Of a stretch of 64,000 nt of DNA, positions 1 to 64,000 are shown piece by piece. The notes beneath the pieces are model-generated. The model searched no databases, was not told the DNA's origin, and was given only the letters and a program-made list of their open reading frames with translations. A program made the translations under genes and the position numbers. Location of the stretch: positions 248,001 through 312,000 of the forward strand of contig NZ_VFAC01000002.1 of NCBI RefSeq assembly GCF_007644105.1. The letters run 5' to 3'. Position 1 is the stretch's first letter. Every line of letters begins with the position of its first letter. This stretch comes from Elioraea rosea (GTDB lineage: Bacteria; Pseudomonadota; Alphaproteobacteria; Acetobacterales; Acetobacteraceae).

Positions 1-1
1 C

Positions 2-2661
2 GCGGGCTTCACCCATAGTGTCGCGAGCACGCCGTGGTGGGATGGGCGGGCGGCATGGCTCGGTCGCGAGTACGAAGACCGGCGCCTGGGCCTTCCCGCG
101 ATCGGCCTCGTCGAGGACCCTGCGGGGCCCCGGGTTGCGCGTGACGACCAGGACGAGACCGCGCGGCGCGCAGCCTGCGAACGCGCGCTCGCCGTGGCGG
201 TCACGACCGGCGCCGGAATGTTCGTTCCGATGGGGTTCGAGCACGCGGCCACCCGCCCGCTCGACATGACGTCCGACCGGCCGGGCGACTGGGCCTGGGA
301 GGATGGTCGGGGAGACCACTCCCTGCACCAATCGATCGCTCGGGCGATCGAGCTTGCGAGCGGCCTCGCCCCGCTCTCGACGGCCGGGCAACTCGTTCCC
401 CTCTCAGGACCAGGCGAGCCGGTCGCCATCTTTGCGCGCGCCTCGGGCGGCGATCTCCGTCGGGCCGAGGAAGTGGCGGTGGTGTTCGCGAACGCATCCA
501 TGCACCAGGCAACGACGATCCTTCCCGACGCCGCGCTCTCGGGCCTGGATGGTCGGTTCCCATCGCTGCGCGCGCTGTTCCCTGAGGAGAGCGGGGAGAC
601 GCTCACGCCCGGCAGCCCGATCAGGCTTGCCGCCGGGGAGGTTCGCGTCTTCGCAGGCAAGGCTGCCGGGGTGCGGACGCGGCCAACGAAGCCGCTCGAC
701 AAGGCGGCGGCGCGGGCGATGCCGAGGATCGCGATCGAGCGCGTCGCCCCGACGGCCGATGACGGCCGCTTCCCCGTCAAGCGCATCGCCGGCGAGAGCG
801 TCGCCGTCTCGGCCGACATCTACGCCGATGGGCACGACATGCTCGCTGCCGTGGTGCTGTGGCGCGCGGCGGGCGAGGAGCGCTGGCACGAGGCGCCGAT
901 GCAGCGCGGGCAGAACGACCGCTGGTCGGGCCTGCTGCCGCTCACCTACCTCGGCCTGCACGAGGTTGCCATCGAGGCATGGCGGGACCTGTTCGCGAGC
1001 TGGCGTGACGAGATCGAGAAGAAGCACGCAGCCGACGTTCCGATCGCGCTCGAGCTCCGCGAGGGCATTGCGCTCATCGAGCAGGCCGCAGCACGAGCGA
1101 CGGGGGAGGACAAGGCCGCTCTTGCTGCCCTTCTCTCCCGCGTCGGCAAGGCGGGCGAGGGTACCGCGCTGCACGAGCTCCTCTCCGATGACACCGCGCG
1201 GCTGATGCGTCGCTGGGCCGAACGCACCCAGGCGGTGCGGACGGAGAAGACCTACCCGGTGATGGCAGACCGGCGGGCCGCGGGGTTCTCCTCGTGGTAC
1301 GAGATGTTCCCTCGATCCGCAGCGGACGACGCCTCCCGCCATGGCACGTTCGACGACGTGATCCGTCACCTGCCACGCATTCGCGGCATGGGCTTCGACG
1401 TGCTGTACTTCACGCCGATCCACCCGATCGGGCTGAAGAACCGGAAGGGGCGGAACAACACGCTCAAGGCAGGCCCGGGAGACCCCGGCAGCCCCTATGC
1501 GATCGGCGCGGCAGAGGGCGGGCATGACGCGCTGCACCCGGAGCTCGGCGATGCCGCGGCCTTCCGCCGCCTGGTGGACGCCGCGGAACGGCATGGCCTC
1601 GAACTCGCGCTCGACTTCGCGATCCAGTGCAGCCCCGATCACCCCTGGCTCGAGCAGCATCCGGGCTGGTTCGCCTGGCGCCCGGACGGCAGCCTGAGAT
1701 ACGCCGAGAACCCGCCGAAGAAGTACGAGGACATCGTCAACGTCGACTTCTATGCCGACGAGGCTGTGCCCTCGCTCTGGATCGCGCTGCGCGACGTGAT
1801 CCTTCACTGGATCGAGGCGGGCGTGAAGACGTTCCGGGTGGACAACCCCCACACCAAGCCACTGCCGTTCTGGGAGTGGATGATCGCCGACGTGCAGGCG
1901 CGGCACCCCGACGCGATCTTCCTCTCCGAGGCGTTCACGCGGCCGAAGATGATGAAGCGGCTCGCCAAGCTCGGCTTCACGCAGTCCTACACCTACTTCA
2001 CGTGGCGCAACACCAAGGCGGAGCTGACCGAGTACCTCACCGAGCTCTCGACGACGGATGCGGCGGAGTATTATCGCCCGCATTTCTTCGTCAACACGCC
2101 CGACATCAATCCGCATTTCCTGCAGCGTTCGGGGCGGCCCGGCTTCCTGATCCGCGCCGCCCTCGCCACCACCATGTCCGGCCTCTGGGGAGCCTATTGC
2201 GGGTTCGAGCTGTGCGAGGCCGCCGCGCTGCCCGGCAAGGAGGAGTATCTCGACAGCGAGAAATACGAGCTCCGCGCGTGGGACTGGGACCGTCCGGGCA
2301 ACATCGTCGCCGAGGTCACGGCGCTGAACCGGATCCGGCGGGAGAACCCCGCGCTGCAGACGCATCTCGGCATCGGCTTCCTCAATTGCTGGAACGACCA
2401 GGTCATCGCCTATCGCAAGATGACACCCGACAGGCGCAACCTCGTCGTCGTCGCGGTCAATCTCGACCCGCTCGCGGCGCAGGAGGCGAGCTTCGAGGTC
2501 CCGCTCTGGGAGTTCGGCCTTCCCGACGACGCGGAAGTAGGCGTCGAGGACCTCATGACGGGCCGGACGTGGCGATGGCGCGGCAAGGTTCAGCACCTCC
2601 GTCTCGACTCCGCCGTGCTTCCCTACGCCATCTGGCGCCTGTCGCCGCCTGGAGCCGCCGC

Positions 2662-2665
<4 letters not shown>
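2..2665 (+). CDS. glgE: Alpha-1,4-glucan:maltose-1-phosphate maltosyltransferase GlgE, 5' end outside window
   Basis: This GH13 enzyme transfers maltose from alpha-maltose-1-phosphate to the non-reducing end of alpha-1,4-glucans in the cytoplasm. The frame is open from base 2, so the gene begins before the window. Residues before the first in-frame ATG/GTG still read like the protein (for example TPWWDGRAAWL and LVEDPAGPR), so the internal start near 194 is not the true start. Catalytic signatures are clear: RVDNPHTKP with the nucleophile Asp at base 1841, FLSEAF with the acid Glu at 1928, and NTPDINP with Asp at 2102. At least 887 residues are present, against roughly 660-700 in actinobacterial GlgE, so this is the long form with an N-terminal extension. 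The stop overlaps the next start (ATGA), implying translational coupling to treS. Family assignment is confident; the full length is unknown. Confidence 0.93.
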
Positions 2666-5952
<3,287 letters not shown>

Positions 5953-5953
5953 G

Positions 5954-8116
5954 ATGGACGCTTTCGGACCGGCGTTCCAGGCGCTCGCCGCCGGCAGGCA
6001 TGGCGACCCCTTCTCCCTGCTCGGCCCGCATGAGAGCGGCGGCAGGCGCATCGTGCGCGCCCTGCTTCCCGGCGCGCGTGCCGTCACCGCGGTTGCGGAC
6101 GACGGCGCGATGCTGGCGCCGCTCGATGCCGTCGGCCCGCACGGGCTGTTCGCCGGCGCCGTTCCGGGCAACGCGCCCTACCGCCTTCGGATCGCCTGGC
6201 CCGATGGCGAGGAGGAGCGAGAGGACCCGTACGCCTTCCCGCCGCTGCTCGGCGAGCTTGACCTGCACCTGATCGCCGAGGGGCGGCACCGCGAGCTCGG
6301 CTCCGTGCTCGGGGCGCATGTGGTGACGATCGGCGGCGTCGAGGGCGTCCGGTTCGCGGTGTGGGCACCGAACGCGCAGCGTGTCTCGGTGGTGGGCGAC
6401 TTCAATGGCTGGGACGGTCGGCGCAACCCGATGCGCAGGCGCGTCGAGGCGGGGGTGTGGGAGATCTTCATCCCCCGCCTCGGCCCCGGCGAACGCTACA
6501 AGTACGAGCTCCTCGGGCCGGATGGCTCGCTTCTCCCCCTGAAGGCCGACCCCTGCGGCGGCGAGGCGGAGCGTGCCCCCGCGACCGCCTCGATCGTGCC
6601 GCGCCCCGGCCCGTCCTCCGGCTGGATCGGGCGTGGCCCGCCGCATACCCCCGATGCGCCGATCTCCATCTACGAGGTGCATGCGACCTCGTGGCAGAGG
6701 CACGAGGATGGCCGGCACCTGAGCTGGGACGAGCTCGGCGACCGCCTCATCCCCTACGCGTCGGGCATGGGCTTCACCCACCTCGAGCTCCTGCCGGTGA
6801 CGGAACATCCCTTCGAGGGGAGCTGGGGCTACCAGCCAATCGGCCTCTTCGCACCGACATCGAGGCTCGGCCCGCCCGAGGCGTTCCGCCGCTTCGTCGG
6901 CCGCTGCCATGCCGCCGGCCTTGGCGTGATCGTGGACTGGGTGCCCGCGCATTTCCCGACGGACGCGCACGGCCTCGGCCGGTTCGACGGCACCGCCCTC
7001 TACGAACACGCAGACCCGCGCGAGGGCTACCACCATGACTGGTCGACGCTGATCTACAATTTCGGCCGGCACGAGGTACGTGGCTACCTGATCGCCTCGG
7101 CGCTGCACTGGCTGCGCGACTATGGCTGCGACGGCCTCCGCGTCGATGCCGTGGCCTCGATGCTCTACCGCGACTATTCGCGCAAGCCAGGCGAATGGGT
7201 GCCGAACATCCATGGCGGGCGCGAAAACCTCGAGGCCGTCGGCTTCGTCAAGGAGCTGAACGAGGCAGTGGCGACGCACGCGCCCTGGGCGATGGTGATC
7301 GCCGAGGAATCCACCTCATGGCCGGGCGTCTCCCGCCCCGCTTCCGAAGGGGGGCTCGGCTTCGGCTACAAGTGGAACATGGGGTGGATGCACGACACCC
7401 TGAGCTATATCGGGCGTGACCCGATCCACCGCGCCCACCACCACGACGAGATCACCTTCGGCCTGCTCTACGCCTTCAGCGAGCGGTTCGTGCTGCCCCT
7501 GTCGCATGACGAGGTGGTGCACGGGAAGGGAAGCCTGCTCGGGCGGATGCCGGGCGATCGCTGGCAGCGCTTCGGAAACCTTCGGGCGTATCTCGCATTC
7601 ATGTGGGGCCATCCCGGGAAGAAGCTCCTCTTCATGGGCGGCGAGATCGCTCAGGAACGGGAATGGAACCACGATGCATCGATCGATTGGCACCTGCTGG
7701 ACGACCCCAGCCACGCAGGCGTGCAGCGCCTCGTGCGTGATCTCAATATCGTGATGGCCGCGCGCGCCGCCATGCACCGTCGTGACGTGGAAGCCGAGGG
7801 CTTCGCCTGGATCGTAGGCGATGATCGGGCCAACAGCGTGTTCGCATTCTGCCGGTTCGGCCAACCGGGAGACCCGCCGGCCCTGGTGGTGAGCAACTTC
7901 ACCCCCGTGCCGCGGGAGGATTATCGCATCGGGGTGCCCTTCGGCGGCCGATGGGTGGAACACATCAACACCGATCTCGCGATCTATGGCGGCTCTGGCG
8001 TGGCCAACACGCAAGGGGTGCTGGCCGAGCCCATCCCGTCGCACGGCCACCCGCAGTCGATCGTCCTGACCTTGCCACCGCTCGCAACGCTGATCCTCGT
8101 TCCGGAAGCGAGCTAG
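5954..8116 (+). CDS. glgB: 1,4-alpha-glucan branching enzyme GlgB
   Basis: GH13 branching enzyme of 720 residues that cuts alpha-1,4 chains and rejoins them as alpha-1,6 branches. It has an N-terminal CBM48 region (about 100-215) and a catalytic barrel with [20 protein letters not shown] (Asp398), VIAEEST (Glu451) and [10 protein letters not shown] (Asp519). The length is normal for the family. The ATG lies one base after the treS stop, preceded by GGGAGGCTGAG, which can act as a ribosome binding site. It supplies branch points to the glucan built by GlgE. Frame extension upstream to 5828 only covers treS sequence and was rejected. Confidence 0.96.
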
Positions 8117-8118
8117 CC

Positions 8119-10214
<2,096 letters not shown>

Positions 10215-10218
<4 letters not shown>

Positions 10219-12011
10219 GCGGGCGGCTGTTCCGCCACCACCTGCCGTTCGGGGCCGAGCTGCAGGATGACGGCACCACGCGGTTCCGGCTTTGGGCGCC
10301 CTCCGCTGCCGCGGTGGCTCTCGAGATCGACGGCCACGGATCGCTGCCGATGCATACCGACGGCGAGCAGTGGTTCTCGCTCCGGACCGTAGCACCCGCC
10401 GGAACGCGCTACCGGTACCGGGTCGCGCCGGGGCTTTCGGTGCCTGACCCGGCCTCGCGCGCACAGGCGGGCGACGTCAGCGGCTGTAGCGTGGTTGTCG
10501 ACCCAGGCTCCTATCGCTGGCGCCACGGCGACTGGCGCGGCAGGCCATGGCACGAGACGGTCCTCTACGAGCTTCACCCTGGCGCCTGCGGCGGCTTCCG
10601 CGGCGTGATGGCGGAGCTTCCGCGTCTTGCCGCGCTCGGTGTCACCGCGGTGGAGCTCATGCCGATCGCCGATTTCCCTGGCACACGCAACTGGGGCTAT
10701 GACGGCGTCCTGCCCTACGCGCCTGACGAGGCCTATGGCACGCCGGATGACCTCAAGGCGCTGATCGATGCGGCCCATGGCCATGGGCTGATGATGTTCC
10801 TCGATGTCGTCTACAATCATTTCGGCCCCGAGGGGAACTGGCTGCACAGCTACGCCGCCGGGTTCTTCGCCGACGGCACTCACACGCCCTGGGGCGCGGC
10901 GATCGACTTCTCTAGGAAGGCGGTGCGGGATCTCTTCATCGAGAACGCCGTCTACTGGGTGAACGAGTACCGCTTCGACGGGCTGCGCTTCGATGCCGTA
11001 CATGCGATCGAGTCCTCCCCGGGCGAGCATTTCCTGCGCGAGCTCGCAACAAGGGTCAGGCACGCCGTCGAGCCGGGGCGGCACGTGCATCTCGTGCTCG
11101 AGCATGACGACAACGATGCGACCCACCTCGGGCCGTCGCTCTATGACGCGCAGTGGAACGATGACGGTCATCATTGCCTCCATGTGCTGCTGACAGGGGA
11201 GCGAGACGGCTACTACGCCGACTATGCCGATGCGCCGGCGCGGCATCTCGCGCGCTGCCTTTCGGAAGGCTTCGCCTATCAGGGAGAGACGTCGCTCCAT
11301 CGCGGCGGATTGGCGCGGGGGCGGCCATCGGCGCATCTCGAAACCACGGCCTTCGTCCTGTTCCTGCAGAACCACGATCAGGTCGGCAACCGCGCGCATG
11401 GCGAGCGGCTCACGACGCTCGCGCCTGTTCCGGCTCTCGCAGCCGCACGCGCGCTGCTCCTGCTCTCGCCCCAGGTGCCGATGCTCTTCATGGGCGAGGA
11501 ATGGGCGAGCCAGAACCCTTTCCTCTACTTCACCGACTTCGAGGGCACGCTCGCCGATGCGGTTCGCGAAGGAAGGCTCCGCGAGTTCGGGCGGTTCGCG
11601 TCGTTCGGCGACCCGGCACGCGGCGCCTCGATCCCCGACCCGAACGACCCCGCCACCTTCGAGCGGAGCAGGCTCGACCCGGCGGAGGCGCGCGCACCCG
11701 ACGCAGCCGAGGCGCTGGCCCACACGCGCGCCCTGCTTGCGCTCCGCCACCAGGCGATCATCCCGCGCCTCGCCGGCACGCGCTCGCTCGGCGCATCCGC
11801 GATCGGCGAGCATGCGCTTACCGCCGCCTGGCTGATGGGAGACGGCGCGACGCTGCGCCTTCTCGCCAATCTCGGCACTGCCGGCGTGTCCGTCGCCGCA
11901 GAGGACAGGCCGCCGCTGCATGCGACTCCGCCCCGGGCCGCCGATGACGTGGCGCACGGCGTGCTGCCCGCCCACAGCACGCTCTGGTTCCTCGAGGATG
12001 CCGGCGCATGA
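10215..12011 (+). CDS. treZ: Malto-oligosyltrehalose trehalohydrolase TreZ
   Basis: GH13 enzyme of 598 residues that releases free trehalose from the trehalose-capped chain end made by TreY. There is an N-terminal CBM48-like domain (RFRLWAPSAA), then the barrel with FLDVVYNHFGPEGN, GLRFDAVHAI (Asp260), LVLEHDDND (Glu296) and LQNHDQVGNR (Asp388). The length is typical. The start ATG overlaps the glgX stop and its own stop overlaps the treY start, both as ATGA. Confidence 0.95.
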
Positions 12012-14761
12012 CGCCGACCGCGACGTACCGGATACAGTTCCACGAAGGCTTCACCCTCGCCGACGCCGAGCGGGTCGTTCCCTACCTGCACAGCCTCGGC
12101 ATCTCGCATCTCTACGCCTCTCCGCTTCTCGCGGCCCGTCCGGGCTCGCCGCACGGCTACGACATCATCGATCACGGGCGCATCAGCCCGGGCCTCGGCG
12201 GGCTCGAAGGCTTGCGCTCCCTTTCCGCGGCGCTCCGCCGTCACGGCATGGGGCTGCTGCTCGACATCGTTCCGAACCACATGGGTGTCGGCGGTGCAGA
12301 CAACGCGCTCTGGCTGGACGTGCTCGAATGGGGGCCGGCGAGCCCCTATGCGGAATGGTTCGACATAGACTGGCAGGTGGCCGATCCTCGCCTTGCCGGC
12401 CGCGTGCTCGCGCCCTTCCTCGGCGCCCCCTACGGCGAGGTTCTGGCGACGGGCGACATCGCTCTGCGCGTGGACGCTGACACCGGCACGCTCTCGGCCT
12501 GGTACCACGAGCACCGCTTCCCGATCGCCCCGCGCGACTACCGCTCTCTCCTTCCGCAATCGCCGACGGGCATCGCGCCGCTCGACGGGGCGATCGATGC
12601 CTTCGCGACGCTCCAGCGACTGCCACGCTCGCGCCAACGCGACGGGGCCGCAGCCGCCAAGCGCCTGCTGGCGCACGCGCTGCGCGAGCCGGAAGCCATC
12701 GTACGCCTGACGGAAGCCCTCACCCGCCTCGGGCCTGACGATCTCCATGCGCTCCTGGAACGCCAATCGTATCGCCTGAGCTGGTGGCGCGCGGCGTCCG
12801 ACGAGATCAACTACCGGCGGTTCTTCGACATCACCAGCCTTGCCGGCTTCCGTGTCGAGGTTCCGGGCGCCTTCGATGCGGCCCATGGGCTGCTGCTTTC
12901 GCTCTGGGCGGAAGGGCTCGTCGATGGCTTCCGGATCGACCATGTCGATGGCCTCGCCGATCCTCGCGCCTATTGCCGCAAGCTGCGACGGCGCATGGCG
13001 GCGCAGGCGGCCTCGCGGCCCGAGGGGCTCTCCCGCGAACCCTGGATCGTCGTGGAAAAGATCCTCGCGCATCACGAGCGGCTTCCCGCGGAGTGGATGA
13101 CCGACGGCACCACCGGCTACGAGGTCATGGATCGGATCGGCGCCGTGCTGCATGACGCCGGAGGCGAGGCTGCGCTGACCGAAGCCTGGGCTGAGCTGTG
13201 TCCGGACGCGGCCGATTTCCACGCGATCGAGCGCCAGGCGCGGCGCGAGATCCTCGCCGATTATCTTGCCGCCGAGCTCGCCGCGGCGGCGCTTGCGATC
13301 CACCGCGTGCTGCAGCGCGACCTCACGACGCGCGACCACACCTTTACCGCGATCCGCCGCGCCTTGCGGGCGGTGATCACCGAGTTCCCGGTATACAGGA
13401 CCTACGCCGCTCTCGCCGGCGGGCGCGATGCAGACGCCTACGTCCTCGATTGGGCCTTCACCCGCGCTGGGCGGCACGTGCGCGCCACTCAACGTGCGCT
13501 TCTGGCGCTCCTTCGGCCGATCCTGTCCGGGGAGAAGCTTCGCACGACTCCGCCCGGCCCGGCGCGGCGCGACATGCTCGAGGCGATACGTCGATTCCAG
13601 CAACTGACCGGGCCGGTCGCTGCGAAGTCGGTCGAGGATACGGGGTTCTACCGATACCTTCGTCTCGTCTCACGCAACGAGGTCGGGTCCGACCCGTCGC
13701 GGCTCGCCATCGCGCCGTCGGTGTTTCATCGGTTCATGGCCGCGCGGCGGCGCACGCCGCACGCACTGTCGGCGACGGCAACGCATGACCACAAGCGCGG
13801 CGAGGATGTGCGCGCGCGACTGGCCGTCCTGTCGGAGAACGCTGCCTCCTGGGTCGCGACGCTCGAGCGGTGGCGACGGCTCAACGCGCCTCTTCGCGGA
13901 GATGCGCCCGACCCGGGCGACGAGGCGCATCTCTACCAGATGCTGGTCGGCGCCTGGCCGATCCGGCTCGACGCGGATGATCGCGCGGGCGTCGATGCGT
14001 TCCTGCAACGCATCGAGGGATGGTTCGTCAAGGCGCTGAGAGAGGGCAAGCGGCACAGCGACTGGGCCTTGCCGAACGAGACCTATGAGCAGGCCTGCCT
14101 CGCCTTCCTCCGCGCCGCGATGGCGGCCGAACGGCCAGCGCGGTTTGATCGGGAAGTCGGCGCACAGGCCGAGGCGATCGCCGCCGCCGGCGCTGCCAAG
14201 GGCCTGCTTCAGGTGGCACTCAAGATCGTGTCGCCGGGCATTCCCGACATCTACCAGGGCACCGAGCGGTGGGACCTCTCCCTTGTCGATCCCGACAACC
14301 GCAGGCCTGTCGACTTCGCCGTACTCGCGGCCCTTCTCGACGCTCCGGAGGGGGAAGAGTGGCGCGACGGCGGCATCAAGGCGCGCTGGACGAGGCTCCT
14401 GCTCGGCCTTCGGCGCAGGCACCCCGCTCTCTTCGATGAGGGCACCTGGATCGGCCTCACGGCGCGCGGCAGGCTCCGCGAGCGCGTGCTGTGCGCGGCG
14501 CGCAGCACGGGCGAGGCGGGGCTGCTGATCGTCGGCCTGCCCTACCCCTCTGCTCTGCTCGTGCCGGGCCGCGTGACCCTTTCGCCCTCCGATGCGCTGC
14601 GGGCGACGAGCATCCCCCTGCCCGCGTCGATCTCGCGCTTTCCGCGCTGGCGCCTCCTCCGCCCAGGCGAGCAGGACGCGGTGTGGACCGCAGGCGGTGC
14701 GCCGAACCTGCAGGACCTGCTCGGCACATCGGTGGTCGCGGTCGCGGTGAGCGAGGCGTGA
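12008..14761 (+). CDS. treY: Malto-oligosyltrehalose synthase TreY
   Basis: GH13 enzyme of 917 residues that isomerises the reducing-end alpha-1,4 bond of a maltodextrin to the alpha,alpha-1,1 bond of trehalose. Motifs are LLDIVPNHMGVGGADN, GFRIDHVDGLADP (Asp311), IVVEKILA (Glu350) and ATHDHKRGED (Asp594). GTTGYEVMDRIG is also typical of the family. It is the last gene of the coupled glucan/trehalose operon: the next gene starts 81 bases downstream with its own ribosome binding site. Confidence 0.95.
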   Translation: MTPTATYRIQFHEGFTLADAERVVPYLHSLGISHLYASPLLAARPGSPHGYDIIDHGRISPGLGGLEGLRSLSAALRRHGMGLLLDIVPNHMGVGGADNALWLDVLEWGPASPYAEWFDIDWQVADPRLAGRVLAPFLGAPYGEVLATGDIALRVDADTGTLSAWYHEHRFPIAPRDYRSLLPQSPTGIAPLDGAIDAFATLQRLPRSRQRDGAAAAKRLLAHALREPEAIVRLTEALTRLGPDDLHALLERQSYRLSWWRAASDEINYRRFFDITSLAGFRVEVPGAFDAAHGLLLSLWAEGLVDGFRIDHVDGLADPRAYCRKLRRRMAAQAASRPEGLSREPWIVVEKILAHHERLPAEWMTDGTTGYEVMDRIGAVLHDAGGEAALTEAWAELCPDAADFHAIERQARREILADYLAAELAAAALAIHRVLQRDLTTRDHTFTAIRRALRAVITEFPVYRTYAALAGGRDADAYVLDWAFTRAGRHVRATQRALLALLRPILSGEKLRTTPPGPARRDMLEAIRRFQQLTGPVAAKSVEDTGFYRYLRLVSRNEVGSDPSRLAIAPSVFHRFMAARRRTPHALSATATHDHKRGEDVRARLAVLSENAASWVATLERWRRLNAPLRGDAPDPGDEAHLYQMLVGAWPIRLDADDRAGVDAFLQRIEGWFVKALREGKRHSDWALPNETYEQACLAFLRAAMAAERPARFDREVGAQAEAIAAAGAAKGLLQVALKIVSPGIPDIYQGTERWDLSLVDPDNRRPVDFAVLAALLDAPEGEEWRDGGIKARWTRLLLGLRRRHPALFDEGTWIGLTARGRLRERVLCAARSTGEAGLLIVGLPYPSALLVPGRVTLSPSDALRATSIPLPASISRFPRWRLLRPGEQDAVWTAGGAPNLQDLLGTSVVAVAVSEA

Positions 14762-14842
14762 GCGTGCGGCATGGCCCTTCCGGCCGCGCGGCTGCATAGT
14801 CACCCAAGGCAGAACGTCCGACGCAGAAAACTGGAGGATCGC

Positions 14843-15793
14843 ATGCAGGCACGCGCACTCGGCCGATCGGGCATCACCGTTCCGCCCATCATCTTCGGCG
14901 GAAACGTTTTCGGCTGGACGGCGGACAAGGCAATGTCGTTCCGCCTGCTCGACGCCCTGGTCGATGCCGGACTGACGGCGATCGACACCGCGGATGTCTA
15001 CTCAGCCTGGGCAGACGGCCATTCCGGAGGCGAATCCGAATCCGTGATCGGCGAATGGCTCCGAGCCAGGCCTGGCCGGAGGAAGGACGTCGTGATCCTG
15101 ACCAAGGTCGGCATGGAGATGCCGGGGCGGGGCAAGGGATTGTCGCCGGCCTGGATCGCCACCGCAGTCGAGGACAGCCTCAAGCGCCTCGGCACGGACG
15201 TGATCGACCTCTACCAGGCTCACAAGGATGACGAGGCGACGCCGCTGGAAGCGACGCTGGGTGCTTTCGCCGACCTGAAGCGGCAGGGAAAGGTCCGCGC
15301 GATCGGCGCATCCAACTATAGCGCCGAGCGCTTCATCGCCGCGCTCGAGGCAAGCGAGCGGACGGGGTTGCCGCGCTTCGAGACGATGCAGCCCCACTAC
15401 AATCTGATGGAACGCGGCATCGAGGCAGACCTGCTGCCGCTCTGCCGCGACAGGCAGGTGGGAGTCATCCCCTATTTCGCGCTTGCCGCCGGCTTCCTCA
15501 CGGGCAAGTACCGAAGCGAGGCCGATCTCGACAAGAGCGTTCGCGGCAAGCGGAGTGCGGGAAAGTATCTCACGCCCCGCGGGCTTCGCGTGCTCGCCGC
15601 GCTCGACGGTGTTGCCGGGCAGCTGAAGGCGACGCCGGCCCAGGTCGCACTCGCCTGGCAGATCGCGCGGCCGGGGATCACGGCGCCGATCGCGTCCGCA
15701 ACGACACCGGAACAGCTGAAGGAACTCGTCGGCGCGGCCACGCTCCAGCTGGATGCCGAGGCGATCGCGGAACTCGACGCCGCTAGCGGCTGA
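14843..15793 (+). CDS. Aldo/keto reductase family oxidoreductase
   Basis: NADPH-dependent oxidoreductase of 316 residues. The catalytic tetrad is visible: Asp and Tyr in IDTADVYSAW, Lys in ILTKVG and His in YQAHKDD. The start at 14843 has a GGAGG 5-6 bases upstream; the frame extends 24 codons further up but without a binding site. It resembles the YghZ/Tas-like branch of the family. The substrate cannot be read from sequence. It may be co-transcribed with the trehalose operon, but an 81-base gap makes this uncertain. Confidence 0.85.
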   Translation: MQARALGRSGITVPPIIFGGNVFGWTADKAMSFRLLDALVDAGLTAIDTADVYSAWADGHSGGESESVIGEWLRARPGRRKDVVILTKVGMEMPGRGKGLSPAWIATAVEDSLKRLGTDVIDLYQAHKDDEATPLEATLGAFADLKRQGKVRAIGASNYSAERFIAALEASERTGLPRFETMQPHYNLMERGIEADLLPLCRDRQVGVIPYFALAAGFLTGKYRSEADLDKSVRGKRSAGKYLTPRGLRVLAALDGVAGQLKATPAQVALAWQIARPGITAPIASATTPEQLKELVGAATLQLDAEAIAELDAASG

Positions 15794-15800
15794 GCTGCAC

Positions 15801-15827
15801 AAAAAAAGCCCGGCACACGGCCGGGCC
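15801..15827 (-). terminator. Rho-independent terminator (minus strand)
   Basis: GCCCGGC and GCCGGGC form a 7-bp stem with a 5-base loop. Read on the minus strand, seven T residues follow. It ends the lipoprotein gene that stops at 15860. It has no T-run on the plus side, so it is not a strong terminator for the aldo/keto reductase. Confidence 0.8.
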
Positions 15828-15859
15828 AACCAGGAGAAAGGGGAGAGGGGAGGCGAAGA

Positions 15860-16105
15860 CTACTTCCAGGCAGGACGGCCGAGGTTGACGTCGCTCGGGC
15901 TCGTCAGGGCACCCGCTGCGGCACCCGCTGCGCCGCCAAGAGCGGCACCACCAAGAACACTGCCGCCGGTGACAGCACCCACCGCAGCGCCGCCTGCGGC
16001 GCCGAGCGCGCCGCCCGAAAGCGCACGCTCACCGGTGGACTGGCCGCACGCCGCGAGGCCGAGCGCCATCAGCGCAGTGCAGGCAACGATGCGAACGGTC
16101 TTCAT
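15860..16105 (-). CDS. Small Gly-zipper lipoprotein
   Basis: An 81-residue protein with a lipoprotein signal peptide: MKTVRI, a hydrophobic stretch, then lipobox LAAC with the lipidated Cys near residue 20. The mature part is almost entirely Gly/Ala repeats (GGALGAAGGAAVGA and similar), a glycine-zipper pattern seen in small envelope proteins such as YMGG-like families. The start is fixed by AAGGAGG seven bases before ATG; an upstream in-frame ATG at 16207 lacks this. An EcfG-like promoter lies just upstream (16138-16162), so stress control is likely. Exact function unknown. Confidence 0.8.
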   Translation of the reverse strand: MKTVRIVACTALMALGLAACGQSTGERALSGGALGAAGGAAVGAVTGGSVLGGAALGGAAGAAAGALTSPSDVNLGRPAWK

Positions 16106-16137
16106 CGAGTGTCCTCCTTGCTGATTCATGACACTCA

Positions 16138-16162
16138 AACGCGCTGCTCCAGGCACGGTTTC
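16138..16162 (-). promoter_or_regulatory. EcfG-type promoter of the lipoprotein gene
   Basis: On the minus strand: GAAAC, a 16-base spacer, then CGTTT. The known EcfG consensus is GGAAC-N16/17-CGTT, so there is one mismatch. The -10 element is about 33 bases before the start codon. It is one of eight similar sites in this window. Confidence 0.6.
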
Positions 16163-16203
16163 AGTCGAGGGCGTATGGGCGCGAGCATCGCTGCCCCGCC
16201 CGA

Positions 16204-17940
16204 TCACGACGCCGCGAGGCCACGCGGCTCGGCATCGCGGACGGCAGCCGGGTCACGGCCAAGTGGGATTGCGGGAACGAGCTCGCGCAGTGCAGCGGGA
16301 ATGATCGTGAGCCCCTCAGGCGGCGACTGAGGGGCCTCGCCGAACTGAACGAAATTGGCAGGTTCGCCACGTCGGCGCGCCCAGCCGGCAGCCCTCGAGA
16401 TGCGCGACTGCGAGGCACCGGCCGTCACCAGAACCACTGCGCGCCCGTGCAGCTCTCCGTCCATGTCGGAAAGCTCGAGCGGCGCCTGGCCCTGGGCACG
16501 AAACGCTGCGCAGACGATCGCCGCGGCAGCCCTGTCGAGCGCTCCGGCCACCCCGAGGACGGCAGGGCCGCGGCGTGCATCCTCCGGCTCCTCGACGAAG
16601 CGGCGTGCCGCCTCGGCGAGCTGGACGGAGACGCCTGCGGCCTCTACCGGCCGCAGCGCCGATGCGCGCCGATCCTGCGCGGCCGCCTCGAGCGCCGAGA
16701 CGAACAGTTCCTGCAGCACTGTGGATTGCGAGGTCTGCTCGGCCTGTTCGTTGGCGATCGCCATCGCACCCTCGATGTCCTTGGCCAAGAGCCGCTGGTA
16801 GAACCGCATCGGCGCGGGCAGCACCTCCCCTTCCCCAAGCAGAACGTTCAGGAAGGAGAAGGACGGAACGTGGCGGCCGATGATGAGGAGGCAGGCCGTG
16901 ATCGCGGGTGCCAGGATCAGCCCGATCGGCCCCCACAGCACCGTCCACACAGCCGAGGAGAGTAGAAGCGCGAGCGGCGTGATGCCGGTGCTGCTGCCAT
17001 AGAGCGTCGGCTCGAGCGCATAGGTGATGACGATGTCGACGACCACGAACAGCGTAAGCACGAGGATCAGCGGCATCCAGCCCGTGGTGGTCGCAAGCGT
17101 CACCAGCACCGGGAAGCAGAGGAAGATCCACACCCCGATGAACGGCACGTAGCGAAGGATGAAGCCGAGCACGCCCCAGAGGGCGGCGTTGGGGATGCCG
17201 ATCGCCCAGAGACCGATGCCCATCGCCGTTCCGAACAGCGCGTTCAGCGCCGTCTGCATCAGGAGATAGCGGCCGACCCGCTCCGTCGCATCCGCCATCG
17301 CACGTGTCGTACGGTGCAGGTCATGCGTGCCGGCAAGCCGGAGCACGCGGTCGCGCACGTCCTCCCGCTGCACGAGCAGGAATGTCACGAGCAGAAGCGC
17401 GAGAGCCAGCGACGCAATGGGTGTCGCGACCCAGGACAGGAGCTCGATCAGCCGCGCGAGCGTGCCCCGCGTCTGGCTCCGATCAGTCACGACGATGGGA
17501 ACCTGTTCCGTCTGGCGCTGCGGAGACGAGGAGGCCTGCTCGGCCAGCCGCGACAATGTCTCTGCCGCGCGGTCGAGCACGCCAGAGCCGTCGCTCAGCG
17601 TCAGCAGCCGCTGGCGAAGCGTGAACTCGTAGCCTGGCAGCTCGGCCGCGAGGGTGATCGCCTGCGAGACGACGAGAAGCAGGACGCCAACGATCGCGGC
17701 GCTCGCGAGGAACATCATGATCAGTGCGGCCGGAACACGCGGCACACCTCGCCGCTCAAGCCAGGATGCTGGGGGCATGAGCGCGACGGAGAGGAGCAGC
17801 GCGAGCGCGAGCGGCACGAACACTGCCTGGCCGACATAAAGCACCGCAAAGACGATGCCGAGGATGATAGCGCCGTTGAGGGACCAGGCCTCCGCTGCCG
17901 GCGCAAGCGCCCGCAAGCCGCTTCGGCGTGTCGGCCTCAC
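16204..17940 (-). CDS. AI-2E/PerM family membrane transporter with long C-terminal extension
   Basis: A 578-residue polytopic protein of the AI-2 exporter (PerM/YdiK) family. The N-terminal ~370 residues hold the family's hydrophobic segments (ILGIVFAVLYVGQAVFVPLALAL, LWGVLGFILRYVPFIGVWIF and so on). The last ~200 residues are hydrophilic and predicted cytosolic, which is longer than the usual 350-400 residue members. The GTG start at 17940 overlaps the stop of the phosphoesterase gene (GTGA), so it is probably translated from the same mRNA. The transported substrate is not known; the family name should not be taken as proof of autoinducer export. Confidence 0.85.
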   Translation of the reverse strand: MRPTRRSGLRALAPAAEAWSLNGAIILGIVFAVLYVGQAVFVPLALALLLSVALMPPASWLERRGVPRVPAALIMMFLASAAIVGVLLLVVSQAITLAAELPGYEFTLRQRLLTLSDGSGVLDRAAETLSRLAEQASSSPQRQTEQVPIVVTDRSQTRGTLARLIELLSWVATPIASLALALLLVTFLLVQREDVRDRVLRLAGTHDLHRTTRAMADATERVGRYLLMQTALNALFGTAMGIGLWAIGIPNAALWGVLGFILRYVPFIGVWIFLCFPVLVTLATTTGWMPLILVLTLFVVVDIVITYALEPTLYGSSTGITPLALLLSSAVWTVLWGPIGLILAPAITACLLIIGRHVPSFSFLNVLLGEGEVLPAPMRFYQRLLAKDIEGAMAIANEQAEQTSQSTVLQELFVSALEAAAQDRRASALRPVEAAGVSVQLAEAARRFVEEPEDARRGPAVLGVAGALDRAAAAIVCAAFRAQGQAPLELSDMDGELHGRAVVLVTAGASQSRISRAAGWARRRGEPANFVQFGEAPQSPPEGLTIIPAALRELVPAIPLGRDPAAVRDAEPRGLAAS

Positions 17941-18764
17941 GACAGGTTCTCCGCACCGCCGGTTCCGACCCGGGCAGAAACGGCTTCGAGATCGGCCGGA
18001 CCCGGGCGGATCGGGGCCGCGAGCCACCGCATTCCGCGCCTCTGGCGCACGGTCACATCAATGCGGCTCGCGCCGACATCGACGAGATTGTAGCTGTTGC
18101 CATGGCCATCGTGCCGATGCGACAACGACGAGCCGGAGACGATCTGCGGTGGAAGTCCTCGCCCCTGCTCGAGCATCAGCGGGCGATGAAGATGCCCGGC
18201 AAGGATTGCCACAACGCCCGTTCGCCCGAGCGTCGCCCGGAGCGCACGGCTTCGTCCGAGTGGGCGTCGATGCGCTGCCCAATCCGGATGGACGGGCGGA
18301 TGGTGGAGCGCGAGCACCACTCTGCGCGCCCGGCGCTCCGTGCGCGCCGAGACGATGCTGGCAATTTGCTCGTGCGAGATCCTGCCAGCCGACCAGTCGA
18401 GATGCGCCGCCATGCGGCGCACGGTGTTCAGGCCGATCACCAACGTGTCGCCGAGTGCAATCATGCCTTCGGTGGACGGGCTGAAATAGGCATGCCACCT
18501 CCCGAATGGGTCGCCGAAGCGGGCGAGCAGATCATGTGCGGGGATGTCATGATTGCCCGGCACGGCGAGTACCGGAAGGCCCAAGCCATCGAGGAAGCGG
18601 CGCGCCGCGGTGAACTCATCCGCTTGCGCCCGCTGCGTCAGGTCGCCGGTGACGACGACGGCATCGGCGCCCTGCTCGCCGAGGTCCTCGGCAAGGGATG
18701 CATCGAGCCCGTTTTCCACAGTTCCGAAATGCAGGTCAGACAGGTGTGCGATGCGCCCGGTCAC
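17937..18764 (-). CDS. Calcineurin-like metallophosphoesterase
   Basis: A 275-residue dinuclear-metal phosphoesterase. The metal-binding blocks are present in order: SDLHFG (10-15), VVTGDLTQ (38-45), VPGNHD (67-72), ALHHPP (about 150) and LAGHLHRP (about 190). This resembles CpdA-like and other cytosolic phosphodiesterases. The start overlaps the lipid kinase stop by 4 bases and the stop overlaps the AI-2E gene, so three genes form one operon (kinase, phosphoesterase, transporter). The phosphorylated substrate is unknown; with a lipid kinase upstream, a lipid phosphate is conceivable but only inferred. Confidence 0.88.
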   Translation of the reverse strand: MTGRIAHLSDLHFGTVENGLDASLAEDLGEQGADAVVVTGDLTQRAQADEFTAARRFLDGLGLPVLAVPGNHDIPAHDLLARFGDPFGRWHAYFSPSTEGMIALGDTLVIGLNTVRRMAAHLDWSAGRISHEQIASIVSARTERRARRVVLALHHPPVHPDWAAHRRPLGRSRALRATLGRTGVVAILAGHLHRPLMLEQGRGLPPQIVSGSSLSHRHDGHGNSYNLVDVGASRIDVTVRQRRGMRWLAAPIRPGPADLEAVSARVGTGGAENLS

Positions 18765-19693
18765 GCAGCCCGTCCCGGAACGAGGACGTGACAGGTCTCA
18801 TGCGCGACCTCGAACTGGAGCGGCGGTGGCATCAGGCACATCTCGCCGTCCAGCGTGAGGCGCAGGTGCCCCGTGCGCGAGAGGACGGAGAGCCGCGGCA
18901 GGATGACGCGCTCGACGGCAGGCGCCTCGCCGAACCGCCCGCGGAACCATCGCCAGGCCTGGAGCGCGCCCATCATCACGCCCGATCGCGTCACCGCATC
19001 GGCGCGGAGCCCACCGTCTTCCTGCGGACCGGGGACGGTGACGACCGCAGCGACCGCATCGCGACGCCAGCCGTCGGGACCGATGAGGCGTATCCGCCGG
19101 CGGCGGAGCGGGCGCCCGAGTGCGCGCAGCGCGCCAACGAGGAGCTTGAGCCAGTTCTCACCCGGCTTCCGCTGCAGCTCGCGCAATCGCGCAAGCCGTG
19201 CCGGGCGCCCGATGAGGGATTGGTAGAGGAAGATCCGTCCGTTCACGGTGCCCACCGTCAACGCCGCACGCTTCGCAGTTGATAGAGATTCAACAGCGGC
19301 AATCGGGTCGTCGGGGAGGCCAAGGCGGCAAGCGAGGCGATTCATCGTTCCGCACGGCAGGATGCCGATGGGAATGCCCGTCTCTGCCAGCGACCGTGCC
19401 ACAGCAGAGACGGTTCCGTCTCCGCCCGCCACGATGACGGCGTCAGGATCCGCGCCAAGGATCGCAGCGAGCTGCTCCTCGAGGGGCAGATCAGGCTTCG
19501 GCGGGGTTGCGAGGGCAAAGCCGTGATCCTCGAGCGCTACCGCGAAGGCGGACGCACCATCCTGCCGCTCTGCGAGGCCGCGCGCGCGCGCGTTGACCAC
19601 GAGCCCCACGCGCAGCGCACCCTCACGCGGTGCGGCGCCGCTGCGTTGAACCGCAACCGGTTCCGTCGCGCGCGGATGCGCAAGACTGGGCAT
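18761..19693 (-). CDS. Diacylglycerol/lipid kinase family protein (YegS/DgkB-like)
   Basis: A 310-residue kinase of the DAGK catalytic family. It has VVNARARG near the N-terminus and the nucleotide-binding VAGGDGTVSAVA with the GGDGT signature, followed by GIPIGILPCGTMN. It would phosphorylate a lipid such as diacylglycerol or a sphingoid base at the inner membrane. The start at 19693 has GGAGAGGAGC upstream; a GTG two codons earlier is possible. A much longer upstream frame (to 20245) crosses DUF1328 on the same strand and was rejected. An EcfG-like promoter sits at 19749-19773. Confidence 0.85.
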   Translation of the reverse strand: MPSLAHPRATEPVAVQRSGAAPREGALRVGLVVNARARGLAERQDGASAFAVALEDHGFALATPPKPDLPLEEQLAAILGADPDAVIVAGGDGTVSAVARSLAETGIPIGILPCGTMNRLACRLGLPDDPIAAVESLSTAKRAALTVGTVNGRIFLYQSLIGRPARLARLRELQRKPGENWLKLLVGALRALGRPLRRRRIRLIGPDGWRRDAVAAVVTVPGPQEDGGLRADAVTRSGVMMGALQAWRWFRGRFGEAPAVERVILPRLSVLSRTGHLRLTLDGEMCLMPPPLQFEVAHETCHVLVPGRAA

Positions 19694-19748
19694 GTGCACG
19701 AAGCTCCTCTCCGGACAGGTGGCGCGGACAATGTCCTCGCCAGCACAC

Positions 19749-19773
19749 AACGCCGAGAGGCGCGATTGGTTGC
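19749..19773 (-). promoter_or_regulatory. EcfG-type promoter of the lipid kinase operon
   Basis: Minus strand: GCAAC, a 16-base spacer, CGTTG. There is one mismatch to GGAAC-N16-CGTT. The -10 element lies about 56 bases before the kinase start codon. It would place the kinase, phosphoesterase and AI-2E-type genes in the general stress regulon. Confidence 0.6.
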
Positions 19774-19810
19774 GGCACCGTACCGCGCGCCCTGCCTCGG
19801 CAGAATTAGA

Positions 19811-19847
19811 ACCGCCCGCAACCTCCGAGGAGGATCGGGCGGGCGGT
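19811..19847 (-). other. Stem-loop upstream of the lipid kinase promoter
   Basis: ACCGCCCGC pairs with GCGGGCGGT (9 bp) around an inner CCTC/GAGG hairpin. It lies between the DUF1328 terminator and the lipid kinase promoter. On the minus strand it is followed by TTCTAATTCT, so it may be a second, weaker terminator. Function uncertain. Confidence 0.4.
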
Positions 19848-19870
19848 ACGTGACGAGGAGAAAAGCAGCA

Positions 19871-19909
19871 GACGGCCGGCGCGGGGAGGGGGAGGCCGCG
19901 CCGGCCGTC
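19871..19909 (-). terminator. Terminator after DUF1328 gene
   Basis: A perfect 14-bp stem (GACGGCCGGCGCGG with its complement) and an 11-base purine loop. Read on the minus strand it is followed by TGCTGCTTTTCT. It lies two bases beyond the DUF1328 stop codon. Confidence 0.75.
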
Positions 19910-19911
19910 GC

Positions 19912-20076
19912 TCACGCGGCTCCAACGAAGCCGGTGACGAGGGAGACGACGAGAAGGATGAGAAACACGACGAAAAGCACCTTCGCGATACCCGCGGCGG
20001 CGGAGGCAATCCCACCGAAGCCGAGGATGCCCGCGATCAGGGCAAGGATGAAGAAGAGCGCCGCATAGCCGAGCAT
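19912..20076 (-). CDS. DUF1328 (YtjA-like) small membrane protein
   Basis: A 54-residue protein beginning [16 protein letters not shown] and ending TGFVGAA. It has two hydrophobic segments (about 4-28 and 31-50), matching the DUF1328 family of small inner-membrane proteins, often stress-induced in alphaproteobacteria. The ribosome binding site is CAGGAGG seven bases before ATG. It is short and easily missed. An EcfG-like promoter lies 37 bases upstream and a strong terminator follows, so it is a single-gene unit. Confidence 0.88.
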
Positions 20077-20112
20077 GGAAACCTCCTGGGGAACGTTGCA
20101 CGCTGCCGCAAC

Positions 20113-20137
20113 AACGTGGCGTGCATTGCCCGGTTTC
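20113..20137 (-). promoter_or_regulatory. EcfG-type promoter of DUF1328 gene
   Basis: Minus strand: GAAAC, a 16-base spacer, CGTTG. There is one mismatch to the EcfG consensus. The -10 element is about 37 bases before the start codon. Confidence 0.6.
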
Positions 20138-20208
20138 AGCGCCGCACTGCAACCGATGCCGTAGATTCCTTCGTATCGGACCCGATCGTCTTTTCCCGAA
20201 CAAGCGAA

Positions 20209-20235
20209 CGCCGCCGCGGCGGTGCCGCGACGGCG
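20209..20235 (-). terminator. Possible terminator after csbD-like gene
   Basis: An 11-bp GC-rich stem (with one G-U pair) and a 5-base loop, downstream of the CsbD stop on the minus strand. The following sequence TTCGCTTGTTC is only partly T-rich, so activity is uncertain. Confidence 0.4.
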
Positions 20236-20278
20236 TCCTCGTCACTCCGTATGCGTCACGCCACGTGGCGGACGTCGA

Positions 20279-20476
20279 TCAGAGCGTATCCTCCCAGGAC
20301 TTCACCTGGCGCTCGGCCTCGTCCTTGGCGATGCCATATCGCTCCTGGATGCGGCCGATGAGCTGCTCGCGCTTGCCGTCGACGACCGTCAGGTCGTCGT
20401 CCGTGAGCTGGCCCCACTTCTCCTTCACCTTGCCGGTCATCTGCTTCCAGTTGCCGGAGACCCTGTCCCAGTTCAT
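20279..20476 (-). CDS. CsbD family stress protein
   Basis: A 65-residue hydrophilic protein. MNWDRVSGNWKQMTGKVKEKWG followed by a GKREQLIGRIQERYG block is the CsbD pattern (small stress-induced proteins of unknown biochemical role). GAGGAG precedes the ATG by 7 bases. An EcfG-like promoter sits upstream. The gene lies next to phyR on the same strand but is separately promoted. Confidence 0.9.
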   Translation of the reverse strand: MNWDRVSGNWKQMTGKVKEKWGQLTDDDLTVVDGKREQLIGRIQERYGIAKDEAERQVKSWEDTL

Positions 20477-20524
20477 CGCGAACTCCTCATCTCATGAGCG
20501 CCGCGCAACGCGGCACCTGCGGGG

Positions 20525-20551
20525 AAAACGCCGGCGCGGCGCACCGGTTGC
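20525..20551 (-). promoter_or_regulatory. EcfG-type promoter of the csbD-like gene
   Basis: Minus strand: GCAAC, a 16-base spacer, CGTTTT. There is one mismatch to GGAAC-N16-CGTT. The -10 is about 50 bases before the start codon, between phyR and csbD. Confidence 0.65.
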
Positions 20552-20573
20552 GGCGCCGGCAACGCGACGCCGA

Positions 20574-21293
20574 TCACACGATCGGCACGGAGCTGGTGGT
20601 CGTTGCCTGGTAAGTGGCGATCGCGAGCGCGCGCGGCTCGAACGGCTTGCTGATGATGAAGGTCGGCTCCGCGCCCCGTGCGGTCAGCAGGCGCTCCGGG
20701 TAGGCGGTGACGAAGATCACCGGCACGCGCATCGACTTCTGGATGCGCGCGACGGCCGCGCTGCCATCGCCGCCTCTGCCGAGATTGATGTCGGCGAGGA
20801 TGAGCCCGGGCTTCTTCTCGGTCGCGAGACGGACGGCCTCGGCCTCGCTCGCGGCGACTCCCACCACCCTGTGCCCGCACGCCTCAACAAGGCGGCGGAC
20901 GTCCATCGCAATGATCGGCTCGTCCTCGATCACGAGAACGTCCGTCGCCGCCGTCGCGCGCAGCGCCGCCCGCGCCTCCTCGAGCTCGCGGCCAGCCTCC
21001 TCGCCGGACAGGCCGACGACCTGGCCAGCCTCGTCGATGGTGAGGTCCTCGAGCGCGGTCAGGAGAAGGAGCTGCCTCTGGCGGGCCGACAGTCCCTGGG
21101 CGTCCGGTCGTTCTGGCGCCCGCTCGGTGATTGCGGCATAGAGCGCGAGCCGCGGCTCAAGCGGCGGCAGGTCGCCCCGAAGCGCTTCCGCAACGAGCCC
21201 ATCACCTGCTTCCTGCGAGCCGGTGAGCGCTCGCGCGTAGCGGCGCGCCATCGGCAGGGTGCGCACGAGGATGTCGCGACTAGACTCGGTCAT
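20574..21293 (-). CDS. phyR: General stress response anti-anti-sigma factor PhyR
   Basis: A 239-residue protein with an N-terminal ECF-sigma-like domain (about 1-115, including ALTGSQEAGDGLV and LTIDEAGQVVGLSGEEA) and a C-terminal receiver domain (about 118-235). The receiver has acidic residues in VIEDEP, phosphoacceptor Asp168 in LILADINLG and the Lys of IISKPFEP. In alphaproteobacteria, phosphorylated PhyR binds NepR and frees the EcfG sigma factor. The start at 21293 is set by GGAGG seven bases upstream; an in-frame upstream extension has no such site. It is divergent from the first ECF sigma gene and close to nepR. Confidence 0.95.
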   Translation of the reverse strand: MTESSRDILVRTLPMARRYARALTGSQEAGDGLVAEALRGDLPPLEPRLALYAAITERAPERPDAQGLSARQRQLLLLTALEDLTIDEAGQVVGLSGEEAGRELEEARAALRATAATDVLVIEDEPIIAMDVRRLVEACGHRVVGVAASEAEAVRLATEKKPGLILADINLGRGGDGSAAVARIQKSMRVPVIFVTAYPERLLTARGAEPTFIISKPFEPRALAIATYQATTTSSVPIV

Positions 21294-21348
21294 CTTGGTT
21301 CCTCCGACAGACGGCTTACGTGTAACCGCCATGGCACTGCATCGCCCA

Positions 21349-21378
21349 TCACCGAAAGCACCCCGTTCACCGAAAGCA
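21349..21378 (+). repeat. 12-bp direct repeat before the first sigma gene
   Basis: TCACCGAAAGCA occurs at 21349-21360 and again at 21367-21378, 18 bases apart start to start, in the phyR/sigma intergenic region. The second copy runs into the proposed ATG. The spacing could suit a DNA-binding protein, but chance or a small duplication is equally possible. Confidence 0.5.
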
Positions 21379-21887
21379 TGGGGAGAATGACGGGCTCCTC
21401 GGCCACGTTCCGGCAAGGGCTCATCGAGCTGATGCCCAGGCTGCGCGGCTTCGCCCGCTTCCTGGCGAAAGATACCACCGCGGCCGACGACCTCGTGCAG
21501 GATGCACTGTTGCGCGCGCTCGGGGCCGAGGCAAGCTGGCAGCAGGGAAGCGACCTCGCCGCGTGGATGTTCCGCATCCTGCGCAACGCGTTCTTCGAGG
21601 AACAGCGTCGCAAGCGACGCCGCAGCATGACGATCATCTCCCATGACGGCGATGGCGAGGGCGCGATGGAGCCGAGGGTCGAGGCCTCGCAGCACGCGGC
21701 GAGCGAATTGTCGGCGCTCGACGAGGCGATCCGCGCCCTGCCACTCGGCCAGCGCGAGGCGCTGTTGCTCGTCTCCGCCCAGGGCTTCTCGGTCGGGGAG
21801 GCCGCTGCGATCTGCGGCGTGCCGGAAGGCACGATCAAGGCGCGGATATCCCGCGCGCGCGCAGTCCTGCACCGCCGGTTCGGCTAG
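21378..21887 (+). CDS. ECF sigma factor, EcfG-like (first copy)
   Basis: A 169-residue sigma factor. Region 2 is LMPRLRGFARFLAKDTTAADDLVQDALLRAL with AAWMFRILRNAFFEEQRRKRR. Region 4 is ALPLGQREALLLVSAQGFSVGEAAAICGVPEGTIKARISRAR. It resembles the EcfG/ECF15 group controlled by NepR. Two starts are possible, ATG 21378 or 21387; neither has an ideal ribosome binding site. It is divergent from phyR. The second sigma gene 240 bases downstream is the one coupled to nepR, so this copy may be an accessory sigma with overlapping or distinct promoters. Confidence 0.88.
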   Translation: MGRMTGSSATFRQGLIELMPRLRGFARFLAKDTTAADDLVQDALLRALGAEASWQQGSDLAAWMFRILRNAFFEEQRRKRRRSMTIISHDGDGEGAMEPRVEASQHAASELSALDEAIRALPLGQREALLLVSAQGFSVGEAAAICGVPEGTIKARISRARAVLHRRFG

Positions 21888-21992
21888 GCCACGTCACGTC
21901 GTGCACAGTGAGCAGCATATCGCGATGAATCTCATGGGTTTGGCCGACATCATGCCGGGGCTCTCGCCCGCCGGACATGGCGGCCCGAGAAG

Positions 21993-22017
21993 GGAACTCC
22001 GGCGGGTCTCACCGGTT
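21993..22017 (+). promoter_or_regulatory. EcfG-type promoter upstream of the second sigma gene
   Basis: GGAAC, a 16-base spacer, GGTT. The -35 is perfect and the -10 has one mismatch (CGTT expected). It is about 110 bases before the GTG start of the sigma-nepR-kinase operon. EcfG operons are often autoregulated, which supports it. Confidence 0.5.
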
Positions 22018-22126
22018 GCCCCTATTCTATGCATACCTGTCTTGCGTCACACGCATTGGTCCGAGGCAACCGAATTGCCGCGCCGATCATTTGGCCTGGC
22101 ATCGAGGCAATCGTTTAGGTGACATC

Positions 22127-22837
22127 GTGAATCTGACCGCGACCGACCAGATCTCCGCAGAGCGTCCCAGCGCGGATCGCTGCGTGGCCGAAGGGGCGAC
22201 CGCGACGACGACTTCGCGCAACCGCAACGCAAACCGAGCCTCCGAGGGCGAGTTCCACTCGCTTCTCGTCGCCACGCTTCCAGCGCTGCGCCTCCAGGCC
22301 TTGGCGATGACGCGAAACCGCGCCGACGCGGACGACCTCGTCCAGTCGGCCGTGGTCAATGCACTTTCGGCGCAGGGCCAGTTCGAGCAGGGCACGAATT
22401 TCGGCGCCTGGATGTATCGCATCTTGCGCAACCGCTTCCTGTCGGACCGCCGCCGCGCCAGGCCGCACACCGACATCGAGGACGCACCTAGCGCAGCGTT
22501 CGCCCGTCCGGCCACGCAGGACAGCGGCCTCGTGATGGCGGAGCTGCAACAGGGCCTTGCCCGCCTGCCGGTCGATCATCGTGTCGCCCTCGTGATGGTC
22601 TCTGTAGAAGGCAAGTCCTACGAGGAGGTGGCCGCGACGCTCGGCTGCCCCGTTGGCACCGCGAAATGCCGTGTCTTCCGCGCGCGGCGCCAGCTCGAGG
22701 CCTGGCTGCTCGGCGAGGACGAGAAGCCGAGCCGCAGCGGCCGCGCCATCGGTGCTCGCAAAACGGCACCGATTTCCACTAAGATCACGGACTCGCGAGA
22801 CGCACGGCTGAAGGAGCCGTTGAGCTGTAGGACTTGA
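22127..22837 (+). CDS. ecfG: ECF sigma factor EcfG (nepR-linked copy)
   Basis: A 236-residue ECF sigma factor. After a ~45-residue N-terminal tail, region 2 has LPALRLQALAMTRNRADADDLVQSAVVNAL and GAWMYRILRNRFLSDRRRAR. Region 4 has LPVDHRVALVMVSVEGKSYEEVAATLGCPVGTAKCRVFRARRQL. A ~45-residue tail follows. GTG at 22127 has AGGTGA six bases upstream; more upstream sequence is open but not protein-like. The stop shares a base with the nepR start, so the sigma and its likely anti-sigma are translationally coupled. It should direct transcription of stress genes from GGAAC-N16-CGTT-like promoters. Confidence 0.88.
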   Translation: MNLTATDQISAERPSADRCVAEGATATTTSRNRNANRASEGEFHSLLVATLPALRLQALAMTRNRADADDLVQSAVVNALSAQGQFEQGTNFGAWMYRILRNRFLSDRRRARPHTDIEDAPSAAFARPATQDSGLVMAELQQGLARLPVDHRVALVMVSVEGKSYEEVAATLGCPVGTAKCRVFRARRQLEAWLLGEDEKPSRSGRAIGARKTAPISTKITDSRDARLKEPLSCRT

Positions 22838-23070
22838 TGACCGAACAGAACGACAGGAAGGGAACCGACCCGGGCCGCGAGACGCCGACCACGGCGTCCG
22901 CGGCGCGCGGCTCTCCGGGCGGTCCGAAGAAGATGGCGGCGGATTCCGCTTTCGACTCCTGGCTTCGCGGCAAGCTTCACGCGATCTTCGATGGCGTCGC
23001 GCAGGAGCCCTTGCCCGATGAGCTCATCCGTCTGATCGAGCAGGATCGCGACCGGAACGAGAAGAAATGA
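22837..23070 (+). CDS. nepR: Anti-sigma factor NepR
   Basis: A 77-residue protein. The C-terminal half carries the NepR core: FDSWLRGKLHAIFDGV, then EPLPDELIRLIEQ. NepR binds EcfG and is removed by phosphorylated PhyR. The ATG at 22837 overlaps the sigma stop by one base, and the stop overlaps the kinase start by 4 bases. The N-terminus is low complexity and presumably disordered, as usual for NepR. Confidence 0.92.
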   Translation: MTEQNDRKGTDPGRETPTTASAARGSPGGPKKMAADSAFDSWLRGKLHAIFDGVAQEPLPDELIRLIEQDRDRNEKK

Positions 23071-24812
23071 CCTCCGGAACAGGCCCCTCGGCAAGGACCG
23101 AGGCGCCGCCGGGGAGATGGTCCTCCGGCGTTCGTGCGCGGCTTCTCGTTCTCGTCGCCGCGGCAACGATCCCCGTTCTTGGCATCGCCGGCGCCAATGC
23201 CTGGAACGAGTACGAGAACGCGCTCTCCCGCGCGAGCCGCGAGGCCCAGGTCTTCGTCGAATCGGCCGCAGGCCGGCAGGCCGCATCGTTCGACAATTTG
23301 CAGGAACTGGTCGAGTCGCTCGCGGGTCGCCAGGATCTTCTGGCGCGAGACGCGGCGTCATGCGACAGCGCGCTCGGCGAGATCCATGCCCTGTTCCTTC
23401 AACGGTACACCAACATCTGGATCCTGAATCCGGCCGGCTACACGGTTTGCAGCGCACTAACGGCGCCGCGCGACATCGCCTACACCGATCTCGACTACTA
23501 CCGCTCGGTGTTGGCGGAGGATCACTTCGTCCTCGGCGGGTTCATGAACGGCATCATCTCGGGCCGGCCGGTCATCACCGGCGCCGCCCCGATGCGCAAC
23601 GATTCCGGGACGCTCATCGGGATCGTGGGGGCCGCGCTTCGCCTCGATATCCTGTCGAACGAGAATCGGGCGTTCCCGGCGAGCGACGAACATGGGCTCT
23701 GGCTGCTTGACCGGGCCGGCAAGGTCCTGGCGCTCAACCAGGCGCCGGACAGCGAGCTTCCGCCCCCTGACATCCTCGTCGCCGCGTCACTGACAGGCTC
23801 TGCCACATTCTCCGGACAGGGGCGGGACGGCCGGGGCTACGCCTGGTCGATCGCGGCGCTCGAGCCGAATGTGCGCGTGCTGGGCAGTGTCGCCACGGCG
23901 GAGGTCGAGCGCGAGGCGCGCGACCGCCTCGTCGCGCGTGCGATCGAGCTCGGCCTGTTCCTCACCGCCTGTATCCTGGCCGTCATCGCTGGCGTGGAAC
24001 TGACCGTCGCCTGGCCACTGCGCCGCCTTGCCTCTGCCGTCACCGGCTGGGCGCCTGGGCAGGCCTTCACCGCGCCTGACACCGCCTTCCGCCCGCGCGA
24101 GGTGGCCCGGCTGTCCGACGCGCTGTCGGCCGCATCGGCGGCGATCGCCGAGCGCGAGAGCGCGTTGCGCGCGGCGCTGGAGCAGCGGGACCTGCTGATG
24201 GCCGACATCCATCACAGGGTGAAGAACAACCTGCAGATCGTCGCCTCGCTCCTCAACCTGCAGGCTGATCGTGCGCGCGAGCCTGGGGCTAGCGCGGAGT
24301 TCGCCATGGCGCGCGAGCGCGTGCAGGCGCTGGCGACGTTGCACCAGCATCTCTACATGCGCCGGAACTACGAGCAGGCCGATCTCCGGCCGTTCCTCGA
24401 CGATCTGTGCCGCCAGCTCTCGGAAACGCTCGGAGCCGATCGGCGCAACAAGGTGACGATCGACATCAAGGTCGAGGATATCGCTCTGCCATCGGACCAG
24501 GCGATCTCGCTCGCACTCCTGATGACAGAGGCGGTGAGCAACGCGATGCGCCACGGCTTCGCCGATGGCAGGCGCGGCACGATCCGGGTATCGCTCCGGC
24601 GCGATGGGGAGAAGGCGATCCTCGAGATCGCGGATGACGGCGTGGGCATGGCGGAGCCGACGGCGAATGAGGGGCTCGGCCTGTTCCTGATCCGCGGCTT
24701 TGCGGCGCATCTTGGCGGCGAGCTCGAGATGGACACCGAGCAGGGCACGCGCATCATCGTCGAATTCCCGATCCCGCAGGATCAGGACGAGCAGCGCCTC
24801 GAAGCAGCCTGA
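23067..24812 (+). CDS. Membrane HWE/HisKA_2 sensor histidine kinase, probable general-stress kinase
   Basis: A 581-residue kinase. There is an N-terminal membrane helix (about 25-47), a long extracytoplasmic sensor region (about 48-290) resembling a Cache fold, and a second helix (about 292-312). A HisKA_2 dimerisation domain follows with the phospho-acceptor block DIHHRVKNNLQIVASLLNLQ (His about 387), then a HATPase domain with EAVSNAMRHG and DDGVGM. Kinases of this class (PhyK-like) phosphorylate PhyR. Coupling to nepR by ATGA makes it the prime candidate for the PhyR kinase. The signal is not predictable. Confidence 0.9.
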   Translation: MTSGTGPSARTEAPPGRWSSGVRARLLVLVAAATIPVLGIAGANAWNEYENALSRASREAQVFVESAAGRQAASFDNLQELVESLAGRQDLLARDAASCDSALGEIHALFLQRYTNIWILNPAGYTVCSALTAPRDIAYTDLDYYRSVLAEDHFVLGGFMNGIISGRPVITGAAPMRNDSGTLIGIVGAALRLDILSNENRAFPASDEHGLWLLDRAGKVLALNQAPDSELPPPDILVAASLTGSATFSGQGRDGRGYAWSIAALEPNVRVLGSVATAEVEREARDRLVARAIELGLFLTACILAVIAGVELTVAWPLRRLASAVTGWAPGQAFTAPDTAFRPREVARLSDALSAASAAIAERESALRAALEQRDLLMADIHHRVKNNLQIVASLLNLQADRAREPGASAEFAMARERVQALATLHQHLYMRRNYEQADLRPFLDDLCRQLSETLGADRRNKVTIDIKVEDIALPSDQAISLALLMTEAVSNAMRHGFADGRRGTIRVSLRRDGEKAILEIADDGVGMAEPTANEGLGLFLIRGFAAHLGGELEMDTEQGTRIIVEFPIPQDQDEQRLEAA

Positions 24813-24878
24813 CGCGCGCTCATGCGGGAAGGAGCCGGGCGGGCCGGATGGGCGCCCGCGCCGGGTCCGTCTCCTGGT

Positions 24879-24956
24879 TTATAGAACGCCGAAGATGTTC
24901 AGCGCGATGATCAGGACGATAGGCACGCCGAGCAGGTAGAGAATGATCGACTTCAT
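24879..24956 (-). CDS. 25-residue hydrophobic membrane peptide
   Basis: Reads MKSIILYLLGVPIVLIIALNIFGVL: a single transmembrane segment ending at a TAA stop. A good ribosome binding site (GAGGAGAG) precedes the ATG. An EcfG-like promoter lies upstream on the same strand, divergent to the DUF883 gene. Similar tiny hydrophobic proteins are common in alphaproteobacteria, without known function. The promoter and binding site make a real gene likely despite its size. Confidence 0.65.
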   Translation of the reverse strand: MKSIILYLLGVPIVLIIALNIFGVL

Positions 24957-25005
24957 CGCAGGTCTCTCCTCAGGGCCACCGCAGGGGCGCGGGGCGTGGC
25001 ATGGG

Positions 25006-25030
25006 AACGCCGGCGGCTCGGCATGGTTGC
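25006..25030 (-). promoter_or_regulatory. EcfG-type promoter of the 25-residue peptide gene
   Basis: Minus strand: GCAAC, a 16-base spacer, CGTTC. There is one mismatch to the consensus. The -10 is about 50 bases before the start codon. Confidence 0.6.
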
Positions 25031-25053
25031 ATGAGCGGCACGACGAGCATTCC

Positions 25054-25078
25054 GCAACCGCAGGCTCGTTCGGGCGTT
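25054..25078 (+). promoter_or_regulatory. EcfG-type promoter of the DUF883/YqjE unit
   Basis: Plus strand: GCAAC, a 16-base spacer, CGTTC. There is one mismatch. The -10 lies 33 bases before the DUF883 start. It faces away from the promoter at 25006-25030, giving a divergent stress-controlled pair. Confidence 0.6.
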
Positions 25079-25111
25079 CTCGAGGCACACACGCTCCAAC
25101 AGGAGATCATG

Positions 25112-25378
25112 ATGGCCAGTTCCTCTTCCAATACCGAGTGGTCTGCTGAGGCCGAGATCGCCGAGCTCCGCCGCAAGGTGGAAGCGCTGATGAACGACCG
25201 GGTGGCGCCGGCTGTCTCCGAGCTGGCGGGTCGCGCCGAAGGTGTGGCTCAGCACGCCGTGTCGACGGCGCGTCGCGAGACCGAGCGCGTCGGCCAGGCG
25301 GTGCGTGACCAGCCCATCGCCGCGCTCGCGATGGCCGCGGCAGCGGGCTTCCTCGTGGCCCTGCTGGCCCGACGCTAA
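25112..25378 (+). CDS. DUF883 (ElaB/YqjD-like) membrane-anchored protein
   Basis: An 88-residue protein: a charged, probably coiled-coil region (AEIAELRRKVEALMNDR, then RRETERVGQAVRDQP) followed by a C-terminal anchor (AALAMAAAAGFLVALLARR). This is the ElaB/YqjD layout; those proteins bind ribosomes at the membrane in stationary phase in E. coli. The second of two tandem ATGs is preferred because AGGAG is then six bases away. The YqjE-like gene follows three bases after the stop, the same neighbour order as the yqjDE pair. Confidence 0.82.
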   Translation: MASSSSNTEWSAEAEIAELRRKVEALMNDRVAPAVSELAGRAEGVAQHAVSTARRETERVGQAVRDQPIAALAMAAAAGFLVALLARR

Positions 25379-25381
25379 GCG

Positions 25382-25807
25382 ATGCAGACGGTCGGCCTGC
25401 TCAGGCTGGCAGCCGAGGCGGAGGCGCTGCGCATCCGGCGCAGCGTCTCCACCGGGCTCCACCGCACCGCGCTGATCGCCGCCGCCGCGCTGTTCGGGCT
25501 CGCGGCTCTAGCGCTGCTGCATGTCGCGGCATGGACGGCCCTTGTCGCTGAACTGGGCCCGGTCCAGGCGGCGCTTGTTCTTGCGATGGGCGATGCGCTC
25601 TGCGCTGTCGTTCTCGTCGTCGTCGCGCGCCCGCGGCGCGATCCCGTAGCGGCGGAAGCTGCCGCGCTGCGCTCGGCCCTGCTCATGCAGGCGACATCCG
25701 GCGCGGCACTCGGCGCCACCGCCAAGGCGCTGACGCTTCGCACACCCGTTGCCATACTGGGCGGGCTGCTCGCTGAAACGGCGGTGGCCGCATTCCGTCG
25801 CCGCTGA
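25382..25807 (+). CDS. YqjE-like (holin 3_6 superfamily) membrane protein
   Basis: A 141-residue protein with two hydrophobic segments (about 30-55 and 62-82) typical of YqjE/phage-holin-like membrane proteins, plus an Ala-rich C-terminus. It starts four bases after the DUF883 stop, so the two form an operon behind one EcfG-like promoter. Its molecular role is unknown. Confidence 0.72.
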   Translation: MQTVGLLRLAAEAEALRIRRSVSTGLHRTALIAAAALFGLAALALLHVAAWTALVAELGPVQAALVLAMGDALCAVVLVVVARPRRDPVAAEAAALRSALLMQATSGAALGATAKALTLRTPVAILGGLLAETAVAAFRRR

Positions 25808-25819
25808 CGCAGGCGGCGC

Positions 25820-26968
25820 CTACGCTGTCCGATGCGGCATCGAAGGAGCCTGATCACTCGGTATCGTCACGGTGACGCGCGCGCCGCCGGCTTCACTGGC
25901 GGCCAGAGCGAAGTCGCCTCCGAGACGCCCCGCCATAGCCTGCATCACGACGAGACCGAGACTGTCCTCGGGAAGGTCAGGGCGCAGCCCCACCCCGTCA
26001 TCCTCGACGGCAAGAACGAGCGCATCGCCGCTTGGGCCGATCGAGATTCGCAACCGCCCAGTATCCCGGCCGACGAAGCCATGCTTGGCGGCATTCGTCA
26101 CCGCCTCTGCAATGATCAGGACCGCTGCATTCAGTCCCGCCGGACCACCAAGCCTGAGGAGGTCGGACATCGTGACATCGAGCGCGATGCCGCCCGGTCC
26201 GACGACGTAGCCGCGTGCCGCGAGCAGCCCTTCCGCCACGTCCTTCACCAGCGCGGCAAACCCGTCCTCCGTCATCGCCGGGTCATGCAGCCTGCGGTGC
26301 AGCCCAGCCATGGTGCGAAGCCGCTCCGAGCCATCGGCCAGGGCGTCGGCAGCCTCGGCCCACGCAACTCGCTCGGCCTGCAGCGACAGAAGACTTGCCA
26401 CGAACTGCAGCGCGTTGGCATTGCGATGCTGCACCTCGGTCAGGGCCGCGCGCTCGGCGGAGAGGCGCGCCTCCTGATGCGCCCGCTCGGCCGCGAGAGC
26501 CCGCCGCGCTGCGACAAGCGCTTCGACGAGCAGGACCTGCGCGGAGGCGAGCAGGGCAAGGCAGCCGACGTCGATGATCGTCTCCGCCGATTGAACCCAC
26601 CAGTGCAGCTCGGCGGCTCCTTGGGGGACCTCCGGCCTCGTGGCGATGAAGAGCCCGATGCCGGCGACGGCCAGGACCGAAGCAGTCACCAGGCCAGACC
26701 AGAAACCCGCGAGCGCGATGGCCGCGAAGAGCGCCACAAGCGCAGGCCCGAGCATCGACTCCCGCGAGAGGAGCGGCGCGAGGCAGGCCACGGCGAGCAG
26801 TCCCACCGCGACCGCGCAGAGCGACGGAAGGCGAAGCCGCTGCAAGGCAACGCGGACTGGAATGGCCTCTCTCCCCTGTTCGGCGGAACGTGCTCTATAC
26901 CGGTGCCGGAACCGATCTTCATTAACCTGTGATAGGTCTGCACATGCGCGCAGCGACGCTCGATCCAC
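25820..26968 (-). CDS. Membrane HWE/HisKA_2-type sensor histidine kinase (second copy)
   Basis: A kinase of up to 382 residues. The N-terminal part has several membrane segments (LCAVAVGLLAVACLAPLL, ALVALFAAIALAGFWSGLV, ASVLAVAGIGLFIA), a DUF4118-like layout. A HisKA_2 block follows with EVQHRNANALQFVASLLSLQ (His about 199) and a HATPase with EAVTNAAKHG and EDDGVGL. The start is unclear: GTG at 26968 is the longest, and TTG at 26845 would start just before the first membrane helix. No receiver domain is adjacent; PhyR 5 kb away is a plausible partner by family. Confidence 0.85.
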   Translation of the reverse strand: MDRASLRACADLSQVNEDRFRHRYRARSAEQGREAIPVRVALQRLRLPSLCAVAVGLLAVACLAPLLSRESMLGPALVALFAAIALAGFWSGLVTASVLAVAGIGLFIATRPEVPQGAAELHWWVQSAETIIDVGCLALLASAQVLLVEALVAARRALAAERAHQEARLSAERAALTEVQHRNANALQFVASLLSLQAERVAWAEAADALADGSERLRTMAGLHRRLHDPAMTEDGFAALVKDVAEGLLAARGYVVGPGGIALDVTMSDLLRLGGPAGLNAAVLIIAEAVTNAAKHGFVGRDTGRLRISIGPSGDALVLAVEDDGVGLRPDLPEDSLGLVVMQAMAGRLGGDFALAASEAGGARVTVTIPSDQAPSMPHRTA

Positions 26969-27693
26969 CCTTCCCGTGCACGCACTGCCCGCTCCGGCCC
27001 CTGCCGGGGTTCATCGATGGGTCGGCCGAGGAACGGACGTTCATCGCGCGCCGCAAGCTCGGGCAGCTGCATGTCGTGGCCGGCGGCACGATCCTGCCGG
27101 AAGGCCAGCCGGCCCAGTACATGTTCACGCTGCTGTCAGGCTGGGCCTTCCGCTACAAGACGCTGAGCGACGGAAGGCGGCAGATCATGAACGTGCTCCT
27201 GCCGGGAGACCTGGTGGGGCTGCAGTCGCACATGCTCGACAGCCACAGGCACAGCGTCGAGGCGCTGACGGATGTCTCGCTCTGCACCTTCGGCCGCGAG
27301 ACGGTCTGGGCGATCTACAAGTCGCACCCGCCGCTCGGCTTCGCGCTCACCTGGCTTGCCGCGCACGAGGAACGCCTCGTCGACGATGCGATCCTGTCCG
27401 TGGGGCGACGGTCGGCGGTCGAGCGCATCGCCGCACTCATGGTGCACATCTTCAAGCGCGCCGAGGCGGCGGGGCTGAAACAGGGCGACGCCATTCCATT
27501 CCCGCTGACGCAGGAGCACGTTGCCGACGCGCTGGGGCTTTCGATCGTGCACACCAACCGGACGATCCAGCACCTGAGGCGCGCAGGCCTGATCCGCCTC
27601 GCCGATGGAACGTTGTCGATCGGCGACCTCCGGGCGCTCCGGCGCGTGGCGCTCTACTGGGAACAGCCGGCGGAGCCGCGGCCGCTGTTCTGA
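26944..27693 (+). CDS. Crp/Fnr family transcription regulator
   Basis: A 249-residue protein with a cyclic-nucleotide-binding-like fold (about 25-145) and a C-terminal winged helix with recognition helix region EHVADALGLSIVHTNRTIQHLRRAGLI. The N-terminus has PCTHCPLRPLP: only two cysteines, so not the four-Cys iron-sulfur set of true FNR. GTG at 26929 is an alternative start. It overlaps the 5' end of the divergent kinase gene if that begins at 26968. The effector is unknown. Confidence 0.86.
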   Translation: MRAATLDPPFPCTHCPLRPLPGFIDGSAEERTFIARRKLGQLHVVAGGTILPEGQPAQYMFTLLSGWAFRYKTLSDGRRQIMNVLLPGDLVGLQSHMLDSHRHSVEALTDVSLCTFGRETVWAIYKSHPPLGFALTWLAAHEERLVDDAILSVGRRSAVERIAALMVHIFKRAEAAGLKQGDAIPFPLTQEHVADALGLSIVHTNRTIQHLRRAGLIRLADGTLSIGDLRALRRVALYWEQPAEPRPLF

Positions 27694-27723
27694 GCACGAA
27701 AGCGGATCGACCGGCACCGAGCC

Positions 27724-27748
27724 GCAACCCCGCCGGACCGCCAGCGTT
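27724..27748 (+). promoter_or_regulatory. EcfG-type promoter of the PRC-barrel gene
   Basis: GCAAC, a 16-base spacer, CGTTG. There is one mismatch to GGAAC-N16-CGTT. The -10 lies 49 bases before the start codon. Confidence 0.62.
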
Positions 27749-27796
27749 GAGTGTGCAGTGGTGCAGGATTGCACCCCAACCAGAGGGAGTTACCCC

Positions 27797-28258
27797 ATGA
27801 GCACACGTCTTCCGCTCGCCCGCATGACGCTCGCAGCCGGCCTCATGGCGGCGCCGATGCTCGCCTTCGCCCAGGCCCCCGCCACGCCGGCCTCCCCCGC
27901 CATGCCCGCTCCGAGTGCGACGCAGCCTGCGACGCCGACGGCGCCGATGGCCACTGCACCTGCCACCCGGATGGGCCCCGCAACGATTCGCGCCTCGAAG
28001 GTGATCGGCGCGAACGTCTACAACGAGCAGAACGAGTCGATCGGCGAGGTCGAGGACCTGGTCATCCCCGCGGGACAGGGCCCGATGCTCGCCGTGGTGT
28101 CGGTCGGCGGATTCCTCGGGATCGGCGAGAGGCTCGTCTCCGTTCCGATGAACGAGCTGCGCTGGAACGCCGAGCGTGAGCGCTGGTCGCTCGCGGGCGC
28201 CACCAAGGAGAGCCTGAAGAACCGCCCGGAGTTCCGCTACGAGGACCGCCGCGGCTGA
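27797..28258 (+). CDS. Secreted PRC-barrel domain protein
   Basis: A 153-residue protein. The signal peptide (about 1-25, ending AFAQA) is followed by a Pro/Ala/Thr-rich linker (26-62). The PRC-barrel core is then IRASKVIGANVYNEQNESIGEVEDLVIP to LVSVPMNELRW. Such periplasmic PRC-barrel proteins are common in alphaproteobacteria, often stress-induced, with no defined activity. The ATG at 27797 follows GAGGGAG. An upstream promoter and a downstream terminator make it a single-gene unit. Confidence 0.88.
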   Translation: MSTRLPLARMTLAAGLMAAPMLAFAQAPATPASPAMPAPSATQPATPTAPMATAPATRMGPATIRASKVIGANVYNEQNESIGEVEDLVIPAGQGPMLAVVSVGGFLGIGERLVSVPMNELRWNAERERWSLAGATKESLKNRPEFRYEDRRG

Positions 28259-28287
28259 CGCAGCCTCTTCACTTCACTGCCAGCAGG

Positions 28288-28325
28288 GCCGGCGCGCGAC
28301 CTTCGCGCGCCGGCTTCTCGTTTTG
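28288..28325 (+). terminator. Terminator after the PRC-barrel gene
   Basis: A perfect 12-bp stem (GCCGGCGCGCGA with its complement), a 3-base loop, then TTCTCGTTTT on the plus strand. Confidence 0.82.
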
Positions 28326-28364
28326 GGTTAGACACGTTACAGAGCGAAGGCCGCACGGTGAGGC

Positions 28365-29258
28365 ATGGGCCGCGAACGCGAAACGATGATCGGTGCCGTC
28401 TGGCACGCCGCGACGTCGGACAGGATCTCCCTGTCGGCGGCGGGCTGCGCGTTCTACGCCCTGCTCGCGCTGTTTCCCGCGCTGTCGCTGCTTGTCGCGC
28501 TCTACGGCCTGATGTTCGACCCGGCCACCGTCGAACCGCAGCTCGACCTCCTGGCCCAGTTCCTCCCAGAAGAAACGCATGAGCTGATTGCCAACCGCCT
28601 GCATGACCTTGTGATGACGGAGCGGCCGAGGCTCGAGTTCCAGGCCTGGGTCAGCCTCGGCATTGCGGCATGGAGCAGCGCCGCAGGCGTGCGCGGCCTC
28701 ATCGGCGCGCTCAACCTTGCCTCCGGCCGCGTCGAGACACGCGGCTTCTTCGCCTATCAGGCGATAGCGCTCGGCATCGCGCTGACCGCCATCGTCGCGG
28801 CGATCATCGTCATCGCCGCGCTCGTGGCGCTCCCCCCCGTCCTGACGATCATGGGCGTACCCGATGATCGGATCGTCACGATGCGCAGCGCGACAATCAT
28901 TCCGCTTCTCGTGATCGTCGGACTCGGCTTCGCGGCCCTCTACCGCTTCGGCCCCTCCGGGCCGCGCCAGCCTTGGCGGTGCGTCATTCCCGGCGCGCTC
29001 GTCGCAACGCTGCTCTGGGCCGTCGCCTCGGCCCTGTTCTCGATCTATGTCAGCGACTGGGCGGCGTATGACCGAACCTATGGGCCTCTGGGTACAGCCG
29101 TTGGCCTGCTCATGTGGTTCTATGTCGGCATCTTCGCCCTTCTGCTCGGCGCCGAGGTGAACGCCGTGCTGCGCCGGCGCGCCGCGAGCGCCGAGGAGGG
29201 CCCCGCGCCGGCAGCCAGTGCCGTGCTCCGGCGGCGCGACGCCCTGTCGGTCGAGTGA
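28365..29258 (+). CDS. YihY/BrkB family inner-membrane protein
   Basis: A 297-residue polytopic protein with about six hydrophobic segments. The YihY hallmarks are AAGCAFYALLALFPALSLLVALYG near the N-terminus, RVETRGFFAYQ, and YGPLGTAVGLLMWFYVGIFALLLGAEVNA near the end. The family was once annotated as ribonuclease BN, which is wrong. Its function is unsettled (possibly a transporter). It ends four bases before the convergent acyl-CoA synthetase stop. Confidence 0.9.
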   Translation: MGRERETMIGAVWHAATSDRISLSAAGCAFYALLALFPALSLLVALYGLMFDPATVEPQLDLLAQFLPEETHELIANRLHDLVMTERPRLEFQAWVSLGIAAWSSAAGVRGLIGALNLASGRVETRGFFAYQAIALGIALTAIVAAIIVIAALVALPPVLTIMGVPDDRIVTMRSATIIPLLVIVGLGFAALYRFGPSGPRQPWRCVIPGALVATLLWAVASALFSIYVSDWAAYDRTYGPLGTAVGLLMWFYVGIFALLLGAEVNAVLRRRAASAEEGPAPAASAVLRRRDALSVE

Positions 29259-29262
29259 CGGG

Positions 29263-31353
29263 TCAGTCCGGTTCGACGACGCGCATCACCGCATCGACTG
29301 CGACGGCGCCCTCGCCTTCCGCGCCGATGAGAAGCGGGTTCACCTCGCACTCCGCAATCGCGATCCCAGGCAGGTCGCCGAGGCGCGACATCGCGACCAC
29401 GACGTCCGCGAGCGCCGCGATGTCGCCCCGGGCGCCGCCACGGAACCCCGCGAGCATGGCGAAGGCGCGGACCTCGCCGATCATCTCCACGGCCATCGCA
29501 CGATCGACCGGCGCGGGCCGGACACTCCTGTCTCGGAGAACTTCCGTGTTCACCCCTCCGGCGGCGAGCAGCACGATCGGGCCCAGGGCAGGGTCGTTTC
29601 GATACCCGACAAGCGCCTCTCCGAGCGCGGGCGTCATCTGCTGGACGAGCACCCGCTCGAGCACGATGTCGGGGCGATGGTCGGCCACGGAGGCGGCTAT
29701 CCGTTGCGCGGCACCAGCCAGCGCGGCGGGCGACGCGACGCCGAGCACCACGCCGCCGACATCGCTCTTGTGCGCGAGCCGCGCGTCCAGTGCCTTCACG
29801 GCGACAGGCCAAGCGAAGGGCAGCTTCGCCGCTGCGCGCTGATCGAGCGGCATGACGACGGCCGGAGCATGCGGCACGCCGGCGCGGGCAAGAACCTGGT
29901 AGGCCTCCCACTCATCGAGGGACCGCATGGCCCCCTGCGGCAGCGGCGTGGCCGAAACCATCCGCGGCGGGCGCCGGGCGAAGGCCGCAGCGACGGCATC
30001 GGCGCAGGCCTCGGGCGTACGGAATGCCGGAACGCCCGCCTCACTCAGCGCAGCAAGCGCAGCGGGCGCTTCGGGAACGCAGAACGCGGCGAGTGGCGCG
30101 CCCGATTCTCGTGCCGCATCGACGACCGGGCGCACGGCGATCTCGGGCTGGAACCGCGCCGAGGAGCCTGCGACGGCGACCACGAGGTCGTACTCCGGCG
30201 CGCTGCGCATCGCATCGAGGGCCGCCTTCATCAAGGGGTACTGGGCGCCGGCAAGGGTGAGGTCGAGGATGCGCCCGCCATCCTGCCCGACGCCCGAAGC
30301 CGCGAGCCGCGCACGCGTCTCCCCGCTCGGTGCTGCCACCGTGACACCGCGCAAGCCGAGCTGATCGACAATCATTGCCGCACCGCCGCCAGTCGTCGTC
30401 ACCACCCCCACGGCGGGCGGGCGCGCGCCACGCGGGCGGATCGCAAGTCGCCCGAGAAGCGCCGGCGCCTCGAGGAACCCTTCGAGCGTCTCGACGCGGG
30501 CAATGCCGCAATCGCGCAGGAACGCATCTGCGAGGTCATCGTCCCCCGCAAGCGCACCGGTATGGGACTGTGCGAGCTCGGCCGCGGCCTCCGACCGGCC
30601 GAGCTTGTAGGCAACGACGGGCTTGCCCTTCGCGGCGGCCGCGACAGCGAAGCGCCTCAGCTGATCGGCGCCGCGGATCGTTTCGAGGAACAGCATGTAG
30701 CCCGTCACGGCGGAATCATCGATCGAGCGTGCGCAGATCTCTCCGATCGTGAGGTCGAGCTCAGCGCCCACGGAGACGAGCGCGGCAAAGCCGAGTCCCT
30801 TCGCCGCACCGCGGGACATGATCGCGCCGATCATGCTACCGCTCTGCGAGGCGACGAACAGGCCACCGCGCGGCAGGTTGGGCTCCGCGAAGGCCGCGTT
30901 CGCGGTGAGCACGACGCCGGCGTCGAGATTGGCGAGCCCGATGCTGTTGGGTCCGAGAATGCGCGTTCCGCCACCCGCGAGAACTGCGCGAAGCCGCTTC
31001 TCGCGCGCCTCGCCCTCGGCGCCGGCCTCGCCGAAGCCGCCCGTGAGCAGCGTCACCGCCGGAATGCCGAGCCGCACGCAATCGCCAACCGCATCCACCG
31101 CGGCATCGGCCGGGAGCAGGATGAAGGCATGGTCCGGCCGTTCTGGCAGCGCCTCGAGCCCGGGCCAGGCGCGCTCGCCAAGCACGGTTTCGCGCCGGGC
31201 GACGGGGTAGACGCGGCCGCGATAGCCCCCGGCACGCAGGAAGCGCAGCGGACGTGACGCAGGCTTCGCGGCATCGTCGGACGCGCCAACGATGGCAACG
31301 CTCGAAGGGCTGAGAAGAGGGTCGTGCGTCACGGGCAGCTCGCATCTGCGCAT
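29263..31353 (-). CDS. Acetate/acyl-CoA ligase (ADP-forming) family protein
   Basis: A 696-residue single-chain enzyme. In order: CoA-binding domain (VAIVGASDDAAKPASRP, about 18-130), succinyl-CoA-ligase-like domains (ILGPNSIGLAN, SQSGSMIGA) with the phospho-His block AQSHTGALAGDDD (about 262), then an ATP-grasp domain (about 470-690, ending near EVNPLLIGAEGEGAVAVDAVMR). It interconverts acyl-CoA plus ADP and phosphate with acid plus ATP and CoA. The start may instead be GTG at 31332, since the first residues MRRCELP are not conserved-looking. Acyl specificity is unknown. Confidence 0.87.
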   Translation of the reverse strand: MRRCELPVTHDPLLSPSSVAIVGASDDAAKPASRPLRFLRAGGYRGRVYPVARRETVLGERAWPGLEALPERPDHAFILLPADAAVDAVGDCVRLGIPAVTLLTGGFGEAGAEGEAREKRLRAVLAGGGTRILGPNSIGLANLDAGVVLTANAAFAEPNLPRGGLFVASQSGSMIGAIMSRGAAKGLGFAALVSVGAELDLTIGEICARSIDDSAVTGYMLFLETIRGADQLRRFAVAAAAKGKPVVAYKLGRSEAAAELAQSHTGALAGDDDLADAFLRDCGIARVETLEGFLEAPALLGRLAIRPRGARPPAVGVVTTTGGGAAMIVDQLGLRGVTVAAPSGETRARLAASGVGQDGGRILDLTLAGAQYPLMKAALDAMRSAPEYDLVVAVAGSSARFQPEIAVRPVVDAARESGAPLAAFCVPEAPAALAALSEAGVPAFRTPEACADAVAAAFARRPPRMVSATPLPQGAMRSLDEWEAYQVLARAGVPHAPAVVMPLDQRAAAKLPFAWPVAVKALDARLAHKSDVGGVVLGVASPAALAGAAQRIAASVADHRPDIVLERVLVQQMTPALGEALVGYRNDPALGPIVLLAAGGVNTEVLRDRSVRPAPVDRAMAVEMIGEVRAFAMLAGFRGGARGDIAALADVVVAMSRLGDLPGIAIAECEVNPLLIGAEGEGAVAVDAVMRVVEPD

Positions 31354-31432
31354 TGCGGGAAGGGCGGCGCATCATCCCCAGCGGGCGGGGAATGTCGACC
31401 TGCCCTTCGAGGCGCGCAGGGAAGCCATGCAC

Positions 31433-31463
31433 TTGACCTTACCATGATGGGAAGCCTTATCTC
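31433..31463 (+). promoter_or_regulatory. MerR/CueR-type promoter of copA
   Basis: TTGACC, a 19-base spacer and TATCTC. An elongated 19-bp spacer is the hallmark of MerR-family activated promoters. The spacer carries a partial dyad, ACCTTACC and GGGAAGCC, like the CueR operator. It lies about 40 bases before copA, and cueR is the next gene after copA. Confidence 0.75.
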
Positions 31464-31502
31464 CTGGTGCGGTCATCACTGACGGCAGGAGCCGGTACCG
31501 CC

Positions 31503-34037
<2,535 letters not shown>

Positions 34038-34047
34038 GGAGGCGGCG

Positions 34048-34497
34048 ATGAACATCGGCGAAGCAGCCCGGGCCTCCGGCGTGTCGGCGAAGATGATCCG
34101 CTACTACGAGGCAACCGGGCTGATCGCCCCGGTTGCCCGCACCGAGGCAGGCTATCGGGACTACTCCATGGCGGAGGTGCACACGCTGCGCTTCATCCGC
34201 CGCGCCCGCGAGCTCGGCTTTCCGATGGAGACGATCGCCGGGCTGCTCGGGCTCTGGCAGGACCGGTCGCGCCAGAGTGCCGAGGTCAAGCGCATCGCGC
34301 TCGAACATGCCGCGGCGCTGCAGGAGAAGGTGGCCGCGCTCGAGGCGATGGCGGCGACGCTGACGCGGCTTGCCGAGCATTGCCATGGCGACGACAGGCC
34401 CGACTGCCCGATCCTCGACGACCTCGCCGACGGCCGCGCTCCGCTCAGCCCTTCCAGCGGAGAAGCCAGGCCTCGGTATGCCGCAGCGCGACGTTGA
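34048..34497 (+). CDS. cueR: Copper-responsive MerR family regulator CueR
   Basis: A 149-residue MerR-type activator. Helix-turn-helix: MNIGEAARASGVSAKMIRYYEATGLI. A dimerisation helix follows. The metal-binding loop has CHGDDRPDC, two cysteines eight positions apart, as in the Cu(I) sites of CueR. It sits 10 bases after copA behind GAGGAGG, so it is probably in the same transcript and controls the MerR-type promoter at 31433. Its last ~53 bases overlap the convergent permease gene end. Confidence 0.93.
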   Translation: MNIGEAARASGVSAKMIRYYEATGLIAPVARTEAGYRDYSMAEVHTLRFIRRARELGFPMETIAGLLGLWQDRSRQSAEVKRIALEHAAALQEKVAALEAMAATLTRLAEHCHGDDRPDCPILDDLADGRAPLSPSSGEARPRYAAARR

Positions 34498-35284
34498 TCA
34501 GCGCTCCGACGAGCCCCAGGACGAACAGTCCGGCGAACACGCTGGTCGTGTCGAACAGGCCGGTCGCCTGGCTGATGATGAAGCCGATGCCGCGATTGGC
34601 GCTCATGAACTCGCCGATGACGGTGCCGACGAGCGCGTAGGGAACCGACACCTTCAGACCCGTGATCACCCAGCTCGACGCGGAGGGGATGATCACGTGG
34701 CGCAGAACCTCGCCGCCGCCGCCGCCCATGATGCGGGTGGCGTGGATGTAGATCGGGTTCACGTCGCGCACCCCGGCATACGTGTTGAGGAACACGACGA
34801 AGAACACGATCGAGGCAGAGACGGCGATCTTGCTCTCGATGCCGATGCCGAACCAGATGATGAAGAGCGGCGCGAGCGCGATCTTCGGGATCGAGTAGAG
34901 CGCGGTGATGTAGGGGTCGAAGATGTCGGCCACCGTCTGGTTCCGGCCGAACAGAAGCCCGAGCGCGAAGCCGATCGCCGCTCCGATGACGAAGCCGAAG
35001 GCTGTCGCGTAGAGCGTGACCGAGAGATGCGTCCAGAGCGACCCGGTGACGGTCCATCGCCACAGCCGCATGCCCACCGCGCTCGGAGAGGAGACGAAGA
35101 GCGGGTCGATCAGCCGGCCGGAAGCATACTCCCAGAAGCCGAGGAACAGGACGCCAACGAGGATGCGGCCGAGCAGCACCATGCGCCGCCGCCCGGCCTG
35201 CGCGGCATCCCATTCCGCGACCGCCGCGCTGCGCACCGCCCCGCCGCTGCCGATCGCGGCTGCCTCGTCGATGTTCTGCGCCAT
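34445..35284 (-). CDS. ABC transporter permease, nitrate/sulfonate/taurine (SsuC) type
   Basis: A 279-residue permease with several membrane segments and the binding-protein-dependent loop ATRIMGGGGGEVLRHVIIPSA (EAA-like). ATG at 35284 is 2 bases after the ATPase stop; the frame continues upstream only as shadow. It is part of an importer with the ATPase and binding protein upstream. The 3' end overlaps the convergent cueR 3' end by 53 bases. Confidence 0.9.
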   Translation of the reverse strand: MAQNIDEAAAIGSGGAVRSAAVAEWDAAQAGRRRMVLLGRILVGVLFLGFWEYASGRLIDPLFVSSPSAVGMRLWRWTVTGSLWTHLSVTLYATAFGFVIGAAIGFALGLLFGRNQTVADIFDPYITALYSIPKIALAPLFIIWFGIGIESKIAVSASIVFFVVFLNTYAGVRDVNPIYIHATRIMGGGGGEVLRHVIIPSASSWVITGLKVSVPYALVGTVIGEFMSANRGIGFIISQATGLFDTTSVFAGLFVLGLVGALINVALRHTEAWLLRWKG

Positions 35285-35286
35285 GG

Positions 35287-36063
35287 CTAGACCGCCTCGC
35301 CCTTGGCGATCTCGGGGGCGAGCTGGTCCCACAGCCGCGCATAGGCGGCCTCGAATGCGGGCAGGAAGCGAACGCGGAAAGGGTCGCGCGGATAGGGAAT
35401 GTCGATCTCGTCGATCGCCTTGATCCGCCCTGGCCTGCCGCTGAACACGACCACACGCTGCGCGAGCGTCACCGCCTCGGCGAGGTCATGCGTCACGAAC
35501 ACCACCGTTTGCTGGCCTGCCGCCCAGATATCCAGGAGCTGCTTCTGCATGAGCAGCTTGAGCTGCGCATCGAGCGCGCCGAACGGCTCGTCCATCAGGA
35601 GGGTGCCGGGTTCGTAGACGAGGAGCTGGGCCAGCGCCACGCGCTTGCGCATCCCGCCCGACAGCTCGATCGGGTAGGCCGCTTCGAAGCCCGAGAGACC
35701 CACGCGGCTCAGCATCTCGCCGACCTTCTGCTGGCGCTCGGCCGAGCCAAGGCCACGGAAGCGCAAGGGAAGCTCGACATTCTCGAACACGGTGCGCCAG
35801 GGCAGGACGCTGTCCTGCTGAGTCATGTAGCCGACATGGGTGTTGATGCGGTCGACCACCCTTCCGTCATGCAGGATGCGCCCCGCGGTCGCGGGCAGGA
35901 TGCCGGCGACCATGTTCAGGAGCGTCGACTTGCCGCAGCCGGAAGGGCCGACGAAGGCGACGAATTCCCCCGCCTCGATCCGGAGATCGATCGGCGAGAG
36001 CGCGACCGTCTCCCGCCCGCGCGCGACGTAGCGTTTCTCGACGGCCTCGACCGCGATTGCCAT
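35287..36063 (-). CDS. ABC transporter ATPase, nitrate/sulfonate/taurine (SsuB) type
   Basis: A 258-residue nucleotide-binding subunit. Walker A is GPSGCGKST, then Q-loop TQQDSVLPW, signature LSGGMRKRVALAQ, Walker B LLMDEPFGALD and the switch THDLAEAV. It energises import with the adjacent permease. The start ATG lies 8 bases after the binding-protein stop. Confidence 0.92.
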   Translation of the reverse strand: MAIAVEAVEKRYVARGRETVALSPIDLRIEAGEFVAFVGPSGCGKSTLLNMVAGILPATAGRILHDGRVVDRINTHVGYMTQQDSVLPWRTVFENVELPLRFRGLGSAERQQKVGEMLSRVGLSGFEAAYPIELSGGMRKRVALAQLLVYEPGTLLMDEPFGALDAQLKLLMQKQLLDIWAAGQQTVVFVTHDLAEAVTLAQRVVVFSGRPGRIKAIDEIDIPYPRDPFRVRFLPAFEAAYARLWDQLAPEIAKGEAV

Positions 36064-36071
36064 GCCGCCGG

Positions 36072-37124
36072 TCAGCCGCGCCCGAGCGCCTCGGTCACGA
36101 GGCTCGGGTCGTACTGCGCCTCGAAGGTCACGCTCGCGGGCAGGAGCTCCGCGCCCATCGTGCGCTGCACGGCGTTGATGAAGTCGACGTTCTTCTGGAA
36201 GAGGTCCGCCCGCGGCAGCGGGTTGTCGAAGAAGATCTTCGAGTTAATCTCGAACGACACCTCCGCGATCTGCGGCGGCAGGCCCTCGAACCACTTGTCG
36301 GCCCAGGCCTTCAGCGCCGGGCGGTCGCTCTGCATGGCCTTCAGCGCCGCAGCGATCCCCTGGCAGTAGCGGACGAGCGCCTCGCGCTTGCCGGCGTTGC
36401 GCAGCGTCGCCTCGTTGGTCGAGGCGATGATGTACATGTACTGCTCGAGTTCGGGCGGTGGATTCGTCGCCATGTTGAACAAGTAGGCACAGTCGCGGTC
36501 CTGCACGGCGAGATCGGAGGTCGGCGAGGAAAGGCAGAACCCGTCGATGACGTTCTGCTGCAGCCCGGCGAGCATGCCTGGCCCACCACCCTGGATCGGC
36601 ACGAGGCGGAGGTCGCTGTTCGGGTCCATACCGCCCTGCAGGGCGAGCCAGCGGAACAGCGCATCCGGCGCCGCGCCGGGGCCCGTCGTGCCGAGGCGAA
36701 GCCCCTTTAGCGCAGCGATCTTCTGCGGCACGGGAGAGCTCTCGGTCACGCCCGCACGCTCGAGAACCGGTTTCCGGATCACGACATTGGAGGCGTACTT
36801 GTTCACCGTGCCGACGAAGCTCTTCACCGGGAAGCCCTGGCTGCGCGCGCGCATGGCCTCGCCCGGGTCGCCGAGCACGATGTCGACGCCCGAGCCGCCG
36901 AGCGCGGCGATGTTCGTGCCGCGGTTCGAGGCGTTCGAGACGACCTTGACGCGCGCCCGCTCGAAGAAGCCGCCTGCGGTCGCATAGTCCTCCGCCGCCC
37001 ACAGCCAGGATTTCGAGGTAGAGCGGAGCGTCTGCAGCTCGGGCACGGCCTGCGCGATCGCGACGCGCGGCAGCGTTCCCAGTGCGAGCGCCGTTGTCAT
37101 GACGCTCCTGCGCGAGATGCCCAT
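36072..37124 (-). CDS. ABC transporter substrate-binding protein (NMT1/SsuA-like)
   Basis: A 350-residue periplasmic protein. A Tat-like signal (MGISRRSVMTTALALGTLPRVAIAQA) is followed by the NMT1/SsuA-like fold, with GGSGVDIVLGDPGEAMRA and LKGLRLGTTGPGAAPD. It is the first gene of the three-gene importer operon. GGGAGCAGG lies just upstream of the ATG. The ligand is unknown: nitrate, sulfonate, taurine and aromatic acids are all possible for this family. It is divergent from the GMC oxidoreductase, 80 bases apart, which hints at a shared substrate pathway. Confidence 0.88.
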   Translation of the reverse strand: MGISRRSVMTTALALGTLPRVAIAQAVPELQTLRSTSKSWLWAAEDYATAGGFFERARVKVVSNASNRGTNIAALGGSGVDIVLGDPGEAMRARSQGFPVKSFVGTVNKYASNVVIRKPVLERAGVTESSPVPQKIAALKGLRLGTTGPGAAPDALFRWLALQGGMDPNSDLRLVPIQGGGPGMLAGLQQNVIDGFCLSSPTSDLAVQDRDCAYLFNMATNPPPELEQYMYIIASTNEATLRNAGKREALVRYCQGIAAALKAMQSDRPALKAWADKWFEGLPPQIAEVSFEINSKIFFDNPLPRADLFQKNVDFINAVQRTMGAELLPASVTFEAQYDPSLVTEALGRG

Positions 37125-37204
37125 TTGCCTGCTCCCAAGCCCGTGCTTTCGTTGCCGCTACTAAGGCACCAGCGGGCCGGAACGACAAGAGACCTCCGAA
37201 CCAC

Positions 37205-38824
37205 ATGGCGGAACGGGAGAATGACGTCATCATCGTCGGGGCCGGCGCGGCCGGCGCGGTGATCGCCGCGCGGCTTTCCGAGGACCCTCGCCTCCGCGTG
37301 CTGCTCCTCGAGGCAGGCCGTGCCGCACGGGGGCCGCTGTTCAGCGTGCCGCTGATGACCGGGGTGCTGCTTCGCTCGCGCATCGCCAACTGGGGCTACA
37401 TCACCGAACCCGAGCCGCAGCTCGACAACCGCCGCCTTTCCTGGCCGCGCGGGCGCGCCCTTGGCGGGTCGACTGCGATCAACGGTATGGTCTATGCCCG
37501 CGGGCTGCCGGGTGATTTCGATGCGTGGGCGCAACGCGGCCTGCCGGGCTGGAGCCATGCGGAGGTTCTGCCCTATTTCCGTCGCAGCGAAGCCTGCCAG
37601 CATGGCGACCCGGCTCTGAGGGGCAGGGACGGCCCGCTCGCGGTAACGCGGCCGCGCTGGGAGAACCCGCTCTTCGCCGCGTGGATGGACGCCGCGGTGC
37701 AGGCCGGCCATCCCGTGACGGAGGATTTCAACGGGGCCGACACGGAGGGTGCCGGAGCGCAGGACTTCACGATCGCCTCAGGCCGCCGCGCCAGCACCTC
37801 GCGCGCCTTTCTCGACACCGCAGAGCGGCGGCCGAACCTGACAGTCCGCACCGGCGCGCAGGTCGCGCGCGTGATCATCGAGGGCCAGCGCGCGGTGGGC
37901 GTCGCACTGCTCGACGGCACGGTGCTGCGCGCCGCGCGCGAGGTCGTGCTTGCCGGCGGCGCGATCAACTCCCCGCAGCTCCTGATGCTGTCCGGCATCG
38001 GCCCGGCCGACCAGCTCGCGCGCAACGGCATCGCCGTGGTGGCTGACCTGCCGGGTGTGGGCGCGAACCTGCAGGATCACCTTCTCATCCGCGTCGAGCA
38101 TGCGTGCCGCGAGGACGTCACGCTCGACCGGCTCCGCAGGCCCGACAGGGCCGCGCTCGCCGTGCTGCGCGCCTGGGCGTTCGGGACCGGGCCTGCGGCG
38201 ACGTTTCCGCTTCTTGTCGGCGGCCAGTTCCGCAGCGACCCCGCGCTCGACACGCCGGACCTCAAGGCCAACTTCCTGCCCGGCCTGTCGAGCGCGACCA
38301 TGCCCATTCCGTTCATCGGCATGCGCATGCCGCCGGAGCGCGGCCGAGGCTTCTTCGCCAACATCTTCCAGATGCGCCCCGAGAGTCGCGGCCGCCTCGA
38401 GCTCGCCTCGGCCGATCCGCGCGCACATCCCCGCCTCATGCCGAACTACCTCTCGAGCATGACGGACAGGGTGGTGTTGCGCCGGGGCGTTGCACTGCTG
38501 CGCGACATCTTCCTCCAGCCCGCCTTCGACCGCTTGCGCGGCGAGGAACTCTCGCCCGGGCCCGACGTGCGCAGCGACAGCGACGTGGATGCGTGGATCA
38601 GGCGTACGGCCGATACGGTCTATCACCCCGTCGGCACCTGCCGCATGGGGCCCGCGCATGACAGGATGGCAGTGCTCGACCCCGCGCTGCGCGTGCGCGG
38701 CATCGCCGGGCTTCGGGTCGCCGATGCCTCCGTGATGCCGGCGATCACCTCCTGCAACACCATGGCGCCGACGATCATGATCGCCGAGCGTGCAGCAGAT
38801 CTCATCAAGGCGGAGACGGCATGA
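37205..38824 (+). CDS. GMC family FAD-dependent oxidoreductase (choline dehydrogenase-like)
   Basis: A 539-residue flavoenzyme. FAD-binding motif VGAGAAGAVIAARLSED at the N-terminus, GMC signature GGSTAINGMVYARG (about 87-100), second signature GGAINSPQLLMLSGIGP (about 256-272), and a C-terminal active site with VYHPVGTCRMG (His about 480) and TSCNTMAPTIMIAER. It oxidises an alcohol group on an unknown substrate. No signal peptide, so cytoplasmic. ATGA overlap with the next gene. Confidence 0.92.
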   Translation: MAERENDVIIVGAGAAGAVIAARLSEDPRLRVLLLEAGRAARGPLFSVPLMTGVLLRSRIANWGYITEPEPQLDNRRLSWPRGRALGGSTAINGMVYARGLPGDFDAWAQRGLPGWSHAEVLPYFRRSEACQHGDPALRGRDGPLAVTRPRWENPLFAAWMDAAVQAGHPVTEDFNGADTEGAGAQDFTIASGRRASTSRAFLDTAERRPNLTVRTGAQVARVIIEGQRAVGVALLDGTVLRAAREVVLAGGAINSPQLLMLSGIGPADQLARNGIAVVADLPGVGANLQDHLLIRVEHACREDVTLDRLRRPDRAALAVLRAWAFGTGPAATFPLLVGGQFRSDPALDTPDLKANFLPGLSSATMPIPFIGMRMPPERGRGFFANIFQMRPESRGRLELASADPRAHPRLMPNYLSSMTDRVVLRRGVALLRDIFLQPAFDRLRGEELSPGPDVRSDSDVDAWIRRTADTVYHPVGTCRMGPAHDRMAVLDPALRVRGIAGLRVADASVMPAITSCNTMAPTIMIAERAADLIKAETA

Positions 38825-39465
38825 CGACCCCGGACATCGACGGCGCAGCGATCCTTGCGCAGGTGGAGGCCAAGCGCGGCTACACCCTGCCCTATCACCG
38901 CCTGTTCGCCCGCCACGCGCCGGCGCTGCTGCGTGACTATGACCGGTTCTACGAGTCGCTCACGCTGGAGAAGCGCCTGCTCACGCCCGTGCAGCGCGAA
39001 ACCGTGTGGGCCGGGCTGCTCGCCGCCGCGCGCGAGGTGCACGGCTTCATCCACATGCGGCGCGCGACGGCAGCGGGCATGACGAACGACGACATCGCCC
39101 GCGCCGTCGCCATCGCAGCGGCGACGGAGGCGTTCGCGGTGATCGGCTTCTCGGGAACGAACTGGGCGGCCTGGACGCTCCCCGAGGCACTGACAGCGCG
39201 CTATCTCACGATCTTCGACGCAGCGCGAGACGGGCTCGACCCCGGGCTTGCGCATCTCGTCGCCGCGGTGGCGATGGCCGCGCGCCGCGAGCGGGCCGGT
39301 ACGGTGCTTCACCTCGCCCGCACCTTCCAGGGCGGCATCACGCCAGGCGAGGCCTGCGAGGGCTTGAGCTACATGCTGATCCCCTGCGGCGGGAACACGC
39401 TGATCGAGGCGGTTGCGTTCTGGGAGGAAGCCGCGAAGGAAGGCGTCCTGCCCGCTCCCTACTGA
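38821..39465 (+). CDS. Carboxymuconolactone decarboxylase-like protein (first copy)
   Basis: A 214-residue helical protein with two AhpD-like segments. The family helix is EREV-like (AAAREVHGFIHMRRATAAGMTNDDIARAV), but the CxxC redox pair of AhpD is absent, so peroxidase activity is unlikely. It overlaps the GMC gene start-to-stop, so it is co-translated. A paralogue faces it across 4 bases (39470-40201). Function unknown; decarboxylase or ring-opening roles are family-based guesses. Confidence 0.75.
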   Translation: MTTPDIDGAAILAQVEAKRGYTLPYHRLFARHAPALLRDYDRFYESLTLEKRLLTPVQRETVWAGLLAAAREVHGFIHMRRATAAGMTNDDIARAVAIAAATEAFAVIGFSGTNWAAWTLPEALTARYLTIFDAARDGLDPGLAHLVAAVAMAARRERAGTVLHLARTFQGGITPGEACEGLSYMLIPCGGNTLIEAVAFWEEAAKEGVLPAPY

Positions 39466-39469
39466 AACG

Positions 39470-40201
39470 CTACCGCGTCTTTCCGGAGGCCTCGTCGAAG
39501 CCGCCTTGGCCCTCGAGCGCCGCCCAGGCTGCGAAGCTCGGCGAGGGTGTGACTCGGCGAGCGCGGATCAGGCCGAGCCAGACACCCGCCGCCTCGACGA
39601 AGCGCGGCACGCTGCCCGGGAACATCATCAGGCTGATCGCCTCAGCGAGCTCGACCTCCGGAACCTCGCGCGCATAGGCCATCATGATGGCCTGCTCGAG
39701 CAGGAACCAGTCGCCGCGCGCCGCGTGCACAGCGGCAGCGGCCGGCACGGCGATGCGCAGCTTCACGTCGCCGGCATTTGCGGCAAGCGCCGCCCGATAG
39801 CTCGCCCCGACATCGATGCCAGGCAGGTGCGCCCGCCAATGCTCCTGCACGAACGCATAGGCCCGCGCGCCGACCGCCCAGGCCGTGAGGCGAATTGCTG
39901 CCTCCACCTCCGCATCCGTTCCGCCTGCACCCTGGAATTTCGCGATGTGGTGCGTAGCCAGTGCCTCATCGGTCGCGATCAGGATGGCGAGCCAGACGAA
40001 TTCCCGGTCATGCGGCGACAGCACGCGCTGCGCGATCGCAAGCTCCGTATAGGCATGGTCGTAGGCCTCGAGCATCGCAGGGCTCGTGATCGCGAGAAGC
40101 CCGTGATGGGGCAGGAGATACCCGCGCTTGGCGCGCACCGCTTGCAGCCTCGCCTCGATCTCCGCATTGTCGCCCGTCGCCAAAGGAGGCCTCCCTCGCA
40201 T
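39470..40201 (-). CDS. Carboxymuconolactone decarboxylase-like protein (second copy)
   Basis: A 243-residue paralogue of the preceding protein; both contain RxKRGYxLPxH near the N-terminus (VRAKRGYLLPHHGLLA here). No CxxC. The start is uncertain: ATG 40201 shares the CATG palindrome with the ATG of the divergent SDR gene (40200), and ATG 40228 is an alternative. Neither has a strong binding site. Its promoter must lie inside the SDR gene. Confidence 0.72.
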   Translation of the reverse strand: MRGRPPLATGDNAEIEARLQAVRAKRGYLLPHHGLLAITSPAMLEAYDHAYTELAIAQRVLSPHDREFVWLAILIATDEALATHHIAKFQGAGGTDAEVEAAIRLTAWAVGARAYAFVQEHWRAHLPGIDVGASYRAALAANAGDVKLRIAVPAAAAVHAARGDWFLLEQAIMMAYAREVPEVELAEAISLMMFPGSVPRFVEAAGVWLGLIRARRVTPSPSFAAWAALEGQGGFDEASGKTR

Positions 40202-40937
40202 GTCGTTGCGCTCTGATCTTACGGGCATGCGCCTGTTCGTCACGGGGGCAGGAAGCGGCATCGGCCATGCGCTGCTGCGCCTTGCCCTCGCGGACGGTGC
40301 AGCCGTTGCATGCCTCGCCCGCGACGAGGTGGAGGCGCAGAGGTTGCAGGCGCTGGTCGCGCCTGAGCGGGTTCTCGTCGCCGACCTGCGGCACGGTGCC
40401 TCGGGCCTGGTACGGGAGGCCGCCGCGCGGCTTGGCGGTCTCGATGGCGTCGCCCTCGCCGCCGGCCTGTTCGACCATCGCGCCAGCAGCGAGACCGATC
40501 GCGAGGCCTGGCAGACGGTGCTCGACGTCAATCTCACGGCGAGCTTCGAGATGGCGCGCGATGCGCTGCCGCTGCTGGGTTCGGGAGGATCGATCGTTCT
40601 CGTCTCGAGCCAGATCGGCCTCGTCGGCCACCCGCGTGCTGCGGCCTACACGGCGTCGAAGGCGGCGCTGAATGGGCTCGCGAAGTCGCTCGCGCTCGAG
40701 GCCGCGCCGCGCGGCGTGCGCGTCAACGCCGTCGCCCCCGGCCCGATCGCCACGCCGATGACCGCGCTCGCACGATCCGACGCCGCCCGGGCGGAGAGGC
40801 TCCTCGCCTCGATCCCGCTCGGGCGCTTCGGAACGGCGGAGGAGATCGCGCACACGATCCGCTTCCTGCTCTCGCCCGCCGCCGGCTTCATCACCGGCGC
40901 GATCGTCGTGGCGGACGGCGGCGTCACCGCCGCCTGA
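40200..40937 (+). CDS. Short-chain dehydrogenase/reductase
   Basis: A 245-residue Rossmann oxidoreductase. NAD(P) motif TGAGSGIGHALL, NAG-equivalent LAAGLF, catalytic Ser in LVSSQIG and YTASK (Tyr-x-x-x-Lys). The C-terminal FITGAIVVADGG is typical. AAGGAGG ten bases upstream fixes ATG 40200. It likely belongs with the GMC and CMD-like genes, but its substrate is unknown. Confidence 0.9.
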   Translation: MSLRSDLTGMRLFVTGAGSGIGHALLRLALADGAAVACLARDEVEAQRLQALVAPERVLVADLRHGASGLVREAAARLGGLDGVALAAGLFDHRASSETDREAWQTVLDVNLTASFEMARDALPLLGSGGSIVLVSSQIGLVGHPRAAAYTASKAALNGLAKSLALEAAPRGVRVNAVAPGPIATPMTALARSDAARAERLLASIPLGRFGTAEEIAHTIRFLLSPAAGFITGAIVVADGGVTAA

Positions 40938-40946
40938 ACACGATGC

Positions 40947-42287
40947 TCAGGCCGCCCTGAGCCGGCCGAGGATCTCGGCGATCTGGCCGCGCAGCATCTC
41001 GCCGTTGCGGGCGAGCTCGCGGGCCGCGCCATGCAATTCCTTCGCCGCGTCGGACGTTTCCGTCACAGCCGCGCCGACATCGCTGATGCTGACATTCACC
41101 TGGTCGGTGCCGGCGGCGGCCTGCTGGACGTTCCGCGCGATCTCCTGCGTGGCCGCCCCCTGCTGCTCCACCGCCGCAGCAATGGCGGCGGCGATCGAGT
41201 TGGTCTGCTCGATCACCGCGCCGATCCCCTGGATGGCGGTGACGGCCTGCTGCGTGTCGGTCTGGATCGCGACGATCTGGTTGCTGATGTCCTCGGTCGC
41301 CTTCGCGGTCTGCACCGCGAGATTCTTCACCTCGGAGGCGACGACGGCAAAGCCCTTGCCCGCCTCGCCCGCGCGGGCCGCCTCGATCGTCGCGTTGAGC
41401 GCAAGCAGGTTCGTCTGCCCCGCGATGGTCCGGATCAGGCCGACGACGTCGCCGATCCTCCGCGCGCTCTCGGCCAGCCCCTGGACGGTCGCGTCGGTCT
41501 CGCGGGCACGGGCAACGGCGATGTCGGCGATGCGCGTGCTCTCGCCGACCTGGCGGCTGATCTCCGACACGGACGCGGAAAGCTCCTCAGCTGCGGCAGC
41601 GACCATCTGCACGTTCGCCGTCGCCTGGGTGCTCGCCGAGGCCACCGTCTGCGCGCGCTCGTTCGTACGTGCAGCGATGCCTCCAAGCGTCTCTGCGCTC
41701 ACCTGAAGCTCGGTGCCGGCAGAGGCCACGGCCTGGACGATGGCGCCGACCGCCTGGTCGAACTCGTCGGCCACACGGCCGCGCTCTGCCGTCGCCGCCG
41801 CCTTTGCCTCCTCGAAATACACGGAGAGGGCAAGGTCCATATCCAGGAACACCGCAGCGGTCACTGCCGACATGAGTTCTGCAGCGCGCTGCGCCTTCCA
41901 GCGATGTTTCGCGGCGAGGACGAGCCCGATCTCTGCGAGAGCGAGCGAGTAGCCGCCGAGATACCAGCGCGGATCGAGCCCGATGCGGGCATGCGCCGTG
42001 CCGACGCGGCGAACGCCCGCGACGTAGCCTTCATCGAAACGGCCGGAGAACAGGCGCTCCCAGTGCTGCCGCTGCGCCGACTTGAGCCAGTCGAGCCCGC
42101 GCTTGGCATGCCGGTCGAGCATCGCCTTCGTCTCGGGCATCCGTTCCAAGTGGGCATAGAATACGCTGAGGATTCGATCGAGCTCCGGCTCGATCATCGC
42201 CCATGTCTGGGTGAGTGCATCGACCGCCTTGCGGTCGAGGCGCATGTACTCCACGCGGGTGCCAATCTCGCCGGCGTTCGTCGTCAT
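40947..42287 (-). CDS. Globin-coupled soluble chemoreceptor (protoglobin + MCP signalling domain)
   Basis: A 446-residue soluble protein with no membrane helices. Residues about 10-170 form a protoglobin sensor ([36 protein letters not shown] with the likely haem-proximal His). The rest is a methyl-accepting signalling domain with the hairpin tip [34 protein letters not shown]. HemAT-type proteins of this kind sense O2 or related gases. No che genes are adjacent, so it is an orphan receptor. Confidence 0.9.
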
Positions 42288-42393
42288 TGGGTGGGGCCTT
42301 CGGGTCTGGCGGCTGATGGGTTACCGCCAGAACCTCGCATGCAAACGCAAACAAGACCCTAATTACCGAGTGGTCATCCTCGCCGCTGCCGCC

Positions 42394-43905
42394 TCACCGA
42401 GTGGAAAGGGCTGGGGGCCGAAAGGGCGGGTCAAGCGGGAACACCGGCCTGCGCAGGTGCCGGTAGGGCAGCGTCGTCAGGTCGCTCGGGCAGGCGCCGG
42501 GGGTCGCGACCGTGTAGCTCGCTGCCGCGATCTCCTGATAGGCGCGGCGATGCGCGACGGCAGCCTTGACGCCGATGAACGCACACGTTTCCGGAACGAT
42601 TCCTTGCGAGCGCAACTGCCCGAGGTCGAAGGGCGGGGTCTTCAGCGAGGTGAGCAGAATCGTCGCACCGCCCGCCTCAAGCGTCGCGCAGGGGCCCATG
42701 TCGATATGGATGCCGCGCATGGCGGCGAGATGGCTGTGGCGGTCCTCGAGCGTGAAGCGCCCATCGCTTCGCTGCCGAAGCGTGACCTCGGCCTCCACCG
42801 GCCCCGGGTCTGGTCCATGCCTGCCGCCGAAGGCGAGGCGAAGCGTCGTACCAAGCGGCACGCCGGCAAGTGCCGCCACGGCATCGGCGTCGTTGATGAC
42901 GACCGCTGCACGATCGAGCCTGTGGCGCAGGAATGCCCGAAGCACCGTGGTGCAATCGCCCGGTGAGCCTCCGCCGATATTGTCGGCAGGCTCGACGATC
43001 AGCACCGGCCCCTGGCGTGGCGCGGAAAGGGCGTTCTCGATCGCCGCGTCGATATTCCACTCCTGCGGCACGCCCGCCTCGCGCAGCTCGTGCGCGATCG
43101 CGCCGAGCCGTTCGAGATACCGGGAAGCGTGCGCCTCATCGCCCTCCGTCACGATCGCGACCGAGACGCCGGTATCCGGCGTGTCGGCAAAGGCGTAGCC
43201 GCCGACTATCGAGACGGACCAGATGGCGGGATCGTCCCGCTCGATCCTGCGCGCGTCCTCCGACAGGGCGCGCATGGGCAGGTCGTCGGTTCCCGTACCG
43301 GTCGGTGGCCAGACGATGGGGTAGGTGCGCGCGACGATCCGTGGACGTCGGCCCAACGAAAGGGCACACCCGAGCAGCGTCGCCGAGAGGGCCGCGGCCT
43401 CGAAGGCATCCGTGTGCGGGTTCTTCCGATAGCCAACGAGGGCATCGGCGAAGCGCGCCATCCTCTGCGTGAAGGTGGCGTGCAGGTCGAACACGCCGAA
43501 CACGGGAAGCGAACCCGCACCTGGCAGGTCACGCAGACGCTCGAGCAGCTCCCCTTCCGGATCGAGCGAGCCGGTCGTGACCATGGCGCCATGGAGGCCG
43601 AGCCAGACGCCGTCGAGCCCGTCATGCAGCGCACGGCGCGCCGCGACCTCGAACTCGTTCCAGAATGCCTCGAACACGGCATGGTCGAGCGTGCCTGATG
43701 GCATCGCGCCGATGTCGAGCGCCGGCACCACCTGCCAGCCCTCGCGGGCGGCAACCGAGAGGAAGCCGTCGATCGTCGAGCCATCCCCCCGCCGGGCGAG
43801 GAGGGCCTCGCCGCGATGGGTGGTGACGGCGTCTGCGCGCGTGATCTCGTCGATGAAGGTGTGCGTCTCGTGGTAGAGGCCTGCGAGCAGGATGCGCAAG
43901 CCCAT
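42394..43905 (-). CDS. M81 family (MlrC-like) metallopeptidase, first
   Basis: A 503-residue protein of the M81 family (microcystinase C). Start HETHTF near residue 14, metal motif VFDLHATFT, and the conserved EPADNIGGGSPGDCTTVLRA block. GGGAGGG seven bases before ATG 43905 fixes the start; the frame continues upstream without support. M81 members are widespread and most do not act on microcystin. It is divergent from two further M81 genes. Confidence 0.88.
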   Translation of the reverse strand: MGLRILLAGLYHETHTFIDEITRADAVTTHRGEALLARRGDGSTIDGFLSVAAREGWQVVPALDIGAMPSGTLDHAVFEAFWNEFEVAARRALHDGLDGVWLGLHGAMVTTGSLDPEGELLERLRDLPGAGSLPVFGVFDLHATFTQRMARFADALVGYRKNPHTDAFEAAALSATLLGCALSLGRRPRIVARTYPIVWPPTGTGTDDLPMRALSEDARRIERDDPAIWSVSIVGGYAFADTPDTGVSVAIVTEGDEAHASRYLERLGAIAHELREAGVPQEWNIDAAIENALSAPRQGPVLIVEPADNIGGGSPGDCTTVLRAFLRHRLDRAAVVINDADAVAALAGVPLGTTLRLAFGGRHGPDPGPVEAEVTLRQRSDGRFTLEDRHSHLAAMRGIHIDMGPCATLEAGGATILLTSLKTPPFDLGQLRSQGIVPETCAFIGVKAAVAHRRAYQEIAAASYTVATPGACPSDLTTLPYRHLRRPVFPLDPPFRPPALSTR

Positions 43906-44118
43906 CGGCGACCCTCCCAGGGCACGGAACCGGTTGCGGACGGAACATTCCGTTGCCGCGCCGTCGGTCCAGTTCACACAAGTTCGCCCTCGCCTTCAAG
44001 GGTCGGCGGCGGCGTATTGGCGATTGACACGCCTCGGCACCGGCGTGAGCATTGCGCACCCGCATCGGCAGGCCGGCGTGGGCTGGTTGATCGGGAATGC
44101 TTCGGAGGGGACGTGCCG

Positions 44119-45585
44119 ATGCGCATGTTCGTCGCCTCGCTTGCGACAGAGACGAACACCTTCGCCCCCCTGCCTGTCGACCGCTCGGCCTTCGAGCAGG
44201 CCTTCTACGCGCCGCCGGGAAAACACCCCGACACGCCGACGCTCTGTTCAGCCCCGGTGGTGGCCGCGCGCCGCCGCGCCGCGACGGATGGCTTCACGCT
44301 GATCGAGGGAACGAGCGCCTGGGCCGAGCCGGCCGGGCTCGTCTCGCGCGCCGCCTATGAGAGTCTCCGCGACGAGATCCTCGGTCAGCTTCGCGCCGCA
44401 CTGCCGCTCGACATCGCCCTGTTCGGGCTGCACGGCGCGATGGTGGCCGATGGCTACGATGATTGCGAGGGCGACCTACTTGCCCGGGCCCGGGAGATCA
44501 CCGGGCCGCACACGGTGATCGGCGCCGAGTATGACCTCCATTGCCATCTCACGGAGAAGCGCGTCGCCGCCTGCGACCTCGTCGTTTTGTTCAAGGAGTT
44601 CCCACACACCGATTTCCTCGCAAGGGCCGACGATCTCGTCGATCTGGCACTTCGCACCGCACGGGGAGAGATACGGCCCACCATGGCGCTCTACGATTGC
44701 CGGACCCTCGGCGGCGGTTACATGACGAACCGTCCGCAGGGCCGCGCCTTCGTGGATCGGCTGATGGCGATGGAGGGGAAGGACGGCATCCTCTCCATCT
44801 CGATCGCGCATGGTTTCTCGGCAGGCGACGTGCCCGAGGTCGGCACCCGCACGCTGGCGATCACCGATGACGACAGGCCGAAGGCGAGGGCTCTTGCCGA
44901 GCAGCTCGGCCGGGAGGTCATCGGCTTCGCCCGCGCCGCCACCCCGCCACACTACACGCCGGAGGAAGCGATCGCGCTGACACGGTCCGCCCCCGCGCAC
45001 CCGATCGCCTTCGGCGACCGCTGGGACAGCCCGGGCGGCGGCGTGCCGGGAGATGGCACCGCCGCCATCGCCGCACTGCTGGACCACCCCGACATGGCAG
45101 CCGCCGTCGGCGTGCTGTGGGACCCCATCGCCGTGTCGCTCTGCCACGCCGCCGGGCCCGGCGCCGAGCTTTGGCTTCGCATCGGCGGCAAGGCAACGCC
45201 CGTGTCGGGCCCGCCTGTCGATGCCCATGTGCGCGTCCGAAGCGTGACGGACGACCTCGTCATCCCCTTCGAGCAGAGCCGCGTCTCGCTCGGCGCCGCG
45301 GCGGCGGTGACGATCGGCAATCTCGACATCGTTCTCGGAAGCAAGCGCTCGCAGACCTTCAGCCCGGCGGCCTTCACCGAGCTCCGAATCGATCTCTCGC
45401 GGAAGAAGATGGTCATCGTGAAGTCATCGAACCATTTCGCCGCCGCCTTCGCGAACGTGATGGCAGCGATCCACTATCTCGACAGCGGCGGACCGTTCCC
45501 CCACGACCCGCTGAAGGTCACCTACCGCAAGGCGCGGCGGCCCCTCGCCCCACTCGACGCGCTCCCGCTCGAGGCGGCGTCATGA
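44119..45585 (+). CDS. M81 family (MlrC-like) metallopeptidase, second
   Basis: A 488-residue M81 protein: ATETNTFAP at the N-terminus, metal site EYDLHCHLT, HTDFLARADDLVDLA, and DSPGGGVPGDGTAAI. ATG 44119 has GGAGGGG eight bases upstream; the GTG two codons before is too close to it. Stop overlaps the next M81 start by ATGA. Likely an amidase or peptidase on a small molecule delivered by the downstream importer (inference). Confidence 0.88.
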   Translation: MRMFVASLATETNTFAPLPVDRSAFEQAFYAPPGKHPDTPTLCSAPVVAARRRAATDGFTLIEGTSAWAEPAGLVSRAAYESLRDEILGQLRAALPLDIALFGLHGAMVADGYDDCEGDLLARAREITGPHTVIGAEYDLHCHLTEKRVAACDLVVLFKEFPHTDFLARADDLVDLALRTARGEIRPTMALYDCRTLGGGYMTNRPQGRAFVDRLMAMEGKDGILSISIAHGFSAGDVPEVGTRTLAITDDDRPKARALAEQLGREVIGFARAATPPHYTPEEAIALTRSAPAHPIAFGDRWDSPGGGVPGDGTAAIAALLDHPDMAAAVGVLWDPIAVSLCHAAGPGAELWLRIGGKATPVSGPPVDAHVRVRSVTDDLVIPFEQSRVSLGAAAAVTIGNLDIVLGSKRSQTFSPAAFTELRIDLSRKKMVIVKSSNHFAAAFANVMAAIHYLDSGGPFPHDPLKVTYRKARRPLAPLDALPLEAAS

Positions 45586-47099
45586 CGCTCCGTATCGGGC
45601 TCATCCACGTCTCGCAGGAGACGAACGACTTCAACCCGCGCCTGACGACGCTGGCCGACTACCGTGCTTTCGGGCTCCACCAGGGCGCGGAGGTGATCGA
45701 GAAGGCGGGCAGCACCGGCCAGGTCGCAGGCCACCTGCGCGCCGTGGCGGAGTCCGGCCTCGCCGTCGAGACGGTGCCGATCGTCCGCGCGCATGCCGTC
45801 GCCGGCGGACGGATCGATCGCGAGTCTCACCAGTTCTTCCTCGACCGTATCCGCGAAGGCCTCTCCGCCGCGGGGCGGCTCGACGGGCTTGCGCTCTACC
45901 TGCACGGTGCCTGCGCCGCGGAGGGCGAGGATGATGTCGAAGGCGTCCAGGCCGCACTCTGCCGCGAGATCCTCGGGCCGGACGTGCCGATCCTGCTCGG
46001 CCTCGACCACCACGCCAACGTCACGCGGCGCATGGTCGGCTCCGTCACCGCCATCGTCGGTCACAGGACCCAGCCGCATGATCAGTTCGACACGGGGCTG
46101 ATAGGCACGCGGCTTCTCCTGCGCATCCTGTCGGAGCGGCTCTCACCGCGCATGGTCATGCGCAAGATCCCGCTCGTGACGCACCAGGAGCAGTTCCTCA
46201 CCGCCCATGGCCCGATGAAGACGTGGTTCGACCGGGCCCGCGCGATGGAGGATGACCCTCGGGTTCTCCAGGCCGTACCGTTCCCGATGCAGCCCTGGCT
46301 GGACGTCGACGAGGGCGGCTGGACGGCCGTCGTGGTGACGAATGGCGACCAGGCGCTCGCCGAGACGCTCGCAGACGAGCTCGCCGCGCTCGCCTGGTCG
46401 CTGCGCGATGACTTCCTCGTCCGCGAGGCGATCGGCATCGACGAAGCCGTGCTCGAGGCCGATGCGGCGCCCGAGGGCGTGATCGTGCTGAGCGACACGG
46501 GCGACACCGTGTTCGGCGGTGCGGCCGGTGACAGCAATCTCCTGCTCGAGGCGATGCTTCGGCTCCGCATCCGCGGCCCGGCTCTCGTGCCGATGGTCGC
46601 CCCCGGCGTCGTCGCTCGGCTGTTCGAGGCTGGCGAGGGCGCGACGGTAACGCTTCCGGTCGGCGGCGAGACGGCGACGGCGTTCTTCTCGCCCATCGAC
46701 GTCACCGGCACGGTGCGGCGGCTCGGCGGCGGCAAGGTGCCGGTGCGGGGCTACCAGGATGCCGAGATCGACATGGGCCGCACGGCGGTTCTCGAGATCG
46801 GGCCGGTAACGCTCCTGGTGAGCGAGCTGCGCGGCGTCGCCGGCAACCTCCCCGACGTGTACCGCGCCTTCGGCATCGAGCCCCAGGACGCGAAGATGGT
46901 CGTTCTCAAGACCGCATCGAACTTCCAGTACTTTGCCTCGATGACGAAGCGGGTGATCCGGGCCGACACGCGCGGGCCCGGCCAATCGGACGTGTTCACG
47001 CTTCCCTGGAAGCGGCTGCCCCGTCCGATCTACCCTCTCGAGCGGATGGAGCGGTGGGACGCGCCGCGAACCTCTCCCGCAACGCGACGCTCCGCCTGA
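45582..47099 (+). CDS. M81 family (MlrC-like) metallopeptidase, third
   Basis: A 505-residue M81 protein: SQETNDFNP at the N-terminus, metal site LGLDHHANVT, GHRTQPHDQFDTG, and SDTGDTVFGGAAGDSNLLLEA. It is clearly divergent in sequence from the two neighbours, so it is not a recent tandem copy. Coupled to the previous gene by ATGA. The binding-protein gene starts 49 bases later. Confidence 0.88.
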   Translation: MTLRIGLIHVSQETNDFNPRLTTLADYRAFGLHQGAEVIEKAGSTGQVAGHLRAVAESGLAVETVPIVRAHAVAGGRIDRESHQFFLDRIREGLSAAGRLDGLALYLHGACAAEGEDDVEGVQAALCREILGPDVPILLGLDHHANVTRRMVGSVTAIVGHRTQPHDQFDTGLIGTRLLLRILSERLSPRMVMRKIPLVTHQEQFLTAHGPMKTWFDRARAMEDDPRVLQAVPFPMQPWLDVDEGGWTAVVVTNGDQALAETLADELAALAWSLRDDFLVREAIGIDEAVLEADAAPEGVIVLSDTGDTVFGGAAGDSNLLLEAMLRLRIRGPALVPMVAPGVVARLFEAGEGATVTLPVGGETATAFFSPIDVTGTVRRLGGGKVPVRGYQDAEIDMGRTAVLEIGPVTLLVSELRGVAGNLPDVYRAFGIEPQDAKMVVLKTASNFQYFASMTKRVIRADTRGPGQSDVFTLPWKRLPRPIYPLERMERWDAPRTSPATRRSA

Positions 47100-47148
47100 G
47101 GCGGCGCGGCCGCGGCAAGGGACAAGAAACGATCAGAAGGAGGCCACG

Positions 47149-48690
47149 ATGACCGTATTGACGACCGACCGCCGCAGCCTGCTTGGCGCCCTCGCCGTCG
47201 GCCTGCCGCTTGGCGCGGCGCTGCCCGCCGCGGCCCAGACGGCGGCGCCGGGAACCCTGCGCATCGCGCTTCTCACCGACATCGCCAACTACGATCCGCA
47301 CCAGTTCTCCTTCGTCAACGCGAGCCTGATCAAGAACCTCTACGACACGCTGATCGAGTACACGCCGGAAGGCCGCGCCGAGCCGAGCCTTGCCGAGGCA
47401 TGGACGATTGCGCCCGACAGCCGATCCGTGACCGTGACGCTTCGCCGTGGGGTGAAGTTCCACAGCGGCAATCCGCTGACTGCCGAGGCGGTGGCGACGA
47501 CGCTGAAGAAGGCGGCCGACCCGAGCCTAGGCAAGAACCTCTACCCGACGATGTCGATCGTCCAGGACTGGACGGTTGTCGATCCGCAGACGATCCGGCT
47601 GAACATGAAGGGGCCGGTGCCCGACCGGCAGATCACCGACCTCCTGCAGTTCATCGCCGTCATCGACCCGGCGGGCATCGCGACCGTCGAGCAGACGCCT
47701 GCCGGAACCGGGGCCTACAAGCTCGCAGAGCGCGCGGTGGGCCAGCGCATCCGCCTCGTCGCCAACCCGGATTACTGGCGCCAGGGCGAACCCGTGACCA
47801 AGGAGGTCGTGTTCACGATCTTCTCGCAGGACGCGGCGGCGACTGCCTCGCTCGAATCGGGCGGCGTCGATGTCATCTATGGTGGTTCCTCGCGCAGCGC
47901 CGCGCGACTCAAATCCCAGGGCTACCCTGTGCTCGACGGGCCCGGACCGCTCGTGCAGGTGTTCCGCATCAACACCACGCGCGGCCCCTTCCGCAACGCC
48001 CAGTTCCGCCAAGCCTTCAACTACCTGATCGACCGCGAGGGCATCCTCCGCGTCGGCTATGCGGGACTCGGCCAGGTCGTAGCACTTCCCTGGGCGCCCT
48101 CGAGCCCGGCCTACGATCCGAGCTATGCGCAGACCTATGCCTTCAACATCGAGAAGGGGCGTGAACTGCTGCAGCGCTCGGGGCTCAGCCAGGCGGAAAT
48201 GAGCGACTGGAAGCTCGTCGTCAACGCCGGGAGCCAGCCGGATGTCGCGATCAGCCAGGTCGTGCAGAACACGCTCCGCCGCGTCGGCATCAACATCGAG
48301 CTCGACATGAAGGAGGGCGCAGAGCTGGTCGATTCCATGCTGAAGGGCCGGTTCGACACGATCTTCGGCGGCGTCGGCAACATCCAGAAATTCCCTTCGC
48401 GCGTCGCCACCAACAGCATCTACCGCACCGCGAACAACCCGATCCTCGGCGAGCCGCACCCCTTCCCCGAATACGTCGCGGCCATCGAGCGGATCAACAC
48501 AACGCTCGGCTCCGGCCCCGAGGTGAAGGCGGCGTATGACCACCTCAACAAGGTCCTCGTCGAGACGTCCTTCGGCATCCCGACCAACACCTACAACCCA
48601 GGCCTGATCGTCACGGCGAAGAACGTCTCCGGCTTCACGCTGGACATGGACAACATGCTCGTCCTCCGCACGACAGCCGTCAGGCGGTGA
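47149..48690 (+). CDS. Peptide/opine-type ABC transporter substrate-binding protein (SBP family 5)
   Basis: A 513-residue periplasmic protein. A Tat-like signal (TTDRRSLLGALAVGLPLGAAL, cut near AAAQ) precedes the SBP_bac_5 fold: LAEAWTIAPDSRSVTVTLRRGVKFHSG, and FRNAQFRQAFNYLIDREGIL. AGAAGGAGG precedes the ATG. It delivers oligopeptides or other amide compounds to the following permeases and ATPase. The placement next to M81 peptidases suggests a peptide-like substrate. Confidence 0.92.
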   Translation: MTVLTTDRRSLLGALAVGLPLGAALPAAAQTAAPGTLRIALLTDIANYDPHQFSFVNASLIKNLYDTLIEYTPEGRAEPSLAEAWTIAPDSRSVTVTLRRGVKFHSGNPLTAEAVATTLKKAADPSLGKNLYPTMSIVQDWTVVDPQTIRLNMKGPVPDRQITDLLQFIAVIDPAGIATVEQTPAGTGAYKLAERAVGQRIRLVANPDYWRQGEPVTKEVVFTIFSQDAAATASLESGGVDVIYGGSSRSAARLKSQGYPVLDGPGPLVQVFRINTTRGPFRNAQFRQAFNYLIDREGILRVGYAGLGQVVALPWAPSSPAYDPSYAQTYAFNIEKGRELLQRSGLSQAEMSDWKLVVNAGSQPDVAISQVVQNTLRRVGINIELDMKEGAELVDSMLKGRFDTIFGGVGNIQKFPSRVATNSIYRTANNPILGEPHPFPEYVAAIERINTTLGSGPEVKAAYDHLNKVLVETSFGIPTNTYNPGLIVTAKNVSGFTLDMDNMLVLRTTAVRR

Positions 48691-48735
48691 GGGGCGGGCG
48701 CCGCCGCGGCGCGCGTGGGTGACGAGCGAGGCCTG

Positions 48736-50793
48736 ATGCCCGAACCGGTTCTGTCGATCCGGTCGCTCGCCGTCACCTTTCCGGGCGCGGATGCACCGCT
48801 GCGCGCCGTGCGCGGCGTCGATCTCGACGTGCACGAGGGCGAGGTGCTCGGCATCGTCGGGGAGTCGGGCTCCGGCAAGAGCGTGACGGCGCTTGCCGCC
48901 GCGGCGCTGCTTCCGGAATCGGCGCAGGTCAGCGGCACGATCACGCTTGCCGGGCAAAGCGTTCTCGGCGCGCCAGCCGATACGCTGCGGCGCATGCGGG
49001 GAAACGACATCGGCGTCGTGTTCCAGGATCCGAGCACGACGCTGAACCCGCTCCTGCCGATCGGGCGGCAGATCACCGAAGGCGAGATCGCGCATGGCCG
49101 GCTGAGCCAGCGCGATGCGCCGGCCCGCGCCGTCGCCCTTCTGTGCGAGGTCGACATCGCCGATCCGTCGAGCCGCGCGAGCCAGTATCCGCACCAGTTC
49201 TCCGGCGGGATGCGGCAGCGCGCGGTCATCGCCATGGCGATGGCGGGGCGGCCGAGGCTGATCATCGCCGACGAGCCGACGACCGCGCTCGACGTGACCG
49301 TGCAGGCACAGGTGCTCGACCTGCTCGCGAGGCGGCAGAAGGAAACCGGCGCGGCAGTCGTTCTGATCACGCATGATCTCGGCGTGGTTGCGGAGGTCGC
49401 GCACCGTGTCGCGGTGATGTACGCGGGGCGTATCGTCGAGACCGGAACGGTGCGCGAGATCTTCTCCCACCCTCGGCATCCCTACACCGCAGCGTTGCTG
49501 AGAAGCGCACCGCGCATCGACGCGACCGGAGGGAGGCTCGATCCCATTCCAGGGCAGCCGCCGAACCCCGGCGCGCTGCCGCCGGGCTGCAGCTTCCGCC
49601 CCCGGTGCGCCATAGGCGGTGACCGTGCGCTGTGCGCTGAGCAGGAACCACCGCTCCGCCCGCTCGCGCCGGGGCGAGCCGCAGCGTGCCATTTCGCCGA
49701 TGAAGTGCGGCCTCCGGCGCAGGCCGCGTCGGTCGCGGCCCAACCTGCAGAGCCGGAACCGACCCGCGCGGCAGCGCCGCTTCTCGAGGTCGAGAACCTC
49801 GTCGTGCATTTCCCGATCCGCGCGGGCCTGCTGCGACGCGTGGTGCGCACGGTGCGCGCCGTCGATGGCGTCAGCCTAAGGCTCGCGGCGGGCGAAACCC
49901 TCGGGCTTGTCGGCGAATCCGGCTGCGGCAAGACGACGACCGGCCGAACCATCATGGGCCTCGTTCCGGCAACGGCTGGCCGCGTCGTGTTCGACGGCAA
50001 GGCGATCTCCGGCCTCGACAGGATGGCGCTGCGGCCGGTGCGGCGGCGAATGCAGTACGTGTTCCAGGACCCCTACTCGTCGCTGAACCCGATGCTGAAC
50101 GTGGGCGACGCGGTGGCCGAGCCGCTGCGCATCCATGGGCTATACGACGAGATGGGCGGCGCGCGGTGGATCGCTCAGCTCTTTGACGTGGTGGGCCTTC
50201 CCGCCTCCGCCGCGCACAGGCTGCCGCGGGAGTTCTCGGGCGGGCAGAAGCAGCGCATCGGCATCGCCCGCGCGCTCGCCCTTAAGCCGAAGCTGTTGAT
50301 CCTCGACGAGCCCGTCGCCTCGCTCGACGTCTCAATCCAGGCGCAGATCGTCAACCTGCTGCAGGACCTCCAGCGCGAGCTCGGCCTCGCCTACCTGTTC
50401 ATCGCGCACGACCTGTCGATCGTGAAGCACGTCTCCGACCGCGTCGCGGTCATGTATCTCGGCCGGATCGTCGAGGAGAGCGACAAGCGGACCCTCTATG
50501 ACGCGCCGACGCACCCCTACACGCAGGCACTGCTCTCGGCCGTCCCTGCGCCGGACGTGAGCGAGGCTGCCGGGCGGCGACGCATCATCCTCGAGGGCGA
50601 GATCCCCAACCCGGCCGCGCCCCCGCCGGGCTGCCACTTCCACCCGCGCTGCTTCCGCGCCTCGGCGCTGTGCGTCCGGGAGGCGCCCAACTTCGCCCGC
50701 CATGGCGACAGCGAGACGCGCGTCGCCTGCCATCATGCGGGCCCGCTCGAGCCTGACGCGCCACTGCGCCACGCTATGGGTGCCGCGCCATGA
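48736..50793 (+). CDS. Fused dual ABC ATPase of the dipeptide/oligopeptide importer (DppD-DppF)
   Basis: A 685-residue protein with two complete nucleotide-binding domains. First (1-~330): [34 protein letters not shown], and Cys-rich tail PGCSFRPRC. Second (~350-685): [36 protein letters not shown], tail PGCHFHPRC. Usually these are separate DppD and DppF subunits; fused forms are known in alphaproteobacteria. The start at 48736 follows GAGCGAGG; GTG 48715 is less likely. ATGA overlap with the permease. Confidence 0.93.
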
Positions 50794-51662
50794 GCGGGAT
50801 GCTCGTCTCCGCAAGGCACGTCGCCCAGCGCGTGTTCGCGCAGCCTGCTGCGGCCGTCGCACTCGCCTGGCTCGCCGCGCTCGCCGTGGCCGCGATCCTC
50901 GCGCCCCTCCTGGGGCTCGACCCGCTCGCGCAGGATCTCGTGCGCATGCTGGAAGGCCTCTCGCGCGACTACCCGTTCGGCACAGACGAGCTCGGCCGGG
51001 ACATCCTGGCCCGGGCGGTCTATGGCGCGCGCACCTCGCTCGTCACGGCGGCTGGCGCAGTCACGCTTGCCGCCTCGATCGGCGTGCCAATGGGGCTCGT
51101 CGCAGGCTTCTTCGGCGGCTGGCGCGATGCCGTGCTGATGCGCATCGTCGATCTCCTGCTTGCACTTCCCGGCATCATGCTCGCACTCGCGCTCATCGCC
51201 GTGCTCGGAAGAAGCCAGGCCGCGGCGCTGGTCGCGGTCGGGCTCACCGGCGTGCCGACTTTCGCGCGCGTCGCCCGCGCGCAGGTGCTCTCCCTGAGGA
51301 GGCGCGACTTCGTCACCGCGGTCGAGGCATTCGGCGGCACGCCTGCCTACAGCCTGACGCGCACCATCCTGCCGAATTCGTGGAGCCCGATCCTCACGCA
51401 GATGGTGGTGCTGTCCTCGGTGGCGATCTTGCTCGAAGCGGCACTCGCCTTCCTCGGTGTCGGCATCCCGCCGCCGACGCCGAGCTGGGGCGAGATGCTG
51501 CGGACAGGCAAGGAGTATCTCTACGAGGCGCCCACCTATGCGGTGTTGCCAGGGCTCGTGCTGACCGTGACCATCCTCGCCTTCGACACGATCGGGCGTG
51601 CTCTCTCGTCCGTCCTCGAGGGCCGTGACGCGCCACTGGCACGGCCGGTCGAGAGCCCATGA
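50790..51662 (+). CDS. ABC transporter permease, DppC type
   Basis: A 290-residue permease with about six membrane segments. The DppC N-terminal pattern (PFGTDELGRDILARAVYGARTSL) and the coupling loop AFGGTPAYSLTRTILPNSWSP are present. Its start and stop overlap both neighbours by ATGA. Confidence 0.92.
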   Translation: MSGMLVSARHVAQRVFAQPAAAVALAWLAALAVAAILAPLLGLDPLAQDLVRMLEGLSRDYPFGTDELGRDILARAVYGARTSLVTAAGAVTLAASIGVPMGLVAGFFGGWRDAVLMRIVDLLLALPGIMLALALIAVLGRSQAAALVAVGLTGVPTFARVARAQVLSLRRRDFVTAVEAFGGTPAYSLTRTILPNSWSPILTQMVVLSSVAILLEAALAFLGVGIPPPTPSWGEMLRTGKEYLYEAPTYAVLPGLVLTVTILAFDTIGRALSSVLEGRDAPLARPVESP

Positions 51663-52606
51663 TCGCCTTCGTTCTCCGCCGCCTCGCGCAGCTCTTGCCC
51701 GTCCTGCTCGGCGCCTCCGCGCTGATCTTCGCCATGATGTATGCCGTTCCGGGCGGGCCGGTCGGCGTGCTCGTCGGCGAGAACGCAACAGCGGAACAGA
51801 TCGAGGCGGTGACGAAGCAGTTCGGCCTCGACCGCCCCATCATCGTCCAGTACGGCGACTGGCTCCTGCGCGCCCTCGGTGGCGATCTGGGGCTGTCGCT
51901 GCACAGCCGCGAGCCGGTGCTGAAGCTGATCACGGAACGGTTGCCGGCAACGCTCCAGCTCGCCGCGCTTGCCACCGTCATCGGCCTCGCTCTCGGCATC
52001 CCCATCGCGCTCGGCAGCGCGCTTGCCCAGGGCTCGTGGCTCGACCGTGCGCTGAGCGGATGGAGCGCGCTGGCGCTTGGCGTGCCGACCTTCTGGGTCG
52101 GCATCCTGCTCATCCTGCTCTTCGCGGTCGAGCTCCGCCTGCTGCCGGCGGCATCCGGCTACGTGCCGTTCTGGAGCGACCCAGTCCAGGCGGTGCGAAA
52201 CACGATCCTGCCGGCGCTGACGCTCGGCCTCTACGTGTCGGGCATCTTCGCGCGGTTCCTGCGCGGGTCGCTGATCGGCGAGCTGAACTCCGACTACGTC
52301 CGCACCGCGCGGTCGAAGGGACTGAAGGAACGCACGATCGTCGTCCGGCACGTGATGCGCAATGCGCTTCTGCCATTCATCACGATCGTGGGCATCGCGC
52401 TTGCCGGGTTCATCGGCGGCACGGTCGTCACGGAATCGGTGTTCACCTATCCCGGCCTCGGCCGCCTCGTGATCCAGGCGATCAGCACGCGCGACTATCC
52501 GCTGATCCAGGGCGCCATCCTGGTGATCCTGCTGATCTACGTCCTGATCAACCTCGCCGTCGATGTGCTCTACGTCTACATCGACCCGCGCATCGACTTC
52601 CAGTGA
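51659..52606 (+). CDS. ABC transporter permease, DppB type
   Basis: A 315-residue permease. DppB features: N-terminal VLRRLAQLLPVLLGASALIFAMMYAVPGGP, QFGLDRPIIVQYGDWL, coupling loop YVRTARSKGLKERTIVVRHVMRNALLP, and VFTYPGLGRLVIQAI. The order binding protein, ATPase, DppC, DppB is unusual only in that permeases come last. Confidence 0.92.
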   Translation: MIAFVLRRLAQLLPVLLGASALIFAMMYAVPGGPVGVLVGENATAEQIEAVTKQFGLDRPIIVQYGDWLLRALGGDLGLSLHSREPVLKLITERLPATLQLAALATVIGLALGIPIALGSALAQGSWLDRALSGWSALALGVPTFWVGILLILLFAVELRLLPAASGYVPFWSDPVQAVRNTILPALTLGLYVSGIFARFLRGSLIGELNSDYVRTARSKGLKERTIVVRHVMRNALLPFITIVGIALAGFIGGTVVTESVFTYPGLGRLVIQAISTRDYPLIQGAILVILLIYVLINLAVDVLYVYIDPRIDFQ

Positions 52607-52614
52607 GGGCACCG

Positions 52615-53415
52615 ATGACAGGCGGTTCCATCGCGCAGCGCCTCTCGCCCGCCTCGCTGTTCGGCCTCGCCGGCCGCGTCGCCCTCGTCACCGGCTCGTC
52701 GCGCGGGCTGGGATGGGCGATGGCGCAGGCGCTTGCCGCGGCGGGCGCGACGGTCGCGCTGAACGCACGGAATGCCGAAACGCTTGCTTCCCGCGCGGCG
52801 GAGCTGACGCGCGAAGGCCTCAAGGCCGCCGCGCTGTGCTTCGACGTCGCCGACCCCTCCGCCTGCGATGCCGCCGTCGCGCAGGTCGTCGAACAGCACG
52901 GCCGTCTCGACATCCTGATCGCCAATGCGGCGACCACGGTGCGCAAGCCAGCCCTCGAACAGACGGACGAGGACTGGGCCCGCGTGATCGCGACCGATCT
53001 CACCGCCGGCTTCCGCCTCGCGCGCGCGGTAGCGCGCCACATGGCCGATGCCGGGGGCGGCCGCATCATCTTCACCTCATCGATCAACGGCATGGTCGTT
53101 CGACCGGGCATGGTCGGCTATGCGTCGGCGAAGACCGGTCTGTTCGGCCTGGTGCGGGTTCTCGCCGTCGAGCTTGCGCCGATGGGCATCACGGTCAACG
53201 CCATCGCGCCAGGCTATTTCCTCACCGACGGCAATGCGGCGACGCGCCAGTCGGACACGGGCTTCGAGGCCCGCATCGCCTCGCGCACGCCGATGGGGCG
53301 CTGGGGCACCCCCGACGAACTCGCCACCGCCGCGCTCTATCTCGCCTCGCCGGCCTCAGGCTACGCGACAGGCAGCATCGTGACGGTCGACGGCGGGCTG
53401 ACGGTGGCGATCTGA
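52615..53415 (+). CDS. Short-chain dehydrogenase/reductase
   Basis: A 266-residue SDR. NAD(P) motif TGSSRGLGWAMA, IANAATT, catalytic Ser in FTSSING and YASAK. The C-terminus TGSIVTVDGGLTVAI is typical. GAGGG seven to ten bases before ATG 52615. Closest in style to gluconate 5-dehydrogenase-like SDRs, but the substrate is not established. It follows the permease by 8 bases and is probably in the same operon. Confidence 0.9.
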   Translation: MTGGSIAQRLSPASLFGLAGRVALVTGSSRGLGWAMAQALAAAGATVALNARNAETLASRAAELTREGLKAAALCFDVADPSACDAAVAQVVEQHGRLDILIANAATTVRKPALEQTDEDWARVIATDLTAGFRLARAVARHMADAGGGRIIFTSSINGMVVRPGMVGYASAKTGLFGLVRVLAVELAPMGITVNAIAPGYFLTDGNAATRQSDTGFEARIASRTPMGRWGTPDELATAALYLASPASGYATGSIVTVDGGLTVAI

Positions 53416-53438
53416 CTGTGAGGTGGGACAAACCACGC

Positions 53439-54488
53439 ATGGCAGTGCCTGCCGCCCGCCTGGAAGACTATGTCGCGGCCATCTTCCGAGCCGCCGGCTC
53501 GGCCGCCGGGGAGGCAGGGCTGATCGCGCATCACCTCGTCGCGTCCAACCTCGCCGGCCATGATTCGCACGGCGTCGGGCTCGTGCGCGGCTACCTCGCC
53601 GCCGTCGCGCGTGGCGATCTTCGGCTGAACCATCGTCTCGCGGTCATGCGCGACAGCGGCTCGGTTCTCGTCTGCGACGGCGGCAACGGCGCGGGCGCGG
53701 CGATGGCCAGTGCGGCGATGGATCTCGGCATCGCACGAACGAGACGCGAGGGGGCCGCCATCGTCGCGCTGCGCGACAGCTACCATATCGGCCGCATCGG
53801 CGCCTGGGCCGAGCAGTGCGCGGCTGCCGGGCTCGTATCCATCCATTTCGTCAACGTCCCCGCGCACGCGGCGGTCGCGGCGTTCGGGGGAACGAAGGCC
53901 CGGCTCGGCACCAACCCGTTCGCGGCCGGGTTCCCCTGCGGCGAGGGCGAGCCGGTGATCGTCGACTTCGCGACGAGCCGCTGGGCTGTCGGCAAGGTCC
54001 AGGTCGCGCGCCGCGCGAACAAGCGCGTGCCTCCTGGCATCCTGCTCGATGCCGAAGGCCGCGAGACCGACGATCCCGCGGCGCTCTTCGCCGCGCCGCC
54101 TGGAGCGCTGCTTCCCTTCGGCGAGCACAAGGGCTTCGGGCTCGCCCTCGCCTGCGAAATGCTTGCCGGCGCCCTGCTGGGCGCGGAGACGCAGCGCGGC
54201 GAGCCGTCGCCTGCAATCACGAACTCCATGCTCTCGGTCATCCTCGACCCTGGCGCACTCGGGGGCGAGGCGGCCTATGCGGAGCGTCGCGACGCGCTGC
54301 TTGCGTGGGTGACGTCGGAGCGCGGAGAAGGCAAGGAGATCATGCTGCCTGGCGAGCCCGAGCGGATGCGGCGCGCACGGCTGCTCGGCGAAGGGCTCGC
54401 GCTCGATGCAGGAACCAGGGCGGAACTCGCCGAGGCAGCGGCGAGCGTTGGCGTCGACGCCGCGTCGCATCTCGGCGACTGCGCGTAG
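53439..54488 (+). CDS. Ldh2/malate-lactate dehydrogenase family oxidoreductase
   Basis: A 349-residue NAD(P)-dependent 2-hydroxyacid dehydrogenase of the non-Rossmann Ldh2 type (as in ComC, YbiC, DlgD). Landmarks: GHDSHGVGLVRGY (catalytic His about 46), DSYHIGRIGAWAEQCA, FGGTKARLGTNPFA, and FGEHKGFGLALACEML. GTG 53418 is an alternative start overlapping nothing. It could act on an imino or oxo acid in the catabolic pathway of this cluster. Confidence 0.9.
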   Translation: MAVPAARLEDYVAAIFRAAGSAAGEAGLIAHHLVASNLAGHDSHGVGLVRGYLAAVARGDLRLNHRLAVMRDSGSVLVCDGGNGAGAAMASAAMDLGIARTRREGAAIVALRDSYHIGRIGAWAEQCAAAGLVSIHFVNVPAHAAVAAFGGTKARLGTNPFAAGFPCGEGEPVIVDFATSRWAVGKVQVARRANKRVPPGILLDAEGRETDDPAALFAAPPGALLPFGEHKGFGLALACEMLAGALLGAETQRGEPSPAITNSMLSVILDPGALGGEAAYAERRDALLAWVTSERGEGKEIMLPGEPERMRRARLLGEGLALDAGTRAELAEAAASVGVDAASHLGDCA

Positions 54489-54546
54489 GGCGGCCCAGGC
54501 GGCAGCATGGATGGCCCCGCGCGCAGAACGCGGCTAGCCTGCTGCG

Positions 54547-55509
54547 ATGCTCGATCTCGACACCCTCGAGGCGGCGCAGCGGATCGTCCATGCCGCCATG
54601 CCGCCGACACCTCAATATGCCTGGCCCCTTCTCTCCGCCCGCCTCGGCGCGGAAGCCTGGGTCAAGCACGAGAACCACACGCCGACAGGTGCCTTCAAGG
54701 TGCGGGGCGGGCTCGTTTACGTGCAGCGGCTGAAGGCAGCGCGGCCGGACGTTCCCGGCATCGTCAGCGCGACGCGCGGCAATCACGGCCAGAGCCTCGC
54801 CTATGCCGGGGCGCGTCATGGCGTGCCGGTCACGATCGTCGTGCCTTACGGCAACAGCACCGAGAAGAACGCCGCGATGCGGGCCTTCGGTGCGCGGCTC
54901 GTCGAACATGGCGAGGATTTCGATGCGGCACGCCTCCACGCCGAGGCGCTCGCGAAGCGGGAGGGCCTGGTCTTCGCGCCATCCTTCGCGCCGGACCTCG
55001 TCGCCGGCGTGGCGAGCTACGCTCTGGAGCTTTTCCGCGCAGCGCCACCGCTCGAGGCGGTTTATGTGCCGGTGGGGCTCGGCAGCGGCATCTGCGGCCT
55101 GATTGTGGCGCGCGACGCCCTCGGGCTTGCGACAGAGATCGTCGGCGTGCAGAGCGATGGGGCGAACGCCTATGCCCTCTCCTTCGCAGCAGGCCGCGTG
55201 GTGCAGACCGAGCGCGCGACGACGAACGCTGACGGCATGGCAACGCGGATGCCTGACCCGGAGGCGCTCGCCATCATCCTGCGTGGTGCTGCGCGCATCG
55301 TGACGGTGAGCGACGACCAGGTGGCCGAGGCGATCCGCGCGTACTGGACCGACACGCATAATCTCGCCGAGGGCGCCGGCGCGGCTCCGCTGGCCGCGGC
55401 GCTCGCCGAGCGCGGCCGCCTCGCGGGAAAGCGCATCGGGCTCATCCTGTGCGGCGGCAATATCGACCTCGCACTCTTCCGAAGCTGGGTTCTGGGAGCA
55501 GGGAGTTGA
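54547..55509 (+). CDS. PLP-dependent threonine dehydratase-like enzyme
   Basis: A 320-residue fold-type II PLP enzyme. PLP lysine in TPTGAFKVRGG (about residue 51), SATRGNHGQSLA, and the phosphate-binding loop VGLGSGICG. No ACT regulatory domain, so it is the short catabolic form; serine/threonine dehydratase, serine racemase or hydroxyaspartate dehydratase are all possible. Its stop overlaps the TTG start proposed for the next gene. Confidence 0.87.
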   Translation: MLDLDTLEAAQRIVHAAMPPTPQYAWPLLSARLGAEAWVKHENHTPTGAFKVRGGLVYVQRLKAARPDVPGIVSATRGNHGQSLAYAGARHGVPVTIVVPYGNSTEKNAAMRAFGARLVEHGEDFDAARLHAEALAKREGLVFAPSFAPDLVAGVASYALELFRAAPPLEAVYVPVGLGSGICGLIVARDALGLATEIVGVQSDGANAYALSFAAGRVVQTERATTNADGMATRMPDPEALAIILRGAARIVTVSDDQVAEAIRAYWTDTHNLAEGAGAAPLAAALAERGRLAGKRIGLILCGGNIDLALFRSWVLGAGS

Positions 55510-56699
55510 ATACGGTGCTGATCCGCAATGTCCGCCCGCTCGGGGAGGCTGCCTGCGATATCCTCATCGAGGGCGGCAGAATCGCGGCGATCGGCCCCTC
55601 GAGCGCCGCGCCGGCCGGCGCGGACGTGGAGAAAGGTCGGGGACTTCTCGCGCTGCCGGGGCTTGTCGAAGGCCATTCCCACCTGGACAAGACGCTATGG
55701 GGCCTTGGCTGGTACCGCAACGATGTCGGCCCGAACCTCACCGACAAGATCGACAACGAGCGCCGCTATCGCGCCGAGACCAACCATGACGCCGGCGCAG
55801 CCTCCCTGGCCATGGCGCGGCGGCTTCTTGCGAACGGCACGACCTCGGTGCGCACCTTCGTCGATGTCGACACCGATGCGGGGCTGAAGCACCTCCACGG
55901 GGTAATCGCGACGCGCGGGACCATGGCGCCCATCCAGCGCATGCAGGTCGTTGCCTTCCCGCAATCGGGCATTCTGCGCATGCCTGGCACGGACAGGCTG
56001 CTCGACGAAGCGATGACGGCGGGGGCAGACGTGGTCGGCGGCCTCGATCCATGCGGGATCGACCGTGACCCCGTGCGCCATCTCGACGTGGTGTTCGGGC
56101 TGGCTCAGAAACATGGCAAGCCGGTCGACATCCACCTGCACGAGCCAGGCGAGATGGGCGCCTTCTCTCTCGATCTCATCCTCGAGCGCACGGCAGCGCT
56201 CGGCATGCGCGGCAGCGTCGTGATCAGTCACGGCTTCTGCCTCGCGATGATCGAGCCCGCCCAGCGCGATGCACTTCTCGCGCGAATGGCGCAGTGGGAG
56301 GTTTCGATCGCCACCACCGCCGCCCCATCACGCCCGGTTCCGACGGTGCCGATGTGCCGCGCCGCAGGCGTGACGCTGTTCGCGGGCAATGACGGGATGC
56401 GCGACACCTGGGGCCCCTACGGCACGCCAGACATGCTCGAGCGGGCGATGATCGTCGGGCTCAGGAGCAACCTCAGGCGGGACGAGGAACTTCTCTGGGC
56501 GCTCGAGACGGTGAGCGCGGCGGGCGCCAGGGGCTGCGGCTTCGACGGGCACGTGCTGGAGCCCGGCGCGAGGGCCGACGTCGTTCTCGTCGAGGCCGAA
56601 ACCGTGGCGGAGGCCGTGGTGTCCCGGTCGCCAAGGCAGTTGGTGGTTTCCGGCGGCCGCGTCATCGCCCGGGGTGGGTCGCTCGTCGGTGGGGCCTAG
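55506..56699 (+). CDS. Amidohydrolase, cytosine deaminase-like (TTG or GTG start)
   Basis: A metal-dependent hydrolase of about 397 residues. Metal ligands: HSHLDKT near residue 58, HLHEPGEMG, SHGFCL and Asp in GNDGMRDTWGP, the pattern of cytosine deaminase and N-isopropylammelide hydrolase. Start is either TTG 55506 (overlapping the previous stop, GGGAG upstream) or GTG 55515 (AGGGAG nine bases before). Last gene of the catabolic block; it probably hydrolyses or deaminates a cyclic amide or amidine. Confidence 0.87.
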   Translation: MNTVLIRNVRPLGEAACDILIEGGRIAAIGPSSAAPAGADVEKGRGLLALPGLVEGHSHLDKTLWGLGWYRNDVGPNLTDKIDNERRYRAETNHDAGAASLAMARRLLANGTTSVRTFVDVDTDAGLKHLHGVIATRGTMAPIQRMQVVAFPQSGILRMPGTDRLLDEAMTAGADVVGGLDPCGIDRDPVRHLDVVFGLAQKHGKPVDIHLHEPGEMGAFSLDLILERTAALGMRGSVVISHGFCLAMIEPAQRDALLARMAQWEVSIATTAAPSRPVPTVPMCRAAGVTLFAGNDGMRDTWGPYGTPDMLERAMIVGLRSNLRRDEELLWALETVSAAGARGCGFDGHVLEPGARADVVLVEAETVAEAVVSRSPRQLVVSGGRVIARGGSLVGGA

Positions 56700-56754
56700 C
56701 CCCGTCGCATCGGGGTTGCCCCGGGCCATCGGAGTTGCTTATGTGCCGCCCGCC

Positions 56755-56844
56755 GGAGGGGTGGCCGAGTGGTCTAAGGCGCTCGCCTGGAAAGCGGGTA
56801 TACCGGAGACGGTATCGTGGGTTCGAATCCCACTCCCTCCGCCA
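56755..56844 (+). tRNA. tRNA-Ser (anticodon GGA)
   Basis: A 90-base tRNA with GGAGGGG acceptor strand, D-arm GGCCGAGTGG, anticodon loop CTGGAAA, long class II variable arm (GGTATACCGGAGACGGTATC region), T-arm GGGTTCGAATCCC and an encoded CCA end. The long variable arm and GGA anticodon identify serine. Accessory-looking sequence begins on its 3' side. Confidence 0.95.
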
Positions 56845-57141
56845 GCCGGCTATCGAGGCGCGCTCTCCGGCGGAGCTGAGACGGGCCGGAACGGCAAGTT
56901 TCCCGCGGTTCTCGCCACTGACCTTGTGACCGCCACTTCCGAGCACCGGCGAAACTCGGCTCTCTGGCGGCCAGTTCTCTCCAAAGCTGTTGACCTGCAT
57001 GATCCGGTAAACCGGTAAGATCGCTGCGAAATCATAAGCATATGGCCGCACTGGTTTTCGGAGGTTCGCAGGTCAATTTGGAGGTCCAGTGGAGCTGGGG
57101 GAGAACCGCGCATCGACTCTCTCTCTCTTCGCGGCAGACAG
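56845..57141. other. Spacer between tRNA-Ser and the CRISPR array, no gene seen
   Basis: No convincing reading frame. The minus frame over the tRNA end is the common antisense artefact of tRNA-Ser. I searched by eye for a second copy of the tRNA 3' end downstream (an att site) and for an integrase and saw neither. On the array's minus-strand orientation this is its trailer side. Confidence 0.5.
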
Positions 57142-57405
57142 TGTTCAAGGAGGCCCCGGCACGAGTGCCGGGGAAGAGGTCGACCACCTGCCGCCGCTGG
57201 TGTAGGCCGAGAACTCGCTGCTTCAATGAGGCCCCGGCACGAGTGCCGGGGAAGAGGCGATGGCTCGACGCGCTCGCGAAGGCGCATGAGAAGCTTCAAT
57301 GAGGCCCCGGCACGAGTGCCGGGGAAGAGAGCCTGGCCGAACGGCGGCGAGACAGACATCGAGTTCGAGCTTCAATGAGGCCCCGGCACGAGTGCCGGGG
57401 AAGAG
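57142..57405 (-). CRISPR. CRISPR array: four 37-bp repeats, three spacers
   Basis: Repeats at 57142-57178 (degenerate), 57220-57256, 57293-57329 and 57369-57405. The last three are identical. Each contains the palindrome CCCCGGCAC/GTGCCGGGG. Spacers are 41, 36 and 39 bases. Read on the minus strand, repeats end in ATTGAAGC, the usual 3' end, and the degenerate repeat is then the terminal one with its differences mainly at the 3' end. So transcription runs leftward, with the leader on the cas2 side. Confidence 0.93.
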
Positions 57406-57633
57406 CCTGCCCCGAAAATGGCAGTCAAAGACAACGACGTACAAGGCACTTCGCGAGAGCTCGGCCATTCGCTCGGAAAAGCCCAGTCAGCTAGACGAGC
57501 CAACGGCTCGCCCGCAAGGCTCAACCTCCTGATCCACCATGTCAAAGAGCCCCTGCGAGCACTGCCCACACTGCTGCGGGCACCGGAGCGCTCGCGGCAG
57601 CACGGCGAGGTCCAGCCACCCTCAGCCGCACAG
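57406..57633 (-). promoter_or_regulatory. Presumed CRISPR leader between cas2 and the array
   Basis: A 228-base non-coding stretch between the cas2 stop and the first (newest) repeat on the minus strand. Assigned as leader from repeat orientation. No clear promoter motif recognised. Confidence 0.5.
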
Positions 57634-57930
57634 TCACACAATGATGGTATGGCGCGACACGGGCTCAAAGGTCTTTCCAAGGCTCGAGACACGTGGCTTC
57701 ACGTCGTCGGCAGGCCCCAGGTCAAGGATCATGACGTGGTCCTCGTCATGCTTGATGACTGCGCTCACCGCCTCCCTTAGATCCGCGAGGCCGCGACGTG
57801 ACAGCCGTGCCTGAAACACCGAGAGCTGAAGCCACGCGCCACGCCCCTGCATCGCCTTGTACAACCGCCGCCATCGCTTCGGATCGCGCACGTCATAGGT
57901 CACGACGTAGAGGTGGTCAGCGCTGCGCAT
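57634..57930 (-). CDS. cas2: CRISPR-associated endonuclease Cas2
   Basis: A 98-residue ferredoxin-fold protein. HLYVVTYDVRDPKRWRRLYK with the conserved Asp of the first strand, then GAWLQLSVFQARL. It partners Cas1 in spacer acquisition. It starts 10 bases after the Cas4-Cas1 stop, in the same operon. It appears intact. Confidence 0.93.
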   Translation of the reverse strand: MRSADHLYVVTYDVRDPKRWRRLYKAMQGRGAWLQLSVFQARLSRRGLADLREAVSAVIKHDEDHVMILDLGPADDVKPRVSSLGKTFEPVSRHTIIV

Positions 57931-57940
57931 CCGTGATGCC

Positions 57941-59524
57941 CTAACGCGTTATGATGTGCGGCAAGTCTGGAATCTCACCCGCCAGGAAGCGCCCGAGCAG
58001 CCGCGCCTGAACCTCGAACAGCCGACGATACGCAACGCGATAGCCGAACAGGGGATGGGTGATCTCCTGGTCGAGCCGCCGCTCGAACGCGGCGATGATC
58101 GCCTTGCGGCGAGAAGGTGTCAGCGCAACCGCGCCAGCGCGCGCGATGAAGTCACCAGGCCCGATCTCACCGTTGTTGCACGCGAGCAGAACGGCCGAGT
58201 CCGCCACCAGGGGCCGGAACGGCTCCATCATGTCGAGCGCGAGCGCCGGGCGGCCGTATCGCGACTGATGGTAGAAGCCACGATACGGATCGAGCCCGAC
58301 CGCGGAGAGCTGAACCGTCCACGCACGCACCAGCATCGCGTAGGTGAACGAGAGCAGCGCGTTGATCGGGTCGGTCGGTGGGCGACGGTTTCGCCCGTCC
58401 CAATCGAACCGCCGCCGACCTTGGCTGTCCTCGGCGAGGCATTGCGCGAAACCGGCGAAGTAGCGGCGCGCTGCCAACCCCTCGACCCCGAGAAGTGTGG
58501 GAAGATCATGCGCGGCTTCGGCCTGTTCACGATCGCGGTCGAGCAGGGCGAGCAACTCGTCCGCCGGCTCGCCACCGCGCCGGTTGCGGCGGACGAGCGT
58601 GCGCGCATTGCGAATCTTTGCCGCAACGACTCCGCGCGCGAATCGTAGGCAGAATGGAGCCTCGAAACTCTGGCGCCACTGATGAGTTCGCAGCTCGACA
58701 TTGCGGTGCCCGAGACCAAACGTATGCCCCATGAACCACCCAGCCGCGCTGTGCCACGTGACGGGGACCTCGCGACGCATGAGCTCGTGCAACGCAGGCG
58801 TCGTCAGCGCAGCCTGACCGAAGATCGCGACCTGCGACACATCGGCAAGGCGCGCGGTGCAAGCCTTCTCGCCCTCGACCGTGACGACAAGCGTCTCACC
58901 GTCCTTGCCGATCCTCGCGCGATGCTCCTGCACCACGAGCGGCAGCGCCTCGGCACGCGCAACCGCAAACGGGCGAGGCTCGATCCGACCGTTGCGCAAC
59001 CATGACACTTCATCGGGCAGACAGATGCCGACGAGGGAACAGCGCGGGCATTTCGGGCTGTCCTCGAGCGGCGGCGGAATGCGCCCCGACGCTGCCATGA
59101 GCCGAAGTCCATGAACGGCAGAGGTGACCGCCGCGTGCAGCTCGTCATCGAGCAGCACGGTGACGCGCTCGCGGCTCTCGGCGAAGTAGAGGATCGCTTC
59201 GTCGCAGGCATATCCATGCTCGCGCAGAAGCAGGATCTGGATGCCAAGCTGAACCCGCTCGGGGAGATGGGCTGATTTCTCAACATGCGGGCGGCGACCG
59301 CGCTTGTAGTCCACCGGGCGGACGCATCCGCCCTCGCCTTCGACGAGATCGAGCTTCGCGATGACGCCAAGCCGCTCCGACGAAAGCGTGACGGAGTGAG
59401 CGTGGATGCGCGCGTCATCCTCGAGGTCGTCTGCCTCGGGCAACTTGCCGCCTGGCTTGTCAGCGACCCGATGGGCGAAGCGGCCTTCGGCCGTGTCGGC
59501 ACTCTCCGCCCATTCGCCCTGCAC
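57941..59524 (-). CDS. cas1: Cas4-Cas1 fusion, type I-G (I-U), N-terminally truncated
   Basis: A fusion of at least 527 residues. Cas4 part (1-~185): KLDLVEG, the RecB motif PVDYKRG, QLGIQILLL and the C-terminal cysteines CPRCSLVGIC. Cas1 part (~190-527): LLGVEGLAARRYF (metal Glu), GFYHQSRYGRPALALDMMEPFRP (His and Asp/Glu). The open frame extends upstream to 59585, but only YLEWVQGEW is Cas4-like. The usual preceding block with the first iron-sulfur Cys (a YCPRL-type motif) is missing and replaced by unrelated residues. An IS256 transposase tail begins within 50 bases. Cas4 is therefore probably damaged, while Cas1 looks complete. A start at GTG 59524 is nominal. Confidence 0.88.
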   Translation of the reverse strand: MQGEWAESADTAEGRFAHRVADKPGGKLPEADDLEDDARIHAHSVTLSSERLGVIAKLDLVEGEGGCVRPVDYKRGRRPHVEKSAHLPERVQLGIQILLLREHGYACDEAILYFAESRERVTVLLDDELHAAVTSAVHGLRLMAASGRIPPPLEDSPKCPRCSLVGICLPDEVSWLRNGRIEPRPFAVARAEALPLVVQEHRARIGKDGETLVVTVEGEKACTARLADVSQVAIFGQAALTTPALHELMRREVPVTWHSAAGWFMGHTFGLGHRNVELRTHQWRQSFEAPFCLRFARGVVAAKIRNARTLVRRNRRGGEPADELLALLDRDREQAEAAHDLPTLLGVEGLAARRYFAGFAQCLAEDSQGRRRFDWDGRNRRPPTDPINALLSFTYAMLVRAWTVQLSAVGLDPYRGFYHQSRYGRPALALDMMEPFRPLVADSAVLLACNNGEIGPGDFIARAGAVALTPSRRKAIIAAFERRLDQEITHPLFGYRVAYRRLFEVQARLLGRFLAGEIPDLPHIITR

Positions 59525-59577
59525 CCATTCGAGATACGACGACCAGGGGGCTGTCAGTGCTGCGCGCAGGAGCTTGC

Positions 59578-59709
59578 GTCGCCGTCACCCACCTCGTCGG
59601 CGCCATCCTGCTCGAGCAGAGCGACAAATTGGCAGTCCAACCCCGCTACATGAGCCTGGAGACGCTCGCCCCATCAGCGATGGTCCGAACGTCAGCCTGC
59701 CCCGCGTGA
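59578..59709 (+). pseudogene. IS256-family transposase C-terminal remnant
   Basis: A plus-strand frame reads AVTHLVGAILLEQSDKLAV then QPRYMSLETLAP and stops at 59709. IS256-type transposases end with a near-identical block (LVGAILLEQNDEWAVQ-, RYMSLETIAPL-). Only about 40 residues remain; the rest of the element is absent and no inverted repeat was confirmed. It abuts the broken 5' end of cas4-cas1, so an insertion followed by deletion probably removed the Cas4 N-terminus and anything upstream. The remaining 99 bases to the aminotransferase gene show no coding signal. Confidence 0.75.
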
Positions 59710-59808
59710 CAAACTGACCGCGGCTCGCACGCGCTCAGGAGATCAGGGCGCTCACACACCTCATCACGGGGGCAACCCTACAGCCAAGAGTTCCAATCAT
59801 GGACGCCC

Positions 59809-60966
59809 CTACCGCGCAACTGACACGGCTTGGTGGAAGGACTCTATCAGTCTTTCAATATTAGCTTCGGTGATATGCAGATGCGGCGCTATACGAACCG
59901 CCTCTCCGCGCTGGCTGACATAGACGTTGTTTGCCCTTAACAGTCCGATAAGCCTTTGCGGTTCCTTGCACGTCAGTCCGAGAATATGTGGACTGCGGTG
60001 GTCACGCGCTAGAACCCCGTAGCCGAGGTCTTCGACTGCTCGCTCGATACGTCCGGTTATCTTGTCGAGCTCTCCGGTGATCTTCGCAATTCCCCAACGC
60101 TCGATTTGCGTGAGCGCTTCAATCGCACCCGGAAGCAGGGTCGTTACGCAGGTCTCCCCAACGTCGAACCGTCGCGCTCCGGCACGGTAGTTCTCCTGAT
60201 ACTCCACAAGACCGGCGAAATTCTCAGAACCGGCGCGCGTCAACCAGCCTTCCTCGAGCGGCCGCGCACCGTGCCAGCGTGAATCTACGTAGAAGAACGA
60301 CGCCCCATAAGGGCACAACAACCACTTGTACCCCGCGGCGACCATGAAATCGGGCCGGACGTCCGCCAAGTCGATCGGAACAGCGCCGAGCGACTGTGTA
60401 ACGTCGAGCGAGAGGACGACATCCCTGCTGCGGCAGGCTCGACTTATGGCCGCCAAATCCAGTTGCGCCCCGTCGGTCCAGTGGCAGGCCGGTAGGCTAG
60501 CGACGCGGGCCCGTGATTCTAACCGATCCAGGACGGCCTGGGTCCAGTTTCCATCCTCAGGCCGTTCGACCCTCACAATCTCAGCGTCGCGTTCCGCGGC
60601 CACTCGCAACCACGGGAGAACGTTCGAAGGAAACTCTTGCTCGAGCATCAATATGATGTCCCCTCGCCGAAGGCGCGGCTCAATGATGCGCGCAGCGGTG
60701 CTAACGCCGTAGCTCGCAGCGGGAATAATAGCGAAGTTGTCGGGCACGCCTCCGAAGAGCGAGGAGCAATGCTGCCGAATTGCTTCGGCGTCCTGAAAAA
60801 AATGCTCCGGCATCCGCTCCCACGGGCGGCTCTTCAGTCCCGCAGCCACTTCCAAGGCTTGCCGCGACGCTCGCAGCAAGGGCGCGTTGTAGGCCGTGTT
60901 GAAGTAGGCGATGTGGCCCGGAACTTCGAAGAGGTGGCTGAACTCGCCGATTGTCATTTGGTGCAT
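59809..60966 (-). CDS. Class V aminotransferase family PLP enzyme
   Basis: A 385-residue fold-type I PLP enzyme of the isopenicillin-N-epimerase/cysteine-desulfurase-like group. PLP lysine in VAAGYKWLLCPYG, Asp in VVLSLDVTQSLGAVPIDL, substrate-region LPACHWTDG. ATG 60966 follows AGGAG; ATG 60957 and a longer start at 60999 are alternatives. Codon use is visibly less GC-biased than in the first 56 kb, suggesting acquisition. Substrate unknown. Confidence 0.87.
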   Translation of the reverse strand: MHQMTIGEFSHLFEVPGHIAYFNTAYNAPLLRASRQALEVAAGLKSRPWERMPEHFFQDAEAIRQHCSSLFGGVPDNFAIIPAASYGVSTAARIIEPRLRRGDIILMLEQEFPSNVLPWLRVAAERDAEIVRVERPEDGNWTQAVLDRLESRARVASLPACHWTDGAQLDLAAISRACRSRDVVLSLDVTQSLGAVPIDLADVRPDFMVAAGYKWLLCPYGASFFYVDSRWHGARPLEEGWLTRAGSENFAGLVEYQENYRAGARRFDVGETCVTTLLPGAIEALTQIERWGIAKITGELDKITGRIERAVEDLGYGVLARDHRSPHILGLTCKEPQRLIGLLRANNVYVSQRGEAVRIAPHLHITEANIERLIESFHQAVSVAR

Positions 60967-61707
60967 TTCTCCTAGCGACCCGCTCTGGCGGACCGCCATG
61001 GCGGCCGGCTGGCCGATCGGTTGAACCTTCGAGATCCGCGGTCGGCCATTGCCTTGGCTGCCTCCGACGGATGCTCATTAGCCCGCTGTTCGTGCGGGCT
61101 CCCATAGGCGCTGTGAAGTTCGACCGAGCGGTGGAATTCGCTGAGCCGATCGCCTAGCTGCTGGAGCGGGACCACGAGCGTTGTCTCGTCCGCCGGTTTC
61201 GACGTCGTCATGCAGCAGCTTTCGCCTATGCCCGGCAAGACGTCGATCGTTCGCTCTTTGCCATCCCCAAAAACCGCGAATCGCGCACTCTGGGCGTCGC
61301 CACCGTGCCCATCGACCAAGTCCCGAGCCGCGTTCGCCGGACGTCACCTAGCACGAGGATTTCGTCATCGTCACACGGGACGAACGTCCGTTCGCCTCGA
61401 AGCCCCACCTTCGAGTTTTGCTGCGAGATGCAGTATCTGGTGGTCTCCCTGACGCGCGATATCTACGGTTTCGGAGATCTCGCGCCAAAGGATTCGGGCA
61501 ATCGCGGGTAATTATCCATGCCCATCCCGAACTCGATGTTTGAACTCGCCGTGGTTTCCGACACGGATCTCGTCGCGGCCCTCCTGAGACCTAAAAAGCG
61601 CGCATCGTCTGCATGGACAGTGTGGCGAGAGCGACGAATACAGCCGACGTATCCGAAGCGCCAGACGACGAGAATTGCTTCTAGCACGCAGTGTCTGAAG
61701 ACCTTGC
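60967..61707. other. About 740 bases without an intact gene; possible decayed genes
   Basis: Only short, mutually overlapping frames. Two hints: a minus frame ending at 60972 that reads MTTSKPADETTLVVPLQQLG from 61211, perhaps shifted from a longer one; and a plus frame near 61518 with FELAVVSDTDLVAALLRP, which resembles the C-terminal part of LysR-type regulators. Neither is complete. I read this as degenerate sequence between acquired genes. Confidence 0.4.
60972..61211 (-). CDS. Small hypothetical protein (doubtful)
   Basis: A 79-residue frame starting MTTSKPADETTLVVPLQQLG with mainly GC-ending codons; the frame is open upstream to 61319. No recognised family. The last 30 residues are Arg/Ser-rich and look non-coding, and it runs close to the aminotransferase start. 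It may be a real small gene, a frameshift fragment or noise. Confidence 0.25.
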   Translation of the reverse strand: MTTSKPADETTLVVPLQQLGDRLSEFHRSVELHSAYGSPHEQRANEHPSEAAKAMADRGSRRFNRSASRPPWRSARAGR

Positions 61708-62412
61708 TCAAACCGATGTCACATGCAGATTAGCCGGAGGAACATCGAACATTCCTGCCTCGAATTGATCAAACAGCGGCGCATACCCTTGCAGATAATA
61801 GTCAGGGTGTTTCATCACCGACTTGACACTTGAACGGCGAGCGACGGCAACTCGCCATGCGGAGATGCGTTCGCACGGCGTGGGCAGACGGAATTGGCGA
61901 AAGCGTTCCGGTACGGCCACTTGCTCAAACCAAGCAAAAAGCGAAATGTCCGCGAGGCTGAACTCGTCGCCAAGCAGGTATGGACCGTTGTGCGCCGCAA
62001 GTGCATGCTTTTCGAGAAAGAGAAGCGCGGAGGCGATTTCCTTTGCAAGCCGGTCCTGCTCATTGGGATTCCGGCAGAGCAGCAAGCGGTGAGTCGGCTC
62101 GTAGATCCGCCAGTCGGCGAATGAGATCCAGACACGGGCGAGCGCACGTTGCTCCGGTGCCTTGGGCAGGAGCGGTTGCTCGGGGAAGACCTCCTCGACG
62201 TATTCGTTGATAACCGCGGATTCTGATATGTGCACACCATTGTGGACAAGAAGCGGAGTTCTTCCACCCGGCGATATGGTTAGGAACCAGTCGGGCTTTT
62301 TTCGCGGATCGACGGAGATCTCATCGACCAGAAGCCCTTTTTCGGAAAGGGCCAGCTTCACCCGTTGCGCGTAGGGGCACAGCGGGCTTGTGTAGAGCTT
62401 AATCGCAGACAT
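61708..62412 (-). CDS. Glutathione S-transferase family protein
   Basis: A 234-residue GST. N-terminal thioredoxin-like domain with KLYTSPLCPYAQRVKLALSEKG (CPYA, as in Cys-type or omega-like GSTs), GGRTPLLVHNG and ISESAVINEYVEE. C-terminal helical domain with YLLGDEFSLADISLFAWFEQ. ATG 62412 is chosen because the family N-terminus begins there; the upstream extension is basic and unrelated. It is divergent from the AraC regulator 124 bases away, which probably controls it. Confidence 0.9.
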   Translation of the reverse strand: MSAIKLYTSPLCPYAQRVKLALSEKGLLVDEISVDPRKKPDWFLTISPGGRTPLLVHNGVHISESAVINEYVEEVFPEQPLLPKAPEQRALARVWISFADWRIYEPTHRLLLCRNPNEQDRLAKEIASALLFLEKHALAAHNGPYLLGDEFSLADISLFAWFEQVAVPERFRQFRLPTPCERISAWRVAVARRSSVKSVMKHPDYYLQGYAPLFDQFEAGMFDVPPANLHVTSV

Positions 62413-62536
62413 CGTATTCTTGATCCTCAACTGCCGGCGATGCCGGAATGGCATCACGCCGCACAGGTACCCGCACGGTGCTTGTCTCTCCATTCGCTGG
62501 CGTCTAAAGTTCTTAATCCAGCGTCTGGAACTGCGA

Positions 62537-63460
62537 GTGGCTGTGGATGTTCTAGCGTCGCTATTTCGTGAGATGGACTTTGCCGCCGCCGGTTACCGGA
62601 GGCTTGAGCTTGCCGCTCCGTGGTCCATCTCATTCGATCAAGAAGGGCTGAGAGGCATCCACTTTGTGGCCAAGGGATGCTGCGAGATCGTATTTCGAGA
62701 TGACGAGCCTCAACCGCTCGACACAGGCGACCTGCTCATCGCCCCGCGCGCCGAGCAGCACGTGTTGCGCTCACGCGACGCAAGGAAATTAACCCCCACG
62801 CCGACCACTCAACTTAGCGCCGCGAGCGATGGGGGTCGCCTCGTGCACAGCGGTAGCGGCGAGCAGACGGTCATCATTTGCGGCGCGTTCGTGTTTAACG
62901 ACCGGGATCACCCGGCGCTTCAGGGCCTGCCGCGCATGGTGCGCGTCTCGGGAGCGGACAAGGCCGCAGCCCGCTGGTTGCGGGGCTATATCGAGACCAT
63001 CACGGCGGAGGCTCTCGAAACGGGGCCCGGAAGCGACGTCGTGCTCGCACGCCTGTCGGCGGCTCTGGTCGTTCGGACCTTACGGCATGGTCTTGAGGAC
63101 GTGCAGCAGTCCGGTTGGCTGAAGGGAATGCGCGATCCCGGAGTCGCGAGAGCACTCGCAGCCATTCACGACAGGTACTGCGAGGACTGGACCGTCGCGT
63201 CACTGGCCCACGAGGCACGACAATCGCGGGCGGCATTTGCGTATCGATTTCATTCGTTAGTAGGCGAGCCGCCGATGCACTACCTCTTTCGCCGCCGAAT
63301 GCGCGAGGCCGAGAAGCTCCTGAAGAACGGCCAAGCTGGCCTGGCTCAGATCGCCGCTGCGGTTGGGTACGGCTCGGAAGCAGCCCTTTCCGCTGCCTTC
63401 AAACGCCATTCGGGCACTTCTCCCGGGGCGTATCGGCATATGGCGGGAACCACACGGTGA
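62537..63460 (+). CDS. AraC family transcription regulator with N-terminal cupin
   Basis: A 307-residue regulator. An N-terminal cupin_6-type domain (WSISFDQEGLRGIHFVAKG, DLLIAPRAEQHVL) is followed by two AraC helix-turn-helix motifs (WTVASLAHEARQSRAAFAYRF, then GLAQIAAAVGYGSEAALSAAFKRHSGTSPGAYR). GTG 62537 gives the expected N-terminal length (VAVDVLASLF); GTG 62543 or ATG 62573 are alternatives. Likely regulates the divergent GST gene and possibly itself. Confidence 0.88.
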   Translation: MAVDVLASLFREMDFAAAGYRRLELAAPWSISFDQEGLRGIHFVAKGCCEIVFRDDEPQPLDTGDLLIAPRAEQHVLRSRDARKLTPTPTTQLSAASDGGRLVHSGSGEQTVIICGAFVFNDRDHPALQGLPRMVRVSGADKAAARWLRGYIETITAEALETGPGSDVVLARLSAALVVRTLRHGLEDVQQSGWLKGMRDPGVARALAAIHDRYCEDWTVASLAHEARQSRAAFAYRFHSLVGEPPMHYLFRRRMREAEKLLKNGQAGLAQIAAAVGYGSEAALSAAFKRHSGTSPGAYRHMAGTTR

Positions 63461-63510
63461 TCGATCTCTTCCGTTAGGATTCTTTGGCATGCGGCGATCG
63501 CGACAATGAC

Positions 63511-64000
63511 ATGCCGTCCTGCGCCTTCATCGGGGCAATCTTTTTGTTCTTCTTGGCCCTTTCCAACGCTCGGGAAACGGCGACGGCAGCTGACCAAGGA
63601 GCAGCGGTTCCAGAGTCGTTTTACGTACGCCTAGTAGTGGCCGAGCATGCGTTGCCCGTGCTCGTTCTGACACCTCCAGCGGATCCCGCCCAGGGCGCTA
63701 CACCTTACATGATCAGGCCCGATATCATGCGACGGCGCGGGATTGAGAGATTTGTGGCTAACGCTCCAGGGACAAATGGAGGGCGCTATGTGGTGCGCGG
63801 TCCCACACCTTGGACAGACATCAGCGAACAACGAACAGTCGCGACCGAACTTGGTGTTGAGCGTCCGCGAGAAGGATGCTGGAAAGTAGAAGTAGTCTTC
63901 GCTGACACTCGCGGCAGGCTATCGGAGCAGGCGCAGGTTGGGGTCCTTCTGGAAGGGAAGATCCAGTTGATCGCACGAGGTTCAAGCTCGCGGAAGGAGG
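63511..64000 (+). CDS. Secreted protein of unknown function, 3' end outside window
   Basis: A frame from ATG 63511 stays open to the right edge (at least 163 residues). The N-terminus MPSCAFIGAIFLFFLALSNA is a signal peptide. The mature part is mixed (ESFYVRLVVAEHALPVLVL, then REGCWKVEVVFADTRGRLS) with few hydrophobic stretches, so probably periplasmic or outer-surface. No family recognised. Codon use is less GC-biased than upstream genes. It starts 50 bases after the AraC stop. Confidence 0.55.
   Translation, partial: MPSCAFIGAIFLFFLALSNARETATAADQGAAVPESFYVRLVVAEHALPVLVLTPPADPAQGATPYMIRPDIMRRRGIERFVANAPGTNGGRYVVRGPTPWTDISEQRTVATELGVERPREGCWKVEVVFADTRGRLSEQAQVGVLLEGKIQLIARGSSSRKE

Follow-up and report, generated by a model that had tools for sequence, protein, structure and literature searches.

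A conserved general stress locus with two ECF sigma factor genes in roseomonads and their relatives

The canonical general stress response (GSR) of Alphaproteobacteria is exemplified by the PhyK-PhyR-NepR-SigT system of Caulobacter, whose sigma factor belongs to the EcfG (ECF15) group. The locus described here shares with this system a phyR gene divergent from the sigma factor operon, a NepR, an adjacent HisKA_2 kinase, and the same kinds of target genes, e.g., csbD and PRC-barrel genes. As in Sphingopyxis granuli TFA, it comprises two EcfG-like sigma factor genes, one of which is linked to nepR and preceded by a GSR promoter, while the other is located near phyR without one (PMC7083833). Extra EcfG-like sigma factors, some of them not bound by NepR, have also been described for Caulobacter (SigT/SigU), Sphingomonas (EcfG1/EcfG2), Methylobacterium (EcfG1-6), and Rhizobium etli (EcfG1/EcfG2), and their role is called unresolved in the literature (PMC4814048, PMC3892343).

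Layout and recurrence of the locus

In the window, i.e., the whole stretch of 64,000 nt of DNA that was analyzed, phyR is divergent from sig1, which is followed by an overlapping operon of sig2, nepR, and a gene for a PhyK-like kinase:

20574..21293, minus strand: phyR, anti-anti-sigma response regulator with a short sigma-like domain and a receiver domain (PF22029 and PF00072)
21378..21887, plus strand: sig1, ECF sigma factor, by phylogeny an EcfG (ECF15) relative, divergent from phyR
22127..22837, plus strand, GTG start: sig2, second ECF sigma factor, coupled to nepR, EcfG-like, in the best tree placed outside the EcfG clade
22837..23070, plus strand: nepR, anti-sigma factor
23067..24812, plus strand: PhyK-like sensor kinase (dCache_1, HisKA_2, and HATPase_c)

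The starts of phyR and sig1 are 84 nt apart. The stop codon of sig2 (TGA, 22835 to 22837) has one base in common with the ATG of nepR, and the ATG of the kinase gene overlaps the nepR stop codon by four bases (ATGA). These gene calls agree with the sequence-only reading, in which phyR faced a first sigma factor gene and a second one, some 240 bases on (239 nt by our calls), was joined to nepR and a HisKA_2 kinase gene by overlaps of 1 and 4 bases. Its reading of the locus as a core of the general stress response, with a pair of distinct EcfG-like sigma factors, one NepR, and a PhyK-like kinase, is supported.

PhyR scored 252 bits against the NCBIfam PhyR model NF006623 (cutoff, 240) and its AF2 model (pLDDT, 93) has PhyRs as top PDB matches, with a TM score of 0.71 to the NepR-bound PhyR 4qic. 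NepR remained below the Pfam cutoff of PF18557 (21.2 versus 25.7 bits); it has the core motif LHxxFDxVAxEPxPxELxxLI and reached 91 bits against a family profile built with the NepR of the window included. This profile has one match in the genome, i.e., a single NepR was found. The kinase was aligned with nearly the whole NCBIfam PhyK model NF051872 and scored 213 bits, well below the equivalog cutoff of 750, and is therefore designated PhyK-like and not filed as PhyK. Both sigma factors contain Sigma70_r2 and r4_2 domains, and among solved structures each has its best sequence match in the Bartonella EcfG (RpoE) of a complex with NepR (5uxx).

The arrangement phyR<>sig1-sig2-nepR(-phyK) was found with all four core genes in 94 loci across Acetobacteraceae and therefore recurs far beyond chance. 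Five further loci have phyR, sig2, and nepR without sig1, and no locus with sig1 and nepR in the absence of sig2 was seen among the loci compared. Genome G069 has the locus divided into two parts, phyR-sig1 and sig2-nepR-phyK. Two genomes of a single genus (G030 and G140) lack sig1 and have sig2 as their sole EcfG-like sigma factor gene genome-wide; their loci retain phyR, nepR, and phyK, and an exact GCAAC-N17-CATT site is present. The two-sigma general stress locus of roseomonads and their relatives is hence a real and conserved trait and not a local oddity; no description of a locus of this type was found in the literature searched.

Two sigma factor clades and a changed promoter consensus

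Sig1 and Sig2 form separate clades with support values of 100/97 and 100/99, respectively. Sig1 is nested within EcfG (ECF15) as the sister of a canonical EcfG (L064; 99/84) and is, judged by the tree, a true EcfG relative. The earlier claim of two EcfG-like sigma factors holds for Sig1 and is weakened for Sig2: the best tree places Sig2 beyond EcfG (98/93), which comes near the outcome named as refuting in the sequence-only reading (one sigma factor clearly outside the group), yet the AU test does not reject its inclusion (P = 0.313). Sig2 is 55 to 69% identical to named roseomonad copies, and its best genome matches beyond its own family are mainly EcfG-like sigma factors of Caulobacterales and other Alphaproteobacteria (identity of ≤47%). 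A fold search with the Sig2 model revealed an ordinary ECF fold, with SigH and EcfG about equally near. The neighborhood of nepR and phyR that characterizes EcfG/ECF15 is common to both sigma factors (94 loci), and in place of the GGAAC-N16/17-CGTT promoters of this group, GCAAC and GAAAC sites were found. In the window, the predicted sites are as follows:

19749..19773, minus strand: GCAAC-N16-CGTT promoter-like site before a diacylglycerol-kinase-like gene (18761-19609)
20113..20137, minus strand: GAAAC-N16-CGTT promoter-like site before a DUF1328 gene (19912-20076)
20527..20551, minus strand: GCAAC-N16-CGTT promoter-like site before csbD (20279-20476)
22066..22091, plus strand: GCAAC-N17-CATT, predicted promoter of the sig2-nepR-phyK operon, conserved across loci
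25006..25030, minus strand: GCAAC-N16-CGTT promoter-like site before the gene of a 25-aa membrane peptide (24879-24956)
25054..25078, plus strand: GCAAC-N16-CGTT promoter-like site before a DUF883-like gene (25109-25378)
27724..27748, plus strand: GCAAC-N16-CGTT promoter-like site before a PRC-barrel gene (27824-28258)

The exact GCAAC-N17-CATT site is present in 53 of 82 nonredundant loci, every time 3' of the sig1 stop codon (0.1 in shuffles). Including variants, a GSR-type promoter precedes sig2 in 70 of 81 loci, sig1 in 7, and phyR in 1, the last compared with 10 of 15 canonical loci. GGAAC-N16-GGTT at position 21993 was rejected as a conserved promoter.

Among all 1,024 pentamers before CGTT, GCAAC ranks first in the two-sigma loci (104 versus 13.5 expected) and GGAAC in the canonical loci (51 versus 4.3); in canonical loci within the same family, the counts are 20 versus 1.8 for GGAAC and 4 versus 2.1 for GCAAC. 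In the genome studied, 13 of 30 sampled GCAAC sites were in promoter position (csbD, ferritin-like, PRC, and DUF883 genes), compared with 0 of 30 sampled GGAAC-N16/17-CGTT sites, counts that rest on an imperfect predictor, a home-made gene caller that missed sig1 in the window. Raw genome-wide counts of the two motifs are alike (72 for GCAAC, 74 for GGAAC, and 31 each in the backwards control), and the signal is thus carried by position and not by number. Since csbD and DUF1328 genes are preceded by GCAAC in some genomes and by GAAAC in others, GAAAC was rejected as a class tied to certain genes. The suggestion that GCAAC and GGAAC promoters are divided between the sigma factors is not supported, given this alternation and the positional counts. 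Judging from these motifs, the entire regulon has shifted from GGAAC to GCAAC/GAAAC (-N16/17-CGTT), i.e., one key base has changed.

In Escherichia coli sigma-E, residue S172 contacts base -34 (PMC6713349), which corresponds to the changed base. This position of the -35 helix is Ser in 100% of the canonical EcfGs compared, Ala in 98% of Sig1, and Ser (53%) or Cys (45%) in Sig2, where position 175 is Phe in 97%; the differing recognition-helix residues of Sig1 and Sig2 are held in about 100 loci each. Residue 172 of Sig2 alone is insufficient to explain the shift and was rejected as its sole determinant, because Ser and Cys types both have GCAAC before sig2. Near the locus of Ser-type genomes, GCAAC-CATT (41 versus 6.3 expected) exceeds the CGTT form (19 versus 9.7), with strong enrichment only at the sig2 promoter.

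The probable partner of NepR and alternative readings

The stress core of this Acetobacteraceae lineage is, in our assessment, fairly likely to be a rewired PhyK-PhyR-NepR-sigma partner switch, for which we infer the following binding and transcription steps. The membrane kinase would phosphorylate PhyR, whose sigma-like domain would then take NepR, and Sig2, translationally coupled to NepR, would be freed from it. Sig2 would drive transcription of stress genes through GCAAC/GAAAC-N16/17-CGTT promoters and that of its own operon through GCAAC-N17-CATT. The EcfG relative Sig1, whose gene is adjacent to phyR and mostly lacks a GSR-type promoter, probably reads the same promoter class and would provide a second, nonautoregulated input.

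The question of which sigma factor NepR holds has thereby been answered in part. Since two genomes keep Sig2 as the only EcfG-like sigma factor together with NepR, PhyR, and PhyK, Sig2 is very probably controlled by NepR; the split locus, in which sig2 stays with nepR-phyK and sig1 with phyR, was also counted for this pairing. That Sig2 reads GCAAC is likely, and for additional binding of Sig1 by NepR the chances appear even.

Besides the Ser at position 172 in about half of Sig2 and the limited GCAAC enrichment near the locus of Ser-type genomes, two further observations were counted against the rewired switch. The sigma-like domain of PhyR is slightly closer to Sig1 than to Sig2 in 72 of 94 loci, an excess too slight to be decisive as a pointer to the partner, and the distances of NepR correlate no worse with those of sig1 than with those of sig2 (0.66 and 0.57), a measure that proved uninformative as a guide to the partner.

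By analogy with S. granuli, the locus could represent a two-tier cascade, in which Sig1 would be a constitutive, NepR-held master that turns on sig2-nepR-phyK under stress, and Sig2 an amplifying second stage. GSR-type promoters rare at sig1 and phyR and common at sig2 would be consistent with such a hierarchy, as would the precedent of a constitutive EcfG2 near phyR driving the GSR-dependent nepR2-ecfG1 operon (PMC7083833) and the fact that Sig1 is an EcfG relative and the sigma factor more like the mimic domain of PhyR. However, Sig2 occurs alone with the same promoter in the two genomes without sig1, and conservation is lower for sig1 than for sig2 (mean identities of 51% and 61%), and we regard the cascade as possible but doubtful. 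Equally tentative is the evolutionary scenario that an ECF sigma factor from outside EcfG was captured into the stress locus of an Acetobacteraceae ancestor and took NepR from the native EcfG, that the whole regulon moved from GGAAC to GCAAC, and that the native EcfG was left as a dispensable companion.

An ordinary EcfG duplication, with sig1 and sig2 as redundant paralogs and no special rewiring, is compatible with the AU test, which does not reject a single clade of both (P = 0.207), but it is unlikely given their separation into strongly supported clades in the free tree, the maintenance of different recognition-helix residues, and a promoter shift that is independent of the tree. A division of the regulon by promoter variant, e.g., into GCAAC-CGTT, GAAAC-CGTT, and GCAAC-CATT classes, might be expected from the existence of three enriched variants and from the different -35 helices; it seems very unlikely, however, as the same genes alternate between GCAAC and GAAAC, GGAAC is absent from promoter position among the sampled sites of this genome, and GCAAC is retained without sig1.

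Significance and comparison with described systems

A well-studied stress control circuit appears to have been rewired here. Two sigma factors and a single NepR are kept side by side across a family, natural sig1 deletions and a split locus are available, and the clean change in promoter sequence directs attention to particular positions of the recognition helix. Two questions thus become directly testable, i.e., how one anti-sigma factor handles two sigma factors and how the promoter consensus of a regulon moves together with its sigma factor.

In the multi-EcfG systems of Caulobacter, Sphingomonas, Methylobacterium, and R. etli, the additional genes frequently lie elsewhere than at the phyR locus, and a change of the -35 consensus is not reported in the available parts of the sources (PMC4814048, PMC3892343). 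The two sigma factors of S. granuli TFA, which is a single described strain, are both assigned to ECF15 and have common GGAAC-N16-CGTT promoters, and nepR2-ecfG1 is divergent from ecfG2 (PMC7083833). Compared with the canonical system, the present locus has two sigma factors instead of one, the order sigma-nepR-kinase instead of nepR-sigma, a -35 element of GCAAC/GAAAC instead of GGAAC, a phyR that, in contrast to most canonical copies, usually lacks a GSR-type promoter, and a PhyR with a shorter sigma-like domain.

Composition and distribution of the two-sigma locus

The general stress locus proposed by the sequence-only reading was borne out, with phyR, two ECF sigma genes (sig1 and sig2), nepR and a PhyK-like kinase gene arranged as it had described:

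20574-21293, minus strand: phyR, divergent from sig1; PhyR sigma-like and receiver domains
21378-21887, plus strand: sig1, ECF sigma by domain scan
22127-22837, plus strand: sig2, ECF sigma by domain scan, 239 nt 3' of sig1
22837-23070, plus strand: nepR, 1-base overlap with sig2; NepR domain match below threshold
23067-24812, plus strand: phyK-like kinase, 4-base overlap with nepR; dCache_1-HisKA_2-HATPase

By sequence, the Bartonella EcfG-NepR complex (5uxx) is the best solved relative of both Sig1 and Sig2, and an AF2 model of the window PhyR (pLDDT 93) matched PhyR structures, the NepR-bound form 4qic being best by TM. The Pfam model and the family profile agree on a single NepR in the genome. 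About 1 kb from phyK lies a second HisKA_2 kinase gene (25820-26968, minus strand; hydrophobic N-terminal segments), a relative of which is found near the stress locus of a genome of the same genus (L055); its product is a possible candidate for a second input to PhyR. A CRP/FNR-type regulator gene (26944-27693, plus strand) adjoins the cluster. The same genome encodes an orphan second PhyR, 48% identical (G000:C28:24409-25116; L321:16398-17123), with ClpS/ClpA-like genes in its neighbourhood; no NepR or EcfG-like sigma was found beside it.

Most genomes with a close PhyR, in a set of 60 searched round the window, have the same gene order, and a search across the Acetobacteraceae matched sig1-like sequences in 104 of 150 genomes. 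The locus is present in named relatives such as Neoroseomonas, Pseudoroseomonas, Roseomonas, Plastoroseomonas, Roseococcus, Rhodovarius and Sabulicella. All of phyR, sig1, sig2 and nepR are present in 94 fetched loci, and phyR, sig2 and nepR without sig1 in 5, counts in which some genomes are represented by more than one copy; for motif statistics, near-identical loci were removed (86 of 99 kept). In other Acetobacteraceae, the canonical locus (phyR and nepR-ecfG, with a single sigma) replaces the two-sigma locus, e.g., in L209-L211, L215 and L068-L071, which carry GGAAC promoters; the family thus harbours two alternative stress loci. A third EcfG-like sigma gene is located near a DUF892/YciE-like gene in a genome of the same genus as the window (G001, L320:3823-4410).

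Phylogeny and separability of the sigmas

Both sigmas had been read as EcfG-like (ECF15). In a careful tree of 77 sigmas this holds for Sig1, whose clade (100/97) is nested in EcfG with the canonical EcfG of L064, a locus from another family, as sister (99/84). The Sig2 clade (100/99) falls outside EcfG (excluding branch, 98/93), but AU tests rejected neither its inclusion (p=0.313) nor a single Sig1-Sig2 clade (p=0.207). Sig2 is therefore called EcfG-like here, and may have arisen by capture or by old divergence. It is better conserved than Sig1 (mean identity, 61% versus 51%). PhyR and NepR of two-sigma loci are recognisable types, the former with a shorter sigma-like domain and the latter with a core beginning FDxWL, a feature also present in L064.

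In two genomes of one genus (G030 and G140), sig2 encodes the sole EcfG-like sigma genome-wide, while phyR, nepR and phyK are retained in the locus. In a further genome (G069) the locus is split over two contigs, with phyR-sig1 on one and sig2-nepR-phyK on the other. Consequently, sig2, nepR and the kinase gene behave as a unit; sig1 can be split off and dispensed with.

Promoter consensus and -35 recognition

A search of the window found no exact GGAAC-N15-18-CGTT site. In an unbiased count of every pentamer lying 16-17 nt ahead of CGTT, GCAAC ranked first (104 versus 13.5 expected) and GAAAC second (35 versus 7.0) in two-sigma loci, and the leading pentamer of canonical loci was GGAAC (51 versus 4.3). 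The within-family control, canonical Acetobacteraceae loci, agrees (GGAAC, 20 versus 1.8; GCAAC, 4 versus 2.1), and two-sigma loci with a Cys172 Sig2 yielded 90 versus 5.0 for GCAAC, 28 versus 2.0 for GAAAC and 11 versus 5.0 for GGAAC. GCAAC-N16-CGTT occurs five times in about 8 kb round the locus, and GCAAC-N16/17-CGTT 72 times in 4.49 Mb. Of 30 GCAAC sites sampled in this genome, 13 are in promoter position, i.e., outside genes and <180 nt before a gene start, versus 0 of 30 GGAAC sites (one-sided, ~2e-5 by our own arithmetic; 8 of 25 GCAAC sites without the five local ones), counts resting on a home-made gene caller that missed some genes. Genes 3' of GCAAC sites include csbD, ferritin-like (Dps-type), DUF326, DUF883-like and PRC-barrel genes; DUF1328, DUF3309 and RpoH-like sigma genes follow GAAAC sites. 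The GAAAC-N17-CGTT site before the RpoH-like gene (L283, G000:C10:61354) suggests possible control of the heat-shock sigma by this stress response. In the literature searched, mostly without subscription papers, no description of the GCAAC consensus was found, and earlier mention is possible; EcfG targets of Sphingomonas melonis have the consensus GGAAC, with single GCAAC sites among them (PMC6599016).

In E. coli sigma-E, base -34 is contacted by S172 and T169, and T'-33 by F175 (PMC6713349). Aligned to this numbering by our own mapping via the common GTxxxRxxRAR motif, canonical EcfGs have S172 (100%) and N175 (78%), Sig1 has A172 (98%) and S175 (86%), and Sig2 has S or C172 (53/45%) and F175 (97%). 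Read with the sigma-E contacts, these residues indicate a correlation in which the changed base -34 would face a changed residue, nearly everywhere in Sig1 and in part of the family in Sig2. Because of the genomes with a Ser-type Sig2, position 172 is not the whole explanation of the promoter shift.

GCAAC-N17-CATT lies in the sig1-sig2 gap of 53 of the 82 non-redundant loci (0.1 in shuffles), each time 3' of the sig1 stop, and Plastoroseomonas keeps the site where sig1 is absent. With GTAAC and CGTT forms allowed, sites precede sig2 in 70/81 loci, sig1 in 7/81 and phyR in 1/81; canonical phyR is preceded by a GGAAC site in 10/15. Judged from this site distribution, feedback appears to run via sig2-nepR-phyK and not via phyR or sig1.

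Relation to known partner switches

We favour a mechanism in which Sig2 under NepR control would form the core of the switch and Sig1 would share its promoters as a second input. The principal rival is a two-tier cascade like that of Sphingopyxis granuli, in which a general stress response-dependent nepR-ecfG operon is driven by a constitutive EcfG near phyR (PMC7083833). For extra EcfG sigmas, earlier work describes NepR binding for some and its absence for others (PMC4814048); by the same token, binding of Sig1 by NepR could go either way. The literature searched, mostly without subscription papers, yielded no description of the Acetobacteraceae two-sigma locus, and earlier mention is possible. 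Overall, the locus is a real, family-wide, rewired form of the known partner switch.
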